From the NCBI GenBank assembly GCA_003152275.1, contig PLZU01000009.1, forward strand, positions 14,655 through 78,654: a stretch of 64,000 nt of DNA, read 5' to 3'. Below are positions 1 to 64,000 of the stretch, one piece after another (the stretch's first letter is position 1; each line of letters starts with the position of its first letter). The notes under the pieces were generated by a model. It was not told the origin of the DNA, did not search any database, and saw only the letters and a program-made list of their open reading frames with translations. This DNA is from Actinomycetota bacterium (GTDB lineage: Bacteria; Actinomycetota; Thermoleophilia; Gaiellales; Gaiellaceae). The position numbers and the translations under genes were made by a program.

Positions 1-246
<246 letters not shown>

Positions 247-271
247 CCGTCGTCGAGATGACAATGGCCGC

Positions 272-1183
272 ATGCAGGTCTTTGTGACCGGCGGCGGCCG
301 CGGATTCATCGGCGGTCACGTCGTTCAGGCGCTCGAGCGCACAGGACACGAGGTTCGCCGGGAATGGGTCGACGTTCGCGATGGCGTGGCACTCCTGAGA
401 AGCATGCGAGGCTGCGACGCCGTCGTGCACGTGGCTGCGCTGTACAGCTATACCGCGTCCGCTTCGGAGATCGAGGCGGTCAATGTCGGCGGTACGAGAA
501 ACGTGATTGCTGCCTGTCGAGCGACCGGCGTGCGGCGGCTCGTGCACACGAGCACTGCGGGGACATGCGGTCCTGTGGCGGGACGAGCTGCGACAGAGGC
601 GGACTGTCCGCCGCTCTGGGAACTCGGCGTTCCGTACAAGCGGACGAAGCTCGCGGCGGAAAGACTCGTGCTCGCAGCGGCCGCTGACGGGCTCGAAGCG
701 CTGTGTGTCAACCCGACGACGCCGATCGGTGAAGGCGACGACGCGCCCACACCAACCGGGCAGATGGTGCGCGGCGTCGTTCGCGGGCGCTATCGAGCGA
801 CGCTGCGCTCGGGCGGGCTGAACCTGGTCGACGTACGCGACGTGGCACGCGGTCACGTCCTCGCGCTCGAACACGGCCGGGCCGGGGAGCGTTACATCCT
901 CGGCGGGTCGAACATCACGCTCGCGGAGGTGTTCACGCTGATGGCGAACGCGGCGCGCCGGCGACCGCCGCGCATTCGCCTCCCGTACGCAGCAGCGCAG
1001 GGGCTGGCGCTGCTTGGGCTCGTGAACGCGCAGGAGGTCGCACTCGCACGCCTGCCGGCGTGGTTCTCGTCCGCGAAGGCCCACCGGGAGCTCGGGTACG
1101 AGCATGCGCCGATCGAGGCCGCAGTCGAGCGTGCGGTCAAGGCTGCTCTTGCGGCGGATTCGCGCGTGCCCGCAAACGTATAA
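272..1183 (+). CDS. NAD-dependent epimerase/dehydratase (HpnA-like SDR)
   Basis: The 303-aa extended short-chain dehydrogenase has an N-terminal Rossmann motif GGGRGFIGGHV (residues 7-17) and the catalytic Tyr-x3-Lys in VPYKRTKLAAERL near residue 128. Sequence style (VNVGGTRNVIAACRATGVRRLVHTST spread over residues 70-95; NPTTPIGEGDDAPTPTG) resembles HpnA, the hopanoid-associated sugar epimerase. No hopanoid gene is nearby, so the HpnA role is unproven. It starts at ATG 272, 25 nt after the citrate synthase stop. A GACAAT hexamer lies 6 nt before the ATG and could be a leaderless -10 element. Confidence 0.85.
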   Translation: MQVFVTGGGRGFIGGHVVQALERTGHEVRREWVDVRDGVALLRSMRGCDAVVHVAALYSYTASASEIEAVNVGGTRNVIAACRATGVRRLVHTSTAGTCGPVAGRAATEADCPPLWELGVPYKRTKLAAERLVLAAAADGLEALCVNPTTPIGEGDDAPTPTGQMVRGVVRGRYRATLRSGGLNLVDVRDVARGHVLALEHGRAGERYILGGSNITLAEVFTLMANAARRRPPRIRLPYAAAQGLALLGLVNAQEVALARLPAWFSSAKAHRELGYEHAPIEAAVERAVKAALAADSRVPANV

Positions 1184-1215
1184 GCGATCGCGTTATCGAC
1201 GCTCGCCGAGTGCCA

Positions 1216-1491
1216 CCGGTGCGCGGCTGGCTCGCGCTCGACGAGGACGAGCTCGCGGAACGCTGCCGCAACCTGCTGATCCTGACCGAGCGCTTCCCGA
1301 CCTACGGCGGGCTTGCAGGCCGCGACCTCGAGGCGATCGCCCAGGGACTGAGGGAGGCGGTCGACCACGAGTACCTGCGCTACCGGATCCGCTCGACCGC
1401 CTATCTCGGCGACGCGCTCGTCGCCGAGGGCATCCCGATCGTTCAGCCGCCCGGAGGCCATGCCGCCTATCTGGACGCGCGGGCATGTTGA
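1216..1491 (+). pseudogene. Tryptophanase/tyrosine phenol-lyase fragment
   Basis: About 90 residues in one frame match the C-terminal third of PLP-dependent beta-eliminating lyases (TnaA family): RNLLILTERFPTYGGLAGRD, then YRIRSTAYLGDALV and PIVQPPGGHAAYLDARA. The PLP lysine region and the extreme C-terminus are absent. The frame ends in TGA at 1489-1491, just inside the transposase remnant. This is a dead piece of an indole- or phenol-producing lyase, apparently destroyed by insertion or deletion at the mobile element. Confidence 0.75.
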
Positions 1492-1913
1492 AGCAGGCAC
1501 GCAACCTGCGGATGAACCTCGACGAACGCGACCAGCGGCTGCGTTTCCTAATCCACGACCGGGACGCCAAGTTCGGCCATGCCTTCGATGCCATCTTCCA
1601 CGGGGAACGAGTGACGGTTATCCGCACACCGGTCCGGGCGCCCAACGCGAACGCGCACATCGAGCGCTGGGTCGGCAGTGTCCGGCGCGAGTGCCTCGAC
1701 CGGCTGCTTATCTTCACCCGCCGCCAACTCGAGCACGTCCTCCGTATCTATGTCCGCTACTACAACGAGCAAAGGCCGCACCGGGCGCTCGACCTTGAAG
1801 CGCCCGAACCCCGGAATTCAGTACCCGCAAGCGGAACCGGGTCGTTGACGCAGATCCGCCGCCGTGATCGCCTCGGCGGAGTCATCCACGAATACGAGGC
1901 CGTCGCAGCATGA
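1485..1913 (+). pseudogene. Transposase fragment, integrase-core C-terminal half
   Basis: The 142-residue frame carries the second half of a DDE integrase-core (rve) transposase: the Asp of FLIHDRDAKFG, the spacing block TPVRAPNANAHIERW with the catalytic Glu, and the terminal YNEQRPHRAL motif. The N-terminal helix-turn-helix and first catalytic Asp are missing, so it cannot transpose by itself. It directly abuts the tryptophanase fragment, and the open frame upstream of about 1490 is only chance extension through that fragment. The family is IS3/IS481-like; the exact IS cannot be named from this part. Confidence 0.75.
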
Positions 1914-2028
1914 CACCGAATTTATGCACCCCACGCGTTAGTGGCGGACTTTACGCTCGCGTTACACGAACCCGCTGACTGACCTGACATTCCCGGGAAG
2001 GATGTAACTAGAGAGGAGGTTTATAACG

Positions 2029-2571
2029 ATGAGAGAATTCATCATGCTGTTGTTTGTACTGGTCGCGCTGGCGGTACCGGTCGCAGCTCTTGCGAGCGGA
2101 ACTCCCACGGCGACCTCAACCGCGAATCAGATCTGCAAGCTGGCGCAGACTTCGATGGGTGCAACTCTGTTCGCCCAGACGTACGCCACGAACGCGTCGA
2201 AGGCGGACGCGTTCGGCAAGTGCGTGTCGAAGAATGCCGCGACCGCGAAGCAGGACGTAAGCAACGCGTCGAAGACGTGTACGTCGCAGCAAGCTGACCC
2301 CAATTTCGCCGCGACCCATGGCGGAAAGACCTTCGAGCAGTTCTACGGCAACAACACTTCGAAGGGCAAGGGCAGCGCAGCTAACGCCTTCGGCAAGTGT
2401 GTGTCGCAGGCGGTCTCGAAGTCGGTCGCCGCACAGGCGAAGACGCTGACCACCGCGGCCAAGTCGTGCAAGGCGGCTCTCAAGGCGAGTGCCACCGATT
2501 TCGCAGCGAAGTACGGAACGGGCCGCGACGCGTTCGGCAAGTGCGTCGCAGCGACCTCGAAGACCAAGTAG
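2029..2571 (+). CDS. Secreted three-repeat Cys protein of unknown function
   Basis: This 180-aa protein begins with a signal peptide (MREFIMLLFVLVALAVPVAA, cleavage near ALA-SG). The mature part has three imperfect repeats, each with one Cys at the front (QICKLAQ, KTCTSQQ, KSCKAAL) and a block F-x3-Y-x(n)-AFGKCV at the back, giving six cysteines that could form three disulfides. It is very rich in Ala, Lys, Thr and Ser. The start is set by a strong Shine-Dalgarno GAGGAGGT at 2013-2020, 8 nt before the ATG. The gene stands alone and ends in a strong terminator. I recognise no family with a known function. Confidence 0.85.
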   Translation: MREFIMLLFVLVALAVPVAALASGTPTATSTANQICKLAQTSMGATLFAQTYATNASKADAFGKCVSKNAATAKQDVSNASKTCTSQQADPNFAATHGGKTFEQFYGNNTSKGKGSAANAFGKCVSQAVSKSVAAQAKTLTTAAKSCKAALKASATDFAAKYGTGRDAFGKCVAATSKTK

Positions 2572-2591
2572 ATCGCGACGCAAACCAGGAT

Positions 2592-2632
2592 GCAGAGGGG
2601 GCGCCGAATACACCGGCGCCCCCTCTGCTTTT
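2592..2632 (+). terminator. Rho-independent terminator of the Cys-repeat gene
   Basis: A perfect 14-bp stem (2592-2605 pairs with 2615-2628) with a 9-nt loop is followed by TTTT. It sits 20 nt after the stop codon of the gene at 2029-2571. Confidence 0.9.
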
Positions 2633-3154
2633 CCTTCGAGCCCTGTATCTCGTGCTCGCACACGTCGAGCACGCTCGTAAGCCGCTCATCCTCGCTTACC
2701 AAGCTGTGTAGCGTCGGATCGCCGGCCAAGGGGCCGGCGCACGGAGACGGCGCAAACCACGGGTGTCGCAGTTTGCGGGAAGTACGACACGCTGCTCCAG
2801 GGCGGCAACCGCGGGCCGGTGACGCGTGCCGGTCGAGCAGGCGTTCGAACCTGCATACGAACAGCGTTCGGCTGAGCGGGTCGGTGCTGCGGGTTTTCCC
2901 CGTCTAGGTGTGCGGGTTTATGCGGATGTCGGACTAGAACGTCCAATTTAGGACTCCTGTTGGCTCCGACGGACGATCCCACTCCTCCAACCCAGGAGTC
3001 AGGGGCCACAGCGCCGACTACAGAAGATCCCGGAGGCCTTTAGCGGAAAGCCTTCGGGATCTTCTGGTACCGGCACGGCGTCGACGATCACTGACGTCAT
3101 GACGGCACTGACGGCTACCGTCAGATGGAAGCCGTGTCTCCCGTCCTGGCCTTA
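2633..3154. other. Gene-poor stretch with one long hairpin
   Basis: I see no convincing gene here. Open frames on both strands are short, compositionally odd and without recognisable domains. The only structure is the inverted repeat listed separately near the right side. Confidence 0.5.
3022..3065. repeat. 16-bp inverted repeat (hairpin) after hyuB
   Basis: Bases 3022-3037 pair with 3050-3065 with one G-T wobble and a 12-nt loop. It lies about 90 bp beyond the hyuB stop codon. No T-tract follows on either strand, so it may be a weak terminator for the leftward hyu operon or a relic of a mobile-element end. Confidence 0.5.
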
Positions 3155-4609
3155 TTATCCAAATCCGCCGCCGCCGGGCGTCTCGATTCGCACGACGTCG
3201 CCGGCGCGCAGCTGCTTCGTCACCTTGGCCGGCTGCTCCTCGCCGTTCACGAGCGTGCGCCCGGGCGCGCCGTCCTCGCCGCCGTTCTCGCCTCCTGGCC
3301 CATGCGCACGCCGCTCGGCGAGCACGGAGAGCCGGCAGTCCTCGAGCACGCGCAGCTCGCGCACCACACCGTCACCGCCGCGATGCCGGCCGGCGCCGCC
3401 CGACCCGGTGCGCAGGTGCCAGCGCTCGACGCGCATTGGATAGGACAACTCGAGCGCCTCGACCGGCGTGATCAGGGTGTTCGACATGGCGACGTGGACG
3501 CCCGACGGCCCGTCGGCATCGGCGCACGCGCCCTGGCCGCCGCCGATCGTCTCGTAGTAGGTGAAGTGGTCGTTGCCGAGCGCGACATTGTTCATCGTTC
3601 CCTGTCCCTGTGCGCGGTCGCCGATTGCGCGGAAGAGAACATCGACGATGCGGGACGACGTCTCCGTGTTCCCTGCGACGACCGCCGCCGGTGAAAGTGC
3701 ATGCACGAGGCAGCCTTCGGGCGCGGTGACCGTGACGGGCGCGAACGCGCCGCCCGAGGCAGGGAGGTCCGGCTCAGTGAGGCAGCGCACGACGAAATAG
3801 CAGGCCGAGCGCGTCACCGACATCGGACAGTTGAGGTTGTACGAGTCCTGCGCGTCTGTCCCGGCGAAGTCGATGTAGATCTCGTCGCCCGCGATCTGGA
3901 TGGTCGCGCGAATCGTCAGCTCACCTTCGACCGCTTCGACGACGTCTTCGGCCGACCAGGTGCCGTCGGGTAGCCGCGCGATCGCGGCGCGCACCATGCG
4001 CTCCGAGTACGCGTACAGCTCGTCCATCGCGGCTGCGATTCGCTCGCGTCCGCGGCGCGCGCAGAGCTCGTCGATGCGCCGTTCCGCGAGCCGATGCGCG
4101 GAGATCTGCGCGCGCAGGTCGCCGCGCCGCTCGTCGGGGTTGCGCGCGTTCGCGACGAACAGCTGCTCGACCTCCTCGGTCAGGAGCGTCGGCGGGATGA
4201 TCAGCCCTTCCTGATAGAGCTCGCGCGAGAACGCCGGCAGGCTCGCGGGCTCCATACCGCCGACGTCGGCGTGGTGCGCGCGCGAGACCGCATAGCCGAG
4301 CGACGTGCGCGAGACGAGGGTCACGTCCGGCAGGTGCGTTCCTCCGGTGTACGGGTCGTTGAGAATGCAGACCTGGCCCTTGGACAGTCCAAGGGCCATG
4401 GCCGCAGCCACGGCGTCCGGCATCGCGCCAAGGTGGACTGGGATGTGCTCCGCTTGCGCGATCATCCGCCCTGACTCGTCAAAGATCGCGGTCGAGCAGT
4501 CACGCCGCTCCTTGATGTTGGCCGAGAACGCCGAGCGGATGAGCACGGCGCCCATCTCTTCGGCGACTGCGCGCAGTGAACTGCCGATCACCTGCAGCTC
4601 GACGTTCAT
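3155..4609 (-). CDS. hyuB: Hydantoinase B / 5-oxoprolinase beta-type subunit
   Basis: This 484-aa protein belongs to the HyuB family (ATP-dependent opening of hydantoins, 5-oxoproline or related cyclic amides, with HyuA). Typical blocks are visible: EEMGAVLIRSAFSANIKERR near the N-terminus, ILNDPYTGGTHLPDVTLV at about 85-105, and a C-terminal GSGGAGRHRGGDGVVRE with the ending ETPGGGGFG. Length is slightly under the usual 510-580 aa. The start ATG overlaps the hyuA stop by 4 nt (ATGA), showing translational coupling with HyuA. The actual substrate cannot be told from sequence. Confidence 0.9.
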   Translation of the reverse strand: MNVELQVIGSSLRAVAEEMGAVLIRSAFSANIKERRDCSTAIFDESGRMIAQAEHIPVHLGAMPDAVAAAMALGLSKGQVCILNDPYTGGTHLPDVTLVSRTSLGYAVSRAHHADVGGMEPASLPAFSRELYQEGLIIPPTLLTEEVEQLFVANARNPDERRGDLRAQISAHRLAERRIDELCARRGRERIAAAMDELYAYSERMVRAAIARLPDGTWSAEDVVEAVEGELTIRATIQIAGDEIYIDFAGTDAQDSYNLNCPMSVTRSACYFVVRCLTEPDLPASGGAFAPVTVTAPEGCLVHALSPAAVVAGNTETSSRIVDVLFRAIGDRAQGQGTMNNVALGNDHFTYYETIGGGQGACADADGPSGVHVAMSNTLITPVEALELSYPMRVERWHLRTGSGGAGRHRGGDGVVRELRVLEDCRLSVLAERRAHGPGGENGGEDGAPGRTLVNGEEQPAKVTKQLRAGDVVRIETPGGGGFG

Positions 4610-6357
4610 CGCCGCAGCACCAGCGTGCCGTCGTCATTCGTCTCGCCGTGCCAGCCATCGGGCACCCAGCAGGTTGCGCCGGCGAGCTCAAGGAGTGCAG
4701 GCCCCTCGACCTTGTAACAGTCTGTTACTTGCAAGGAGATGTCGGGCCCCGGCGTTACGTCAGCGGTGCGCACGGCGACGAGCTCGATCTCGCGCTCCGG
4801 CTCTGCATGGCCGTACCGCTCCTCATGGGCGCGGTGGAACGCGGCGGCGAGGTCGCGCTGCAGCGGCACCGTCAGCTCGAAGGACTGGCCGTGATAGCGC
4901 AGATCTGCTTCACCGTCGGCGGACAGCTCACCGACCTCCGCGAGTGGGCGCACGTACGAGACGACGCGGTCGCGACGTTCGTCTCCCGCAACGAGGCCGA
5001 GCGCCGATAAGACGCCGGCCGCTTCGGGAACGAGCACCGCTTCGATGTCGAGCTCCTCCGCGAGCGCGCAGGCGTGCAGCGGGCCCGCGCCGCCGAACGC
5101 GACAAGCGCGAAATCTCGTGGATCGTGCCCGCGTTCGACCGAGACGACGCGCAGTGCGCGGAGCATCTCCGCGTTCACGACCTCGATCACCGCTTCGGGA
5201 TCGATGTCGCAGAGCGCCCGCTCGGCCGCAGCGCGATCGAGCACGAGCCCGCCGGGCAGCTCGGCCGGGAGTCGTCCGAGTAGCAGATTCGCATCGGTGA
5301 CGGTGGCGCCGCCGCCCGCGCCGTAACACGCGGGGCCGGGGTGCGCGCCGGCCGACTCGGGGCCGACGCGAATCGCACCGCCCGCATCACGGGTGACGAG
5401 CGAGCCGCCACCTGCACCGACGGTGTGCAGGTCGACCGTCGGCAGCCGGATCGGGAGACCGCCGACGGCGCGTCCTGCAACGCGGGACGCACGGCCGCCC
5501 GGCAGCAGGCAGACGTCGGTCGAGGTCCCGCCCATGTCGAACGCGATCGCATGCTCGAAGCCGGCGCGACGCGCGACGAGGCCCGCACCGACGACGCCGC
5601 CTGCGGGCCCCGACACGAGGATCGTCGCCGGATGCGCGGCTGCCTCGTCGACAGACGCGACACCTCCCGAAGACAACATCACGAGCGGCTCGGGCAGGCC
5701 CGCCTCTCGCGCGGCGTCCGCGAGCGCGCGCAGGTAGCGGGCCGCGACCGGAGCGAGATACGCGTCGGCAGCCGTAGTTGACGCGCGCTCGTACTCGCGG
5801 AACTCCGGTGCGACCTCGTGCGACGCGACGACGTGCACACCGGGATGGCGGCGCCGCAGCTCTGCGACGACCGCTCGCTCGTGCGACGCGTCCCGGAACG
5901 AAAAGAGCAGGCAGACGGCAACCGCATCTGCATCGCCGATGTCGGGCAGCGTCGACAGGTCGAGCGGCTCCAGCTCTCCGTCCGGCCCGAGGCGGCCACG
6001 CACGCCGTGACAGCGTTCGAGCGGAACGAGTGGCGGCGGGTGCTCGTCGCACAGGCGATACAGATGGGCGCGCGTCTGGCGACGCAGATGGAGGAGATGC
6101 TCGAAGCCGTCGTTCGCGACGAAGGCGGTGCGGGCGCCCCGCCGCTCGAGCAGTGCGTTCGTCGCAATCGTCGTCCCGTGCGCGAAACGGACAACGTTCT
6201 CTGCGCCGACCGCGCGCGCCGCGGCGAGAACGGACTCCTCCTGTCGCGGGGCCGTCGGCACCTTCGCTGTCCGCACGCGCCCGCCGTCGAGGAGCACTGC
6301 GTCCGTGAACGTCCCGCCAACGTCGACGCCCAGGATCGCCACGCGCGTACTCTGCAT
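4606..6357 (-). CDS. hyuA: Hydantoinase A / 5-oxoprolinase alpha-type subunit
   Basis: This 583-aa HyuA-family protein has the actin-like ATPase fold: phosphate-1 loop ILGVDVGGTFTDAVLLDG at residues 9-26, FAHGTTIATNALLERRG at about 57-73, and the second phosphate loop AIAFDMGGTSTDVCLLPGG at about 265-285. It is 70-100 aa shorter than most HyuA proteins; the loss is mainly toward the C-terminus. It is the first gene of the leftward hyuAB operon. Its ATG is only 4 nt from the GTG of the divergent HAD gene, so both must have little or no 5' leader. Confidence 0.88.
   Translation of the reverse strand: MQSTRVAILGVDVGGTFTDAVLLDGGRVRTAKVPTAPRQEESVLAAARAVGAENVVRFAHGTTIATNALLERRGARTAFVANDGFEHLLHLRRQTRAHLYRLCDEHPPPLVPLERCHGVRGRLGPDGELEPLDLSTLPDIGDADAVAVCLLFSFRDASHERAVVAELRRRHPGVHVVASHEVAPEFREYERASTTAADAYLAPVAARYLRALADAAREAGLPEPLVMLSSGGVASVDEAAAHPATILVSGPAGGVVGAGLVARRAGFEHAIAFDMGGTSTDVCLLPGGRASRVAGRAVGGLPIRLPTVDLHTVGAGGGSLVTRDAGGAIRVGPESAGAHPGPACYGAGGGATVTDANLLLGRLPAELPGGLVLDRAAAERALCDIDPEAVIEVVNAEMLRALRVVSVERGHDPRDFALVAFGGAGPLHACALAEELDIEAVLVPEAAGVLSALGLVAGDERRDRVVSYVRPLAEVGELSADGEADLRYHGQSFELTVPLQRDLAAAFHRAHEERYGHAEPEREIELVAVRTADVTPGPDISLQVTDCYKVEGPALLELAGATCWVPDGWHGETNDDGTLVLRR
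6348..6353 (+). promoter_or_regulatory. Leaderless -10 element of the HAD gene
   Basis: TACTCT lies 8 nt before the GTG at 6362, inside the first codons of the divergent hyuA gene. Confidence 0.45.
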
Positions 6358-6361
6358 CGCC

Positions 6362-7021
6362 GTGACGATCCGCGCACTCCTCTTCGACTTCGATGGGCTG
6401 ATCCTCGATACCGAGACAGCCTCGCGCGCGGGCTGGGAGTGGCTCTATCGCGAGCACGGGCACGAGCTGCCGGAGGAGAAATGGGCTCTGATCGTGGGCA
6501 CGACCGGCGTCTGGAGCCCCATGGATCACCTGGAGGAGCTCGTCGGCGAGCCCCTCGAGCGCGAGGCGCTGAACGAGCGCCGGTACGTGCGCGAGCTGTC
6601 GCTGATCGAGGCCGAGGAGCTGCGGCCCGGGATCTCCGACTATCTCGCGGCCGCCGACCGGCACGGCTTGAAGCGCGCGATCGTCTCGAGCTCGTCGCGG
6701 CGGTGGATTGACATGCACCTCGCGCGGCTCGAGCGCTCGGTCGGCTGGGATGCGATCCTCACGGCCGACGGCGACCATTCGCGTGCGAAGCCGAGCCCGA
6801 CCATGTATCTCGAAGCGCTCGATGTGCTGGACGTGCACGCCGACGAGGCCGTCGTATTCGAGGACTCACCGAACGGCGTGCGCGCCGCCAAAGCGGCCGG
6901 AATCTTCACCGTCGCCATCCCGAACGCGGTCACGCGCGACTATGGGCTCGAGGAGGCAGACGTCGTCGTGCAGTCGCTCGCGGAGCTGCCTCCGGACGAG
7001 CTGCTCGCGCGCTTCAGCTGA
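6362..7021 (+). CDS. HAD-superfamily phosphatase (PGM/GPP-like)
   Basis: This 219-aa protein has all HAD motifs: nucleophile and acid in LLFDFDGLILDTE (motif I, Asp at residues 8 and 10), VSSSS (motif II), KPSPTMYLEAL (motif III Lys) and VVFEDSPNGVRAAKAAG (motif IV). It has the helical cap of beta-phosphoglucomutase/2-deoxyglucose-6-phosphatase relatives and probably removes phosphate from a small sugar phosphate. The GTG at 6362 is chosen because a TACTCT -10-like hexamer lies 8 nt upstream and the family starts at this point. Its last bases overlap the truncated azlD remnant on the other strand. Confidence 0.88.
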   Translation: MTIRALLFDFDGLILDTETASRAGWEWLYREHGHELPEEKWALIVGTTGVWSPMDHLEELVGEPLEREALNERRYVRELSLIEAEELRPGISDYLAAADRHGLKRAIVSSSSRRWIDMHLARLERSVGWDAILTADGDHSRAKPSPTMYLEALDVLDVHADEAVVFEDSPNGVRAAKAAGIFTVAIPNAVTRDYGLEEADVVVQSLAELPPDELLARFS

Positions 7022-7145
7022 CGAGGCGCACGAGCGCCGTCGCGCGCGCGGGGAGACGCCGGCCCGATACCGCGACGGGGCCGACGGCCTTCAGCACGAC
7101 GGTGCCGGCGCCGACAGCGAGCACCGTCGCCCACGCGACGCTCAT
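7014..7145 (-). pseudogene. azlD: AzlD remnant (43 codons)
   Basis: Minus-strand ATG at 7145 opens a 43-residue frame, MSVAWATVLAVGAGTVVLKA and onward, that matches the first transmembrane part of AzlD, the small subunit of branched-chain amino-acid exporters (normally about 100 aa). It overlaps the azlC end by 4 nt as in intact azlCD operons. It then runs into TGA inside the 3' end of the convergent HAD gene, so a deletion has removed the remaining membrane helices. Confidence 0.7.
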
Positions 7146-7734
7146 GCACGCCTCCAGCCGAACGCGACGGCGGCGGTCGCAGCGATGATCGGGATACCGG
7201 GCGGCGTGAACGGGATCAGCGCGGCCGCGATCGCCGCGCCTCCCACCGCAGCCGCAACGCGGCGCCGGTCGGTGAACTGGGCCGCGACCAGCGCTACGAA
7301 GAGCGCTGCGAACGCGCCATCGATACCGAACGCGGACGGATCGCCGATCGCCTGGCCCGCGAGCGCGCCGATCGCCGTGCCACCGACCCAGCCGACCCAG
7401 AGTAAGGCACCGACTCCGGCAAAACGCGCCGGTCGAAGCGAGCGGTGCCGCCGCCTGCCAGCGCCCAGGACTCGTCGACTACGAGCTGCGATTCCGCGAA
7501 GCGTTTCAGCACGTGGCCGCGGAACGACTGCGCGACCGTGATCCCGATCGGCGTGTAGCGCGCGTTCAGCAAAAGCGCGGCGGCGACCGCAGCAGCCACG
7601 CCGCCTCCCGCCCCGAGAACGGACACCGCTGCGAGCGCATCAAAATGCGCGGTGCGCGCTAGCACGCCGAACGACGCGCCAAGCGCTGCAGCCGCAGGGA
7701 AGAGCGGCGCCGCAACGCGCGCGCCTCTACGCAT
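7142..7734 (-). pseudogene. azlC: AzlC branched-chain amino-acid permease, frameshifted
   Basis: The start (ATG 7734) reads as an AzlC N-terminus: LGASFGVLAR, then VSVLGAGGGVAAAVAAALLL and FAESQLVVDESWALA. The usual segment between GVLAR and VSVLG is shortened by roughly 15-20 residues. At the A/T run 7421-7424 the correct frame shifts; the new frame continues FAGVGALLWVGWVGGTAIGA through IPFTPPGIPIIAATAA to TGA at 7142-7144. So the gene carries an internal deletion and one frameshift. Together with truncated azlD this exporter is inactive unless the frameshift is a sequence error. Confidence 0.75.
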
Positions 7735-8251
7735 GACGCGTCCGGAACGTGCGAGCCTTCTCCCGGTTGCCGCACACCTGCATCGAGCACCACTGACGCG
7801 ACTGGTTGCGCGCGTTGTCGATGAACGCGAAGCGGCACGTGTCGGAGCGGCACGCTTTCAGCCGCAACCAGGAACCGTCGGCCATCGCCTCGCCGACCGC
7901 CACGAGCACGAGTGCGAGCCCGCCTGCGACGCCCCCTCGCGTGGGCCGGAACCGAATGGCGCCGCTCTCGAAACGAACTGCGAGTCCGGCACGCCGCGCC
8001 GCCTCGTCGAGCGTCGCCGATGCATGATCCCGATCGACCTCGATGCCGTTGTTCGCGCGCAGCAGTTCTCGCAGAGCCTCGCGGATAGCGCGAGCGCCCT
8101 CGGCGTCCCTCTCACTTGCGCGGATAGGGCCGTTCACGAGACGATGCTCGGCGAGCCAGCGGACGAGCCCGCGACCGTGCTCGAGGTCGTCGCGGCGATC
8201 CTCGAGATCGGCCGTGTTGACGAACTCGCTGATCAGTTCCAGATTCGCCAT
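7727..8251 (-). CDS. CGNR zinc-finger / ABATE-domain regulator
   Basis: This 174-aa protein starts MANLELISEFVNTADL and ends with a CGNR zinc finger: CRSDTCRFAFIDNARNQSRQ at about 130-150, then WCSMQVCGNREKARTFR. These proteins (ABATE plus CGNR, formerly DUF1470) are predicted stress-induced transcription regulators. The ATG at 8251 is chosen because the family begins here; the upstream extension is unlike the family. Its stop overlaps the azlC start by 8 nt, so it headed the azlCD operon and may have controlled it. It diverges from the cupin gene across a 45-bp gap. Confidence 0.82.
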   Translation of the reverse strand: MANLELISEFVNTADLEDRRDDLEHGRGLVRWLAEHRLVNGPIRASERDAEGARAIREALRELLRANNGIEVDRDHASATLDEAARRAGLAVRFESGAIRFRPTRGGVAGGLALVLVAVGEAMADGSWLRLKACRSDTCRFAFIDNARNQSRQWCSMQVCGNREKARTFRTRHA

Positions 8252-8296
8252 AACCTGTGTTAGTTTATCAGTGGTTACTACCCTGGGAGGCCCGCC

Positions 8297-8683
8297 GTGA
8301 GTGCTTACAAGGCAGCGCATCTGGACGAGATCGCCGCAGAGCAGTGGCCTTACTGGGCGCCGATTCGCCACGAGCTCGACATCCGCTCGTTCGGCATCAA
8401 TGCCTGGCGCGGCGCGGATGGCGACGAGGTGATTAAGCGCCATTCCGAGGAGGAGAGCGGCCAGGAGGAGCTCTACATGGTGCTGAGCGGGCATGCGACG
8501 TTCACGGTCGGCGAGGATGAGATCGACGCGCCCGCCGGGACGCTCATCTACATCACCGAGCCGGGGACGGAGCGCGTCTGCTTCGCGAAAGAGGACGGCA
8601 CCGTCGTGCTGTCGCTCGGCGCGGTGCGCGGAAAGGTGTACGAGCCGTCGGGGTGGGACACGGGCTACCTGGAGGGAGCGTGA
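8297..8683 (+). CDS. Cupin-domain protein
   Basis: This 128-aa single cupin has metal-site blocks: HSEEESGQEELYMVLSGHATF (motif 1 around residues 50-70, with Glu and Gly) and PAGTLIYITEPGTERVCFA (motif 2). A histidine-poor motif 1 suggests weak or altered metal binding. GTG 8297 is preceded by GGGAGG at 8285-8290. The next gene starts inside its stop codon (GTGA), so both are co-translated. Substrate unknown. Confidence 0.8.
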   Translation: MSAYKAAHLDEIAAEQWPYWAPIRHELDIRSFGINAWRGADGDEVIKRHSEEESGQEELYMVLSGHATFTVGEDEIDAPAGTLIYITEPGTERVCFAKEDGTVVLSLGAVRGKVYEPSGWDTGYLEGA

Positions 8684-8988
8684 TCGCGCGGGTGTGGCGC
8701 GGCGCGACGCGCGCGGAGGACGGCGAGGAGTACGCCGCGTACGTCGAGGAATCGGGCACGGGGCCGGCGCGCAAGCTACCGGGCTCGCGCGGGACGCTCG
8801 TGCTGCGCCGCACGAGCGGGGATCTGGCCGAATTCGAGACGATCATCCTGTTCGACTCGCTCGACAACGTGCGCGCGTTCGCCGGCGACGACCTCGAGGC
8901 GGCGGTGTTCTTCCCGGAGGACGACCGCTATCTCGTCGAGCGCGACCTCTGGGTCAGCCATCACGAGGTCGACGTCCATATGGTGTAG
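8680..8988 (+). CDS. Small ABM-like (dimeric alpha/beta-barrel) protein
   Basis: The 102-aa protein reads VIARVWRGATRAEDGEEYAAY, then TLVLRRTSGDLAEFETII and FFPEDDRYLVERDLWVSHHEV. It resembles the antibiotic biosynthesis monooxygenase (ABM)-like ferredoxin fold, in which small dimers bind lipophilic substrates. The GTG overlaps the cupin stop. Its own stop is 3 nt before the tRNA-Sec gene, so the tRNA could be transcribed as the tail of this operon. Confidence 0.7.
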   Translation: MIARVWRGATRAEDGEEYAAYVEESGTGPARKLPGSRGTLVLRRTSGDLAEFETIILFDSLDNVRAFAGDDLEAAVFFPEDDRYLVERDLWVSHHEVDVHMV

Positions 8989-8991
8989 AGC

Positions 8992-9083
8992 GGAGCGGCC
9001 GGGCCTGGTGGCCCAACCGGTCTTCAAAACCGGTACGCCGGCGTAACCCGCCGGTAGGTCAGTTCGACTCTGGCGCCGCTCCG
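8992..9083 (+). tRNA. selC: Selenocysteine tRNA, anticodon UCA
   Basis: The 92-nt cloverleaf has the bacterial tRNA-Sec hallmarks. The acceptor stem is 8 bp (8992-8999 with 9075-9082) with discriminator G 9083. The D stem is GGGCC/GGCCC (9001-9005 with 9010-9014) with a 4-nt loop. The anticodon stem pairs 9016-9020 with 9030-9034 and the anticodon TCA is at 9024-9026, reading UGA. The long variable arm has a 6-bp stem (9038-9043 with 9049-9054). The T stem is 5 bp (9058-9062 with 9070-9074), giving the 8+5 arrangement. CCA is not encoded. No other SelABD gene or recognisable selenoprotein is in the window; fdhD/mobA at 40-41 kb fit a formate dehydrogenase elsewhere. The 3' part of this gene recurs four times downstream. 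Confidence 0.95.
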
Positions 9084-9102
9084 TCGCGCAGGATTCAGTG
9101 CT

Positions 9103-9930
9103 CTACGGCAACGAGTTGGCGGCGCGTTGCTTCGCATGTTCCGCAAATGCAGTCGTCGCCTCCACACTGCCTGCTCTCGGAGGGTCGTTGGGATCCCACC
9201 CGAGCGCCCGGTCATCGAGCACTTGCTGGATCAGGTCGCGCCACGCCGGGTTCAGCGCATCCTGCGCCCACTCGAGCGACGCCTGCTTCGACGCGACCTC
9301 GGCGGTATCGAGCGTGTACAGCATTCGGCACAGGGTCGTCACGGCGTAGCGCTGCGCCCACGCAATGTCGAAACTGATCCAGCTGAACAGGTCTGGCAGG
9401 AAGCTCTCGATCAGTTGTCGCATCCTGCGACGGAGCGCGTCTGCGGGAACCTCGGCGACGAGCTCACGTGGGTCGGGACCGGCGAGCGTGATCCCGCACT
9501 CGCGGAGCGTCCATCTCACGTCTTCGGTGTTGCAGTGGGTTGACCACTGCATCTCCCGCCAGCCGTGGTCGATGTAGAGCCACTGCTTGTCGAGAGCCGC
9601 GAGTGTCTCAAGCTCCGCCCTCGGCGCGTACGAACCTTCGAGATGGTGCGTCCAGTGCCCGGAACGGGTTGGAATCTCGTCGTGGATCTGACGAAGCGCT
9701 CGTTCTTGCTCCGCCGAGACCTGAGCCTCAGTGACAACCAGAAAGTCGCAGTCGCTGTAGAGATCACCGGCTCCGAGCGCGAAGGAGCCGGTCAGGTAAG
9801 CACCGAGAAAGTTGTCCGCGAGGATCGACTCGACGCGCTCCACGAGTTCCCGCAACAGCTCGTTCAGTTCTGGAAAGACCGTCGGCGGCGACGCCGCTCC
9901 CCATGCAGCAGACACCGCTGCATTCAACAT
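9103..9930 (-). CDS. DUF4111/AadA-like nucleotidyltransferase
   Basis: The 275-aa protein has a nucleotidyltransferase core GAYLTGSFALGAGDLYSDCD followed by FLVVTE: the Gly-Ser and Asp-x-Asp type metal site, here Ser-Asp-Cys-Asp. A helical C-terminal domain (SWISFDIAWAQRYAVTTLCR, then ASLEWAQDALNPAWRDLIQQ) is like that of aminoglycoside adenylyltransferases and DUF4111 proteins. It may modify an aminoglycoside or a related small molecule. The ATG at 9930 gives a normal N-terminus; the frame is open further to 10089, where it would run into the displaced tRNA fragment, and ATG 9960 is an alternative. It is the only gene of the first segment. Confidence 0.78.
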   Translation of the reverse strand: MLNAAVSAAWGAASPPTVFPELNELLRELVERVESILADNFLGAYLTGSFALGAGDLYSDCDFLVVTEAQVSAEQERALRQIHDEIPTRSGHWTHHLEGSYAPRAELETLAALDKQWLYIDHGWREMQWSTHCNTEDVRWTLRECGITLAGPDPRELVAEVPADALRRRMRQLIESFLPDLFSWISFDIAWAQRYAVTTLCRMLYTLDTAEVASKQASLEWAQDALNPAWRDLIQQVLDDRALGWDPNDPPRAGSVEATTAFAEHAKQRAANSLP

Positions 9931-10072
9931 CACCCATTCCGATGCCCGCCCGGGGGACATTCCCGAACTCAATGTGGTGAGTACTGCGGACCGGCGCAAA
10001 TCTTGGCGCGCACCCTCCCGCTCGAACACGCAACCCCGGCATCCGTGCGGCTTTGCGCGAATCACAATGCCT

Positions 10073-10137
10073 GTCTTCAAAACCGTCACGCCGGCCTAAC
10101 CGGCCGGTAGGTCAGTTCGACTCTGGCGCCGCTCCGT
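10073..10137 (+). repeat. tRNA-Sec 3' fragment, copy 2 (diverged)
   Basis: These 65 bp align without gaps to tRNA-Sec 9020-9084, from the anticodon loop to one base past the discriminator. There are four differences. Two lie in the 3' anticodon stem (GT to TC). The other two are a compensating pair in the variable arm (stem CCGGCC/GGCCGG instead of CCGGCG/CGCCGG), so the hairpin is kept. Confidence 0.92.
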
Positions 10138-10233
10138 TTCGTCGAGCACTTGCGCTGTACCCATTTGGGGGATGCAGCCCCGGGACTTCCGAAGATCATT
10201 CGAGGGAATTCGTCCCCCTCGGAGAAGGGTCAC

Positions 10234-10326
10234 ATGAAACTGCGGCTTACACGTTCGCTCTATGTACTCGCTGTGATTGTGTCGTTCGCCCTCGCAGCTG
10301 GTGCGGGCAAGAAATTCGGCGGATAA
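10234..10326 (+). CDS. Possible 30-aa membrane/secreted peptide
   Basis: ATG 10234 follows a good Shine-Dalgarno GGAGAAGGG (10221-10229). The peptide starts MKLRLTRSLYVLAVIVSFAL and ends AAGAGKKFGG: a positively charged start, one hydrophobic helix and a short polar tail, like a signal peptide or a small toxin/holin-type peptide. It lies at the left end of the second segment, 64 nt before the HD-GYP gene. No family recognised; it could be chance. Confidence 0.45.
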   Translation: MKLRLTRSLYVLAVIVSFALAAGAGKKFGG

Positions 10327-10390
10327 CGCGGGCGTAGCTTGTGCGCGCGTGTGAAGTCTGCTCGCGCGCGCGCGCGCCGATAAACACAGC

Positions 10391-12580
10391 ATGAGGGTCT
10401 CAGCCAAAGCTTTCGAGCGTTGCCTCGGCGCGCTGTTCTGGCTTCCGCTCGTGGTGGCCCTCTTTGTCGAGCGGTCGGCTCTCCCCTCGCTGGCCACGAT
10501 CGCGCCAATCCTCGCGCTCGCCGTGATCGGCGAAGAGCTGGTGGTGAATCAGCGGCAGCGCCCCGAAGGCGCGCTTCTTTCCTTCTCGGCGGTCGCTCAT
10601 GTCGCAGCCGTGTTCGTGCTCGGCCCACTCCCGGCGGGAGCGATCGCGGCTATCGGTGTTCTCGTTTCCGACGGGACCCGGCGCGAAGGGCGTCGATACC
10701 TGCTCGTCAACTCTGCGATGTTCGGCGGCTCGACCGTCCTTGCCGGCTATGTCTTCATCCTCGCCGGCGGACACCCGGGAGAGATCGGGACATCTACGTT
10801 GCCGGCGTTGGTCGCAGCTGTCGCGATGCGCTACCTCGTCACCTCGACGGTGTTTTCGCTTGGGACATCTCTGAGCTCGAAGGCGCCCTTCAGCGTGGTC
10901 TTCCGGGAAACAGTGGTCGAGGAGATCTCATCCGCCGCCCAGGAAGGCAGTCTCGGGATCCTGATCGCGTACTCGATCTCGAACCATCAGTGGATCGTGC
11001 TGCCCTTCCTACTGCCACTGTTCGCGGCGATCTACCGCTCGAGCGCAACCTACGAGCAACTAAAGGAAGAAACGGCTGCCGCGCTGGAAGCCGTCGCCGA
11101 AGTCGTCGACGAACGCGACCCCAGCACCGCGGAGCACAGTGAGCGCGTCGCACGCTGGGTCCGTCAGTTCACGGAAGCAATCGGTCTGCCATCGCGAGAG
11201 AGTGCGCGTCTGATTGCAGCCGCGCGGCTTCACGATCTCGGAAAGATCGGCGTCGACGTGCAGACGCTTGCGAAAACGGGTCGGCTCGACGCACGCGAGC
11301 TGGCCTCGATCCGCGGACACCCTCGTCTGTCGGCCCGCCTTCTTGCCCCGTTCCACTTCGCGCGTGAAATGTCTCGCTATGTCGAGCTCCATCACGAGCG
11401 ATTCGACGGACATGGGTACTACGGCGTGCCAGGCGAGGATGTACCAATCGAAGCTCATGTCCTGATTGCCGCAGACAGCCTCGACGCGATGACCTCCGCG
11501 CGGCCGTATCGCCCAGCCTTGTCTCTTGAAGAGGCAGCCGCAGAACTAAGGCACAAGGCAGGCAGCCATTTCCAGCCTGACGTCGCCGCGATCTTTGCCG
11601 CCATCGCTAGCGGCACGGCGGCCACGCACGTGCTCGAGGAGCATCAACTCGGCGCTTTGCGCAGCTCTTTCTCTCGTATCCCGGTCGCCTCCATTCCCGA
11701 TTTGCGGCCCGTGAGCTCACGGATCTTGGTGCTCTGCCTAGCGGTGATCTCCCTGCTCGTTTTCGGCGAAGACAGGATTCCGCTGGCGACACGCGCAGCG
11801 GTCGTCGGCGCGGCTGTCTGTGTCGGCGCCATTGCAGCCGTCAAGGCCGTTCTCGGTCTGAAACGCGAACGTTCAGCCCTACGCGCGCTCGACGCAGGCG
11901 CATCACCCGCATCGGTCCTCGCACACGCAGGGATGAACGGATGGCTTGCGGTGCTCGAAGTGGACGCCGACGGAGGCGGCTACGTCGCCCGGCCGATCGA
12001 TCGAACGGCCGTCGCCGGCAACGACCTGCGTGAGGCCTGCTCTGGCGCACATCGGCACGGGACCGCCGCATATCGAGCAGAGAGCGGGACATGGCTCGTC
12101 GTTCGTTCACGAGAAGCCTCCACCCGTGTCGCTGCCGGATTATCCCGCCGTCCCAACGCACGACAACTCCGCGTCCTACAAGCGCTGACCGATCGCCTCG
12201 CGGAAGCAACGATGCGTGACACCGAGGTTGAGACAGGTGACGCGATCGTCCAGGCGACGATGCGCGTCGAGCTCGGGATGTACGAACCTGTCCGGCGGCG
12301 AGCAGGGCAGCTCGTCGCGGAGCAGCTCGTTGACGAGGCAGAGCGCCGGCTCAACGCTCTCGCAGGTCTGGGCGGCTCCCTTGTTCGCAGCGGCGACGAC
12401 AATTTTGTCGTCTCCGTTTCCGTTCGAAGCGAAGACGCACTCAATCGGCTTTGCAAAGAGGTAGCTGCACAACTCGCACAGATCCCGCTCCCACGCGGCA
12501 CGATGCCGATCTCGCCGCGCCTGCGCGCCAGTGTCACGGAGAACGAGTCTGTCGTAACGCCACTCCAGGCGGTCGGATAG
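10391..12580 (+). CDS. Membrane HD-GYP protein with degenerate GGDEF tail
   Basis: This 729-aa protein has an N-terminal membrane sensor of six or more helices (residues about 10-215). An HD-GYP domain follows (about 225-410): H249 in HSERVARW, HDLGKIG at 281-287, HHERFDGHGYYG at 334-345 and ADSLDAMTSARPYRPALS at 361-378. The signature reads GYY instead of GYP; metal ligands look intact, so c-di-GMP hydrolysis is plausible but altered. Two more helices (about 443-490) lead to a C-terminal region that ends like a degenerate GGDEF domain, with SLVRSGDDNFVVSV where RxGGDEF would be; it cannot make c-di-GMP. The MFS fusion gene starts 1 nt after its stop, so the two are one operon. Confidence 0.88.
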   Translation: MRVSAKAFERCLGALFWLPLVVALFVERSALPSLATIAPILALAVIGEELVVNQRQRPEGALLSFSAVAHVAAVFVLGPLPAGAIAAIGVLVSDGTRREGRRYLLVNSAMFGGSTVLAGYVFILAGGHPGEIGTSTLPALVAAVAMRYLVTSTVFSLGTSLSSKAPFSVVFRETVVEEISSAAQEGSLGILIAYSISNHQWIVLPFLLPLFAAIYRSSATYEQLKEETAAALEAVAEVVDERDPSTAEHSERVARWVRQFTEAIGLPSRESARLIAAARLHDLGKIGVDVQTLAKTGRLDARELASIRGHPRLSARLLAPFHFAREMSRYVELHHERFDGHGYYGVPGEDVPIEAHVLIAADSLDAMTSARPYRPALSLEEAAAELRHKAGSHFQPDVAAIFAAIASGTAATHVLEEHQLGALRSSFSRIPVASIPDLRPVSSRILVLCLAVISLLVFGEDRIPLATRAAVVGAAVCVGAIAAVKAVLGLKRERSALRALDAGASPASVLAHAGMNGWLAVLEVDADGGGYVARPIDRTAVAGNDLREACSGAHRHGTAAYRAESGTWLVVRSREASTRVAAGLSRRPNARQLRVLQALTDRLAEATMRDTEVETGDAIVQATMRVELGMYEPVRRRAGQLVAEQLVDEAERRLNALAGLGGSLVRSGDDNFVVSVSVRSEDALNRLCKEVAAQLAQIPLPRGTMPISPRLRASVTENESVVTPLQAVG

Positions 12581-12581
12581 C

Positions 12582-14393
12582 GTGATTCTGGGAGTTGCAC
12601 TTCTCGCCGGCGTGGTCCTTGCTTGGCTTCTCGGCGCGAAACCATCGCGACTCGTGGATCTGAATCTCCGCGGAGGCCCGTTTGTCTTCGCCGCACTCGC
12701 GATCCAGTTGTGCCTCTTCACTCGCATTCACGGTCATGTGCCCGGCCAGCTCTTCTTGCCTCTCCAGGTAGCGACGTATTCCCTCTTGGCGGTCTTCCTC
12801 ATCGTCAACATGCGGGCTGGTCGCGCGCTCATCCTTGTCGTTCTCGGACTCGTCGCGAATCTGCTGCCGATCTTGACTAACGGCGGCAGAATGCCCATTT
12901 CCCTTTCAGCCTGGACGGCGACCGGGACGCCGCCCGAACTGATCCAACGGACTGGCCACTACGCGAACAACGTCCTCGCCGGCCCGCACAGCCACTTCGC
13001 ATGGCTCGGCGACATCTTCGCGCTCCCGGCGAGTGTCCCCTATGCGAGCGCACTCTCCGTCGGCGACGTGCTGATGACGTTCGGACTTACCGCGTTCGTC
13101 TATCGCGCCTGCATCCGACCCCGGGCTGGCGCACTGCCCCTGCGCATCCTTGAGCCTCTGCGGTTCGACTCGTTCCGAAGCCTGATCATTGGACGAACCG
13201 TCTCCAAGCTCGGCGACTGGTTGACCATGGCCGCAATCGTGACCTGGATCTTCCAGCGCACACACTCAACGTTCGCTGTCAGCGCGTTTCTCGTCGCTCG
13301 CATCGCCGGGATCATCGGAGGCGGCGTGATCGCGGCCCCGCTCCTCAACCGCATCCCCCAGTTCCGAACCCTCTCAACCGTCGAAGCTCTGAGAGGCATC
13401 CTGATGCTGGTGACGCTCGCCTTCGCGAAGCACGGCCTCGTCGCACCCGTCATCGGCCTCGTGTGCCTGTCTTCCATGCTCGGCGCCGCCACGAACCCGA
13501 GCGCGTCGAGCCTCGTGCCGGAACTCCTGCCCGATCGTCTCCTGCATCAGGGCAACGCCCTCCACGGCGTCACCCGAAACGTCGTCATGGTCGCCGGGAC
13601 CGGTCTCGGGGCTCTGTCGATGGGCACCCTAGGGATCGCGCCGTCGCTCCTCATCGACCTGGGAACCTTCGCACTCGCGGCACTGCTCTATTTGCACCTC
13701 AGCGCCAGCGCCGACCCCGTCGGCCCCGAAACGCCGGATGCAGAACCTGCGCAGTCGCGTCGCCAGCTCTTGCGGGGCATCCTGAGTAACCGCGTGATCT
13801 TCGGCCTCACGGCCTCGTTCACCCTCGTGACTGGCGCCATCGGACTCTTGAACGCCTCCCTCCCCCAGTTCCTCGCGCGACAGGTCGCACAACCACAGGC
13901 CTATGGCTACGCCCTGGCCGCCATCGGACTGGGGTTGATGTGCGGAGAGTTCCTGACCGGCTTCATCGAACGCGAGAGCGTCGCTCGCCGATCCGTTGCG
14001 CTGGCTTTCTTTGTCTCCGGCGTCGTCGTCTTCCTCGCCTCCCAATCGACCGTCGCGGCGACGATCTACCTTCTTCTCTTCCTACTCGGGGCAAGCGACG
14101 GGAGCACAGAAGTCGTCTACGACACACTGTTCCAACGGCAACTCCCGCGCCAAAACACCGCCGGCACCTTCGCCCTCGCGTCAGCGATCCAGAACGGCGG
14201 CATGTTGGTCGGCCTCCTCGCCGCTCCGATCGTGCTCCAGACCGGAGACTCGACGACCGCCTTTCGCTTGTCCGCGGTCGGCTGTGTCGTAGGCACGATG
14301 ATTGCCGCCCTTGCGCTCTTCCGCCGACCTCGAGTCGACGAGAATGCGCTGGGCGAAGAGTCTGCCGGCCGCCGTGAACTCTCGCCGGCGTAA
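12582..14393 (+). CDS. DUF5317-MFS transporter fusion
   Basis: Residues about 1-175 form a DUF5317-like membrane domain with five helices and the blocks NGGRMPISLSAW and LGDIFALP, then SVGDVLMTFG. Residues about 190-590 are a 12-helix MFS transporter (FDSFRSLIIGRTVSKLGDWL, then ASDGSTEVVYDTLFQRQLPR), of the macrolide-efflux-like MFS_3 type. DUF5317 proteins are normally separate and about 180 aa. The GTG at 12582 follows the HD-GYP stop by one base, so the exported substrate may be linked to the signal sensed by that protein. The substrate is unknown. Confidence 0.82.
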   Translation: MILGVALLAGVVLAWLLGAKPSRLVDLNLRGGPFVFAALAIQLCLFTRIHGHVPGQLFLPLQVATYSLLAVFLIVNMRAGRALILVVLGLVANLLPILTNGGRMPISLSAWTATGTPPELIQRTGHYANNVLAGPHSHFAWLGDIFALPASVPYASALSVGDVLMTFGLTAFVYRACIRPRAGALPLRILEPLRFDSFRSLIIGRTVSKLGDWLTMAAIVTWIFQRTHSTFAVSAFLVARIAGIIGGGVIAAPLLNRIPQFRTLSTVEALRGILMLVTLAFAKHGLVAPVIGLVCLSSMLGAATNPSASSLVPELLPDRLLHQGNALHGVTRNVVMVAGTGLGALSMGTLGIAPSLLIDLGTFALAALLYLHLSASADPVGPETPDAEPAQSRRQLLRGILSNRVIFGLTASFTLVTGAIGLLNASLPQFLARQVAQPQAYGYALAAIGLGLMCGEFLTGFIERESVARRSVALAFFVSGVVVFLASQSTVAATIYLLLFLLGASDGSTEVVYDTLFQRQLPRQNTAGTFALASAIQNGGMLVGLLAAPIVLQTGDSTTAFRLSAVGCVVGTMIAALALFRRPRVDENALGEESAGRRELSPA

Positions 14394-14477
14394 GTCTGGC
14401 ACTTCGCTTAAAAGAGAATCCGGCTCACGACCGAAGTCTGACGCGGCGACGTCCGTCCGATCTATAACTGGCGCGTA

Positions 14478-14542
14478 GTCTTCAAAACCGGTACGCCGGC
14501 GTAACCCGCCGGTAGGTCAGTTCGACTCTGGCGCCGCTCCGT
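14478..14542 (+). repeat. tRNA-Sec 3' fragment, copy 3 (identical)
   Basis: These 65 bp are identical to tRNA-Sec 9020-9084. The copy begins at the anticodon stem/loop and ends one base after the discriminator. It marks the right end of the HD-GYP/MFS segment. It lacks the 5' half and cannot be a functional tRNA. Confidence 0.95.
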
Positions 14543-14651
14543 TACGTCGAATCCGGCTCCTTCGTTGGGAGCGGAGCTTCAGGCATCCATTGGAAGAAAC
14601 AGCCGTCCGAGCCCGTCTAGAGGGGACTGCAACGACGAAGAAGGAAGACTG

Positions 14652-14759
14652 ATGGAGACTCGCAACAAGATCGCAGCGAACACCAACGAAGACATCGTCG
14701 AGGGTGCCCGCAAGCGGCTCGCCAGCAACAGCAGCGAGCACGTCCTCTCCGACAACTGA
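14652..14759 (+). CDS. Possible 35-aa peptide before the LuxR regulator
   Basis: ATG 14652 follows the Shine-Dalgarno-like AAGGAAG (14641-14647). The peptide begins METRNKIAANTNEDIVEGAR and ends SSEHVLSDN: hydrophilic, charged and without cysteine. It lies in a segment of only 0.6 kb whose other gene is a LuxR-type DNA-binding protein, so it could be a leader, a partner or a signal. Unrecognised. Confidence 0.45.
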   Translation: METRNKIAANTNEDIVEGARKRLASNSSEHVLSDN

Positions 14760-14805
14760 TTTGAGCTCCAGGCCGCCTGGCGGATACCTGGGTAAGGGAA
14801 ACAGA

Positions 14806-15108
14806 GTGCTGATCCCCCTCAACCGCCGCTTGCGCGGCGACTTGCATCTCGCGCGGAAGGTAGCCGCCCAGGTCGCCGCTACGGCCGAACGCTTCAACCT
14901 CTCAGCTCGCGAGGCGGAAGTTCTTGCCCTGCTCATCTTGGGCGACAGCAACGCCGAGATCGCCGAGCAGCTCCTCGTCTCTCATAAAACCGTCAAGAAC
15001 CACCTCGGCGCGATCTATGAGCGGATGGGCGTCCGCAACCGGGTCGAGGCGGCGACGGTCACGCTGCTGCGCGAGCTACTTGACACCTCCATTTCATCGG
15101 CCGCGTAG
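14806..15108 (+). CDS. Single-domain LuxR/GerE-type regulator
   Basis: The 100-aa protein has a full LuxR-type helix-turn-helix: FNLSAREAEVLALLILGDSN at about 38-57, then AEIAEQLLVSHKTVKNHLGA and IYERMGVRNRVEAATVT. No receiver or ligand-binding domain is present, so it works without phosphorylation or is controlled by a partner. GTG 14806 has AAGGGA at 14795-14800. TTG 14761 in the same frame is an alternative start directly after the upstream peptide. It is the main gene of the 0.6-kb segment. Confidence 0.75.
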   Translation: MLIPLNRRLRGDLHLARKVAAQVAATAERFNLSAREAEVLALLILGDSNAEIAEQLLVSHKTVKNHLGAIYERMGVRNRVEAATVTLLRELLDTSISSAA

Positions 15109-15118
15109 CCGCACCGCA

Positions 15119-15136
15119 ACTCTGGCGCCGCTCCGT
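15119..15136 (+). repeat. tRNA-Sec 3' fragment, copy 4 (18 bp)
   Basis: ACTCTGGCGCCGCTCCGT matches tRNA-Sec 9067-9084: the end of the T loop, the 3' T stem, the 3' acceptor strand and the base after the discriminator. It starts 11 bp after the LuxR stop codon and ends at the same base as the other copies. Confidence 0.85.
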
Positions 15137-15152
15137 TAGGCGCGATCCAGCT

Positions 15153-15815
15153 TTACGGCCTCTTTGGTTGGACGACACCGGCGTCGTAGGCGACGATGAC
15201 GGCTTGCACGCGGTCGCGAACGCCGAGCTTTCGTAAGAGGTTCGAGACGTGGGTCTTCACGGTGGTCTCGCTGACGACGAGCGTCGACGCGATTTCGGCG
15301 TTGGAGAGACCGCCTGCGAGAAGTCGAAGGGTTTCCGATTCGCGGTCGGTTAGCGATCCAACCGCAGCGGTATCCGCTGGGCGCGCGGCAATCGTGGTGG
15401 AGAATCGCTCGAGCAGTCGCTCGACGGCGGTCGGCCCGAGCAGTGCGTTCCCGCTTGCCACGACGCGTATCGCGTCGACGAGCTCGCCGGGGCGCACGTC
15501 TTTGAGCAGAAAGCCGCTGGCACCGGCTCGGACGGCTCCGTACACGTACTCGTCGAGATCGAAGGTTGTGAGCACGAGGATTCGCGTGGCGCTGCCGGAG
15601 GCGACGATTCGCTTCGTGGCCTCGATGCCGTCGAGGTTCGGCATTCTGATGTCGAGCAGGATCACGTCCGGTTCGAGCTCTTGGACGAGAGCAACGGCCT
15701 GCTCGCCGTCTTCCGCTTCGCCGACGACCTCGAGGTCGGGCCTTCCCTCGACGATCAGGCGAAAGCCGCTGCGAACGAGCGCCTGATCATCGGCGATCAC
15801 GACTCGAATGGTCAC
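15153..15815 (-). CDS. NarL/LuxR-family response regulator
   Basis: This 220-aa protein has a receiver domain (MTIRVVIADDQALVRSGF; phospho-Asp55 in VILLDIRMPNLDG; Thr in LTTFDLDEYV; Lys in FLLKDVRPGEL) and a C-terminal LuxR helix-turn-helix (LTDRESETLRLLAGGLSNAE at about 150-170, then VSETTVKTHVSNLLRKLGV). It overlaps the histidine kinase gene by 4 nt (translational coupling) and is last in the leftward ABC-kinase operon. It likely controls that exporter operon. Confidence 0.93.
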   Translation of the reverse strand: MTIRVVIADDQALVRSGFRLIVEGRPDLEVVGEAEDGEQAVALVQELEPDVILLDIRMPNLDGIEATKRIVASGSATRILVLTTFDLDEYVYGAVRAGASGFLLKDVRPGELVDAIRVVASGNALLGPTAVERLLERFSTTIAARPADTAAVGSLTDRESETLRLLAGGLSNAEIASTLVVSETTVKTHVSNLLRKLGVRDRVQAVIVAYDAGVVQPKRP

Positions 15816-16933
15816 GTGGCCTTGTCGAGCGGGATCTCCGCCGCGACGCGGTAGCCGCCGCCCGGTGCGGGGCCGGCTGCGAGGACGCCGCCGAGGAGCG
15901 CGACGCGCTCGCGCATTCCGACCAGCCCGTTTCCGCCCGTACGGTCCCCGGTTTCCGCGTTGCCGGCTCCGTCGTCGCGGATCTCGAGCTCGAGTCTGTC
16001 GCTGTAGCGGATCCGGACGCGTACGTGCTCCGCGTCGGCGTGCTTGAGACTGTTCGTCAGGGCTTCTTGAACGATCCTGAACGCGGAGAGCTCGACCGCT
16101 GCCGACAGTGGTTGCTGCTGACCTTCGATCTCCAGGGAGACGTCGAGGCCGGTTGCGCGAACCTGGTCGATCAGCCGGTCGAGTTGGTCGAGTCCCGGTT
16201 GTGGCTCGTACTCGGCGGAATCGTGGAAGATCCCGAGTACGCGGCGGAGGTCGGCGAGCGCGGCGCGGGCTGCGGAGTCGATCGCGCGGATCGGCTCGCG
16301 CGCTCGGGCGGCGTCGAGCTCGAAGGCGTCGTCGGCCGCGCCGGCCTGGACGACGATGACGCTGAGCGCGTGCGCGATGACGTCGTGCAGCTCGCGGGCG
16401 ATGCGTGCCTGCTCTTCCGCGGCTGCGCGCCTCGCTTCGCTTTCTCGCTCCCGCTCGAGCCGGTCCGCCTTCTCCTCGATCTCGCGGACGTAGGCGCGGC
16501 GCGAGCCGATGCTGTCTCCGAGCAGCGCTGCTGCGATCAGAAAGACGACGCGGGCGGCGCCGGCGCCAAACTCGATCCCGCCGACGGAGAGGACGGCGAT
16601 CGCGACCGCGAGAATCGCGCCGATTCCAACCGCTCGCTCGACACGTTGTTCACGAACAGACGTGAGCGTGTAAAGGGCGACGCCGAGCTGGAACGGTAGA
16701 ACCCAAACGCCTAGAGCGATCGTTGCGAGCACGACGGATGTCACGACGATGACCACACCGACCGGGAAGCGGCGCCGAAAAAGTAGAGGCGCTGCTTCGG
16801 CGATGCTGAGCACGATCGCCGTCGCCTCCGCGTGCTCGTTTCTGATCGCGGCGCCGATCCCGAGGAAGACAAGCAGCCCGACGATCGAGACGTCGACGAG
16901 CCGCGGGTGACGGTGGAGCCAGCTCCAGATCAT
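15812..16933 (-). CDS. DesK-type sensor histidine kinase
   Basis: The 373-aa protein has four or five N-terminal membrane helices (to residue about 140), a coiled linker, a HisKA_3 dimerisation domain with the phospho-acceptor H183 in ARELHDVIAHALSVIVVQAG, and a HATPase_c domain with N-box RIVQEALTNSLKHA, IRDDGAG and GGNGLVGMRERV. No extracytoplasmic domain is evident, so the signal is likely membrane-borne or the ABC transporter itself. It is followed by its response regulator. Confidence 0.92.
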   Translation of the reverse strand: MIWSWLHRHPRLVDVSIVGLLVFLGIGAAIRNEHAEATAIVLSIAEAAPLLFRRRFPVGVVIVVTSVVLATIALGVWVLPFQLGVALYTLTSVREQRVERAVGIGAILAVAIAVLSVGGIEFGAGAARVVFLIAAALLGDSIGSRRAYVREIEEKADRLERERESEARRAAAEEQARIARELHDVIAHALSVIVVQAGAADDAFELDAARAREPIRAIDSAARAALADLRRVLGIFHDSAEYEPQPGLDQLDRLIDQVRATGLDVSLEIEGQQQPLSAAVELSAFRIVQEALTNSLKHADAEHVRVRIRYSDRLELEIRDDGAGNAETGDRTGGNGLVGMRERVALLGGVLAAGPAPGGGYRVAAEIPLDKAT

Positions 16934-16978
16934 CGAGGCTCCACCGTAACCCGCGTCGCTGTTGTATGCAGTCCGCCG

Positions 16979-17809
16979 CTAGGTGTCGCGGTGCACGAGC
17001 AACACCGCGGCGACAGCGACCGCCACTGCGCAGTAGCCGAGCATGAGCAGCCCGCCCCCGAGCGGCGAGAGCGAATGCGCCCCATGATGCAGGGAAAACA
17101 GCTGCCGCCCCGCGTCACTTGGCAAGTACTTGCTGATCGCGTTGTTCCAGTTCGTCGGCAGCACGTTCATTAGCGGTGGCAGGACGAAGAAGACCCCCGC
17201 AAACGTCGCGATGCCGCCGGCCGTGCTCCGCACGATCGAACCGATACCGAGCGCGAAGATGCCTACGAGGGTCACGAAGAGGGCGCCACCAAGCAGCGAC
17301 CGCGCAACTCCCGGATCCCCGAAGGAGATCTGCAGGATGTGATGTCTCGAGAGAATCGCTTGGCTTGCGAAGAACGCGATCAGCACCAACGGGATCATCA
17401 AAACGAACGACACGGTCCCAAAGACCGCGAGCTTCGCCCACAGAACAGGAAGCCGCTTGGGGACCGCGATCAGCGAGGAGCGGATCATTCCGGTCGAGTA
17501 CTCGCCGGTGATCACGAGCACGCCGAGGACGGCGATGGCGAGTTGCGCGACGTTGACGCCGGCAAGCGCGATGTCGAGCGGATGCCGACCGGCCCGATCG
17601 CCCGCCGACATGTGCGACCAACGCGACGCGGTCACGACGGCGAACAGGATCGGGAAGGCGATCGTGAGCAGGCTCCCGACTCCAAGCGACCAGCGCGTAG
17701 AGCGGAGCGAGACAAACTTCGTCCACTCCGACAGCACCACCCGAGCCTGAGTGACTCGCCCCCGCTCGGTGAGACGTGGGATCGAGACGGATACCGTTGC
17801 GTTGCTCAT
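16979..17809 (-). CDS. ABC-2 type exporter permease
   Basis: The 276-aa protein has a polar start, then six hydrophobic segments (VGSLLTIAFPILFAVVTASR, AQLAIAVLGVLVITGEYSTG, GTVSFVLMIPLVLIAFFAS, GALFVTLVGIFALGIGSIV and others). GEYSTGMIRSSL is typical of BcrB/NatB-like ABC-2 permeases. It pairs with the ATPase gene, whose stop it overlaps by 4 nt. Probably exports an antibiotic, peptide or lipid. Confidence 0.87.
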   Translation of the reverse strand: MSNATVSVSIPRLTERGRVTQARVVLSEWTKFVSLRSTRWSLGVGSLLTIAFPILFAVVTASRWSHMSAGDRAGRHPLDIALAGVNVAQLAIAVLGVLVITGEYSTGMIRSSLIAVPKRLPVLWAKLAVFGTVSFVLMIPLVLIAFFASQAILSRHHILQISFGDPGVARSLLGGALFVTLVGIFALGIGSIVRSTAGGIATFAGVFFVLPPLMNVLPTNWNNAISKYLPSDAGRQLFSLHHGAHSLSPLGGGLLMLGYCAVAVAVAAVLLVHRDT

Positions 17810-18744
17810 GCCGCCAGCTCCTCGCGCTCAGTGACGCCAGACTCGACCGGCTTGAACTCCACCTCGTCGCGCGTCAACTCCATGAATGCCTCCTCCAACG
17901 ACGCCTGAACCGGCGTCAACTCGTGCAGAACGATCTTGTGCGAAGCGGCGATCTCGCCAATCTGCTCCGCCGTCAACCCTTCCACCTCGATCACGCCCGA
18001 CTCGCTGCTCGCCACCGAGACATGAGGCCCAAGCACAAGCTCGCGCAAGCGAGTCGCTTCGGGCGAGCGCACCCGAACCAGTGCACCCGACGCCTTCTGC
18101 ACGAACTCGTCGACGCTCATGTCCGCGATCAGCCTGCCGCGCCCGATCACGATCAAATGATCGGCAGTGAGCGCCATCTCGCTCATCAGATGCGACGAGA
18201 CGAACACAGTCCGTCCCTCGGCCGCCAGCTGCTTCAGCAGGTTACGGATCCAGTGGACGCCTTCTGGGTCGAGCCCGTTCACCGGCTCGTCAAGCATCAC
18301 CGTCGCCGGATCGCCCAGCAAGGCCGTCGCGATCCCGAGCCGCTGGCCCATTCCGAGGGAAAACTGCCCCGCACGTTTCCGCGCCACCTCGTGGAGGCCG
18401 ACGAGGTCGATCAACTCGTTCACGCGGCGGCGGGGAATGCCCTGCGTCTGCGCGAGCGCGAGCAGATGGTTGTAGGCCGATCGGCCCGTATGCACCGAAC
18501 GCGCCTCGAGCAGCGCCCCGACCTCATGCAGCGGCGACGCGTGGTCACGGTAATGCTTCCCGTTGACACGCACATCACCCGCCGTCGGAGCATCCAACCC
18601 GAGAATCAGCCGCATCGTCGTCGACTTCCCAGAACCGTTCGGCCCCAGAAAGCCAGTCACGATGCCCGGACGAACCGTGAACGAGATGTCGTTCACCGCC
18701 CGCTTCTCACCGTAGTCCTTCGTTAGTTTCGTGGCTTCGATCAT
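17806..18744 (-). CDS. ABC exporter ATP-binding protein (BcrA/NatA-like)
   Basis: The 312-aa protein has Walker A GFLGPNGSGKSTTMRL, signature FSLGMGQRLGIATALLGDP, Walker B TVMLDEPVNGLDPEG and the switch His in FVSSHLMSEMA; the C-terminal about 90 residues are the usual DrrA/BcrA-type extension. ATG 18744 is chosen because the family begins MIEATKLTKDYG and TACGGT lies 6 nt upstream; an ATG 66 nt further up is less likely. It is first in the operon ATPase-permease-kinase-regulator, the standard arrangement of antimicrobial-peptide or bacitracin detoxification modules. Confidence 0.9.
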   Translation of the reverse strand: MIEATKLTKDYGEKRAVNDISFTVRPGIVTGFLGPNGSGKSTTMRLILGLDAPTAGDVRVNGKHYRDHASPLHEVGALLEARSVHTGRSAYNHLLALAQTQGIPRRRVNELIDLVGLHEVARKRAGQFSLGMGQRLGIATALLGDPATVMLDEPVNGLDPEGVHWIRNLLKQLAAEGRTVFVSSHLMSEMALTADHLIVIGRGRLIADMSVDEFVQKASGALVRVRSPEATRLRELVLGPHVSVASSESGVIEVEGLTAEQIGEIAASHKIVLHELTPVQASLEEAFMELTRDEVEFKPVESGVTEREELAA

Positions 18745-18750
18745 GATCTG

Positions 18751-18756
18751 ACCGTA
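18751..18756 (-). promoter_or_regulatory. Leaderless -10 element of the ABC operon
   Basis: TACGGT on the minus strand, 6 nt before the ATG at 18744. It lies inside the segment, so the operon brings its own promoter. Confidence 0.4.
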
Positions 18757-18831
18757 GCCACGGATCACCGCCCGCGCCTCGGCCGTCAGAACGAACTTTG
18801 TCTCCTCCAAAGGTAGGAACCTCCGCGCCGC

Positions 18832-18861
18832 TAGGTCAGTTCGACTCTGGCGCCGCTCCGT
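18832..18861 (+). repeat. tRNA-Sec 3' fragment, copy 5 (30 bp)
   Basis: These 30 bp are identical to tRNA-Sec 9055-9084, from just before the T arm to one base after the discriminator. It marks the right end of the ABC/two-component segment and of the whole array. Confidence 0.92.
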
Positions 18862-19024
18862 AGAAAGTCAGCCGCCGGCCTCGTCTACTCGAGGCGTTTC
18901 CTCCGGCGCCAAGCACCTGGCCGGCGGAAGCGAGCATGAACCTCGGCAGGCACCGAGGTGTGTACGCCACGGGTGGAGGGTCTCCCTTCCCCGTATCGAG
19001 ACACATCGGAGGTTCGAGCTATGC

Positions 19025-20299
19025 ATGCCACACCAGGGCGCTGGGCGGGCGGTAATCGCCGTCGCAGTCGTCGCCGCATTCGCCTCGCCGGGAGCGGCGC
19101 GCGCGGATGCTGTGACCGACTGGAATCTCATCGCGAATACCGCGATTTTCTCGACAGGGCCGACGGCGCATGCCGCCACTCTCAGCACCGCGATGGTGCA
19201 CGGCGCCGTCTACGACGCGGTCGACGCGATCGCCGGGGGTTACCGTCCATATCTCCCCACGCCGGCGGCAGACCCGCTGTACTCGCAGGACGCAGCGGCG
19301 GCGACGGCGGCCTTTCGCGTCGCCTCGGCTCTCGTCCCGACACAGCTGGCAACCCTCCAGACGCGGTACGACGCGTCGCTCGCCGCGATAGCCGACGGGG
19401 CCGCGAAGGCCGGCGGGATCGCAGTCGGTGAAGCTGCTGCTGCCGCGATGCTCGCGGCCCGTGCGCACGACGGTCGGAATGGCGCGTTCACGTTCGTACT
19501 CGGCACGACGCCCGGCGCCTAGCGGCCATCGCCGCCCTTCTTCGCCCTCGATCCGACGCCGTGGGTAGGCAACGTGACGCCCTTCCTGCTCCCGAACGCT
19601 GCGATGCTTCGCTCGGACGGACCCAACGCGCTGAAGAGCAAAGCGTACGCCGACGACTTCAACGAAGTGAAGTCGCTCGGCTCGTTGACGAGCACGACGC
19701 GGACCGCGGACGAGACGATGGCCGCGATCTTCTGGCAGGCGCAGCCAGGAGGACTGTACGGCGGCGTGATGCGGTCGCTATCGGCGCGGTTCGGGTTGAG
19801 CACCGCGGAGAACGCCCGCCTGTTCGCAATGGTGAGCCTGGCGACGGCGGATGGCGCGATCGCCTGCTGGAACGACAAGTACTACTGGAACTTCTGGCGG
19901 CCGATCGACGCGATCCACGAGGCAGCGTCCGACGGGAACCCGAAGACCCAGGCAGATCCGAACTGGAAGCCGCTGTTCGACCCGTCGACCCCAACCGTTC
20001 CGGCCCTGTCGACGCCGGCGTTCCCGGACCATCCGTCTGGGCATAGCTGCGTGAGCAGCGCGAGCCTCAACGCGATGAAGGACTTCTTCGGCACGGACAA
20101 GATCGCGTTCGACATCGTGAGCCCGCGGTTCCCCACGCAGCCCAGGCATTACGACCGGTTCTCACTCGCGCTCAAGGAGGTCATCGACGCGCGCGTCTGG
20201 GGCGGAATCCACTTCCGAACCGCGGACGAACAGGGCGCGGTAATCGGCAAGAAAGTCGCGCACTGGGAGCGGAAGCACTACTTCCAGCGCGTCCGCTGA
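19025..20299 (+). pseudogene. Vanadium-haloperoxidase/PAP2-like protein with in-frame TAG
   Basis: One reading frame runs from ATG 19025 to 20299 but is interrupted by a single TAG at 19520-19522. The first part (165 aa) has a signal peptide (cleavage near GAARA) and ends FVLGTTPGA. The second part resumes in the same frame with RPSPPFFALDPTPWVG. Relatives normally carry Trp-Arg/Gln-Pro-Thr-Pro-Pro here, so TGG to TAG is the likely change. The active-site blocks HPSGHSCVSSA and ARVWGGIHFRTADEQG are intact. The enzyme would act outside the cell. It is either a fresh nonsense mutation, a sequence error or suppressed. Alternative restart: ATG codons after 19574 give only the catalytic half. Confidence 0.8.
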
Positions 20300-20320
20300 C
20301 CGAAGCGGCCCAGGCAAAGC

Positions 20321-20347
20321 GGCGGCGCGCGTCTCGAGCGCGCCGCC
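20321..20347. terminator. Hairpin between convergent genes
   Basis: A perfect 10-bp GC stem (20321-20330 with 20338-20347) with a 7-nt loop lies between the haloperoxidase and the convergent glycosidase-like gene. It has no T-tract, so it may serve both strands weakly. Confidence 0.55.
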
Positions 20348-20383
20348 ACAACGCCGCTCACGCGAACAACACGCGAAAATAGC

Positions 20384-22693
20384 TCAGCCGCCGACGGTCA
20401 CTCGGTACGCCGCGACCGTTTGGCCGTTCAGTGTTCCGGCATACCGGAAGACGAAGTGCCCGTCCTGCAGACGGCCGTCGACGGTTCCGAGCTCCGTCCC
20501 ATCGGATGCCATCGCCGTCGCCGTGAGAGCGCGGCCGGAGCTCCACGCGGCGGGCGGCTCGACTCCGACGTCGGAGTCGGCACCGACAGGCTGGCGTACG
20601 GTCACGCTCGCTGCATCGCGCTCGACGATCACGTAGTGCACGCCTGCCGAAAGAGGAACGCCGTCGAATGAGCCCTCGAAGGCCCCCGCGAGCAGGTCGG
20701 TCGCGGCAGTCCGCGCGAGAAACCCGCCGGGCGCAACGTCGTAGCCAGCGACGGAGTAGCCGCTTGGCGCCCTGTTCGCCACGACGGAGAGATCGCCGTA
20801 CGTGCTCTCGTTCACGTCGGGTGCGAGGTTTCGGTAACCGGAGAGAGGGATGCCGACATAGTGCGGGCCGAAGTCGCGCTGCAGACGTGAGACGAGATCG
20901 AGCCACGGGTTCTCGGCTGGGCCGAGCGCGTCCCAGCTGTACGAGTTGACCATCCCGAACGCCATGTTCCACGTCAGCACTTCAAGGTCGGCCGCCATCG
21001 TGCCGTCGTAGAGGTCGTGCTGGTAGAGCAGCACCTTGTCGTGGAAGAGCCACGTGGCGAGCGGGTACGGCTGCCAGTTTCCGACGCCGAAGTACGTATT
21101 CGGGAGGTCGAGCTCACGGGACATCATCAGCAGGCTGCCGTGAAAGCCGACCGCGTCGCGCGCAAGCCTGTCCCACCCGTCCTCGACCATCACGCATCGA
21201 TCCGAGTAGGACGCCAGCACCGCCAGCCAGCCGTCGTCGTACGAGGTCGGTGTCGGCGATGCCGGGTTGAAGTCGCGAAGCCAAGGCCGCGCCCCAAGCT
21301 GGTCCAGGAACACGCAGTCGGCCGGAACCTTCGTCTGCCAGTCGGCCATGTACTGCGCGATCCGCTGGCGCACGAACGCGGAGAACGGAGAGACGATCAC
21401 GCCGGTGTGATCTCCGTAGGAGATCGTCGCCGGATTGCCGAGAGCGTCGAGCACGGCGACGTCTTTCGTCTGGACGCCGGCGGGAAGCGACTGCATCGTC
21501 GGAGAGCTCGGGTCCCACCAGCTGAGATTCCCGTAGGGCATCACGAGGTCGCCAAGCCGGTGCGCCGCCGCGATCATCGCGCTGAAATCTGCACTGGTGC
21601 CGAAGCTCGGATCCGGCGGCAGGAAGTCGGGGTCGTTCACGTCGAACCCGCCGACCTGGTAGCCGACCGGATGCAGGAGCAGCGGCGATGGAAGCCGCTG
21701 CAGTTCTGCCGCCCAGTCGCTGAACGGCTTGAGCAAACGGAGATTCGCTTTGAACAGTGGAGCCTCGGCATACGTGCTCAGCTGCGCACCGAGCTTGCTC
21801 TGCAACGACGGGTACGCGTCGATCCCGTTGTCGTGCCGGTACGCGAGGATCGACTGCTCGGCCGTAGCCCCGATTCGAATGCGAACGACGGGGCTCGTCC
21901 AGGTCGCGCCTCGCTTGATCCACGTCTGGAACTCGTGGACGACGCAGAACGACGAGCCGGAGCAGGGCGCCGGCGCCGCCGAGTGGAGGAAGCCGAGCTG
22001 CACCGGATAGAGCGGGCCACGCGAGATCGAGTAGACAGAGAGGTGCGCGGCGCCAACGTCGAGCGCGAGATAGTCGGCGAAGGCCCAACGCGACGGGTAG
22101 AGCTGAACGTCGTTGCCCACCCGTGAGAAGAACGCCGGCGCGAGGAGCACGCCGGGCAGAACAGTCGGAGCGTATCCCGCTGTCACCGTTGCCGTGTCGG
22201 CCGCGAGGGACTCCGGGAACTCGACGCGGGTCAGAACACCGCCGGGGTTCTCGATCCGCAGCTGCAAGTCGAGGAGCGTTGGGCGTGCGCGCACGGTGAC
22301 GACGGCCAACCCGCGATACGTGAGCGTCAGCGTCGCCGTGGCGCGATTCCAGCTATAGGAGAAGCGGCGCGCCGCGCGTGGCGCGAACGAGCAGCCGCCG
22401 AAATAGGACCGGTTGCTGTTCGCCGCGACGCCCCAGAGGCAACGGTTCGTATTCCGGGCGAGACGCAATCCACTCGCCCGGTCGACGAGGCCGAGAATCT
22501 TGCCGTTGCGCTTGCTGAGCGTGAGGCGGTACGTCTTCGTCGTGATCACCAGGCGGCCCGCTGCCCGGTCGTCGAACGCGGCCGCGGGGGACCGCCGCGG
22601 CGCGGAGAGCGCTCCGTGACTCGACACAGCCACCGTCAGGATCGTGAGGACGGCTACGACCGCCCACGACTTGTTGCGACCCCGTCCACGCAC
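20384..22693 (-). CDS. Secreted glycoside-hydrolase-like protein (DUF6259-like)
   Basis: About 769 aa from GTG 22693, with a signal peptide (RNKSWAVVAVLTILTVAVSS). A beta-rich N-terminal domain (about 50-270) precedes a TIM-barrel-like region (about 330-640) with PADCVFLDQLGARPW and RCVMVEDGWDRLARDA, whose Asp/Glu residues sit at strand ends as in GH-type active sites. The C-terminus (about 650-769) looks like a beta-sandwich. The fold is a guess by pattern (DUF6259/alpha-galactosidase-like); substrate unknown. The frame is open to ATG 22771, but the GTG gives a normal signal peptide. It diverges from the GH5-like gene. Confidence 0.65.
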   Translation of the reverse strand: MRGRGRNKSWAVVAVLTILTVAVSSHGALSAPRRSPAAAFDDRAAGRLVITTKTYRLTLSKRNGKILGLVDRASGLRLARNTNRCLWGVAANSNRSYFGGCSFAPRAARRFSYSWNRATATLTLTYRGLAVVTVRARPTLLDLQLRIENPGGVLTRVEFPESLAADTATVTAGYAPTVLPGVLLAPAFFSRVGNDVQLYPSRWAFADYLALDVGAAHLSVYSISRGPLYPVQLGFLHSAAPAPCSGSSFCVVHEFQTWIKRGATWTSPVVRIRIGATAEQSILAYRHDNGIDAYPSLQSKLGAQLSTYAEAPLFKANLRLLKPFSDWAAELQRLPSPLLLHPVGYQVGGFDVNDPDFLPPDPSFGTSADFSAMIAAAHRLGDLVMPYGNLSWWDPSSPTMQSLPAGVQTKDVAVLDALGNPATISYGDHTGVIVSPFSAFVRQRIAQYMADWQTKVPADCVFLDQLGARPWLRDFNPASPTPTSYDDGWLAVLASYSDRCVMVEDGWDRLARDAVGFHGSLLMMSRELDLPNTYFGVGNWQPYPLATWLFHDKVLLYQHDLYDGTMAADLEVLTWNMAFGMVNSYSWDALGPAENPWLDLVSRLQRDFGPHYVGIPLSGYRNLAPDVNESTYGDLSVVANRAPSGYSVAGYDVAPGGFLARTAATDLLAGAFEGSFDGVPLSAGVHYVIVERDAASVTVRQPVGADSDVGVEPPAAWSSGRALTATAMASDGTELGTVDGRLQDGHFVFRYAGTLNGQTVAAYRVTVGG

Positions 22694-22712
22694 CGTGCCT
22701 GATGATGCCTGT

Positions 22713-24176
22713 GTGGGCGCGCCTAGAACGATCCTGCCGCTGATCGCCGCCGCCGCTCTCCTCACGGCCACTTCGTCCGGCGCGACGGGACGAGTGCCTC
22801 AGGGATTCGCGGACTCGTTCGTCACGCGCTCGGGGCCCCGGCTCGCGGTCGACGGCCGCCCGTTCCGGTTCGGCGGGGCCAACATCGAATGGCTCGGAGT
22901 CGCAGGCTACGGGCCTTCCGACCCGAGCGGCCCCCACTTCCCGAGCCACTACGAAGTCGACGACGCCATGGCCACCGCCCGGGAAATGGGCGTCACAGTC
23001 GTCCGCAGTCAGACGATGGGCGACTCGGTCGGCTGCGATGCCTGCATCGAGCCGACGCTCGGCCAGTTCAACGAGGCTGCCTTCGAGCACATCGATTATG
23101 CACTCGCATCCGCGCGTGCGCACGGCATCAAGATCATCCCGACAATCATCGGAGACGACGCGCGCGACGGCGGGACGGGCTGCGTCTATCTCCGCTGGCG
23201 TGCCATCTCGCAGTCGGGTTGTTCGCTGATCAACATGGCGCCGTTCTGGATCGACCCGACCGTGATCGGCGACGTCGAGGCGCACATTGCCGCAGTGCTG
23301 AACCACGTCAATGTCTACACGCACCTGGCGTACAAGGACGATCCGACGATTCTTGGGTGGGATCTGCTGAACGGCGGCGGCAGCCCGGTCGCTTGGACGC
23401 GCGAGATCGTGTCCTACATCCGCGGCATCGATTCGCGCCATCTCATCCTCTCTGGCTACACGAACGCGGGAATCCACGGAGTCGATGCGTGCGTCAGCTT
23501 CGTCTATCCGCACTGGCTGATGGGACTTGCCGTCGTGCAGCCTTGGATCGCAAAGTGCAAGCGCGAAGGGAAGCCGTTCATCGTCTACGAGTACGGCTGG
23601 GATCGCACGAACTATCCGACGCTGAGCAAGTTCACCGGCTTCCTCGACACGCTCCTCCATACGCCTGAAATCGCCGGTGACGGGTTCTGGGCGCTCGAGT
23701 CGCACAACGACGGGCACGGGTGGATGCCGATCCCGGCGAACACGAGCGACCCGGCTGCGGCAAAGCACATCGAGAGCGGCCAGTGGTGGGCTCTCTACTA
23801 CCCGGGAATCCGAACGCTCGTCAGCACGGCGGCCGACATGAGCGCCCGCGCACAGGCGATCCGACGGCACAACTACGCGATGGGCGGCATCCGCGTGCCG
23901 GCGCACGCGATCCCGCCCGCGCCGATTGTGACGTCAGTTCGACGCGGACGGGTCTACTGGCAGGGCTCGGCCGGCGCGAAGGACTACAGCATCCAGCGCG
24001 CTTCGAGCTCGAGCGGACCGTGGAAGACCATCTGCCGGCGGTGCGTGACTGACGTCGACGACGGATTCGCCGACGTCGGCGCGGCCGCGGACGGCGCCTG
24101 GTACCGCGTGATCCCGTACAACCTCGACGGCAAGCGCGGGCCCGTGTCGAAGGCGAAGCAGTCGTCGCCCGGCTGA
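22713..24176 (+). CDS. Secreted GH5-like (mannanase-type) protein
   Basis: About 487 aa from GTG 22713, with a signal peptide (ILPLIAAAALLTATSSGATG). The TIM barrel starts FRFGGANIEWLG, as in GH5 endo-beta-mannanases, and has ALASARAHGIKIIPTII and the nucleophile region KPFIVYEYGWD. The acid/base site, normally Asn-Glu-Pro after the strand ILGWDL, here reads LLNGGGSP, so the catalytic Glu is missing. A C-terminal fibronectin-like domain (about 400-480) follows. It may be a carbohydrate-binding relative that has lost normal hydrolysis. A second ATG upstream (22644) is possible but would bury the signal peptide. Confidence 0.75.
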   Translation: MGAPRTILPLIAAAALLTATSSGATGRVPQGFADSFVTRSGPRLAVDGRPFRFGGANIEWLGVAGYGPSDPSGPHFPSHYEVDDAMATAREMGVTVVRSQTMGDSVGCDACIEPTLGQFNEAAFEHIDYALASARAHGIKIIPTIIGDDARDGGTGCVYLRWRAISQSGCSLINMAPFWIDPTVIGDVEAHIAAVLNHVNVYTHLAYKDDPTILGWDLLNGGGSPVAWTREIVSYIRGIDSRHLILSGYTNAGIHGVDACVSFVYPHWLMGLAVVQPWIAKCKREGKPFIVYEYGWDRTNYPTLSKFTGFLDTLLHTPEIAGDGFWALESHNDGHGWMPIPANTSDPAAAKHIESGQWWALYYPGIRTLVSTAADMSARAQAIRRHNYAMGGIRVPAHAIPPAPIVTSVRRGRVYWQGSAGAKDYSIQRASSSSGPWKTICRRCVTDVDDGFADVGAAADGAWYRVIPYNLDGKRGPVSKAKQSSPG

Positions 24177-24182
24177 GCGACG

Positions 24183-25454
24183 TCAGGAGATCCAGGTGCC
24201 ATGTGCGAAGCCCACGGCGGCGAGCACTCCGACAGCTGCAAAAGACGCGATGACGATTGCGCGCAGACGCGGGCGCTTCTCCGCCAAAACCGCGAGCGTC
24301 ACGAAGAGCGGAAAGTCGCCGATGAGGAAGCGCGGCTCGCTCACCAGCGGCACGACTGCGGCCGGCGCGCTCAGGAAGAGGATGATCGTCGTAGCCGAGT
24401 AGAGCGCCGCGGCGCGGTCGACCTTCTTCCAACAGAGCCACGTGAGTGCGCATGCGGCGACGAGCAGCACGAGCTGGGCGACATTCCAGATCGCGAACTG
24501 CTCAGGTTTCCCGAATCCGGAAGGTGTGCCACTGCCCGCAGGCAGATGCAGAACGAGTTGCGCGAGCCCCTGCTCGCCGGACTTCAACGCGTCCCATGCA
24601 CCGCCGAGCGGGCCCGCCGCGGGAACGTGCCGGAGCCAGAACGACCCCTCCGAGTGAACGAAGGCGAAGGCGTCGCCGAAATGGGAGCTCAGGTACAGGC
24701 AGTAGCTGCCGAGCGCCGCCGGCAGCAGTAGCAACGGGCTCAGCCGAAGCAGCGACCGGAAGCTACGCCCTTCAGGCCAGAGGAGCCAGAGCAGCGCAGG
24801 GACGAGCGCGAGCCCGGTCGGGCGTGTGAGCACGGCCAACGCTCCCAGCAGAGCCGCGAACGTCGCTCGACCGTCGAGCGCGAACACGAAGGCCCAGGCC
24901 GCGAGCGCCAGGAACAGGCCATCGGAGTACACCGCGGTGAAGACGAAACTGATCGGATACAGCGCGAGGAAGAGGACCGAGTCGTGCGCGACGCGGCCGC
25001 CCGCATACCGCCGAGCGATCCGCGCCACGGCGACGCCCGCGAAGCCGGCGGCGGCGAGCGAGATGGCCACGCCGGCAACGAGGTTCGACCGGAGCACGAA
25101 CGCGAGCACGCGCGTCAGCAGCGGGTAGAGCGGGAAAAAGCTCGCGCTCTGCTTCGTGTCGTAGCCGTGCTGCGCGATCCGCAGAAACCAGTTTGCGTCC
25201 CACTGGTCGAACGCACCGAAGATGAAATCCGTGCGCGAGCCGTAAGCCGTGTGCTCGGGGAAGCCCGAACGGAGCGGAGCCCAGAGTAGGGCGACGAGGA
25301 CTGCCGCCCAGCAACCGGCTCGTGTCGCGACGACGACCCAGAACGGACCGGCAGACGCACGGCGGAGGGCGCGAACGGCCAACCCCGACAGCCTCTCAGA
25401 GCTGTCGGAGATCCGCGGCGAGCCGGCCGCAGCTGCGAGCGGCCGCTCACACAC
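24183..25454 (-). CDS. PIG-V-like membrane mannosyltransferase
   Basis: The 423-aa protein has about ten membrane helices and an early lumenal loop with FDQWDANWFLRIAQHGYD and SASFFPLYPLL, the hallmark of the PIG-V/GPI18-type mannosyltransferase family (COG5542). Such enzymes use a polyprenyl-phosphate sugar at the outer membrane face; the Asp in WDANW is the expected catalytic residue. It ends 6 nt from the GH5-like gene, convergent to it, and diverges from the arsR-type gene. The envelope role and the neighbouring glycosidases suggest extracellular glycan work, but the acceptor is unknown. Confidence 0.8.
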   Translation of the reverse strand: MCERPLAAAAGSPRISDSSERLSGLAVRALRRASAGPFWVVVATRAGCWAAVLVALLWAPLRSGFPEHTAYGSRTDFIFGAFDQWDANWFLRIAQHGYDTKQSASFFPLYPLLTRVLAFVLRSNLVAGVAISLAAAGFAGVAVARIARRYAGGRVAHDSVLFLALYPISFVFTAVYSDGLFLALAAWAFVFALDGRATFAALLGALAVLTRPTGLALVPALLWLLWPEGRSFRSLLRLSPLLLLPAALGSYCLYLSSHFGDAFAFVHSEGSFWLRHVPAAGPLGGAWDALKSGEQGLAQLVLHLPAGSGTPSGFGKPEQFAIWNVAQLVLLVAACALTWLCWKKVDRAAALYSATTIILFLSAPAAVVPLVSEPRFLIGDFPLFVTLAVLAEKRPRLRAIVIASFAAVGVLAAVGFAHGTWIS

Positions 25455-25460
25455 ATTGGC

Positions 25461-25485
25461 TATACTGAACTAAGTGGTTCAGTAT
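25461..25485 (+). promoter_or_regulatory. ArsR-type operator over a leaderless promoter
   Basis: A perfect 9-bp inverted repeat, ATACTGAAC (25462-25470) and GTTCAGTAT (25477-25485) with a 6-nt spacer, overlaps both the -10 hexamer TATACT (25461-25466) and the GTG start codon at 25474, which lies 7 nt after that hexamer. A bound dimer would block RNA polymerase, as expected for autorepression by the ArsR protein encoded there. Confidence 0.75.
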
Positions 25486-25812
25486 CCACAGATCGACCGG
25501 ACCTTCGCCGCACTCGCGGATCCCACGCGCAGGGGCGTGGTCGAGCACCTTGGCCGCGGCAGCGCGACGATCAGCGAGCTCGCCGAGCCGTTCGGAATCT
25601 CGCTCACCGGAATGAAGAAGCACGTGCGGCGGCTCGAGGACGCCGGAATCGTCACCACCGAGAAGGTGGGCCGGGTCCGGCGGTGCAGCCTCGGCCCGCA
25701 GCGCCTCGAGGACGTTCACGAGTGGATCGAGCTGTACCGGCGGATGCTGGACGAGCGCCTCGACCGGTTCGGGGAGCTACTCGAACGCACGACGAAAGGA
25801 GACCCGCAATGA
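25474..25812 (+). CDS. ArsR-family transcriptional repressor
   Basis: The 112-aa winged helix starts VQYPQIDRTFAALADPTRRG, with recognition helix ISLTGMKKHVRRLEDAG and the wing VTTEKVGRVRRCSL. It lacks the Cys metal site of classical ArsR and belongs to the SRPBCC-associated group (PadR/ArsR pairs). It is translated from a leaderless GTG inside its own operator and overlaps the SRPBCC gene by 4 nt (ATGA). Confidence 0.9.
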   Translation: MVQYPQIDRTFAALADPTRRGVVEHLGRGSATISELAEPFGISLTGMKKHVRRLEDAGIVTTEKVGRVRRCSLGPQRLEDVHEWIELYRRMLDERLDRFGELLERTTKGDPQ

Positions 25813-26297
25813 CCCCCGACCAACAGCAGGCGCGCGCGGCCACCGTCACGACGCCTACCGACCGCGAGATCCACGTCGAGCGCGTGTTCGACGCGCCACG
25901 AGACCGAGTGTTCGCGGTCTTCACCGACCCAAAGCTCATTCCCGAGTGGTGGGGCCCGACCACCGTCGTCGATCAGATGGACGTCAGGCCCGGCGGGAGC
26001 TGGCGGTTCGTCAGCCAGAACCCCGACGGCAGCGAGATCGCGTTTCGGGGCACCTACAGCGAGGTCACCCCGCCCGAGCGCATCGTGCAGACCTTCGAGA
26101 TGGAAGGCATGCCGGGTGGTGGCCACGTCCAGACCTTCGCCTTCGAGGATCTCGGCGACCGCACAAAGCTCACAACCACCTTGCTCTTCAACACCACCGA
26201 GGACCGCGACGGCTTGCTCGCATACGGCGGGGAAAGCGGGATGAACGAGACCTACGCTCGCCTCGACGAACTCTTCGCGAGGCTCACGTCCAACTAG
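25809..26297 (+). CDS. SRPBCC (AHSA1-like) domain protein
   Basis: The 162-aa protein has the START-like/AHSA1 fold: IHVERVFDAPRDRVFAVFTD, then PEWWGPTTVVDQMDVRPGG, FRGTYSEVTPPERIV and the C-terminal helix SGMNETYARLDELFARL. These proteins bind hydrophobic ligands in a cavity. It is co-expressed with the ArsR-type repressor, which may sense the same ligand or protein. Its end overlaps the convergent GGDEF gene by 4 nt. Confidence 0.9.
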   Translation: MTPDQQQARAATVTTPTDREIHVERVFDAPRDRVFAVFTDPKLIPEWWGPTTVVDQMDVRPGGSWRFVSQNPDGSEIAFRGTYSEVTPPERIVQTFEMEGMPGGGHVQTFAFEDLGDRTKLTTTLLFNTTEDRDGLLAYGGESGMNETYARLDELFARLTSN

Positions 26298-27411
26298 CGG
26301 GTTGAAGGGAAGCCGGGCAGCGTGCGCGGCTTCCCACTACCTGGAATCTGTGCACGTCGGGCTTCGAGAAGGTCGGCGTCAGCGCGGGCGAGCAACTCTT
26401 GCAGCGTGTCGTCGCGGTCAGCTTCGGCAATGCCGAACGTGGCCGAGTGCTCTGGGCTGACTACGGTCAATACTGCAGCGATCTTCTCGAAGCGTGTCCT
26501 TGCTTCGCCTGTGCTCAGGTTGGACATCGCGCAGACGAACTCGTCGCCGCCGTAGCGCACGATCAGGTCGTAGGGCCGGACATTCGCGCGAAGGGTCTCG
26601 CCAACAAGCTGCAACAGCGCGTCGCCGGCGAGATGCCCCTGACCGTCGTTGACCTGTTTGAGGCCGTCCACGTCGACGAACGCGAGCACGAGCGTGCCGC
26701 CCGTTCGATGCGCGCGTTCGAGCTCGCGCGACACCTCCTCGAGGCCGAACATGCGCGTCCGCGCGCCCGTCAATTCATCCGTCGTCGCGCGCTTCAAGTC
26801 GGCTGCAGATTCGGTGCGGTTCCGGACCGCCTCAGCGCGCTCGCGGGCTGCCGATTCCCGGTCGACGGCCGCTCGGGCGCGGTCGTTCGCTGCCTTGACC
26901 CGATCGGCCGCCGCCCGCGCCCGATCGCGCTCGGCCCGCACGACAATGTCCTCCGGACTCGCGTCCGCGTCCGCGTCACTCTGCAGATCGTGCAGCCGAG
27001 CCAGCGCATCACGAGACTCGGCGCCCCGATCACGAAGGACGGCGGCGCGATCACGATCCTCCGCCGCGTGGAGCCGCGCCACAGCACTCTCGTCGCGCAA
27101 CGCGACACGGTCTCGCGGTCGTGACTCGACCGCTCACGCGCGACGGCACTGCGGTGATGGGTGGCCGCGTCGCCACCGGCCGCGAGCTCATCGTCAGCAG
27201 CGTGCTGATCCTCGTCCGCACTTCGCTGGTCGCGCTCGCTCGCCGTCTGGTCGTGATCCGACCACGTTTGATCCTGATCGCTCGCCGTCTGATCGTGATC
27301 TGACGACGTCTGATCTTGATCAGCCGCGCCCGCAAAGACTTCGGCGCCACAGGACGGGCAGTTCGGAACCTCCGTTGCCGCGCCGCAAGCTGGACAGACA
27401 GCGTTCGCCAT
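26294..27411 (-). pseudogene. Zinc-ribbon/DQDQ-repeat diguanylate cyclase, frameshifted
   Basis: The gene begins at ATG 27411 with a zinc ribbon (CPACGAATEVPNCPSCGAEV). A run of seven-residue acidic repeats based on SDxDQTA follows (residues about 30-75), then a charged Ala/Arg/Asp helix. Near 27100-27130 the frame is lost; a shift by one base leads into RDRVALRDESAVARLH and on to a complete GGDEF domain (DELTGARTRMFG, then FVDVDGLKQVNDGQGHLAGD and VRYGGDEFVCAM). The downstream frame could restart at TTG 27100 and make a 268-aa cyclase without zinc ribbon. The catalytic GGDEF signature is intact, so either a truncated active enzyme is made or the assembly has a one-base error. Confidence 0.75.
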
Positions 27412-27485
27412 TTTTCCGATGCCAATTGTAGACACGGCGTCGGAGGTGCGACGGAGGGGCTGTTTGCAGGCCTTTTGGCGAGGCG

Positions 27486-27941
27486 TTAGAAGCAGCCCTC
27501 GGCGCACGGGTCGACCACGCTGCCGGTGAGCGCAACGTTGACCCGGCCCACGAGCGTGTTCACCCAGAAACTCAACAAGCCGCTGCGGTCACCCGTCGCC
27601 GTCGGCCGGAAACGCACCAACACCGTGCAACTCTCCCCCGACCCAAGCGCCACCGAGACCACACACGAACCCCCAGCCACAACCGCAAAATCCGCCGCGT
27701 TCACACTCGACGACGCAATCCCGAACCGCCAAAACGACAAGCTCCCCGAACCCGAGTTCGTCAACGTCACCGACACCGGATCACTCGCATCCCCCACCTG
27801 CACCGCCCCAAAATCCACACCCACCGGCGACAGCGATGCGATCGGGCCGGTTGGCGGTGCAGCGAACGTCAACGCCTGCGCTGCCGGTGCACCTGCTGTG
27901 CCGGCGCAGGCCAAGGCTGCGACGGCGGACAGCGCCGCCAC
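27486..27941 (-). CDS. Secreted choice-of-anchor D (ASH-like) protein
   Basis: The 151-aa protein has a signal peptide (ALSAVAALACAGTAGAPAAQ) and one immunoglobulin-like ASH/choice-of-anchor D domain: VDFGAVQVGDASDPVSVTLT, then CTVLVRFRPTATGDRSG. It ends with a short Cys tail (DPCAEGCF). The first start in frame is GTG 27941; no better start exists upstream, so the N-terminus is uncertain. It diverges from the related gene at 28080. Probably a surface or secreted adhesion-type protein. Confidence 0.7.
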   Translation of the reverse strand: MAALSAVAALACAGTAGAPAAQALTFAAPPTGPIASLSPVGVDFGAVQVGDASDPVSVTLTNSGSGSLSFWRFGIASSSVNAADFAVVAGGSCVVSVALGSGESCTVLVRFRPTATGDRSGLLSFWVNTLVGRVNVALTGSVVDPCAEGCF

Positions 27942-28079
27942 CAGTCTGCGGGCCTGGTGGGCGCATACAGGGGACGTGCACCGGAGAATCGTGGGGCCGC
28001 TCTCCCTGGGTACCCCTCGGGAGGGTGGTTGGGTCGATCAGAGAGGTGATCCCGAGCCCGTAAACGCCCCGCGACGACG

Positions 28080-28718
28080 GTGTTAGTTTCAACGACCACA
28101 AGTTGTCGTCAATTGCGGCGCCCCGAGGCGGCGGGCGCGAACTGTCCTCACGGTGGCTCGAGCTTCACCTCGGTCAGCGGAATGACCTACGCCTGCAACG
28201 GCGCGGACGGGACGAGTGGGTCGAGCCTCACGAAGATCGATGACCTGAACGGGATCGCGTGCACAGATCACAACGGCCATGCCTCGACGGTCGTCGTGTC
28301 CGTCGCGGCCGACGGCTCGCTGAGCCTGAGCTGTCCGACGGTTGCAACTCCCCCGCCACCTCCGCCGCCCGGCCTGGGGCTAAGTGGCAACGGCTCGTTC
28401 GGCACCTCTCACGACACAAGTCCCGTGCGGTTCAACACGTTCACCTTTACGAACGGTGGTCCCGCCGCCGTCACCATCGACGCCGTCGAAGCAGATGACG
28501 TGTTCGCTGTGTCATCCACAACCTGCGGAGCGCAGCTCGCCGGCGGCGGGGCGACATGCGAGATCGTGGTCAGCTTCGATCCGGCAGTCGGAGCGGGTGA
28601 TTACGCCGACATGCTGACCGTCCGCGGGCCCGGGTACGCACTCACAGCGGCTCTCCAAGCGCACGTCCTGGAGACCGGATGCCTGCGCCGGCTGGCGAAG
28701 AAGGGAATTTGCCCGTAA
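28080..28718 (+). CDS. Choice-of-anchor D-like protein, probably 5'-truncated
   Basis: The 212-aa frame starts at GTG 28080 but lacks a signal peptide. It has a block GANCPHGGSSFTSVSGMTYA with CNGADG, as in secreted proteins with a Cys-rich N-terminal module, a proline hinge (PPPPPPPG near residue 95) and an ASH-like domain (FNTFTFTNGGPAAVTIDAVE, then CEIVVSFDPAVGAGDY), ending TGCLRRLAKKGICP. Its C-terminal Cys pair resembles that of the divergent neighbour. The missing secretion signal suggests lost 5' sequence. Confidence 0.6.
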   Translation: MLVSTTTSCRQLRRPEAAGANCPHGGSSFTSVSGMTYACNGADGTSGSSLTKIDDLNGIACTDHNGHASTVVVSVAADGSLSLSCPTVATPPPPPPPGLGLSGNGSFGTSHDTSPVRFNTFTFTNGGPAAVTIDAVEADDVFAVSSTTCGAQLAGGGATCEIVVSFDPAVGAGDYADMLTVRGPGYALTAALQAHVLETGCLRRLAKKGICP

Positions 28719-28733
28719 GTCAAAGAGGCTCGG

Positions 28734-28759
28734 AGCGGCGGGGCGTTCGCCCCGCCGCT
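28734..28759. terminator. Bidirectional GC hairpin
   Basis: A 12-bp stem (28734-28745 with 28748-28759) closes on itself around a TTCG-like turn between two convergent genes. Confidence 0.65.
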
Positions 28760-28765
28760 TGCTGA

Positions 28766-30424
28766 CTACCCGAACGTGAACGCGTACGCGTTGACGCCCG
28801 GCGAAAAGCGCAGCTCGAGCACGCCCTCACTGGCGGCCGAACCGGACACAACCGTGTACAGGCGGTCGGCGTTCACCTGCAACGTGCGCTCCGGCTTGCC
28901 GTCGACCAGGGCCTGCACCGTCCCCTTGCCGCCGAGCACGATGTAGACATACCGCGCGCGGAAATGCAGCCGCAGCCGCGCGCCCAGGCTCGCGACGATC
29001 CGCTGGCTTCCGACCTCCCAGTTCCCTGCATACGACAGGTCGTCCGCCGGGAGCGTGGAAGCAAACGTGTACTGCCACGGAACGTTCGGATGAATCTTCG
29101 AGCCGACGTAGCGGGCAAGCCGCGCCGTGCCGAGGTAGGACTCGGGGGTGACGAGCTCCGTCGGCGTCTTGTCAGGGACGCTCACCATGTGCGCCGGCAC
29201 CGACGCACCGGTCTCGGCGAGCAGCGAGCGGATCGCCTGTTCAGTTCCGCCGTAGTCACCCTCGCCGAAGTGGTAGTGGCGGACGCGGCCCGCCTTGTCG
29301 ATCAGATATTCCGCCGGCCAGTACTGGTTCGAGTACGCCGTCCAGGTTCCGTAGGCGTTGTCGAGCGCGACCGGCCACGTGACGTGCAGGTCGTGTGTCG
29401 CCTGGCGCACGTTACTGAGCACGTGTTCGAACGCGAACTCCGGCGTGTGCACGCCGATGATCTCGAGACCGTCCTTGTGGTACGCGGCGTACCAGGCGCG
29501 GAGGTGTGGCAGCGTGCGAAGGCAGTTGATGCAGGAGTACGTCCAGAAGTCGACGAGCACGACCTTCCCGCGCAGCGAAGCGAGCGAGATGGCGCGATCC
29601 CCAGGCGTATTCAGCCAGTGCGAGATGTCGACGAAGTTGGGCGCTTTGCCGAGATTCGGAAGCGCCGACTTCGGAGCCTTCGCCGCGGCCGCAGCGAAGG
29701 CGCTGCCCCCGCCTTTCAGCGAGTCGAGGTGCTTCGTGGCGAGCGAAGTGTCCTCGACGTGCTTCTGGATCGAGGTCGTGTAGCCACCAAGCGCCGTTTG
29801 AAGGCTCTGGGCTGTGTTGAAGATGATCGCGAGGGCGGCGCCCGCGAGCAGAACCCCCATCGCCCGCCGGAAGTTCTGGCTTTGCGCGCGCATGCGCTTC
29901 GCAACTCGCTGTCCGCCTAATGCGACGAGCAGCATCGGAACGGCGGCGCCGACCGCATAGGCGAGCGTGAGCAGGACGGTGTCGAAGCCGATCTTGTGCT
30001 GTGCGGAAAGCGCAGTGATCGTCGCCAGCACGGGTCCCGCGCACGGGACGAAGACGAGTCCGAGGCTCACACCGAGTGCGAATCCACCACCAAGATCGCC
30101 GCCGCGTCGCCTCGTCATGAACGCGAACGGACGCTCCAGCAGAAACCCGATCCGCGGGAAGAGCAGCGTCGCCGCGAGCACGAACAGCATCGCGATGGCG
30201 AGGTTTCGGAGGATGTCCTGCGGCAGCCCGAGTGCCGAGAGAATCGACGACGCCGCCAGCGTGAACAGCGTGAAGCTCACGACGAGGCCCGCGATGATCG
30301 CGAACGGACGGCGGCCGCTGCCGGTCGCACCTCCGGCGAGCACGATCGGGAGTACCGGGAGGACGCACGGCGACACCGCGGTGATCACGCCGGCGAGGAA
30401 GCCGATGCCCAGCAGCACGATCAT
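28766..30424 (-). CDS. dipZ: DipZ-type CcdA-thioredoxin fusion
   Basis: The 552-aa protein joins a CcdA/DsbD membrane domain (residues 1-215; reactive cysteines in SPCVLPVLP and VPCAGPVLA) to an outside thioredoxin-like domain (about 255-400) with the active site FWTYSCINCLRTLPHL and a C-terminal beta domain (about 430-552). It passes reducing power from the cytoplasm to extracytoplasmic thiols. The ATG is 7 nt after TACCCT, so it is likely leaderless. It sits next to several secreted Cys-containing proteins. Confidence 0.92.
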   Translation of the reverse strand: MIVLLGIGFLAGVITAVSPCVLPVLPIVLAGGATGSGRRPFAIIAGLVVSFTLFTLAASSILSALGLPQDILRNLAIAMLFVLAATLLFPRIGFLLERPFAFMTRRRGGDLGGGFALGVSLGLVFVPCAGPVLATITALSAQHKIGFDTVLLTLAYAVGAAVPMLLVALGGQRVAKRMRAQSQNFRRAMGVLLAGAALAIIFNTAQSLQTALGGYTTSIQKHVEDTSLATKHLDSLKGGGSAFAAAAAKAPKSALPNLGKAPNFVDISHWLNTPGDRAISLASLRGKVVLVDFWTYSCINCLRTLPHLRAWYAAYHKDGLEIIGVHTPEFAFEHVLSNVRQATHDLHVTWPVALDNAYGTWTAYSNQYWPAEYLIDKAGRVRHYHFGEGDYGGTEQAIRSLLAETGASVPAHMVSVPDKTPTELVTPESYLGTARLARYVGSKIHPNVPWQYTFASTLPADDLSYAGNWEVGSQRIVASLGARLRLHFRARYVYIVLGGKGTVQALVDGKPERTLQVNADRLYTVVSGSAASEGVLELRFSPGVNAYAFTFG

Positions 30425-30490
30425 CGAATCAAGGGTACGCCGGCTCCTAGGTCGCGCCTAAGAGCCGGGTACCCACAAGGTCACGTGGAG

Positions 30491-31012
30491 CTACGGGCCG
30501 TAGCCGCCGCCGCCACCACTTGTTGTCGTCCCCGCCTGAGTCGTCGTGCCGGCCGGATTCGAAGCTTTCGCGAGCGTGCCCGCGGAGGTGACGGCATGCC
30601 AGACCCCCTGGAACCCCTGGCCTTTGACGTCGCCGGGCTTCTTGTCAGCCGAGTACCGATACAGCGTGAGGCCGGCATACGTCACCTGAGTGGTGCCGTC
30701 CGGTCGTTTCGCCGTTGAGAGCTTCGCCGCGCTGACGCTAGCCCCGGCCTTCGGCTTCGCACCGTGGGCGACGACGAGTGGCGGCCAGAACTTCGCGCAT
30801 GCGGCTGTGCACTTGATCGCCCCGTGCTTGTCGGGCGTGTAGTGATACAGCGTCATCCCGGCTGCGCTCACGAGCAGGCTGCCGTACTTGCTGTTGTGCG
30901 CAGCCTTCACCGTGCCGCCTTTGCTCGACATCGTCGCGGCCATCGCCACACCGACACCGGCGGCGGCGAGCAGCACGAGACCCGGCACTATCCATCTGAG
31001 TCTGACCCGCAT
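30491..31012 (-). CDS. Secreted repeat protein (Lipoprotein_15 type)
   Basis: The 173-aa protein has a signal-anchor (IVPGLVLLAAAGVGVAMAA) and two PF03640-type repeats (KYGSLLVSAAGMTLYHYTPD with CTAACAKFWPPL; QVTYAGLTLYRYSADKKPGD), followed by a Thr/Gly-rich tail. Two cysteines lie in CTAAC. The family is common in actinobacteria and has no settled function. No lipobox is visible, so it is secreted or anchored by its first helix. Confidence 0.8.
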   Translation of the reverse strand: MRVRLRWIVPGLVLLAAAGVGVAMAATMSSKGGTVKAAHNSKYGSLLVSAAGMTLYHYTPDKHGAIKCTAACAKFWPPLVVAHGAKPKAGASVSAAKLSTAKRPDGTTQVTYAGLTLYRYSADKKPGDVKGQGFQGVWHAVTSAGTLAKASNPAGTTTQAGTTTSGGGGGYGP

Positions 31013-31090
31013 GAAAACTCCTTTCGTTCGGGCGGCTTAGAAGCGGGTACGGACAAGACGCCGAGGCGGATTCCGGGTAGCGTCTCGACG

Positions 31091-31738
31091 ATGACAATCG
31101 TGGTGGTGGAGTCGCCGACTCTCGGCGAAGGGTGGCTGCGCACCTCCCGCGCGATCCTCGAGGGGGGCGCCCTCGAACGCTACGACGGCCAGCCCACGCG
31201 AGAGCTTGCAAACGTGACGCTCACCGTCGAGCGGCCTTCGTCGGACGATCCCCTGATCGCCGAGCTCGGCGATCAGGACTGGCTTGCCTGGATGCACGAG
31301 AACTTCTTCGTTCAGAAGGACGTTCCGGAGCTCGGCGACGCCAAGAGCTATGCCGTACGGCTGTTCAACTACGCGGGCGCCGGCCGCGACCAGATCGCGT
31401 GGGTCGTCGCGCGCCTGCATACCGACCCTGCGTGCCGCTCGGCGACGGTGACGACCTTCCAGCCACTCACCGACACGACGTACATCCCGTGCGTGAGCCT
31501 GCTCGACTTCTGGATTCCCGACGGCGCGCTCGAGCTCGTCGTCTACGCGCATAGCCTCGACTTCGGGAAGAAGGCGTACGGCAACCTCGTCGAGCTCGCT
31601 CGCTTGCAGGAGCACGTCGCCCACGAGCTCGGCTTGCCGGTCGGCCGACTGCTCGTGCACGCGAAGTCCGCCCACGTGTACGAGCCTGAGTGGGCGCTCA
31701 TGGCGCAGCTCGTGAACGTCGCCGAATCGGTCGCGTAG
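31091..31738 (+). CDS. Thymidylate synthase-like protein
   Basis: The 215-aa protein has the ThyA-fold core: nucleophile Cys in TYIPCVSLLDFWIPDG, VVYAHSLDFGKKAYGNLVEL and the C-terminal SAHVYEPEW. It is shorter than bacterial ThyA (about 264 aa) and lacks the usual N-terminal arginine phosphate loop, so it resembles the small archaeal-type or deoxynucleotide hydroxymethylase-like members. The true reaction is uncertain. ATG 31091 lies 7 nt after TAGCGT (leaderless). It diverges from the secreted repeat protein. Confidence 0.7.
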   Translation: MTIVVVESPTLGEGWLRTSRAILEGGALERYDGQPTRELANVTLTVERPSSDDPLIAELGDQDWLAWMHENFFVQKDVPELGDAKSYAVRLFNYAGAGRDQIAWVVARLHTDPACRSATVTTFQPLTDTTYIPCVSLLDFWIPDGALELVVYAHSLDFGKKAYGNLVELARLQEHVAHELGLPVGRLLVHAKSAHVYEPEWALMAQLVNVAESVA

Positions 31739-31744
31739 CGACAC

Positions 31745-31788
31745 GACTCCGGCCGGCCGCGATAGCGCGACCAGCCGGAGTCTTCATT
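31745..31788. terminator. Terminator between convergent genes
   Basis: GACTCCGGC (31745-31753) pairs with GCCGGAGTC (31774-31782), followed by a T-rich TTCATT on the plus strand. Confidence 0.65.
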
Positions 31789-31792
31789 CGAG

Positions 31793-32272
31793 TTACGGCG
31801 ACTGCTTCAGACTGGCGCGAAGCGCCTGCGCCGCCTGGTGAGCCGACTGCAGCGCAGCCTTCACGGCGTCGCGCTCTTGCGCGAGCTGCGTGTTTGCCTG
31901 CTGGAGCAGCGGCTTGAGCTGCCCCTTGCCGGTCTTCGAAGACTTCACAGCCGCCAGATCCGTCTTGAGCTGCGCCCAATCGGACTGGACCGCCGGCAGC
32001 AACTGTGCCCGGTCGGCCTTGATCTTCTGCGCATCCGCCTGCAGTGTCTGGCGGACCGTCGCACGGCTCGTCGAGCCCTGCAGCGCCTGCACGTCGGCGG
32101 AGATCTTCTGCGCATCGGCAAGCACTGTGCTGTGCAGAGTCGTCGCGTCGGAGACGAGCTTCTGAAGCGTCGCCTGCGCCGTCGCCACCGGATCGTCCGC
32201 CCGCGCCACTGCAGCACCTGCACCTGCCGCGACGATCAAAGCCACCGCAAGAAAACCGGTCTTCTTCAACAT
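31793..32272 (-). CDS. Secreted coiled-coil protein
   Basis: The 159-aa protein has a signal peptide (TGFLAVALIVAAGAGAAVAR, cleaved near ARA-DD). The rest is nearly all helical coiled coil rich in Ala, Gln and Leu (LVSDATTLHSTVLADAQKIS, then ADAQKIKADRAQLLPAVQSD). No cysteines or known domain. It could be a periplasmic/cell-wall spacer. Confidence 0.75.
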   Translation of the reverse strand: MLKKTGFLAVALIVAAGAGAAVARADDPVATAQATLQKLVSDATTLHSTVLADAQKISADVQALQGSTSRATVRQTLQADAQKIKADRAQLLPAVQSDWAQLKTDLAAVKSSKTGKGQLKPLLQQANTQLAQERDAVKAALQSAHQAAQALRASLKQSP

Positions 32273-32371
32273 TCTTTTGCGCTCCTAGCTGGGGATCTGA
32301 CCTGCCTCGCCACGAGTGATCGGCATCGGGCGGAGGCCTCTAGATCCCCAGAGCGGGATCCTCGCGCCCGA

Positions 32372-33262
32372 TTAGGGCACCGGGACCCGTTGTTCCACGA
32401 CGCCCCCGCGCGCCTGGATCGCGACCGCGCCGAGCACGACCACTCCGCCGGCGAGCGTCGCAACCCCCGGCTGCTCCGACAGGACGAGCCAAACCCAGAG
32501 CGGCCCGAGAACGACCTCGAGCAAGGTGATCAGCGCTACCTCGGCGGCGGGAATCAGCCGCCCGCCGATGGTGAGAAACACAAAGCCGAGCCCGATCTGG
32601 CCCACACCGAGCGACACGAGCAGGACGAGATCCCGGGACCCGACCTGCCCCGGGTGCGCGAACGGCGCCGCCGAGACAAGCACGAGCACTTGCGACAGGC
32701 ACGTGGCGGGTGCCATCGACACATCACGGCGGTGCCGTGTGATCACGAGCGTCCCGGCGAACGACACCGTCATCAGGATCGACAGCCCGAAGCCGAGCGC
32801 GTGCGGCCGGCCCGGACCGCCCACCATCAGCGCCACGCCCCCGATCGCAACCGCCATCGCGAGCCACGTCCGGCGGCTCACCGGCTCGCCCACGAGCATT
32901 CCGAAGACGGCGGCGAGAACCGGCGCGAGCGCCTGCATGAAGAGGATGTTCGCGACCGAAGCGTGGTTCAACGCGACGATGAACGAGCCGGACGAGACCG
33001 CCATCAACGCGGCGACGGCAAGCCCGGCGCGGCCTACGGCGTGGAAGGCGCGCAACACTGCGCCGCGCTCGACGACGGCGATGTACGCGGCGAGGCCGAG
33101 CACGGCAAAGAGCGCGCGCCCAGCCATCTGCGTTCCGACACCCACCGAGAGCTCGCGCTGCAGGATCCCTGCTGTCGACCAGGCGACCGCTGCAAGCGCG
33201 ACGAAGGTGCGTCCCCGTCGGTGCTGCGCGCCGAGACTCAGAGACGCGGTCGCCGATGCCAT
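32372..33262 (-). CDS. EamA (DMT-superfamily) transporter
   Basis: The 296-aa protein has ten hydrophobic helices in two EamA repeats (TFVALAAVAWSTAGILQREL in the first; FAGTLVITRHRRD opening the second). It is a predicted exporter of amino acids or other metabolites. A 10-bp inverted repeat (32289-32298 with 32342-32351) lies just past its 3' end and might terminate it. Confidence 0.87.
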   Translation of the reverse strand: MASATASLSLGAQHRRGRTFVALAAVAWSTAGILQRELSVGVGTQMAGRALFAVLGLAAYIAVVERGAVLRAFHAVGRAGLAVAALMAVSSGSFIVALNHASVANILFMQALAPVLAAVFGMLVGEPVSRRTWLAMAVAIGGVALMVGGPGRPHALGFGLSILMTVSFAGTLVITRHRRDVSMAPATCLSQVLVLVSAAPFAHPGQVGSRDLVLLVSLGVGQIGLGFVFLTIGGRLIPAAEVALITLLEVVLGPLWVWLVLSEQPGVATLAGGVVVLGAVAIQARGGVVEQRVPVP

Positions 33263-33646
33263 CCCCGGATTGAATCAGCGCGCAACGAAAGAGACGCTGG
33301 TCGCTGTCCGAATCGTGGTCGGGCAAGCCGTGGTGGCCGTGATGGCCGTGCTTGTCACCCTGGCCATTGCCCTGCACATCGATCAGTACGGCGGCCGACG
33401 TCATGGTGTCGGTCGGCGTCGGCACAGCTGGCCTGAGGCGGCAAGCGTCGCCGCCGTGAACGTGTATGTGGCCGTACCTTCAGCGTGAATGACGCCGGAG
33501 TGGATCGACGCGGCGCGAACCCGGGCTTTACAGGGTTCTTACGTGCCCAGGAAAACAGGAGCCGGGGCAGGCAGGGCTGCGGCTCCCACACCACATCCCC
33601 GGCTCCCACAGCCGCAGACGTTCAGCCTAGCGCTTCGCAGTCTCTT
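33263..33646. other. Intergenic stretch with nested inverted repeats
   Basis: I see no supported gene. On the minus strand a His-rich stretch (GDKHGHHGHHGLPDHDSDSD, about 33290-33350) might be a relic of a metal-binding protein but has no clear ends. At 33559-33617 two inverted repeats interlock (33559-33567 with 33597-33605; 33577-33584 with 33610-33617) and GGCTCCCACA occurs twice (33581 and 33601). Confidence 0.4.
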
Positions 33647-33982
33647 TTACGTGGAGCGGACGGTGGGCAAGCCCGCACGTCGCCAGTCGAGCTTGCCGCC
33701 GCGGTACACCCGCACGTTCGTGTAGCCGAGGTGGCGCAGCTTGTCGGCGACCCGGTCGGACGAGCGGCAGAGCCACGAGCCGCAGTAGACGACGATCTCG
33801 GCGTCGAGCTCGGGGAGCAGGTCGGGCGCGAGCGCCGCGACTTCGCTCTTCGGAATGTTCACCGCGCTCGGGAGGTGCAGCCGCCGGAAGGCCGGGCGCG
33901 GAAGGGCCTCGACCACGGTGAGCTCGTCGATGCGGTCGCGCAGCTCGTCGCGCGAGATCTCCAAAGCGGGGTCAGACCCCAC
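33647..33982 (-). CDS. Rhodanese-like domain protein
   Basis: The 111-aa single rhodanese domain has substrate-loop Cys in VVYCGSWLCRSS (about residue 68) preceded by HLPSAVNIPKSEV. It may carry persulfide sulfur or act in redox work. Its first codons (GTG GGG TCT GAC CCC) are made by a palindromic repeat, so the original start may have been replaced. It follows the 87-aa membrane protein directly. Confidence 0.82.
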   Translation of the reverse strand: MGSDPALEISRDELRDRIDELTVVEALPRPAFRRLHLPSAVNIPKSEVAALAPDLLPELDAEIVVYCGSWLCRSSDRVADKLRHLGYTNVRVYRGGKLDWRRAGLPTVRST

Positions 33983-34000
33983 TCACTTGGGGTCAGACCC
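33968..34000. repeat. Two GTCAGAC-core palindromes
   Basis: GGGGTCAGACCCC (33968-33980) and GGGGTCAGACCC (33989-34000) lie 8 bp apart. They cover the end of the 87-aa gene (residues GSDPK) and the start of the rhodanese (GSDP). Related palindromes with the same core occur at 55821-55836 and 55887-55901. Confidence 0.8.
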
Positions 34001-34246
34001 TTGCATCTCGTCGATTGCCGAGCGCGCCCGCTCGTGCACCGAGCGGCGACGGGCGTCCACGCCGGGATCGGGAGCCTCCTCGTCACCGATCTCGCCGCCG
34101 GCGCGCGCCTCTGCGAGCTTCGCCTTCAGCTCGTCTGCAGGATCTGGCCCCGCACCTGGTGGAGCGACGAGCGGCTGCCGCCGAAAGACGCGATACACGG
34201 CAGCTCCGCCGGCAAGACCGGCGAGCCAGGCGTACAGGCGCTTCAC
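33983..34246 (-). CDS. Small single-helix membrane protein
   Basis: The 87-aa protein starts MKRLYAWLAGLAGGAAVYRV, a short N-terminal membrane helix, followed by a charged cytoplasmic tail rich in Ala, Glu, Asp and Arg. No family recognised. Its stop TGA is immediately followed by the rhodanese GTG. Confidence 0.6.
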   Translation of the reverse strand: MKRLYAWLAGLAGGAAVYRVFRRQPLVAPPGAGPDPADELKAKLAEARAGGEIGDEEAPDPGVDARRRSVHERARSAIDEMQGSDPK

Positions 34247-34363
34247 GCAACCGATGCTACAGTGGCCCCGCTTCCTGCCCCGTCATCGCGCCGTTCTGTC
34301 CCGAGCGGCGCAAGCAGTCGGGGCCGATTCAGACCATGGGAAGGAACGGAGGTGGTCGGGACT

Positions 34364-34822
34364 GTGACGACGTACGAGATTCTTCTGATGCTGGACCCGG
34401 AGGGCGCAGAGGCCCACCAGGACGACCTGATCGCGCGCGTGCGCGACCTCGTCGAAAAGGGTGGCGGCACGTGGCGCAGCCACGACGCATGGGGCCGCAG
34501 GCGCCTCGCATACGAGATCGCGAAGAAGCCTGAGGGCGTCTACCACCTCGTCGTGTTCGAGAGCGGCGCGGAGACACTCGACGAGATCGCCCGCGTCCTG
34601 AAGATCGACGACGGGGTCCTGCGTCACCTGGCGACCAAGCACGTCGAGGGCTCTCGGACGAGCGCCCCGCGCGACGAGTTGCCCGCACCTGCATCGGCGC
34701 CTGCACCGGCCGCTCCTGCACCCGCTCCTGCGGAACCCGAGCCCGCTGCAGAACCGGAGGCCGTTGCGGTCGCCGTCCCCGAAGCTTCAGAGTCGGACAC
34801 GAGTTCGGACGAGGAGGAGTAG
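34364..34822 (+). CDS. rpsF: 30S ribosomal protein S6
   Basis: The 152-aa protein has S6 blocks TTYEILLMLDPE, GRRRLAYEIAKKPEGVYHLV and VLKIDDGVLRHLATK. The body ends near residue 98; the last about 54 residues are an Ala/Pro/Glu-rich acidic extension not found in most S6 proteins. GTG 34364 has GGAGG at 34348-34352; it is the start that gives the normal N-terminus. It heads rpsF-ssb-rpsR-rplI. Confidence 0.93.
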   Translation: MTTYEILLMLDPEGAEAHQDDLIARVRDLVEKGGGTWRSHDAWGRRRLAYEIAKKPEGVYHLVVFESGAETLDEIARVLKIDDGVLRHLATKHVEGSRTSAPRDELPAPASAPAPAAPAPAPAEPEPAAEPEAVAVAVPEASESDTSSDEEE

Positions 34823-34826
34823 CGCT

Positions 34827-35267
34827 ATGGCAGCAAGCATCAACCGGGTCGTGCTCGTCGGCAACCTGACCCGCGACCCCGAGCTCCGGCACACGCCGGG
34901 CGGCACCCCCGTGTGCAGCCTGCGCCTCGCCGTGAACAGCCGGCGCAAGGACGAGTCGGGTCAATGGATCGACAAGCCGAACTACTTCAGCATTTCCGTC
35001 TTCGGCAATCAGGCAGAGAGCTGCGCGCAGTACCTCGCCAAGGGCCGCCCCGTGGCGATCGACGGCCGGCTCGACTGGCGCGAGTGGGAGGCGAAGGACG
35101 GCGGCGGAAAGCGCGAGTCCGTCGAGATCGTCGCCGACAGCGTCCAGTTCCTCGGCAGCCGCGGCGACGGCGACGGCGGCGGCGGCAACCAGTTCGTGCC
35201 GGCCGGCGCGGGCTCGGAGGCAAGCGCCGACTTCCCGGCTTCGACCGACGACGACATTCCGTTCTAG
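34827..35267 (+). CDS. ssb: Single-stranded DNA-binding protein
   Basis: The 146-aa protein has an OB fold ([20 protein letters not shown], then [12 protein letters not shown] and [20 protein letters not shown]), a Gly-rich linker and the acidic C-terminal tip DDDIPF that binds partner proteins. It starts 4 nt after rpsF, with GAGGAGGAG just upstream. Confidence 0.95.
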
Positions 35268-35274
35268 GAGAGAC

Positions 35275-35601
35275 ATGGCACCACGCGAGAAGACAAACAC
35301 CCAGCGGAAGCGCCCCGGCGGTCCTGCTGGGGCGATCAAGCGCCGGAATTGCTACTTCTGCAAGGAGAAAGTCGCGGAGATCGACTACAAGAACGTGACC
35401 CAGCTCCGGCGCTACATCTCCGAGAAGGGGAAGATCCGCAGCCGCCGCATCACGGGCGCCTGCCGCCGCCACCAGGTGCAGGTTGCGACAGCGGTCAAGC
35501 GCGCGCGAGAGATGGCGCTCCTGCCGTACGTCGCCGAGGGTGCCGACGACCGCGAGCGCGGCGGCGGCGGCCGCGGGCGCCGCGACCGCGAGGACCGCTG
35601 A
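35275..35601 (+). CDS. rpsR: 30S ribosomal protein S18
   Basis: The 108-aa protein has the S18 core [20 protein letters not shown] and [20 protein letters not shown] with [20 protein letters not shown]. The Cys-rich (zinc-type) form is visible: Cys in NCYFC and GACRRH. The C-terminal tail is Arg/Gly-rich. Its stop overlaps the rplI start (TGATG). Confidence 0.96.
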
Positions 35602-36263
35602 TGGAGGTGATCCTCCTGCGCGACGTCGAGAAGGTCGGGCTCCGCGGCGATGTCGTCTCGGTCGCGCGCGGCTATGCGCGCAACTTCCTCCTACCGCGCG
35701 GGCTCGCCGAACAGGCGACGAAAGCCCGTGTCGCGGAGATGCAGAAACGCGACGCCCAGCGGGCTCGACACGAAGCGAAAACCGCCGACGAGGCGTCTGC
35801 GATCGCCGGCACGCTCGCGAAGACCGAGCTGCGCTTCGAGGTGAAAGCCGGCCCGACCGGATCCCTCTTTGGCTCCGTGACACCAACCGACATCGCCGAC
35901 GAGCTGTGGAAGCAGGCGAAGGTGCGCGTCGACCGGCGGAAGATCGGTGTCGACAACATCAAACGGATCGGCCGCTACGAAGTGCCGATCGACCTCTTTC
36001 AGGACGTGCGCGTCGAGGTGAAGATGCTCGTCGTCCCGGAAGGAGGCGAGCTGCCCTCCGAGGACGAGCTCGCCGCGATGGAGGCCGCGGAGCTCAAGGC
36101 AGCCGAGCCGGAAGAGACCCTGCACGAAGGCCCGGCGATCGAGGAGCTCCTCCTCGAGGAGGAGGAGCCACCGCCACCGCCGGCCGACGAGGCTGCGGCG
36201 GAGGCGGAAGCCGCGCCTGAGTGGCAGGCGGACGCCGAGGCGGCGCTGCGCGAAAACGAGTGA
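35601..36263 (+). CDS. rplI: 50S ribosomal protein L9
   Basis: The 220-aa protein starts [20 protein letters not shown] with VARGYARNFLLPRGLA and has the C-domain KAGPTGSLFGSVTPTDIADE. After residue about 150 there is a 70-residue acidic, Pro/Ala-rich tail (ELLLEEEEPPPPPADEAAAE), absent in most L9 proteins. Overlaps rpsR by 1 nt. Confidence 0.95.
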   Translation: MEVILLRDVEKVGLRGDVVSVARGYARNFLLPRGLAEQATKARVAEMQKRDAQRARHEAKTADEASAIAGTLAKTELRFEVKAGPTGSLFGSVTPTDIADELWKQAKVRVDRRKIGVDNIKRIGRYEVPIDLFQDVRVEVKMLVVPEGGELPSEDELAAMEAAELKAAEPEETLHEGPAIEELLLEEEEPPPPPADEAAAEAEAAPEWQADAEAALRENE

Positions 36264-36268
36264 CGAAT

Positions 36269-36298
36269 GAGGGCGCCGCGAGGCGCCCTCGCCGTTTC
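36269..36298 (+). terminator. Terminator after rplI
   Basis: GAGGGCGCC (36269-36277) and GGCGCCCTC (36282-36290) form a 9-bp stem with a GCGA tetraloop, 5 nt after the rplI stop, followed by GCCGTTTC. Confidence 0.75.
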
Positions 36299-36300
36299 GC

Positions 36301-36372
36301 GTCCACAGGGCTCTCGAGGGCCTGTGGACTTTCGGCAGTAGTTCCCGCAGAGAGCGGGATATCTGTCCACAG
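36301..36372. promoter_or_regulatory. DnaA-box-like hairpins before dnaB
   Basis: GTCCACAGG (36301-36309) is repeated inverted as CCTGTGGAC (36321-36329), and CTGTCCACAG occurs at 36363-36372. The core TCCACA matches the end of the DnaA box (TTATCCACA), so DnaA may bind here. Evidence is pattern only. Confidence 0.4.
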
Positions 36373-36494
36373 ACCGCGCCGTCCGACGCTCCTGCAAGCA
36401 TGCGATTCCCCTGCAAATGGCGCAAAAAGACCTGTTCACAAGCGACGTGTCACCAGGTAGCGGCGAGCCCGATCTCGTGGTGAAATCAACACGC

Positions 36495-37841
36495 ATGGCG
36501 CAACTCGCTCCCGTTCCCGACAACGCTCACGTCCCGCCTCAGAACCTCGAGGCCGAGGAGTCGGTCCTCGGGGCCATGATGCTCTCCCCCGGGGCGATCG
36601 GAGCCGTCAGCGAGATCCTCGACGCGAAGGACTTCTACCGGGAGTCCCACGCGAAGATCTACCGCGGTGCCCTCGCGCTCTACGCGAAGGGCGAGCCGGT
36701 GGACGCGATCACGCTCACGGATGAGCTGGAGGAGCGGAGCGAGCTCGAGGACGTCGGCGGCCGGGTCCGCCTGCACGAGCTTGCGGCGCTCGTCCCCGCG
36801 ACCGCGAACGCCTCGCACTACGCGAGGATCGTGCGGGAAACCGCAACCCTGCGCGGCCTCATCCGCGCGGGTGGCGAGATCTCTCGCCTCGGGTGGGAAC
36901 GCCCAGGCGAGGCGGGAGATCTCGTCGATCGTGCCGAGCAGGTCATCTTCGACCTCTCGCAGCAGCGCGTCACTGGGGAGTTCACGCACATCGACCAGCT
37001 GTTGAAGGAGAGCTTCGAGCGCATCACGTCGCTGTACGAGGCCGGCGCCGACGTGACCGGGACCGCATCCGGATACCGCGACCTCGACCGCCTTACCTCC
37101 GGGTTCCAGCCCGGCAACTTGATCATCATCGCGGCCCGCCCCTCGATGGGGAAGTCGGCGCTTGCGCTCTGCATGGCGGCGAACATCGCCGTCCGCCAGA
37201 ACATCCCGGTCGGCCTCTTTACGCTCGAGATGTCGAAGTCCGAGGTGACACAGCGCCTGATGTGCAGCGAGGCGAAGGTCGAGTCGCAGCGGCTGCGCAC
37301 CGGCAAGCTCGCCCCCGACGACTGGCCGCGGCTCACCGCCGCGTGCGACAAGCTCGCGAAGGCACCGATCTACGTCGACGACACGGGCTCGATCAACATG
37401 ATGGAGATCCGCTCCAAGTCGCGCCGGCTGAAGTCGCGTCACCCCGATCTCGGGCTGATCGTCGTCGACTACCTCCAGCTGATGAGCTCGGCGGGGAACG
37501 CCGAAAACCGCGTGCAAGAGGTCTCGCAGATCTCGCGCTCGCTGAAGATCCTTGCGCGCGACCTCGACGTGCCGATCGTCGCGTTGTCGCAGCTCTCGCG
37601 CGCGGTCGAGCAGCGCACCGACAAGCGGCCGATCCTCTCCGACCTTCGTGAAAGCGGAAGTATCGAGCAGGACGCGGACCTCGTCGCGTTCATCTACCGC
37701 GACGAGTACTACAACGAGGAGTCCGACCAGCAGGGCCTCGCCGAGGTGATCCTCTCCAAGCACCGCAACGGTCCGACCGACTCGATGAAGCTCTCGTTCC
37801 TGAAGCGCTACGCGAAATTTGCGGACCTCGCTGCAGCATGA
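36495..37841 (+). CDS. dnaB: Replicative DNA helicase DnaB
   Basis: The 448-aa helicase has the N-terminal domain (PPQNLEAEESVLGAMM), a linker and a RecA-like domain with Walker A AARPSMGKSALAL, Walker B LIVVDYLQLM and the arginine-finger region LSQLSRAVEQRTDKRP, then DLRESGSIEQDADLVAFIYR. No intein. ATG 36495 starts close to the family N-terminus; ATG 36417 in frame would add 26 residues. No Shine-Dalgarno is visible at either. Confidence 0.95.
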   Translation: MAQLAPVPDNAHVPPQNLEAEESVLGAMMLSPGAIGAVSEILDAKDFYRESHAKIYRGALALYAKGEPVDAITLTDELEERSELEDVGGRVRLHELAALVPATANASHYARIVRETATLRGLIRAGGEISRLGWERPGEAGDLVDRAEQVIFDLSQQRVTGEFTHIDQLLKESFERITSLYEAGADVTGTASGYRDLDRLTSGFQPGNLIIIAARPSMGKSALALCMAANIAVRQNIPVGLFTLEMSKSEVTQRLMCSEAKVESQRLRTGKLAPDDWPRLTAACDKLAKAPIYVDDTGSINMMEIRSKSRRLKSRHPDLGLIVVDYLQLMSSAGNAENRVQEVSQISRSLKILARDLDVPIVALSQLSRAVEQRTDKRPILSDLRESGSIEQDADLVAFIYRDEYYNEESDQQGLAEVILSKHRNGPTDSMKLSFLKRYAKFADLAAA

Positions 37842-37854
37842 GGCCCTATTTACG

Positions 37855-38076
37855 ATGATACGGGGCGAACAGGTGGTGCTGATCTCGGCCCGGGCTACCT
37901 CGTTCACTGCTGTCTGCGTCGAGTGCGCCGACCTCGACGCCTCCGAGGGCTATGCGAGCTCGACGTTCGCCGGCCAGCTCGACCTTGATCTGAATCACGG
38001 CACGTTCCTCTGCCGGCGCGGCCATTCGGTGCGCGTCGAACGGGCCTCGGCGGCGATAGCCGAAACCGCCGCCTAG
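37855..38076 (+). CDS. Small zinc-ribbon-like protein
   Basis: The 73-aa protein has Cys-x2-Cys in TAVCVECADLDASEG and Cys-x3-His in GTFLCRRGHSVRVERA, spaced about 30 residues, which could bind one zinc. It lies between dnaB and purA in the same direction. No known family; it could be a small RNA- or DNA-binding protein. Confidence 0.6.
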   Translation: MIRGEQVVLISARATSFTAVCVECADLDASEGYASSTFAGQLDLDLNHGTFLCRRGHSVRVERASAAIAETAA

Positions 38077-38079
38077 ACT
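38074..38079 (+). promoter_or_regulatory. Leaderless -10 element of purA
   Basis: TAGACT, 7 nt before the purA GTG; the identical hexamer and spacing occur at purB. It overlaps the stop codon of the upstream small gene. Confidence 0.6.
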
Positions 38080-38086
38080 GTTTTCC

Positions 38087-39361
38087 GTGCCTGCGACCGT
38101 CATCGTCGGGGCGCAGTGGGGCGACGAAGGCAAGGGAAAGATCGTCGACCTGCTTGCGCAGGACTCGGACATCGTGTGCCGCTACCAGGGCGGTCCGAAC
38201 GCCGGGCACACGATCGTCGTCGGCGACGAGACGTTCAAGATCCGCGCGCTGCCGAGCGGCATCGTGCGCGGCAAGCCGTGTGTGATCGGCAACGGCTGCG
38301 TCGTCGACCCCGACGTCCTGATCGGCGAGCTCGACGAGTTCGAGCAGCGCGGCCGCTCGACCGCCCAGGTCTACGTATCGGGCAACGCGCACCTGATCAT
38401 GCCGTGGCATCTCGCGATCGACCAGGCGAGCGAACGCCGCCTCGGCCGCCTTGCGATCGGCACGACGCGCCGCGGAATCGGGCCCTGCTACGCCGACAAG
38501 GCGATGCGGCTCGGCATCCGCGTCCAAGACGTGCTCGACCCCAAGATCCTGCGGCAGAAAATCGAGGTCGCGCTCGCCGAGAAGAACCTCTGGCTCCAGC
38601 GTGTCTACGAGACGGAGCCGTTCGACCTCGAGACCGTGGCGGCGCAGTACGAGGGGTATGCGCAACGCCTGCGCCCGTACGTCACCGACACGTCGCTCTA
38701 CGTCTACAACGCGTTGCGCGACGGCAAGTTCGTGCTGTTCGAGGGCGCGCAAGCGACACTGCTCGACCTCGACCACGGCACATATCCGTTCGTGACGTCG
38801 TCCAACCCGGTCGCCTCCGCCGCCGCGACCGGGGTCGGGATCGGCGCCGGCCGGATCGACCGAGTGATCGGCGTCGCGAAGGCGTACGTCACCCGCGTCG
38901 GGGAAGGGCCGTTCCCGTCGGAGATCGAGGGGCCCGCCCAGGACACGATGCGCGAGCTCGGACATGAGTACGGCACCGTCACCGGCCGGAGCCGGCGCTG
39001 CGGCTGGCTCGACCTCGTCGCGCTCCGCTACGCCGTGCGCGTCAACGGCATCGACCAGCTCGCACTGACGAAGCTCGACGTCCTGTCGCACTTCGCCGAG
39101 GTGCCCGTCTGTGTTCGCTACACGCTGCGCGGCGGCGAGGAAACACGCGACTTCCCAGCACACCAGAGCGACTTCCATGCTGCGAAGCCCGTGCTCGAGA
39201 CGCTGGCCGGCTGGTCCGAGACGCTCGACGACTGCACGTCGGTCGACGACCTGCCCGAGGCGGCGAGGCGTTACGTCGAGTTCGTCGAGCGCGAGCTCGA
39301 CGTCGAGGTCACGCTCATCGGTACGGGCGCCGAGCGCACGAACGTCCTCACGCGCGCTTAA
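38087..39361 (+). CDS. purA: Adenylosuccinate synthetase
   Basis: The 424-aa enzyme makes adenylosuccinate from IMP, Asp and GTP. It has the P-loop VGAQWGDEGKGKIVDLLA with the catalytic Asp, NAGHTIVV, IGTTRRGIGPCYADKAMR, EGAQATLLDLDHGTYPFVTS and TGRSRRCGWLDLVALRYA. Full length. Probably leaderless from TAGACT. Its last 14 nt overlap the convergent methyltransferase gene. Confidence 0.97.
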   Translation: MPATVIVGAQWGDEGKGKIVDLLAQDSDIVCRYQGGPNAGHTIVVGDETFKIRALPSGIVRGKPCVIGNGCVVDPDVLIGELDEFEQRGRSTAQVYVSGNAHLIMPWHLAIDQASERRLGRLAIGTTRRGIGPCYADKAMRLGIRVQDVLDPKILRQKIEVALAEKNLWLQRVYETEPFDLETVAAQYEGYAQRLRPYVTDTSLYVYNALRDGKFVLFEGAQATLLDLDHGTYPFVTSSNPVASAAATGVGIGAGRIDRVIGVAKAYVTRVGEGPFPSEIEGPAQDTMRELGHEYGTVTGRSRRCGWLDLVALRYAVRVNGIDQLALTKLDVLSHFAEVPVCVRYTLRGGEETRDFPAHQSDFHAAKPVLETLAGWSETLDDCTSVDDLPEAARRYVEFVERELDVEVTLIGTGAERTNVLTRA

Positions 39362-40094
39362 CCTTCGCAGCCCACGCGCGGCCCACGAGGCTGAACGCAC
39401 CGTCGGGATCGCCGACCTGGCGGCGAAGTTCCTCGCGCGCCCGCTCGCGCTGTGCGTCATCGAGTGACGCGGCCCAGACGCCGGACGGGCCGGCTCCGTC
39501 CAGCACCGAGTCCCAGAGCTCTGCGAAGCCCGAGTAGCCGGCCTCGACCTCGAGCAGCTCGATCTCGACACTCTGGCCGAACAGGGCTTCGATCTCCTCA
39601 CGCGTTCGGAAATTCGTCAGCTGCTCAGCCGTCGGCCGGCTCGGATGGAGCGCCTGCATGGTGCGGTTGATCGCAGCGAGCATGTCCATCCCCTCGCGGT
39701 CCCACATGCACGCGGCGACGACGCCGCCCGGACGCACGACCCGTTGCATCTCGGCGATCCCCGCGGGCGCATCGCGCATGAAGGTGAGCACCAGCTGCGC
39801 GAGCGCTGCGTCGAACGACGCGTCGGGCCACGGCAGCTCTTCCGCCGGGCCCTCCTGCACGTCGACGCCGGGAAGCCGCCGGCGCAAAGCCGCGACGAAC
39901 GGAGGCGACGGATCGAGTGCGGCGACGTCCGCGCCGCGACCCACGAGCTCGGACGTCAGCGCGCCGGTGCCGGCCCCGACGTCGAGGATGCGCTGACCCG
40001 TCTCGATTCCTGCGAAGTCCGCGAACACCGGTCCGAGCCGCACTGAGAAGCGGCCCATGAAGTTGTCGTAGGCAGTGTCAGAGACGTTGAACAT
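39348..40094 (-). CDS. SAM-dependent methyltransferase (class I)
   Basis: The 248-aa protein has SAM-binding motif I ILDVGAGTGALTSEL, the acidic ALDPSP, PAEELPWPDASFDAALAQLV and VVRPGGVVAACMW. Substrate unknown (Methyltransf_11 group). AATACT lies 7 nt before the ATG. It follows mobA and overlaps it by 17 nt. Confidence 0.87.
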   Translation of the reverse strand: MFNVSDTAYDNFMGRFSVRLGPVFADFAGIETGQRILDVGAGTGALTSELVGRGADVAALDPSPPFVAALRRRLPGVDVQEGPAEELPWPDASFDAALAQLVLTFMRDAPAGIAEMQRVVRPGGVVAACMWDREGMDMLAAINRTMQALHPSRPTAEQLTNFRTREEIEALFGQSVEIELLEVEAGYSGFAELWDSVLDGAGPSGVWAASLDDAQRERAREELRRQVGDPDGAFSLVGRAWAAKVKRA

Positions 40095-40611
40095 CGTCCG
40101 GAGTATTCACGTTGATGAGCTGGCGTGCGTCAAGCTCGACGATCGCCACGTCGAGAACAGCGATCGCGTCACGCAGCGCGAGTCGGTCTTCGGCTAGGGC
40201 GAGCTCGAGCGCGGGCAGGGCAGTACGCCGGTAGGCGCCCGGTAGCGGCCCGCTCGGCGGCATCGCGACGTCACGGCACGCGTCGGCGAGCGCGAGCACC
40301 GCTGCCGCGGTCAGCAGCGGCAAGTCGACGGGAATCACCACCGCGACGTCGTGCGTGGCTGCGCGCAGCCCTGCGACGACTCCGGCGATCGGCGCGCGCA
40401 CATCGGTACCATCGTCGAGCAACTCGAACGGGAGGTCGAGCGCGTCGTCGCGCTTGCCGACCGCAAGCCGCTCGTCGCACGCCTCGCCGAGCAGACGCCA
40501 CGCACGTTCAGCGAGCGTCTGGCCGTCGAACTGCGCGAGCGCCTTCGGCGAACCGAAGCGCGTGCTCGCACCGCCGACGAGCAGCACGCCCGTCAGCGCT
40601 CGATTCGCCAC
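40078..40611 (-). CDS. mobA: Molybdenum cofactor guanylyltransferase
   Basis: The 178-aa protein has the nucleotidyltransferase start [20 protein letters not shown] and the middle [18 protein letters not shown], ending [12 protein letters not shown], as in MobA, which adds GMP to molybdopterin to form the bis-MGD-type cofactor. GTG 40611 gives the family start and overlaps the fdhD end by 19 nt, so the two are one operon for formate dehydrogenase maturation. Confidence 0.88.
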
Positions 40612-41372
40612 GCCTCGGTGTAGACGTTTGCGCTGCCGTTCCTCACGAAGCCGCAGAGCGTGATGCCGCGATCCTGCGCGAGCGAAACGGCGAGGCTCGA
40701 CGGCGCGCCGACCGCGATGAGTACCGGGCAGCCGGCGACCGCCGCTTTCTGCACGAGCTCGAACGACAGCCGGCCGCTGACACACAGCACGGCCTCGGCG
40801 AGCGGCAGGCGGTTCTCACCGAAGGCCCAGCCGATCACTTTGTCCATTGCGTTGTGACGGCCAACGTCCTCGCGGGCGCACAGGAGCTCGCCGTCGGCGG
40901 TGAAGAGGGCGGTCGCGTGCAAGCCACCGGTCGCTGCGAACGTCGCCTGCGCTTCGCGCAACCGGTCGGGCAGCTGCACGACGAGCGAGAACGGCACGCG
41001 CAGCTGCGATTCGACGCGCGCGGCTTCCACTGCGACCGCCTCGAGCGCGCCCTTCCCACAGACGCCGCACGACGACGACGTGTAGAAGTTGCGCTGCAGG
41101 CGCGCCACGTCAAACTCGGGTGCATCGACGTTGACCCTGTTGGCGGCGAGGTCGTCGGGAAGATGCGCGGCGGTCGGGCGGAGACCTTCGGACAGGCAGA
41201 AGCCGATCGCGAGCTCTTCGTCATGTCCCGGCGTCCGCATCGTCACCGCAACGGGACTGCCGCCGATGCGGATCTCGAGCGGCTCCTCGACCGCAACGTG
41301 GTCGCGCTCACTCCGTCCCTCCGGCAGCCGGACGACGTCGACCGCCGCGGCGGAGTACGGCGGAGCCTCCAT
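40593..41372 (-). CDS. fdhD: Formate dehydrogenase accessory sulfurtransferase FdhD
   Basis: The 259-aa protein has [20 protein letters not shown], the sulfur-carrying loop [32 protein letters not shown] and [20 protein letters not shown]. FdhD moves sulfur from IscS to the Mo-cofactor of formate dehydrogenase. ATG 41372 is chosen because TAAGCT sits 7 nt upstream; an ATG 33 nt further up is less likely. Formate dehydrogenases often contain selenocysteine, which fits the tRNA-Sec gene at 8992. Confidence 0.92.
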
Positions 41373-41379
41373 GTGACCG

Positions 41380-41385
41380 AGCTTA
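41380..41385 (-). promoter_or_regulatory. Leaderless -10 element of fdhD
   Basis: Minus-strand TAAGCT, 7 nt before the fdhD ATG at 41372. Confidence 0.5.
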
Positions 41386-41464
41386 CGCTTCGGGTCCGGC
41401 TGCAAAGCCTGGGAGGGTTTGGCGAAACAGTGGCTGGGCTGTGCACGGCTCCGCCAAAGCCTCC

Positions 41465-41470
41465 TAGGAT
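41465..41470 (+). promoter_or_regulatory. Leaderless -10 element of purD
   Basis: TAGGAT, 7 nt before the purD GTG at 41478, in the 105-bp gap between divergent fdhD and purD. Confidence 0.55.
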
Positions 41471-41477
41471 CGGAGCC

Positions 41478-42672
<1,195 letters not shown>

Positions 42673-42680
<8 letters not shown>

Positions 42681-43080
42681 CATCGTCGTCGGCATCCTCG
42701 TCGGCTCGGAGTCGGACCGCGAGCGGATGCAGGGCGCGTTCGACCTGCTCGACAAGGAAGGCGTCGGCTACGAGTTCGACGTGCGCTCCGCGCACCGGGC
42801 TCCGGACGCTGTCGCCGAGTATGCGCGGACTGCACGTGAGCGCGGCCTGCGCGTGCTCATCTGCGGCGCGGGCCTCTCGGCGGCGCTTCCCGGTGCGGTC
42901 GCTGCGCACACCGATCTGCCCGTGATCGGCGTGCCGCTCAAGTCGAGCCTCAGCGTGCTCGACGGGCTCGACGCGCTCCTTGCGATCACGCAGATGCCGC
43001 CGGGCGTTCCCGTCGCCGCGGTCGGAGTCGACAACGCGCGCAATGCCGCTGCGCTCGCGCTGCGGATCCTCAGCGCGTAG
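42673..43080 (+). CDS. purE: N5-CAIR mutase, class I PurE
   Basis: The 135-aa protein has VGILVGSESDRERM, DVRSAHRAPDAVAEYAR, GAGLSAALPGAVAAHTDLPV and ITQMPPGVPVAAVGVDNARN. This is class I type, which normally works with PurK; purK is not in the window. It is shorter than the usual 160 aa, lacking mostly the C-terminal helix and some loops. Confidence 0.93.
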
Positions 43081-43120
43081 CTCCCTCAGCGCGTCCGAAC
43101 CTGCCGACCTGGGTCCGCTC

Positions 43121-43126
43121 TAGACT
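43121..43126 (+). promoter_or_regulatory. Leaderless -10 element of the purBCSQ operon
   Basis: TAGACT, 7 nt before the purB GTG at 43134; same as at purA. Confidence 0.6.
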
Positions 43127-43133
43127 GCACGCA

Positions 43134-44442
<1,309 letters not shown>

Positions 44443-44450
<8 letters not shown>

Positions 44451-45303
44451 AGCCACGCACGTTGCGTCCGGGAAGGTGCGCGAGATCTACGCGCTCGACG
44501 ACGACCGCCTGCTGCTCGTCGCCAGCGACCGCATCTCGACGTACGACGTGATTCTCCCAACGGAGATTCCGGACAAGGGCCGGGTACTCACCGGCTTGTC
44601 GGGCTTCTGGTTCACGCTGCTGCATGCGATCGTCCCGAATCACATGCTCGCAATCCGCGACGACGCGCGGTCGATGGAGTGCCAGCAGCTCGAGATGCTG
44701 CCGATCGAGTGCGTCGTGCGCGGGTATCTCGCCGGCTCCGGCTGGAAGGACTATCAGGCGACCGGCGCGACCTCAGGTCACACGCTGCCCGAGGGTCTCC
44801 GCGAGGCGGACAAGCTGCCTGAGCCGATCTTCACGCCTGCGACGAAGGCGCAGACCGGTCACGACGAGAACATCAGCCTCGAGCAGGCCGCCGAGCTCGT
44901 AAGCGGGGAGCGGCTTGCCGAAATCGAGCGGATCTGCATCGCGCTGTACACGACGGCTGCGAGCCACGCGCTGACGCGGGGGATCATCATCGCCGACACG
45001 AAGTTCGAGCTGGGCCTCGACACCGGGGGCGCGATCGTGCTCGGCGACGAAGCGCTCACGCCGGACTCGTCGCGTTTCTGGCCCGCAGACGCCTACGAGC
45101 CGGGCCGCGCGCAGGGGAGCTTCGACAAGCAGTTCGTGCGCGACTACTGCGTAGAGACAGGCTGGGACAAGACCTCCCCGGGGCCCGAGCTGCCGGATGA
45201 TGTCGTCGCCCACACGCGCTCGAAGTACGTCGAGGCCTTTGAGCGGCTCACGACGATTCCGTTCGAGCGGTACCTCGAGACGCCTTCGGTCGTGCTCGGG
45301 TGA
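44443..45303 (+). CDS. purC: SAICAR synthetase
   Basis: The 286-aa enzyme joins CAIR and aspartate. It has SGKVREIYALDDDRLLLVAS, the family pattern IECVVRGYLAGSGWKDYQ and LIIADTKFELG-like GIIIADTKFELGLD, plus SFDKQFVRDYCVETGWDK. Of the longer, plant/yeast-like type. The purS GTG starts in its stop codon. Confidence 0.96.
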
Positions 45304-45539
45304 GGGCGACCGTCCTTGTCCGCCCGAAGCAGGGCATCCTCGACCCGCAGGGCGATGCCGTCGAGACAGCGCTCGCGCACCTCGGCTTCTCGGTCACCGA
45401 CGCGCGGGTCGGCAAGGTGGTCGACCTCGAGCTTGACGCGACCGATCCCGCAGAGGCGCGTGTGCAGGTCGAGAAGATGTGCGTGGAGCTGCTCGCGAAT
45501 CCGCTGATGGAGTCGTACGAGGTCGAGATTCATGGCTAG
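45300..45539 (+). CDS. purS: FGAM synthase subunit PurS
   Basis: The 79-aa protein starts VRATVLVRPKQGILDPQGDA and has the pattern GFSVTDARVGKVVDLEL and VEKMCVELLANPLMESYEVE. It bridges PurQ and PurL. Overlaps purC by 4 nt and purQ by 8 nt. Confidence 0.95.
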   Translation: MRATVLVRPKQGILDPQGDAVETALAHLGFSVTDARVGKVVDLELDATDPAEARVQVEKMCVELLANPLMESYEVEIHG

Positions 45540-46227
45540 TCCGCAGCCGCGCGTCGGCGTGATCACATATCCCGGGTCGCAGGACGACCGCGATGCGCTT
45601 TGGGCGCTCGCGGCGCTCGACGCCGAGGCAATTCCCGTCTGGCACGAGGAACACGAGCTGCCCGACCTCGACGCAGTGGTGCTGCCCGGCGGATTCTCGT
45701 ACGGCGACTACCTCCGTTGCGGCGCGATCGCACGGTTCTCGCCGGCAACGGCGGCCGTGTGCGAGTACGCGGACGCCGGCGGGCTCGTGCTCGGCATCTG
45801 CAACGGCTTCCAGATCCTCTGCGAGGCCGGCCTCTTGCCGGGCGTGCTGCTCCGAAACGCTTCGCTCCGGTTCGTCTGCCGCGACGTGCCGCTCGTCGTC
45901 GAGCGCGCCGACCTCCCGTTCACATCGCGCTGCGCGGTCGGGCAGCGGATCGTGATCCCGGTCAAGCACGGCGACGGCCGCTGGTTCGCGCCGCCCGAGC
46001 TTGTGCACGAGCTCGAGGTAAACCGTCAGGTTGTCTTGCGCTACGGCGAGCCGTGCAACGGTTCCGTCGCCGACATCGCCGGCATCTGCAACGAGCAGGG
46101 CAACGTGATGGGCCTGATGCCCCATCCGGAGCACGCCGTCGACCCGCTGCTCGGGTCGGCCGACGGAGCGCTCATTCTCGCCTCGCTCGTCGAAGCGGCG
46201 CGCGAGCGTGTGCTCGCTCTCCTATAG
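45532..46227 (+). CDS. purQ: FGAM synthase glutaminase PurQ
   Basis: The 231-aa class I amidotransferase has VGVITYPGSQDDRDALWAL, LPGGFSYGDYLRCGAIARF, the nucleophile Cys in VLGICNGFQIL and the His-Glu in GLMPHPEHAVDP. It delivers ammonia to PurL, whose gene is 4.6 kb further on, not adjacent. Confidence 0.96.
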   Translation: MASPQPRVGVITYPGSQDDRDALWALAALDAEAIPVWHEEHELPDLDAVVLPGGFSYGDYLRCGAIARFSPATAAVCEYADAGGLVLGICNGFQILCEAGLLPGVLLRNASLRFVCRDVPLVVERADLPFTSRCAVGQRIVIPVKHGDGRWFAPPELVHELEVNRQVVLRYGEPCNGSVADIAGICNEQGNVMGLMPHPEHAVDPLLGSADGALILASLVEAARERVLALL

Positions 46228-46482
46228 CCCCAGCGCCTCCGCGAGCTCAGGTCGTTTCGCAAGCCCTGCATGCATGCGCTCGACGTCACGCTGACGGAGC
46301 GTGACGGGACCGCGCCGCGCAGTGCCGTCAGTTGAGTACGCGAAACGCACGAGCCGCTCGCCGTTCGCGGTCTCCAGCAGCTGCACGATCGAGGCGAACC
46401 GTCGCTCGCCGGCCTGCTGGCGAACCGTCAGCTCCTCGACGAGCTCCGCTGGGCCCCAAGGTGTTGTCGTCTTCGTCGCCAC
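46222..46482 (-). CDS. Small hypothetical protein next to purQ
   Basis: The 86-aa protein (LVEELTVRQQAGERRFASIV, then GPVTLRQRDVERMHAGLAKR) has no recognised domain; it is predicted soluble and helical with a central beta pair. GTG 46482 lies 7 nt after a minus-strand TAGCGT, which supports it as a real leaderless gene. It converges on purQ, overlapping by 6 nt. Confidence 0.65.
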   Translation of the reverse strand: MATKTTTPWGPAELVEELTVRQQAGERRFASIVQLLETANGERLVRFAYSTDGTARRGPVTLRQRDVERMHAGLAKRPELAEALGL

Positions 46483-46548
46483 GACTGCGACGCTACGCGG
46501 GAAACCGCCACAAAAGCGTGCCGGCTTCCGGGGAATTGTGTGCCGCCT

Positions 46549-46705
46549 TCAGCCGATGCGCTGAATGGCGGGATCGATGTAGACGTCGTCGATCTGCCAG
46601 CGGCTGCCGGAGCCGAGCGGCGTCACCTGGATCCGGGCCGACGAGGACGAGAGCAGCGCCACGACAGGAAGGGGCGCGAGCAGACCGCCGCTCGAGCTCA
46701 CCTGA
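46549..46705 (-). pseudogene. C-terminal remnant of a secreted protein
   Basis: The minus-strand frame ends SGSRWQIDDVYIDPAIQRIG, a pattern seen at the C-terminus of secreted beta-sandwich proteins of actinobacteria. The frame turns to unrelated sequence near 46705, where an HD-GYP remnant begins on the other strand. Only about 50 residues are left. Confidence 0.5.
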
Positions 46706-46707
46706 CT

Positions 46708-46935
46708 CGTCGGCGCTGGGACGGCACCGGGTATCCGGACGGGCTCGCCGGCGAGGAGATTCCCCTCGCCGCGCGCATCGTCTGCGCTTGCGACGCCTGG
46801 AGCGCGATGACGACCGATCGGTCCTACCGCAAGGCACGCTCGCCCGAGGATGCCGCGGTCGAGCTGCGCGCGAGCGCAGGCACGCATTTCGATCCGCGCG
46901 TCGTCAACGCGCTGCTCGACGTTCTTTCTGTTTAG
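46708..46935 (+). pseudogene. HD-GYP domain C-terminal remnant
   Basis: About 75 residues match the second half of an HD-GYP domain: RRWDGTGYPDGLAGEEIPLA, RIVCACDAWSAMTTDRSYRK and THFDPRVVNALLDVL. Here the classic GYP is kept. The HD half, its metal ligands and any start codon are missing. Confidence 0.75.
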
Positions 46936-46944
46936 GCTTGATCC

Positions 46945-47958
46945 GTTAGCGCGCGGATCGTCACTCTCGAGCAGGCACGCCGTATCGCTGTCCGCGCACA
47001 GCTACTCGACGGGTCTGCGCGTACGGTCCTCGACACGGTCCGGCACCTCGGCTTCCTCCAGATCGATCCGATCTCGACGGTCGCGACGCCGCAGCAGCTC
47101 GTTCTGTGGAGCCGGCTCGGCCCATACGATCCCGCCGAGCTCGACCGCCTGCTGTGGAAAGAGCGCAAGCTCGTCGAATGGCACGCGTACGTCTGGCCGA
47201 TCGAGGACCTCCCACTGCTCCGCGCGCGCATGCGCGCGCGGAGCAGCGCGAAGTACTCGTGGGAGCGGCGCGGCGCAGACTTCTTGAAGGAGAACGCGGG
47301 CTTTCGAAGCTACGTGCTGCGCGAGCTCGACAGAAGGGGGCCGTTGCTCGCACGGGAGCTCGAAGACCGCTCGGCGCGGCAGCGGGAATCGCACGTCTGG
47401 TGGGGCTCGCGCGATGTCGCGACGATGCTCGAGCTCCTGCATGTGCGCGGCGAGGTCGCGATCGTCGGCCGCCGCGGCAAGCAACGCGTCTGGGATCGCG
47501 CCAAGCGCTGGTATCCGCCGGAGACGGATCGCGTTTCGCTCGCGCAGGCGCAGCGCGCGTTCGAGGAGAAGCGCTGGCGAGCTGCCGGTGTCCGGCTCGT
47601 GAAAGGCGAGTGGCACGCGCACCCCGATGCCGTCGACGAGCCGATCGACGATCGCGTCACACTCCTCTCGCCGTTCGACCAGCTGATCCACGATCGCGCA
47701 CGCATGGAAGCGCTGTTCGACTTCCACTACCGGCTTGAGATGTACATGCCGAAGACCAAGCGAGAGTTCGGTTACTACGTGCTGCCGATCCTCGTCCGAG
47801 ACCGCCTGGTCGGACGCGTCGAGCCCGTCTTCGACCGCAAGACCGGCACGCTCGACGTGCTCGGCGCGTGGGGCGATACGTCGCGCCTTGACGAGGCACT
47901 CGCGAGCCTCAACACGTTTCTCCAGGCACGTCGCGACGTGAGTACCCTGGGCGCATGA
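46945..47958 (+). CDS. YcaQ/AlkZ-like winged-helix DNA glycosylase
   Basis: About 337 aa, matching the HTH_42/AlkZ-like family that removes alkylated bases or interstrand crosslinks. It has ARIVTLEQARRIAVRAQLLD, the catalytic Gln-x-Asp in LGFLQIDPISTVA, VWWGSRDVATMLELLHVRGE and the C-terminal LPILVRDRLVGRVEPVFDRK. No ATG, GTG or TTG exists between the in-frame stop at 46939 and well inside the conserved core; GTT 46945 lies 6 nt after TAGGCT. Either a non-canonical start is used or the start codon has mutated. Confidence 0.75.
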   Translation, partial: VSARIVTLEQARRIAVRAQLLDGSARTVLDTVRHLGFLQIDPISTVATPQQLVLWSRLGPYDPAELDRLLWKERKLVEWHAYVWPIEDLPLLRARMRARSSAKYSWERRGADFLKENAGFRSYVLRELDRRGPLLARELEDRSARQRESHVWWGSRDVATMLELLHVRGEVAIVGRRGKQRVWDRAKRWYPPETDRVSLAQAQRAFEEKRWRAAGVRLVKGEWHAHPDAVDEPIDDRVTLLSPFDQLIHDRARMEALFDFHYRLEMYMPKTKREFGYYVLPILVRDRLVGRVEPVFDRKTGTLDVLGAWGDTSRLDEALASLNTFLQARRDVSTLGA

Positions 47959-48437
47959 AGCGCCGTCTAGCGGTCATCCCGCTGGTGCTCGGCGCAGCCG
48001 CTCCGGCTTCGGCGAGCGTGGCCGGTTCAGCGACGAGCCTTCCGGGGTTCCGCTCACCGTCGGGGAACATCAGCTGCCTGTTCATCCCGAGCGCGCCGCT
48101 CGACAGCGGCAGTGGGCGCACGCCCGCGACGATCCTCTGCAAGCTCGCGCACGCCGACTATGCGAAGACGCTGCAGGCGCGCTGCATGGGACCGACCGGC
48201 GCCGGCGTCGACTGGCACGGCTTCCTGCTCCCCGCCGCCCGGAAAGGCGCGGTCAACTGCTCGGGCGGGATCTTGTACGACCCGACCAAGCAGCACCCGA
48301 GCTATGTCACCCTCGCCTACGGCAAGGTGTGGCGGCAGAAGATGTTCAGTTGCCGGTCGATGGTTACCGGGGTCAACTGCTCGAACCCCAGCGGCCACGG
48401 GATGTTCATCTCGCGCCAGACGTGGCGCACCTGGTAA
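47955..48437 (+). CDS. Secreted DUF6636-like protein
   Basis: The 160-aa protein has a signal peptide (AVIPLVLGAAAPASASVAGS) and the pattern LPGFRSPSGNISCLF near the start and CSNPSGHGMFISRQTWRTW at the end, as in DUF6636 proteins. Six to seven cysteines suggest disulfides. ATG 47955 is 6 nt after TACCCT and overlaps the glycosylase stop by 4 nt. Function unknown. Confidence 0.75.
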   Translation: MKRRLAVIPLVLGAAAPASASVAGSATSLPGFRSPSGNISCLFIPSAPLDSGSGRTPATILCKLAHADYAKTLQARCMGPTGAGVDWHGFLLPAARKGAVNCSGGILYDPTKQHPSYVTLAYGKVWRQKMFSCRSMVTGVNCSNPSGHGMFISRQTWRTW

Positions 48438-48447
48438 TCATCTGACG

Positions 48448-49005
48448 GTGGTTCCCGAGGCAAAGCTCGAGCAGACAGACGCGGGGCTCGTGCCCGTGAC
48501 CGTCGGTTGGTTCGTCATGAACGCACGCGACGCGCGGTGGTTCCATCGACCCGGACGCGACAGTCTGCCGTTGACGGGATGCGACGAGTTCGAGGCCGAG
48601 ACGTACTTCCCGATGCTCGGGATGTCGATCCAAGTCCTCTCGCCCGGCGAGCCGAACTCGGTGTATCACTGGGAGACCGAGCAGGAGGACTTCCTCGTGC
48701 TCTCGGGCGACGCGCTGCTGATCGTCGAGGGGCAAGAGCGCGCGCTCAAGCAGTGGGACTTCGTGCACTGTCCGCCGGAGACGCGGCACGTATTCGTCGG
48801 CGTCGGCGACGGCCCGTGCGTCATCCTCGCGGCCTCGTCGCGGCGGTTCCAGAAGGACGGCCCGTGGGGCTATTACACGGTCGACGAGACCGCGCGTCGC
48901 TATGGCGCCTGCCCCGAGGTGGAGACGCAGGACGGCGAGGTGGCGTATGCCAACGTCCCGCCAGCTCAGGAGTCGCGCTACCGCGACGGCGTCCTGCCGG
49001 ACTAG
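48448..49005 (+). CDS. Cupin-domain protein
   Basis: The 185-aa protein has a single cupin: YHWETEQEDFLVLSGDALLI (motif 1, with His and Glu) and FVHCPPETRHVFVGVGDGPC (motif 2, with His). Typical metal ligands are kept. Similar proteins are often annotated as sugar-phosphate or mannose-6-phosphate isomerase-like cupins; the reaction is unknown. GTG 48448 starts 11 nt after the DUF6636 stop. Confidence 0.82.
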   Translation: MVPEAKLEQTDAGLVPVTVGWFVMNARDARWFHRPGRDSLPLTGCDEFEAETYFPMLGMSIQVLSPGEPNSVYHWETEQEDFLVLSGDALLIVEGQERALKQWDFVHCPPETRHVFVGVGDGPCVILAASSRRFQKDGPWGYYTVDETARRYGACPEVETQDGEVAYANVPPAQESRYRDGVLPD

Positions 49006-49394
49006 GCGCTGCTGCGTTCGATCAACTCGATCCGGTACTCGTCCGGGTCGCGGACGAAACACAGAAGCGAGCCGCCCTCGCGCAGGCTGTACGGCTCGCG
49101 CTCCGGCTCGATCCCCTGTTCCTTCAGCGCCGCAAGCGTCTGCGCCATGTCGTCGACCGCTAGCGCGATGTGCCCGTAGCCGGTGCCGACGTCGTACGTG
49201 CGGCCGTCATGGTTGAACGTCAGTTCCAGCACGGACTCTTGATCGCCCAGCGAGAAGAAGTAGTTCGTTGCCTCTTTCTCGCCGTTGCGGACGATGTCCA
49301 TGTCGCGCTCGAACGTGAAACCAAGAGCCTCGTAGAACTTCCGGCTCTCGGCCGGATCCGTGATCCTGACCATCGTGTGCAGGTATCGGGTCAT
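49002..49394 (-). CDS. Lactoylglutathione-lyase-like VOC protein
   Basis: The 130-aa protein has the glyoxalase I pattern YLHTMVRITDPAESRKFYEA, the metal Glu in SVLELTFNHDG, HIALAVDDMAQTLAAL and FVRDPDEYRIELIER. Metal residues His, Glu, His, Glu are present, so glyoxalase I activity (perhaps with another thiol) is plausible. ATG 49394 lies 7 nt after TAGCCT, a hexamer that overlaps the GNAT stop codon. Confidence 0.88.
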   Translation of the reverse strand: MTRYLHTMVRITDPAESRKFYEALGFTFERDMDIVRNGEKEATNYFFSLGDQESVLELTFNHDGRTYDVGTGYGHIALAVDDMAQTLAALKEQGIEPEREPYSLREGGSLLCFVRDPDEYRIELIERSSA

Positions 49395-49404
49395 ACGCCG
49401 GAGG

Positions 49405-49920
49405 CTACTCGTCCGGTAGCTCTTCCTGCAGCAGCGAGAAGACCACGGCGTCTTGCCATTCGCCGTGCTTCAGGTACGCCTTTCGCTTCACGCCCTCGCG
49501 CACGTAGCCGCAGCGCTCGGCGTGCGCGATCGCGCGCTCGTTGAAACCGTAGATCTGTAGCTCGACGCGATGGAAGTCGAGGTCGACGAGCAGATGGCGC
49601 TGGAACATCCGCGCCGCTTCGGTGCCGATCCGGCGGCCGCGGAAGCTCGGGTGGATCGCGAAGCGGCCGGCCTCGGCGATGCGGTTGCGCTCGTTGGCAC
49701 GGTGGAACGCGATGCAGCCGGCTCGCCCTCCGTCCACCTCGATCACGAACCAGCCGAAAGCGTCCGGCTCGCGGTCGGAACGCCCGATCTCGCCAACCAC
49801 GTCGTCACGGGTTTCGCCCGCATGGCCGCCGAGAAACGGCCGCGTGTCCTCATCCGTGATCAGCTCAAGCAGAAAGTCGGCGTCGTCGGGACGCGCGCGG
49901 CGAAGCTGGATGCCACTCAC
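49405..49920 (-). CDS. GNAT N-acetyltransferase (RimJ/RimL type)
   Basis: The 171-aa protein has the GNAT acetyl-CoA loop AIHPSFRGRRIGTEAARMF and VELQIYGFNERAIAHAERCG with YVREGVKRKAYLKHGEWQDA, as in RimJ/SpeG-like enzymes. GTG 49920 is 7 nt after TAGCGT. The upstream EamA gene stop overlaps this start by 4 nt, so it may also be co-transcribed with it. Confidence 0.88.
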   Translation of the reverse strand: MSGIQLRRARPDDADFLLELITDEDTRPFLGGHAGETRDDVVGEIGRSDREPDAFGWFVIEVDGGRAGCIAFHRANERNRIAEAGRFAIHPSFRGRRIGTEAARMFQRHLLVDLDFHRVELQIYGFNERAIAHAERCGYVREGVKRKAYLKHGEWQDAVVFSLLQEELPDE

Positions 49921-50816
49921 GTCTCCGACGCTAACCGACGCCGAAGCCGCGATGGCGCAAATACGCCAGTGCCGAGCGCCACGCCGCCAAGGATCAATGC
50001 AAGGCCCCCGAACGCAGTGACGCCGAAGCGCTCACCGAGGAAAACTGCGCCGTACGCGAGCGCGATCGGCGGGATGAGATACGTCACAAGCGACGCGTAG
50101 GCGGCACCCGCGCCCGCGATCAGCCCGAAGAACAGGAGGTAGGCGAGGGCGGTTCCGGGGATGCCGAGCGCGAGCACCGACCCGACCACCTTCCATCCCG
50201 GCACCTGATGCGGCGCCTGCGCGATACCGAGCGGCAAGATCACGATGGTCGAGATCCCGGTCGACGCGAGCGCGACGACGTGCGACGGCACCGCTCTCAG
50301 ATGCTTGCCGGCAAGCAGCCCGCCGATGCCGTAGCAGAAGGCCATTCCGACGACGGCGAGCGCACCGAGCACCTTTCCCGAAGGTTGCGCGCTCACGAGG
50401 AACGCCACCCCGACGAACCCGATCGCGACGCCGGCGAGACGCGCTCCCGTTACGCGTACCTCGCGGAAGAACCCGAACGCGATCACCGCGTTGAAGATGG
50501 GCACCGCCGCCTGGATGATCGAGGCGAGGCCGGAGTCGATGCGAGTCTCGCCCCACGAGAGCAGCCAGAACGGCATCGCCGTGTTCACGAGGGCGACGAG
50601 GACGAGCCAGCCCGCGTTCACCCGCAGGTGGCGCAGCGTCTCGCGGGTGCCGACCGCGAAGGGCGCAACGGCCGCGAGCGTCAGAGCGGCGAACCCGAGC
50701 CGGCCCATGATCAGGGTCGCGGGCGTGAGCTCGCGTACCGCGACCTTGATGAACATGAAGGACGCGCCCCAGAGGAGCGCGAGCCCGAGCAGCATCGCGA
50801 GGTGGCGACGGTTCAC
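49917..50816 (-). CDS. EamA (DMT-superfamily) transporter
   Basis: The 299-aa protein has ten helices and two EamA repeats (LGLALLWGASFMFIKVAVRE at the start; LGALAVVGMAFCYGIGGLLA at the start of the second). It is distinct from the transporter at 32372. It diverges from purL. Its GTG 50816 has no clear SD or hexamer. Confidence 0.88.
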   Translation of the reverse strand: MNRRHLAMLLGLALLWGASFMFIKVAVRELTPATLIMGRLGFAALTLAAVAPFAVGTRETLRHLRVNAGWLVLVALVNTAMPFWLLSWGETRIDSGLASIIQAAVPIFNAVIAFGFFREVRVTGARLAGVAIGFVGVAFLVSAQPSGKVLGALAVVGMAFCYGIGGLLAGKHLRAVPSHVVALASTGISTIVILPLGIAQAPHQVPGWKVVGSVLALGIPGTALAYLLFFGLIAGAGAAYASLVTYLIPPIALAYGAVFLGERFGVTAFGGLALILGGVALGTGVFAPSRLRRRLASET

Positions 50817-50858
50817 ATCTCTTTGTAACGCACGAGGTCGGCCGTCTGTTTCGCCGGA

Positions 50859-50864
50859 TACACT
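50859..50864 (+). promoter_or_regulatory. Leaderless -10 element of the purLF operon
   Basis: TACACT, 7 nt before CTG 50872, the codon that best fits the PurL N-terminus. Confidence 0.45.
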
Positions 50865-50871
50865 GAATCAC

Positions 50872-52785
50872 CTGACGCAGGTCGCGGAACAGCCGCTGCA
50901 TCGGGCCCTCGGTCTCACCGACTGGGAGGCCAACCGAATCCAGGAGCTCCTGGGCCGAGAACCGAACCACTTCGAACTTCGTGTCTTCTCGCTCCTCTGG
51001 TCCGAACACTGCGGGTACAAGCACTCGGCGCCGCTCTTGAAGCGGTTGCCCTCTGGAGGCGAGCGCGTGCTGCAAGGGCCGGGCGAGAACGCCGGCGCCC
51101 TCGATCTCGGCGAAGGCGTCGCCGTGACGTTCAAGGTCGAGTCGCACAACCACCCCTCGGCTGTCGAGCCGTTCCAGGGCGCCGCAACCGGGATCGGCGG
51201 CATCCTGCGCGACATCATCGCCATGGGCGCACGGCCGATCGCGCTGCTCGACGGGCTCTGGTTTGGCGCGCCCGACCATCAGTTCGAGCGCGCCGTCGCC
51301 GGGATCGGCGGCTACGGGAACTCGGTCGGCGTCGCGAACGTCGGCGGAACGACGGTCTTCCACGAGGCGTACGCCGGCAACTGCCTCGTCAACGCAATGT
51401 GCGTCGGGATCCTCAATCCAGCGCGCCTCCAGTCGGCAAAGGCCCAAGGTCCGGGCAACATCGTCGTCCTCTACGGCGCGACCACCGGCCGCGACGGCAT
51501 CGGGGGCGCGTCGGTGCTCGCGAGCCAAGAGCTCGGCGAGGACGACGCGGACAAGCGGCCCTCGGTGCAGGTCGGCGATCCCTTCACGGGCAAGAAGCTG
51601 ATCGAGGTCTCGGTCGAGCTCGTCGAGTCGGGGCTTGTGGAATCGCTGCAGGACTGCGGCGCTGCGGGACTCGCTTCGTCGCTCTCGGAAATGGCCCGCG
51701 ACGGCATGGGGTTGGACGTGCAGCTCGACCGCGTCCCGCTCCGCGAGGACGGCATGGAGCCGTGGGAGATCATGATCTCCGAGTCGCAGGAGCGGATGGT
51801 CGCGGTCGTTCGCCCACAAATGCTCGAGGCGGTGCAAGCGGTGTGTGCCCGCTGGGAGCTCGAGTGCACGCCGATCGGCGAGGTGACCGACCACGGTGAG
51901 CTGCGGGCGCTCGTCGACGGCGAGCCGGTCGGCTCGATTCCCGCTTCCTTGCTGACCGATGAATGCCCGCGCTACGAGGTCGAGCAGGCGAAGCCGGAGT
52001 CATGGCCTGCCAACGCGACAGCGTTGGGCGAAGCGAACCGCGCGGACAAGACGTGGATCACGGAGCAGTACGACCAGCTCGTCGGCTCGCGGACGGTGCG
52101 CCGCCCGGGGCTCGACGCGGGCGTGTTGCGCCTGCGGCCGTCGTTGCGTGGAATCGCGGTGTCGCTGCAGGGGCCGCGGCCCGGCGAGAGCGATCCATTC
52201 GCCGCCGGCGTGCAGGCCGTGCTCGGCGCAGCGCGCAACGTCGCGTGCGCCGGCGGCGAACCCATCGGCCTGACCGACTGCCTCAACTTCGGCAACCCCG
52301 AGAAACCCGAGATTGCGTACGAGCTTGCGCAGGCGATCGAGGGACTCGCACGCGCGGCCGAGGCGGTCGGGATCCCGGTCGTGTCGGGGAACGTGTCGCT
52401 CTACAACGACACTGACGGACGCTCGATCCCGCCGACTCCGGTCGTCGGATGTGTCGGGCTTGTGCCCGACGTGCGCCTCGTACCGGGCGGCTGGGAGCCC
52501 GGCGACGTCGTACTGCTCGCCCAGGCACCTGAGTCGAGCCTCGCCGCGGAAGCGGCCCTGATCCGGTTCCTCTGGAAGGCGGCCCCGCTGCTCTCGCTCT
52601 GCCACGACGTGGGCTACGGCGGTCTCGAGCACGCGCTCGCCGAGGCAGCGCGCTGGAGCGGCCGCGAAGCGGACGTCGACGTGCCGCCCGCGCCGGCGTT
52701 TGGAGCGGCGATCCTCGCCACGTCCCCAGCGCAGGTCGCGAGACTCGGCTCCAGGGGCTTCGTCCAGATCGGCGAGGTGCGGTAG
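50872..52785 (+). CDS. purL: FGAM synthase subunit PurL
   Basis: About 638 aa, small-type PurL with FSLLWSEHCGYKHSAPLLKR, SHNHPSAVEPFQGAATGIGG, LQDCGAAGLASSLSEMA and GLTDCLNFGNPEKPE-like TDCLNFGNPEKPEIAYEL. It is about 100 aa shorter than usual, mostly in the second half. The start is uncertain: CTG 50872 fits the family (TQVAEQPLHRALGLTDWE) and a -10-like hexamer, and there is no ATG, GTG or TTG nearby in frame with a good N-terminus. Followed 2 nt later by purF. Confidence 0.93.
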   Translation: MTQVAEQPLHRALGLTDWEANRIQELLGREPNHFELRVFSLLWSEHCGYKHSAPLLKRLPSGGERVLQGPGENAGALDLGEGVAVTFKVESHNHPSAVEPFQGAATGIGGILRDIIAMGARPIALLDGLWFGAPDHQFERAVAGIGGYGNSVGVANVGGTTVFHEAYAGNCLVNAMCVGILNPARLQSAKAQGPGNIVVLYGATTGRDGIGGASVLASQELGEDDADKRPSVQVGDPFTGKKLIEVSVELVESGLVESLQDCGAAGLASSLSEMARDGMGLDVQLDRVPLREDGMEPWEIMISESQERMVAVVRPQMLEAVQAVCARWELECTPIGEVTDHGELRALVDGEPVGSIPASLLTDECPRYEVEQAKPESWPANATALGEANRADKTWITEQYDQLVGSRTVRRPGLDAGVLRLRPSLRGIAVSLQGPRPGESDPFAAGVQAVLGAARNVACAGGEPIGLTDCLNFGNPEKPEIAYELAQAIEGLARAAEAVGIPVVSGNVSLYNDTDGRSIPPTPVVGCVGLVPDVRLVPGGWEPGDVVLLAQAPESSLAAEAALIRFLWKAAPLLSLCHDVGYGGLEHALAEAARWSGREADVDVPPAPAFGAAILATSPAQVARLGSRGFVQIGEVR

Positions 52786-52787
52786 GC

Positions 52788-54191
52788 ATGTGCGGCGTCT
52801 TCGGCGTCCACGCGGCCGAGCGCGACGTCGCGCGGCTCACGTACTTCGGGCTCTTCTCGCTCCAGCACCGCGGGCAGGAATCCGCGGGGATCGCCGTCTC
52901 CGAACACGGGCGGTTGACGGCGCTGCGCGACCTGGGCCTCGTCACACAGGTGTTCGACGAGCAAAAGCTCCACGGCCTGCGCGGCGAAATCGCGATTGGC
53001 CACACGCGCTACTCGACGACGGGCTCGTCGCAGTGGTCGAACGCGCAGCCGCTCGTGCAGCACGGCAGCGCGCGCACAGTGGCGCTCGGGCACAACGGCA
53101 ACCTCGTGAACGAGTCCGTGTTGCGCGAGCGGCTACACGCAGAGGGCGTCACGTTGCGCTCGACCTCCGACAGCGAGGTGATTGCCGCGCTGATCGCGAA
53201 CGACGCCGCGCCGCTCGACGAGGCGGTCGCGACCGCGATGCGACGTCTCGAAGGCGCCTACTCCGTCGTTGCCCTGTCCGAGGGCACGCTCATCGCATTC
53301 CGTGATCCGCTCGGCTTCCGCCCGCTCGTGCTCGGACGCATCCACGAGGCTGGAAGCGTCGGCGGCCAGGGGGACTGGGTCGTCGCATCCGAGACGTGCG
53401 CGCTCGATCTCGTCGGCGCGAAGTTCGTGCGTGAGGTGGAGCGCGGCGAAGCGGTGCTGATCGACGACAACGGGCTGCGCAGCGTGCCCGCGGTTGAACC
53501 TGACGGCGGCGGCGCACTCTGCATCTTCGAGTTCTTCTATCTCGCCCGCCCCGACACGAAGCTCTCCGGGATCGAGGTGCACGGCGCGCGCGTGCGCATG
53601 GGCGAGCGGCTCGCACTCGAGGCGCCGGCCGACGTCGACCTCGTGCTGCCCATCCCCGACTCGGGCACGCCCGCGGCGATCGGGTTCTCGCGTGCACTCG
53701 GCGTCCCGTTCAGCGAAGGCTTGATCAAGAATCGCTACATCGCGCGAACGTTCATTCAGCCTGACCAAGAGCTGCGCAGGCAGGGCGTCCGCCTGAAGTT
53801 CAACCCGCTCGCCGAAGTTGCGGGCAAGCGCCTCGCCGTCGTCGACGACTCGATCGTGCGCGGCAACACGACGCAGCAGATCGTGGCGATGCTGTTCGAC
53901 GCGGGCGCTGCAGAAGTGCACGTGCGCATCTCGTCGCCGCCGGTTATCGGACAGTGTTTCTACGGAATCGACCTCGCGGATCCGGCGGAGATGATCGCCT
54001 CAGACAAGACCGTCGAGGAGATCCGCGCGTACATCGGCGCGACGTCGCTCGCCTATCTCTCACACGACGGACTCGTCGCGGCGACGAAGCGTCCGGCATC
54101 GGAGCTCTGCCGCGCCTGCCTCACAGGGGAGTATCCGACGCCGGTGCCCATTGAGCACGCGAAGCTCCGCTTTGAAGAAGTGCCAACGTAG
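52788..54191 (+). CDS. purF: Amidophosphoribosyltransferase
   Basis: The 467-aa first enzyme of purine synthesis has the N-terminal nucleophile Cys2 (MCGVFGVHAAERDVARLTYF), the glutaminase block RYSTTGSSQWSNAQPL, and the PRPP loop LAVVDDSIVRGNTTQQIV. The Cys-rich C-terminus (ELCRACLTGEYPTP) suits an iron-sulfur form. Starts 2 nt after purL. Confidence 0.97.
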   Translation: MCGVFGVHAAERDVARLTYFGLFSLQHRGQESAGIAVSEHGRLTALRDLGLVTQVFDEQKLHGLRGEIAIGHTRYSTTGSSQWSNAQPLVQHGSARTVALGHNGNLVNESVLRERLHAEGVTLRSTSDSEVIAALIANDAAPLDEAVATAMRRLEGAYSVVALSEGTLIAFRDPLGFRPLVLGRIHEAGSVGGQGDWVVASETCALDLVGAKFVREVERGEAVLIDDNGLRSVPAVEPDGGGALCIFEFFYLARPDTKLSGIEVHGARVRMGERLALEAPADVDLVLPIPDSGTPAAIGFSRALGVPFSEGLIKNRYIARTFIQPDQELRRQGVRLKFNPLAEVAGKRLAVVDDSIVRGNTTQQIVAMLFDAGAAEVHVRISSPPVIGQCFYGIDLADPAEMIASDKTVEEIRAYIGATSLAYLSHDGLVAATKRPASELCRACLTGEYPTPVPIEHAKLRFEEVPT

Positions 54192-54247
54192 AACCGTGCG
54201 TCACGCTCGCGAATTGCGGACCCAGTCGGCGTGGAATCCGTACTCGC

Positions 54248-54433
54248 TCACCTGACTCGAGCCGAAGCGCTCGCGCGCGAACATGACCTCGGATCGCCAC
54301 CGCTTGGCGTCAGCACTGCGCCGCCGAACTCCTGTAACTCTAGACCGAGGTGCTCGGCGTACCACGCACGCAACGCGTCGGGGCGGGGTGAGCGGACGAA
54401 GACACTGCCGATGCCCGTCGCCCGCTCCACCAC
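54248..54433 (-). pseudogene. VOC/glyoxalase N-terminal remnant
   Basis: The minus frame reads TGIGSVFVRSPRPDALRAWY and AEHLGLELQEFGGAV, the first half of a VOC-family protein, and then loses similarity. In another frame downstream WRSEVMFARERFGSSQVSEY follows, so the gene probably had a frameshift or deletion near 54330. Only about 40 recognisable residues remain. Confidence 0.6.
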
Positions 54434-54443
54434 TCGCCGCTTG

Positions 54444-54704
54444 CTATTGCTCGAGCACGCGGCTCGCCTTCGCGATGCCGCGGGAAAGGATGTAGGCCGC
54501 CGTCAGCCAGGTGGTCGCGACCGCCCAGTTGTTCACCGTGAACCCATTGCTCGCTGCAGCGACGATTGCGAGGACGACCTCGACGATGAACCAGATCGCG
54601 ATCTCGGCGTTGCCGGGCACGGGAAGGATCGCGCCGGACACGGGCGAGCGGCCGATGCCGGTGTAACCCTGATGCTGGGGCGGTTCGGGGGGCGTCGTGG
54701 ACAC
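54444..54704 (-). CDS. Small two-helix membrane protein
   Basis: The 86-aa protein has a Pro/Gln-rich start and two membrane helices (AEIAIWFIVEVVLAIVAAAS, then NNWAVATTWLTAAYILSRGI). GTG 54704 has AAGGAG five nt upstream, so it is well supported. It follows the VOC gene by 12 nt. Function unknown. Confidence 0.7.
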   Translation of the reverse strand: MSTTPPEPPQHQGYTGIGRSPVSGAILPVPGNAEIAIWFIVEVVLAIVAAASNGFTVNNWAVATTWLTAAYILSRGIAKASRVLEQ

Positions 54705-54716
54705 GTGGGCTCCTTT

Positions 54717-55124
54717 TCAGGCCGCGAGGGCCGGGACGTGGAGGATCTCGAGCTTCATTCCATCCGGGTCGTAGAAGAACACTGCGTAGTAACCGGGCAT
54801 GTACGTGTATTCCTGGGGCTCGCTCTCGAGCAGCGCGCCGTTCGCGCGCAGCCACTCTGCCCGCTCGTCGACGGCCGCATGCGATGCGACTTCGATTGCG
54901 AGGTGATGTAGCCCGATGCTGTAGCGGTCGTACTCCTGCGTCCCGCTCTGCGCCTCCCGCAAGCCGATCGAGCAGTCGCGGCCGCTCAGGTACCAGATCG
55001 TCTCGCCGCGCTCGCCCTCAACTTCGCTGATCCCATGCCAGCCGAGGGGGCCGAGCAGCTCGCGATAGAACGGCAGGCTGCGCTCGAGAGAGGAGACAAC
55101 GAGGTCGACGTGATGGATTCCCAT
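54717..55124 (-). CDS. VOC-family (glyoxalase-like) protein
   Basis: The 135-aa protein starts MGIHHVDLVVSSLERSLPFY and ends YYAVFFYDPDGMKLEILHVP, with GLHHLAIEVASHAAVDERAE in the middle, so metal-binding His and Glu of the vicinal-oxygen-chelate fold are kept. ATG 55124 fits the family; ATG 55172 is an alternative adding 16 residues. Diverges from the next VOC-like gene. Confidence 0.82.
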   Translation of the reverse strand: MGIHHVDLVVSSLERSLPFYRELLGPLGWHGISEVEGERGETIWYLSGRDCSIGLREAQSGTQEYDRYSIGLHHLAIEVASHAAVDERAEWLRANGALLESEPQEYTYMPGYYAVFFYDPDGMKLEILHVPALAA

Positions 55125-55180
55125 CCGATCCAACGCGGCTTCGACGCGTCGCGAGCGAGTCCTCCGTACCATCCCCGCGC

Positions 55181-55792
55181 GTGCATCTCTTCCACTACCA
55201 CCTGGTGACGAGCCGCGTGCGGGAGGTCGAGGCGCGCTATATCGGCAAGCTCGGCTTCGATCTGGTCGCCCGGCACGGCCGGATCGGCGAGGACCTGACG
55301 TCCTACGAGGCAGGCGTCTCGTGGACGGAGCTCGATGCGGTCGGCTTCAAGCTGCGGCTCTCCGAGCTCGAGCTGGGCTCGGTGAACGTCGTCGTACAGC
55401 CGGGCCAGTGGCCGCTGCCGCGGGTCGATCACTTCGGGTTCGCACTCGACGAGGACGAGTTCGAACGTGCGCTTGCACGCGCCGACGAGGCCGCACTTCG
55501 CGTGCAGGAGCACGGCGGTCGCCGAACGTTCGTCTCGACGAACGCCGGCTACCGGCTCGAGCTGCATCCACCCCGCGACTGGATCGACGAGCTGATCGGC
55601 GAAGGCGACCGCCTGCGGCTCTCCGAGCTGCATTTGAAGGCCGACGATCCCGAGGCGAAGGCGAGCGCTCTCGCAGAGGTCCTCGAGTGCGAGCGGATCG
55701 GCGCCGACGTCGTGGTCGGCGACGCGCTCGTGCGCTTCGTGCCCGGCGGCCCGCAGGGACGGCCGGAACTGCACGCCGAGCTGTTCGTCTAG
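55181..55792 (+). CDS. VOC-like two-domain protein
   Basis: The 203-aa protein starts VHLFHYHLVTSRVREVEARY and has YIGKLGFDLVARHGRIGE, VDHFGFALDEDEFERALARA and ELHLKADDPEAKASALAEVL. It looks like a diverged glyoxalase/dioxygenase-fold protein with a second half-domain. GTG 55181 lies 8 nt after TACCAT. Function unknown; it sits just upstream of purM. Confidence 0.65.
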   Translation: MHLFHYHLVTSRVREVEARYIGKLGFDLVARHGRIGEDLTSYEAGVSWTELDAVGFKLRLSELELGSVNVVVQPGQWPLPRVDHFGFALDEDEFERALARADEAALRVQEHGGRRTFVSTNAGYRLELHPPRDWIDELIGEGDRLRLSELHLKADDPEAKASALAEVLECERIGADVVVGDALVRFVPGGPQGRPELHAELFV

Positions 55793-55820
55793 AAACGGCG
55801 TCGTCCCTGGCGGACATCTC

Positions 55821-55933
55821 CCGGTGTCAGACACGGCTTGCAGAACAGCATGGTTGAGCGGCTCTGTTGACCCGACGGGCCCCGTCCCGGTGTCAGACAC
55901 GACGAAGTCGTGACGAATTCGTGACGAAGTCGT
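55821..55933. repeat. GTCAGAC palindromes and 11-bp tandem repeats before purM
   Basis: CCGGTGTCAGACACGG (55821-55836) and CCGGTGTCAGACACG (55887-55901) share the GTCAGAC core found at 33968. Directly after, a unit GACGAAGTCGT occurs three times in tandem (55901-55911, 55912-55922 with AATT centre, 55923-55933); each unit is nearly self-complementary. They end 57 bp before the purM -10 hexamer and could bind a regulator. Confidence 0.75.
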
Positions 55934-55989
55934 GACGGAGCTACGGCAGCCATGGCCGGACGGTCGCCTCGTCCATCTCAGCTGGATCG

Positions 55990-55995
55990 TAGAGT
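55990..55995 (+). promoter_or_regulatory. Leaderless -10 element of the purMNH operon
   Basis: TAGAGT, 7 nt before the purM TTG at 56003. Confidence 0.55.
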
Positions 55996-56002
55996 GGTGG
56001 TC

Positions 56003-56911
56003 TTGACCGAGGACGCCCGCACGTACGAGGCCGCCGGCGTCTCCCTCGCGACCGCGAGCGCCGTCGTCGAGCGGCTGCGCGCCGCCGTCGAGTCGACCGG
56101 CGCCAAAGGCTTCGGCCATTTTGCCGGCCTCTTTCCGCTCGACGAGCGGCGCTTCCTCGCCGCCTCGACCGACGGTGTGGGCTCGAAGCTCATGCTGCAG
56201 CGGCGCGCGGACCGCCTCCGCTGGGGCGGAATGGATCTCGCGGCGCACTGCATCAACGACGTGCTCTGCACTGGCGCGACACCGCTCTTCCTGCTCGACT
56301 ACGTCGCAGCCGCGCACATCGAGCTCGATCAGGTCGCCGATCTCGTTGAAGGCGCGGCGGAGGTATGCCGTGCCGCCGGCTGCATGCTGATCGGCGGCGA
56401 GACGGCGGAGCTACCCGGCGTATACCGGGACGACGAGCTGGACTTTGCGGGCACCTGCATCGGCATCGTCGACCGCGACGACGTGATCGACGGATCCCGC
56501 TGCGCACGAGGCGACGTCATCGTCGGCTTTCCGTCGAGCGGCCTGCACACGAACGGCTACACGCTCGTCCGCGCGCTCATCGGTGACGACGACTTCGACG
56601 CTGACATGGTGCTCGCGCCACACCGTCTGTATCTCGACGACGTGCGCGCGCTGCGCGCGCAGGCCGACATCAAGGCGCTCGCGCACGTGACGGGCGGTGG
56701 CATTCTCGGCAACCTCTCGCGCGTGCTACCCGAAGGCGTGGAGCCCCGAATCGACTGGGACGCCTGGGAACGGCCCGCCGTCTTCCACTGGCTCGCCGAC
56801 CTCGGCGTCGACGAAGAAGAGGCACGCAAGGTCTTCAACCTCGGCATCGGCATGTGCGCCATCTTGTCGCAGGCGCCCGCCAGCGCCCTCGTGATCGGAG
56901 CGCTCGAGTGA
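56003..56911 (+). CDS. purM: AIR synthetase
   Basis: The 302-aa enzyme closes FGAM to AIR. It has LAASTDGVGSKLMLQRRADR, HCINDVLCTGATPLFLLDYV, GGETAELPGVY and THVTGGG-like LAHVTGGGILGNLSRVLPEG. The end stops about 25-35 residues earlier than usual. TTG 56003 gives the correct N-terminus (TEDARTYEAAGVSLATASAV) and is 7 nt after TAGAGT. Overlaps purN by 4 nt. Confidence 0.94.
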   Translation: MTEDARTYEAAGVSLATASAVVERLRAAVESTGAKGFGHFAGLFPLDERRFLAASTDGVGSKLMLQRRADRLRWGGMDLAAHCINDVLCTGATPLFLLDYVAAAHIELDQVADLVEGAAEVCRAAGCMLIGGETAELPGVYRDDELDFAGTCIGIVDRDDVIDGSRCARGDVIVGFPSSGLHTNGYTLVRALIGDDDFDADMVLAPHRLYLDDVRALRAQADIKALAHVTGGGILGNLSRVLPEGVEPRIDWDAWERPAVFHWLADLGVDEEEARKVFNLGIGMCAILSQAPASALVIGALE

Positions 56912-57450
56912 TCGGCGTTCTCGTCAGCGGTGCGGGAACGAACCTGCAGGCATTGCTCGACGCCGGACTGCCCGTCGTCGCGGTGGCGAGCAACAGACGC
57001 GACGCGAAAGCGCTCGAACGCGCAAGCCACCTCGCGATCGCGACCGAATCGTTCGAGCTCGGCGACTACGCCGACCGCGCCGAACGCGACACGGCGATGG
57101 CCGACTGGCTCGAGCGACACGGCGTCCGCGTCGTCGTACTCGCCGGCTATATGCACTTGCTCACGAGTGCGTTCCTCGACCGCTTCCCGGACGCGGTCGT
57201 CAACGTCCACCCTTCGCTCCTGCCAGAGTTTCCCGGCGCGCACGCGGTGGAGGAGCAGCTCGCGGCCGGCGTCGCCGAGACTGGCGCAACCGTGCATCTC
57301 GTCGACGAGGGCGTCGACAGCGGCCCGATCCTCGCGCAGGAGCGCGTGGCCGTCCTCGACGACGACACACCGGAGACGCTCCACGCACGCATCAAAGAGA
57401 TCGAGCACCGGCTGCTACCGCGCGTCGTGGGAGAACTGTGCGCGCGCTGA
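56908..57450 (+). CDS. purN: GAR formyltransferase
   Basis: The 180-aa enzyme has VIGVLVSGAGTNLQALLDAG and the catalytic Asn-His and Asp in VNVHPSLLPEFPGAHAVEEQ and GATVHLVDEGVDSGPIL. GTG 56908 lies in the purM stop. It overlaps purH by 13 nt. Confidence 0.96.
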   Translation: MIGVLVSGAGTNLQALLDAGLPVVAVASNRRDAKALERASHLAIATESFELGDYADRAERDTAMADWLERHGVRVVVLAGYMHLLTSAFLDRFPDAVVNVHPSLLPEFPGAHAVEEQLAAGVAETGATVHLVDEGVDSGPILAQERVAVLDDDTPETLHARIKEIEHRLLPRVVGELCAR

Positions 57451-58967
57451 TCTCCACGTACGACAAGTCCGGCCTCGACGTTTTCGCGCGCGGCCTCGCC
57501 GAGCTTGGTTGGGAGCTCGTTGCGAGCGGCGGCACGGCGACGTACCTCGAGGAGCTCGGGCTTGCCGTCGAGCATGTCGAGGCGTTGACCGACTTTCCGG
57601 AGATGCTCGGCGGGCGTGTCAAGACCTTGCATCCGCGCATCCACGCGGGCATCCTCGCGCGCCGCGACAACGAGGGCGACGTCGTGACCCTCGAGGAGCA
57701 CGGCATCGCCCCGTTTGACCTCGTGTGCATCAACCTCTATCCGTTCGAGCAGATCTCGGCGCAGAAGGGCATCACGGAGATGGAGGCCGTCGAAATGATC
57801 GACGTCGGCGGCCCGTCGATGTTGCGGGGTGCCGCGAAGAATTTCGCGCACGTCGCCCCCGTCTGCCGGCCCGAGCGCTACGGGTTCGTTCTCGACGAGA
57901 TCCGGAAGAACGGCGCGCTGTCGCTCGAGACGCGACGCGAGCTCGCCGCCGAAGCGTTTGCGACGAGCGCGGCGTACGAAGCTGCTATCGCAACCTGGTT
58001 CTCGGAGCGCGAGACGTTCCCGGATACGCACGTGATCGCGCTCGAGAAGGTGCTCGACCTATCGTACGGAGAGAACCCACATCAGCGCGCCGCCTACTAC
58101 GCCGAGCGAGGCGCGCGCACGCATCTCCTGTCCCGCGTCGAGCAGCTGCACGGCAAAGCGCTCTCGTTCAACAATCTCAACGACCTCTCTGCTGCGCGAA
58201 TGCTTGCGCGCGAGTTCACCCTGCCGGCGTGCGTGATCGTCAAGCACGCGAACCCGTGCGGCGTCGGGGTCGGCGCCACGATCGAGGAGGCGTACGACAA
58301 GGCGCTCGCGTCCGATCCAACGTCGGCCTACGGCGGCATCGTCGTAACGAACCGCGCGGTCGACGCGACGCTCGGTGAGAAGCTCGCGGAGCAATTCGTC
58401 GAGGTCTTACTCGCGCCCGGGTATGCCGACACCGCACTCGAGGCGCTGCAGCGCAAGCAGAACGTCCGCATCCTCGTCGACGGCGAACGGCGGCGGGACG
58501 TCGACGTGCGCCACTACAAGCGCGTGCTCGGCGGCCTCCTCGTCCAGGACCCCGACACCGACATCGAGGACCGCGAAGGCTGGCAGGTGGTAGCGGGCGC
58601 GCCGAGCGAGAAGCAGTGGGGCGATCTCGTCTTCGCCTGGCGCGTCTGCAAACACGTCACCTCGAATGCGATCGTGCTCGTGAAGGATCTCCAGACGATC
58701 GGGATCGGTGCGGGCCAGATGAGTCGCGTCGACGCGGTGAACATCGCCGTCGAGAAGGCACGCGCCCACGGCCACGACTTGAGCGAAGCCGTACTCGCGT
58801 CGGATGCCTTCTTCCCCTTCCCCGACGGGCCGCGGATCGCGCTCGATGCGGGCGTCTCGTCGATCGTCCAGCCGGGTGGCTCGCGCCGCGACCAGGACGT
58901 CATCGACGCCGTCGAAACAGCCGGAGCCGCAATGGTGTTCACTGGACGGAGACATTTCCGGCACTGA
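57438..58967 (+). CDS. purH: Bifunctional AICAR formyltransferase/IMP cyclohydrolase
   Basis: The 509-aa enzyme finishes IMP synthesis. The IMP cyclohydrolase part (1-190) has ISTYDKSGLDVFARGLAELG, GRVKTLHPRIHAGILARRD and INLYPFEQ; the formyltransferase part has LSYGENPHQRAAYYAERGA, KHANPCGVGVG and SDAFFPFPDGPRIALDAGVS. Full length. Overlaps the DUF4032 start (TGATG). Confidence 0.97.
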   Translation: MRALISTYDKSGLDVFARGLAELGWELVASGGTATYLEELGLAVEHVEALTDFPEMLGGRVKTLHPRIHAGILARRDNEGDVVTLEEHGIAPFDLVCINLYPFEQISAQKGITEMEAVEMIDVGGPSMLRGAAKNFAHVAPVCRPERYGFVLDEIRKNGALSLETRRELAAEAFATSAAYEAAIATWFSERETFPDTHVIALEKVLDLSYGENPHQRAAYYAERGARTHLLSRVEQLHGKALSFNNLNDLSAARMLAREFTLPACVIVKHANPCGVGVGATIEEAYDKALASDPTSAYGGIVVTNRAVDATLGEKLAEQFVEVLLAPGYADTALEALQRKQNVRILVDGERRRDVDVRHYKRVLGGLLVQDPDTDIEDREGWQVVAGAPSEKQWGDLVFAWRVCKHVTSNAIVLVKDLQTIGIGAGQMSRVDAVNIAVEKARAHGHDLSEAVLASDAFFPFPDGPRIALDAGVSSIVQPGGSRRDQDVIDAVETAGAAMVFTGRRHFRH

Positions 58968-60190
58968 TGACGCCGTCGCACTTCCGACTCTTTGCCCGCA
59001 CCGAGCAGGCCGCGTTGCTCGACCTGCCGTGGGCACTGCAGCTCGAAGACTGGCCCGAAGACAGGGTGGTCGACATCGAACGCGGCATCGGCCGCCACGT
59101 CGTGCGGTTCGTCGAGCTCCGCGGCGCGTTCTTCGCGCTGAAGGAACTGCCGCCTCGATTCGCGGCGCGTGAGTACCGGCTGCTCGGCGCGCTCGAGGAC
59201 AAGGGGGTTCCCTGTGTCGAAGTCGTCGGTGTCGTCAACGACCGGACGTCGGCGACGGGCGAGGAGCTGCCGGCGGTGCTGATCACGCGCTACCTCGAGT
59301 TCGCGCTGCCGTACCGGCTGATCCTCGGCCGCGAGGCGCTGCCGGCGCCCGAGCCGTCGATCCGCGCCGCTCTCTCGGAGCTGCTCGTGCGCCTGCACAT
59401 CGCCGGCTTCTTCTGGGGCGACTGCTCGCTCTCGAACGCACTCTTCCGCCGCGACGCCGGCGCGCTGTCGGCGTATCTCGTCGATGCCGAGACGAGCGAG
59501 CTGCACGACCGGCTCTCGGACGGCCAGCGGCGGCACGACCTCGACATCGCCGAGGAGAACCTCGCCGGCGAGCTGCACGATCTCGCGGCGGAGCTCGGCC
59601 GCGAGGTCGTCGACGATCCGTTCGAGTTCGCGGCGAGCGTGCGCACCTCCTACGACGAGCTCTGGGATGAGCTGACCCGCGACGAGGTGTTCTCCCTCGG
59701 CGAGGGCCATCGGCTCGAGGAACGTCTGCGCCGGCTCAACGAGCTCGGCTACGACGTCGAGGAGGTCGAGCTCGTCTCATCGGGCGACGAGGTGCGCCTG
59801 CTGCTCCATTCGAAGGTTGTCGAGCCCGGCCACCACCGGCGACGGCTGAAGCACCTCACGGGGCTCGACGCTCAGGAGAACCAGGCGCGCCGCCTGCTCA
59901 ACGACCTGACCCGCTACCGCACCTGGCTCGAGCGAACCGGCAAGAAGCCGGTCTCCGACACCGCAGCTGCCGGCCGCTGGCTGAGCGAGGTCTTCGAGCC
60001 GGCAATCGCTGCGGTGCCCCAGGAGCTGCGCGGCCGCCGGGCGGCGGCAGAGATCTTCCACGAACTGCTCGAGCACCGCTGGTTCCTGTCGGAACGCGCC
60101 GGAAAGGACGTCGGGCTCGCGGAAACGATCCCCTCCTACGTGGAAAAAGTCCTCCGGCCGGCGCCCGACGAGAAGCTGCCTGCGCTATAA
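58967..60190 (+). CDS. DUF4032 kinase-like protein
   Basis: The 407-aa protein has a kinase-like N-terminal half (FFALKELPPRFAAREYRLLG, then LHIAGFFWGDCSLSNALFRR with the HxD-like region replaced by WGDCSLSNAL, and AYLVDAETSEL as the metal Asp) and a DUF4032 C-terminal half (SSGDEVRLLLHSKVVEPGHH, then HLTGLDAQENQARRLLNDLT). Common in actinobacteria; possibly a phosphotransferase of cell-envelope or small molecules. Coupled to purH. Confidence 0.87.
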   Translation: MTPSHFRLFARTEQAALLDLPWALQLEDWPEDRVVDIERGIGRHVVRFVELRGAFFALKELPPRFAAREYRLLGALEDKGVPCVEVVGVVNDRTSATGEELPAVLITRYLEFALPYRLILGREALPAPEPSIRAALSELLVRLHIAGFFWGDCSLSNALFRRDAGALSAYLVDAETSELHDRLSDGQRRHDLDIAEENLAGELHDLAAELGREVVDDPFEFAASVRTSYDELWDELTRDEVFSLGEGHRLEERLRRLNELGYDVEEVELVSSGDEVRLLLHSKVVEPGHHRRRLKHLTGLDAQENQARRLLNDLTRYRTWLERTGKKPVSDTAAAGRWLSEVFEPAIAAVPQELRGRRAAAEIFHELLEHRWFLSERAGKDVGLAETIPSYVEKVLRPAPDEKLPAL

Positions 60191-60244
60191 CCACCGGGTT
60201 CACGGGCCGTTGAGGGCGGCCCGGCTCCAATGGGGAGGGAACCA

Positions 60245-61738
60245 ATGAAGAGACTGTTCGCGCTGGGAACACTCGCGCTCGCAGCACTGACCGCCGCGGC
60301 TGGAGCGTCGGGGGCCATTGTGGCCTCGGACAGCGTCGCTGCGACGAACGATGCAACGACACCCGCCTGCACTTCGCCGGCGCCGGTGCAGACGTATTCC
60401 TGGATCCACTGCTACGCGCCGCAGCAGATTCGCTCCGCTTACGGCGTCGACCAGGTCGGGAACCCGGCTGCGTCTACGGCTGCGGGGCAGGGCCTGCTCG
60501 GGCAAGGGCAGACGATCGTGCTCGTCGACTCGTACGGCGAGCCGAACGGCGCGGCCGACCTGCAGACGTTCCACAACGCCTTCTACCCGAACCTGCCGGC
60601 GCCGAACTACACGGCGGTGTACCCGAACGGGTCGCCCGACTTCAAGAACGTCGGCAGCGGACAGTCCGGCTCGAGCGGAGCAGAGGGCTGGGCCGGTGAG
60701 GCCGCACTCGACATCGAGTGGTCGTACGCGATCGCACCGCTCGCGCACATCGTTCTGATCGGGGTCCCGCCCGCGGAGACGGAGGGCGTGCAGGGATTCC
60801 CGAACCTGTTCAAGGCGATCTCCGACGCCATCGACACGTACCCGAGCGGGACGGTCTTCTCGATGAGCTTCGGTGTTACCGAGCAGACCTTCGGCGGCGC
60901 GACGAAACAGCCGACGCAGAAATTCGATGCCGTTTTCCAGAAGGGGAACGCGAAGGGCGACACGTTCTTCGCATCGTCGGGCGACGGCGGCTCGATTGGC
61001 GTCTCGAAACAGCACCGCGACAGCGTGAACTACAACTTCCCGACCGACGGCTGGCCGGCATCGAGCCCGTACGTCACGGCTGTCGGCGGCACGCAGCTCC
61101 AGTACGGCTGGCGTTGGAACCCGCAGAGCGACGTAGCGTTCACGTCGGCGGGCGCCTACAACTCGGCGTACTGGCAGTACACAAGCAACGCGACTCCGCA
61201 GAACGTCGTCTGGAACGAGTCGTGGTGCCCGTGCGCGACCGGTGGAGGACCGAGCGTTCTGTACTCGCGTCCCGCCTGGCAGACCGGCGTCATGCCGGCC
61301 GCAGGCAACCATCGCCTCGTTCCCGATCTCGCGTGGAACGCGTCGGTGAACGGCGGCGTGCTCGTCTACACGTCGTTCTTCCCCACCACGGATCGCGTGG
61401 GCTGGCACGTCTACGGCGGCACGAGCGCCGCATCGCCGCAGGTCGCGGCGCTGACCGCGCTCGCGGCGCAGAAGGCCGGCCACGGGCTCGGCAACATCAA
61501 CCCGGCGATCTACGCGCATCCAGGCGCATTCGCCGACGTGAATGCAGTGCGCGACGGGTCACCGGCGATTATCAGCGGCGACCTCTCGTCGAACCAGATG
61601 TTCGATTACAACGGCGACGGCCTCATGGTGACCTGGGATCCCATTCCCGGCTGGCCGACGACCAGTGGTTACGACATGACGACCGGGTTCGGAACACCGA
61701 ACGCGTCCGCCTACGTGTCGGCCCTCGCCGGGCCGTAA
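60245..61738 (+). CDS. Sedolisin (S53) family serine protease
   Basis: The 497-aa secreted protein has a signal peptide (LFALGTLALAALTAAAGASG). The S53 catalytic residues are E152 and D156 in GEAALDIEWSYAIAP, the oxyanion Asp in FASSGDGGSIGVS and the Ser in YGGTSAASPQVAALTAL (about residue 395). No long prodomain is present, unlike classical sedolisins, so it may be of the short actinobacterial type. Start ATG 60245 has GGGGAGGG just upstream. Confidence 0.92.
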   Translation: MKRLFALGTLALAALTAAAGASGAIVASDSVAATNDATTPACTSPAPVQTYSWIHCYAPQQIRSAYGVDQVGNPAASTAAGQGLLGQGQTIVLVDSYGEPNGAADLQTFHNAFYPNLPAPNYTAVYPNGSPDFKNVGSGQSGSSGAEGWAGEAALDIEWSYAIAPLAHIVLIGVPPAETEGVQGFPNLFKAISDAIDTYPSGTVFSMSFGVTEQTFGGATKQPTQKFDAVFQKGNAKGDTFFASSGDGGSIGVSKQHRDSVNYNFPTDGWPASSPYVTAVGGTQLQYGWRWNPQSDVAFTSAGAYNSAYWQYTSNATPQNVVWNESWCPCATGGGPSVLYSRPAWQTGVMPAAGNHRLVPDLAWNASVNGGVLVYTSFFPTTDRVGWHVYGGTSAASPQVAALTALAAQKAGHGLGNINPAIYAHPGAFADVNAVRDGSPAIISGDLSSNQMFDYNGDGLMVTWDPIPGWPTTSGYDMTTGFGTPNASAYVSALAGP

Positions 61739-61760
61739 CGAGCGGCTCTTGGTGATGCGC

Positions 61761-61788
61761 GGCTGACCCGGAATACTCCGGGTCAGCC
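61761..61788 (+). terminator. Terminator after the sedolisin gene
   Basis: A 12-bp perfect stem (61761-61772 with 61777-61788) with ATAC loop; no T-tract but the hairpin is strong. Confidence 0.7.
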
Positions 61789-61822
61789 GCCCGTTCGTCC
61801 AGAAAACACTTTGGAGGAATCG

Positions 61823-63265
61823 ATGGAGTCCGCTCACCCGACCGCTGCACCCGATCCGCGCCGCTGGGAGGCGCTCGCGCTCGTCTGCGTCGCGATGTTC
61901 ATGACCGTGCTCGACGTTTCGATTGTCAATGTCGCGCTGCCGTCGATCAAGACGTCGCTGCACGTATCCGAGGACACGCTGCAGTGGGTGCTCATCGCGT
62001 ACACGATCACCTTCGGCGGCCTGCTGCTGCTCGGCGGGCGCGCGGCAGACCTGCTCGGACGCCGGCGCATGTTCATGGTCGGGATGGCGTTGTTCTCTGC
62101 GGCGTCGCTCGTCTGCGGCCTCGCCGGATCGATCGGCGTGCTGATCGCTGCGCGAGCTGTTCAGGGGATCGGTGCGGCGATCGTGTCGCCGGCAACGCTT
62201 GCGATCATCACCACCACATTCGAAGAAGGTTCCGAACGCAACAAAGCCCTCGGCGTCTGGGGAGCGATGGGCGGCAGCGGCGCAGCCGCGGGCGTGCTCT
62301 TCGGCGGCATCCTCACGAAGTACGCCGGTTGGGAGTGGATCTTCTTCGTCAACGTGCCGGTCGGCGCGCTCGTGCTCGCGCTCACACGTCCGGTCGTGCG
62401 CGAGAGCCGAATCGCAGGCTTGCGCGGTTTCGACGCGGGTGGCGCGGTCACCATTACCTCGAGCCTCGCGCTCCTCGTCTATGCGATCTCGAAAGCGCCT
62501 CAAATCGGGTGGGGCGCTGCCCACACGATCGAGGAGTTGATCGGCGCGGCAGTGCTCCTCGCGGCGTTCGTCGTGATCGAGACACGGCATCGCTCGCCGA
62601 TCGTGCCGTTCAGCATCTTCCGCGTGCGAACGGTCACGGGAGCGAACGTATGCGGCTTCTTCCTTGGCGCTGTCGTATTCGCGAACTTCTTTCTCCTCAC
62701 GCTGTACGTGCAACAGGTGCTGGGCTACACCGCACTCAGGACGGGACTGACGTTCCTCGCGACCGCAGGGACGGTGATTCCGGTCGCGGGGCTTTCGCAG
62801 GCGCTCGTGACGAAGGTTGGAGTTCGCCCGGTGATGACGATCGGGCTCGCGCTGATCACGGGCGGGATGCTGTGGTACACGCAGATCCCGACGCATGGCT
62901 CATTTGGAACGCACCTCCTGCCCGGCTACCTCATGGTGGGCGTCGGCATGGCGTTCGCGTTCATCCCAATGTCGATCGCCGCGCTCGCCGGCGTCGAGCC
63001 GCACGAGGCAGGGCTGGCGTCGGGATTGATCAATACCTCGCAGCAGATCGGCGGCGCGCTGGGAGTCGCGATCGCAGCGTCGGTCGCGTTCACCCACGCG
63101 GGCACGCTCCTCGCGTCGGGTCACTCTCAGGCACAAGCGCAGACCAGCGGCTTCGCGCTCGGCTTCTGGGTGCTCGCGGGAATCAGCGCAGCGTCGGTTC
63201 TCTCGTGCCTCGCGCTCGTGCGCGGCAGCGAGCTCGTGCTCGAGCCGGCGACGGTGGCTGTCTAG
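61823..63265 (+). CDS. DHA2-type MFS drug exporter
   Basis: The 480-aa protein has 14 helices and the MFS motifs MTVLDVSIVNVALPSIKTSL, GGRAADLLGRRRMFMVGMAL, RAVQGIGAAIVSPATLAIIT and MGGSGAAAGVLFGGILTKYA, as in EmrB/QacA exporters. ATG 61823 follows TTTGGAGGAATCG, a clear Shine-Dalgarno. Substrate unknown. Confidence 0.93.
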   Translation: MESAHPTAAPDPRRWEALALVCVAMFMTVLDVSIVNVALPSIKTSLHVSEDTLQWVLIAYTITFGGLLLLGGRAADLLGRRRMFMVGMALFSAASLVCGLAGSIGVLIAARAVQGIGAAIVSPATLAIITTTFEEGSERNKALGVWGAMGGSGAAAGVLFGGILTKYAGWEWIFFVNVPVGALVLALTRPVVRESRIAGLRGFDAGGAVTITSSLALLVYAISKAPQIGWGAAHTIEELIGAAVLLAAFVVIETRHRSPIVPFSIFRVRTVTGANVCGFFLGAVVFANFFLLTLYVQQVLGYTALRTGLTFLATAGTVIPVAGLSQALVTKVGVRPVMTIGLALITGGMLWYTQIPTHGSFGTHLLPGYLMVGVGMAFAFIPMSIAALAGVEPHEAGLASGLINTSQQIGGALGVAIAASVAFTHAGTLLASGHSQAQAQTSGFALGFWVLAGISAASVLSCLALVRGSELVLEPATVAV

Positions 63266-63280
63266 AGCTCTCCCGTGGCA

Positions 63281-63286
63281 TACCCT
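63281..63286 (+). promoter_or_regulatory. Leaderless -10 element of the cysteine-synthase-type gene
   Basis: TACCCT, 8 nt before the GTG at 63295. Confidence 0.45.
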
Positions 63287-63294
63287 TCCCGGCT

Positions 63295-64000
63295 GTGGCC
63301 CGCGAGTACCCGAGCATCCTCGAGCTGGTCGGCGCTACGCCAATCGTCCGCCTCGACAAGCTGAGCCCGCGTGGCGGCGCGCAGATCCTCGCGAAGCTCG
63401 AGTACCTGAACCCTGGCGGCTCCGTGAAGGACCGCATCGGCTTGCCGATGATTGAAGCGGCGGAGCGCGAGGGGAAGTTGAAGCCGGGTGGGACGATCGT
63501 CGAGCCAACCTCCGGCAATACCGGCGTCGGGCTTGCGATCGGCGCTGCGATCAAGGGCTACCGCTGCATCTTCGTGATGCCGGACAAGATGAGCCAGGAA
63601 AAGATTGCGCTGCTGCGCGCATACGGCGCAGAGGTCGTGATCACGCCAACAGCGGTCGAGCACGACTCGCCCGAGAGCTACTACTCGGTCTCCGACCGGC
63701 TCGCCGAGGAGATCCCCGGCGGCTTCAAGCCCGACCAGTACTCCAACATGGCGAACCCCGAGGCGCACTACCGCCTGACCGGGCCGGAGATCTGGGAGCA
63801 GACAGGCGGCGAGATCGACGCGATCGTCGTCTCCGTCGGTACGGGCGGCACGATCAGTGGTGTCGGGCGCTACTTCAAGGAACGAAAGCCGGAGGTCTTG
63901 ATCGTCGGTGCCGATCCGGAAGGGTCGGTGTACACGGCGAAGCGCGAAGACGATCTGCACCCGTACCTCGTCGAGGGAATCGGCAAGGATACCTGGCCGA
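63295..64000 (+). CDS. Cysteine synthase/cystathionine beta-synthase family (cut by window edge)
   Basis: The open frame from GTG 63295 runs to the window end (235 codons seen). It is a PLP fold-type II enzyme: ELVGATPIVRLDKLSPRGGA, the PLP Lys in LNPGGSVKDRIGLPMIEAAE, TSGNTGVGLAIGAAIKGYRC and VVSVGTGGTISGVGRYFKER. The GxGD-type middle and PEGSVYTAKREDDLHPYLVE with GIGKDTWP are more like cystathionine beta-synthases than CysK. The end, including any CBS domains, is outside. Confidence 0.92.
   Translation, partial: MAREYPSILELVGATPIVRLDKLSPRGGAQILAKLEYLNPGGSVKDRIGLPMIEAAEREGKLKPGGTIVEPTSGNTGVGLAIGAAIKGYRCIFVMPDKMSQEKIALLRAYGAEVVITPTAVEHDSPESYYSVSDRLAEEIPGGFKPDQYSNMANPEAHYRLTGPEIWEQTGGEIDAIVVSVGTGGTISGVGRYFKERKPEVLIVGADPEGSVYTAKREDDLHPYLVEGIGKDTWP

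What the first reader, a model, noticed from the sequence alone, without database searches (positions are those of the whole stretch)
12582..14393. DUF5317 fused to an MFS transporter
A DUF5317-like membrane domain is joined to a complete 12-helix MFS transporter, and the gene is coupled to an HD-GYP protein by one base. The fusion suggests that DUF5317 senses, gates or feeds the transported compound.
Basis: inference. Interest (0 to 1): 0.5.

Follow-up and report, generated by a model that had tools for sequence, protein, structure and literature searches.

The report
DUF5317-MFS partner of a MASE9-like sensor
A membrane domain of unknown function (DUF5317) is joined to a transporter-like protein and sits beside a membrane signalling enzyme, and comparison with hundreds of genomes indicates that DUF5317 is the genomic companion of one sensor domain (MASE9), so the fused protein is most likely a transporter-coupled input to bacterial signalling.

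Summary
Window 12582-14393 encodes one 603-aa protein: DUF5317 (27-174, Pfam E 4e-27), then a complete 12-helix MFS unit (190-590), one base after an HD-GYP gene. It is not an assembly artefact: other genomes of the order and at least six loci outside it carry the fusion, and the MFS halves fall into two distant clades (one-clade tree rejected, p-AU 1e-81), so the fusion arose at least twice.

The interpretation changes. DUF5317's constant companion is not HD-GYP but the membrane sensor domain MASE9 (or divergent relatives), whose output varies: HD-GYP, GGDEF-EAL or histidine kinase. By Pfam alone, 48/144 (Actinomycetota) and 59/88 (Bacillota) DUF5317 loci have MASE9 within 5 kb, against fewer than one expected. 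All 16 MFS-fused loci neighbour a MASE9-like protein. One Bacillota gene fuses MASE9, HD-GYP and DUF5317.

Best explanation: DUF5317 docks on the MASE9-like domain; the fused MFS unit couples a solute to it and thereby to the HD-GYP output (analogous to UhpC-UhpB). The partnership is well supported; direction of signalling, ligand and transport are inferred. The pair sits on a ~24-kb island at tRNA-Sec. No paper mentioning DUF5317 or MASE9 was found in the library searched.

The parts
12582..14393 (+). DUF5317-MFS fusion gene (603 aa)
12582..13115 (+). DUF5317 domain, residues 1-178: five predicted transmembrane helices; conserved loop residues 100-159 predicted extracytoplasmic (NGGxMP, LGDxFAxP, SxGD)
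   Evidence: Pfam E 4e-27; AlphaFold2 pLDDT 93; invariant residues Q42 N76 G89 N93 N100 M104 P105 D144 P149 S159 G161 D162 in 36 homologues; positive-inside charge pattern
13149..14351 (+). MFS unit, residues about 190-590
10391..12580 (+). partner: MASE9-like membrane domain + HD-GYP + degenerate GGDEF-like C-terminus (729 aa)
10391..11068 (+). MASE9-like N-terminal membrane domain of the partner, residues 1-226
   Evidence: profile-profile match to MASE9-bearing proteins of other genomes, probability 98.3%, E 1.9e-14, 208 columns; own iterative profile hits residues 15-250, E 6e-47; Pfam MASE9 itself does not hit this protein
11090..11584 (+). HD-GYP domain (residues 234-398), with HSERV, HDLGK and HHERFDGHGYY motifs
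12230..12485 (+). degenerate GGDEF-like region (RSGDDNF in place of RxGGDEF)
   Evidence: weak Pfam GGDEF_2/GGDEF matches, below cut-off; clearer GGDEF-like pattern in relatives (GEDRF)
8988..9082 (+). tRNA-Sec gene at the left edge of the island that carries the pair
10073..10137 (+). direct repeat of the tRNA-Sec 3' end, left border of the pair
14478..14542 (+). direct repeat of the tRNA-Sec 3' end, right border of the pair

Best explanation
DUF5317 is a five-helix membrane partner of MASE9-like sensor domains. In this locus it carries an MFS unit on its C-terminus and partners the MASE9-like domain of the HD-GYP protein encoded one base upstream. The MFS unit binds or moves a small solute; that state is passed through DUF5317, whose conserved loop is predicted to face outward, to the MASE9-like domain, which sets the activity of the HD-GYP (c-di-GMP phosphodiesterase-type) output. 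It works like the MFS sensor UhpC with the kinase UhpB, but with a different adaptor domain and a second-messenger output. Shown here: the architecture, its conservation, its repeated origin, and the genomic coupling of DUF5317 to MASE9-like proteins with three output types. Inferred: physical contact, direction of signalling, solute, and catalytic activity.
For: (1) DUF5317-MASE9 linkage by Pfam matches alone: 48 of 144 DUF5317 loci in 397 Actinomycetota genomes have MASE9 within 5 kb, about 0.6 expected; co-occurrence p 7e-14. In 250 Bacillota genomes 59 of 88, about 0.3 expected; p 7e-27. (2) With a more sensitive profile: order 23/25 loci, the two others being cut short before the N-terminus; phylum sample 44/60; named set 23/25; no hit to reversed sequences. 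(3) Outputs differ (HD-GYP, GGDEF-EAL, histidine kinase) while the membrane domain stays. (4) A single 600-aa Bacillota ORF joins MASE9, HD-GYP and DUF5317. (5) The window HD-GYP N-terminus is MASE9-like, and the HD-GYP beside a family-level fusion homologue (L062) passes Pfam's MASE9 cut-off. (6) All 16 loci with a DUF5317-MFS fusion, two of them broken or cut, neighbour a MASE9-like protein (fusion status). (7) The MFS was joined at least twice from different MFS clades, p-AU 1e-81. (8) The joint model is confident as a whole, pTM 0.91. Precedents: MASE1 of DgcE is the docking site of its activating partner RdcA (PMC6510439); UhpC is an MFS protein that senses glucose-6-phosphate and activates UhpB (PMC7607045).
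Against: No physical interaction was tested and no complex could be modelled. Conservation of neighbourhood does not show direction: the signalling protein could control the transporter. Sixteen of 60 phylum-sample loci show no MASE9-like neighbour, some but not all because of short contigs. The MASE9-like profile was iterated on the same loci, so it is less independent than the Pfam counts, and 32 of its 120 hits overlap an output domain by more than 20 residues. Pfam MASE9 does not itself hit the window protein. One relative (G133) keeps the HD-GYP-DUF5317 pair without any MFS, so the MFS is dispensable. The HD-GYP motif is HHERFDGHGYY rather than GYP, so phosphodiesterase activity is uncertain.
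Confidence: 0.55

Rival explanations
1. Reverse direction: the MASE9-like/HD-GYP protein senses something itself and, through DUF5317, gates the fused MFS exporter. DUF5317 is then the regulatory domain of a transporter.
For: The MFS unit resembles exporters (TIGR00900 and MFS_3); fold and length are complete, so transport is plausible; the same neighbourhood data fit both directions.
Against: Most DUF5317 copies, and nearly all in Bacillota, have no transporter attached yet keep the MASE9 neighbour, so regulating a transporter cannot be the basic job of DUF5317. The outputs (GGDEF-EAL, histidine kinase) usually act on cytoplasmic targets.
Confidence: 0.22
2. DUF5317 is an enzyme or channel acting on a membrane-borne or extracellular compound; MASE9 proteins sense that compound, and the fused MFS carries it across the membrane (substrate feeding).
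For: Twelve invariant residues, among them Q42, N76, N93, N100, D144, S159 and D162, lie in helices and the outward loop, as in a ligand or active site; the fold has no match among solved structures.
Against: No biosynthetic or catabolic gene was seen to recur beside it in the loci examined; the recurrent neighbours are signalling proteins.
Confidence: 0.13
3. The MFS was joined to DUF5317 by simple read-through in a mobile module and has no coupled function.
For: The pair lies on a genomic island with lower third-position GC; L060 and L009 show that either part can be missing.
Against: The fusion is kept at 34-46% identity in several genera and arose at least twice from different MFS clades.
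Confidence: 0.08
4. Assembly artefact.
For: The genome is a draft of 105 contigs.
Against: Independent genomes carry the same single frame.
Confidence: 0.01

Closest known systems
DUF5317 family (PF17248)
   Same: Full-length domain match, all invariant residues kept.
   Different: Fused to an MFS unit; most members stand in short frames without a partner domain.
MASE9 domain (PF20972) signalling proteins
   Same: The partner's N-terminus is homologous by profile comparison and stands before a c-di-GMP-type output.
   Different: Too divergent for Pfam's MASE9 model to hit this protein.
UhpC-UhpB (MFS sensor plus membrane-domain kinase)
   Same: An MFS protein beside a signalling protein with a large multi-helix membrane domain; UhpC senses external glucose-6-phosphate and activates UhpB (PMC7607045).
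   Different: No adaptor domain is fused to UhpC as far as I know; output is a kinase rather than HD-GYP; the MFS part here is of the TIGR00900/MFS_3 type. Homology was not tested.
DgcE MASE1 with RdcA/RdcB
   Same: A MASE-type membrane domain serves as docking site for an activating partner (PMC6510439).
   Different: RdcA is a dynamin-like GTPase, not an MFS or DUF5317 protein; MASE1 is a different domain.
TIGR00900 / MFS_3 exporters
   Same: Complete 12-helix MFS fold and sequence-family match.
   Different: Far below the TIGR00900 cut-off (112 of 320 bits); motif A aspartate is asparagine in the window protein.

Membership tests
DUF5317 (PF17248) | Score above the Pfam gathering cut-off over the full model | tested here: met
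   95.5 bits against 25, model positions 2-151 of 151
Major facilitator superfamily | Pfam MFS model above cut-off and 12-helix fold | tested here: met
   MFS_1 74 bits against 33.4; model and PDB matches
Major facilitator superfamily | Motif A between helices 2 and 3 (GxxxDRxxRR) | tested here: inconclusive
   APLLNRIPQFR in the window: D to N and a degenerate basic end; most relatives keep D
TIGR00900 H+ antiporter subfamily | Score above NCBIfam cut-off | tested here: not met
   111.7 bits against 319.6
MASE9 (PF20972), partner protein | Pfam MASE9 match above cut-off | tested here: not met
   no match in the window protein; a homologous HD-GYP in L062 passes with 25.2 against 24.3 bits
MASE9-like, partner protein | Homology to MASE9 domains by profile comparison | tested here: met
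   hhalign probability 98.3%, E 1.9e-14 over 208 columns
HD-GYP phosphodiesterases | HD_5 match and HD ... HHExxDGxGYP signature | tested here: inconclusive
   HD_5 E 3e-28; HDLGK and HHERFDGHGY present but Y replaces P of GYP
HD-GYP phosphodiesterases | Hydrolysis of c-di-GMP | not testable with these tools
   needs an enzyme assay; the genome does hold 9 GGDEF and 9 HD_5 matches
UhpC-type MFS sensors | MFS protein that binds an external solute and activates a membrane signalling partner | not testable with these tools
   analogy only

The most novel reading that the evidence does not exclude
DUF5317 is the second subunit of a widespread two-part membrane receptor (MASE9 + DUF5317) with interchangeable cytoplasmic outputs, and evolution has repeatedly attached a transporter to it, giving a transport-coupled receptor that reports solute binding or flux to c-di-GMP or kinase signalling.
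Probability: 0.4. Interest if true: 0.75.

Novelty: new variant of a known kind. Interest (0 to 1): 0.55.

Why it matters
DUF5317 had no mention in the searched literature and its predicted fold has no match among solved structures. Tying it to one sensor domain across two phyla and three output types gives a testable role: a partner subunit of MASE9 receptors. The repeated MFS fusion suggests what such receptors may respond to (a transported solute) and offers a natural construct in which input and relay are physically joined.

Tried and rejected
Assembly fusion: rejected, independent genomes share the frame. 'DUF5317 belongs to HD-GYP': rejected as too narrow once GGDEF-EAL and kinase neighbours appeared. 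A single origin of the fusion: rejected by the AU test. Loss of transport function judged from motif A: the D to N change is seen in the window protein but not in most relatives, so inconclusive. Structural relatives of DUF5317: none in PDB or among viral models. Solved structures by sequence for the MFS part or the MASE9-like part: none meaningful. tRNA-flanked insertion in the closest relatives: a tRNA-Ala lies right next to the pair in G070 (and the contig of G061 ends in the same tRNA), and a tRNA-Trp lies about 440 bp before the HD-GYP in G067, but no flanking tRNA repeats were found there. Papers on MASE9 or DUF5317: none.

Full report
OBSERVATION. The open frame at 12582-14393 on the + strand starts with GTG and encodes 603 residues without a stop. 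Pfam finds DUF5317 at residues 27-174 (E 4e-27) and MFS_1/MFS_3 over 190-594; NCBIfam's best match is TIGR00900, below that model's cut-off. The upstream gene, 10391-12580, is an HD-GYP protein; its stop codon and the GTG are one base apart. AlphaFold2 gives a confident model of the whole protein (pLDDT 92, pTM 0.91) with the 12 long helices of an MFS transporter after the DUF5317 part, and that part matches complete solved MFS transporters.

NOT AN ARTEFACT. Full-length homologues occur in two genomes of another family of the order (46% identity) and in four further genomes (34-37%). A seventh relative of the same kind (G107) was recognised from its DUF5317 hit, and in G067 the contig ends just after the junction. 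The HD-GYP gene is tightly upstream in the closest ones; in G026 and G039 it is divergent and in G045 it is downstream. One relative, G133, has the same HD-GYP subtype followed by a stand-alone DUF5317 and no MFS. A scan of named genomes found further fusions in Thermoleophilia, Acidimicrobiales and unclassified Actinomycetota MAGs (domain).

WHAT DUF5317 KEEPS COMPANY WITH. In the window's order all 25 DUF5317 copies have an HD-GYP domain encoded beside them. Across the phylum the neighbours change: Pfam scans of ten neighbours found GGDEF-EAL proteins, histidine kinases and an HD protein, and six of them also matched the membrane sensor domain MASE9 at E below 0.01, three of these above the curated cut-off. 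I therefore searched MASE9 in the same 397 genomes as DUF5317. Of 144 DUF5317 loci, 48 have a MASE9 hit within 5 kb, where about 0.6 would be expected by chance. In 250 Bacillota genomes the figure is 59 of 88 against 0.3. Pfam's MASE9 model is weak on divergent members. A profile iterated from MASE9-bearing neighbours finds a MASE9-like neighbour at 23 of 25 loci of the order (the other two are cut before the N-terminus), 44 of 60 of the phylum sample and 23 of 25 of the named set (which overlaps the others); it hits no reversed sequence, though some hits extend into output domains. A profile-profile comparison made separately aligns the N-termini of the window's HD-GYP group with those of MASE9-type proteins over 208 columns (probability 98.3%, E 1.9e-14).

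FUSIONS AS EVIDENCE. A Bacillota genome (G655) has MASE9, HD-GYP and DUF5317 in one 600-residue protein. The MFS-fused DUF5317s, 16 loci including one frameshifted and one cut by a contig end, all neighbour a MASE9-like protein, whatever the output. The MFS halves form two well separated clades, and holding them together is rejected (p-AU 1e-81); the DUF5317 tree also needs more than one change of state. So different transporters were joined to DUF5317 at least twice. A stand-alone MFS nested in the order's fused clade (G018) still lies convergent to a MASE9-like/HD-GYP locus whose frame is broken.

ANATOMY. The DUF5317 model (pLDDT 93) has five membrane helices and a loop of about 60 residues between helices 4 and 5. 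Lysine and arginine are about four times denser in the loops assigned to the inside than in those assigned to the outside (0.21-0.22 against 0.05 per residue), so the conserved loop (N100-G-G-x-M-P, L-G-D144, S159-x-G-D162) probably faces outward. Twelve residues are invariant among 36 diverse homologues. No solved or viral structure matches the fold. The partner protein carries HSERV, HDLGK and HHERFDGHGYY motifs and a degenerate GGDEF-like end. The motif A aspartate of the MFS part is asparagine in the window protein and kept in most relatives, so transport activity cannot be judged.

MECHANISM. The most economical reading is a two-part membrane receptor, MASE9-like domain plus DUF5317, with exchangeable outputs; here the DUF5317 part has gained a transporter that supplies the solute signal. 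Precedents are the docking of an activating partner on the MASE1 domain of DgcE (PMC6510439) and the MFS sensor UhpC that activates UhpB (PMC7607045). Steps shown: architecture, conservation, repeated fusion, genomic coupling. Steps inferred: contact, direction, ligand, enzyme activity.

CONTEXT. The pair lies exactly between two ~65-bp direct repeats of the 3' end of a tRNA-Sec gene (8988-9082); four copies of that 3' end exist in the whole genome, all in this 10 kb on the same strand. In two genomes of the same genus the region after tRNA-Sec corresponds, within about 1.3 kb, to window 33485 onward, and in a third after about 4.4 kb. The pair is therefore on an island of roughly 24 kb. Third-position GC of the two genes (0.71, 0.79) is below that of three flanking genes (0.86-0.91). 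No integrase was found on this contig.

LIMITS. Genomes are mostly drafts; gene calls in relatives are mechanical ORFs; complexes could not be modelled; the chance expectation assumes uniform placement and an average genome size; the lists of hits were cut off at the weak end, so counts are lower bounds.

Noticed in passing
window 8988-18861: A tRNA-Sec gene (8988-9082) followed by three further copies of its 3' end, ending near 10137, 14542 and 18861, all on + and found nowhere else in the genome. They divide the region into three segments: an aminoglycoside adenylyltransferase-like gene, the HD-GYP/DUF5317-MFS pair, and a LuxR/two-component/ABC set. This looks like stacked insertions at tRNA-Sec.
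   Followed up: partly
window 9083 to about 33480: Island of about 24 kb absent from the same site in two same-genus genomes (L224, L226; a third, L227, has about 4 kb there), judged by protein synteny from window 33485 onward. No integrase hit on this contig.
   Followed up: partly
window 9103-10089 (-): AadA-like aminoglycoside adenylyltransferase family protein (AadA_C and NTP_transf_2 domains), the only large gene of the first tRNA-bounded segment.
   Followed up: no
L056 5743-6300 (-) and L057 58-600 (-): The fusion homologues in G070 and G061 carry an extra C-terminal stretch of about 170-190 residues without a Pfam match; by eye it recalls a thioredoxin/peroxiredoxin-like domain.
   Followed up: partly
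L210 1454-3256 (+): Single 600-aa Bacillota protein with MASE9, HD-GYP and DUF5317.
   Followed up: yes
L111, L112, L114, L115, L120, L124, L126, L137, L142, L148, L160: In several Actinomycetota families DUF5317 lies beside two tandem MASE9-like/HD-domain genes; in L126 one of the two has only a weak HD match. A paired arrangement not explained here.
   Followed up: no
L121, L146, L151, L153: In several genomes DUF5317 lies beside two MASE9-like histidine kinase genes or fragments.
   Followed up: no
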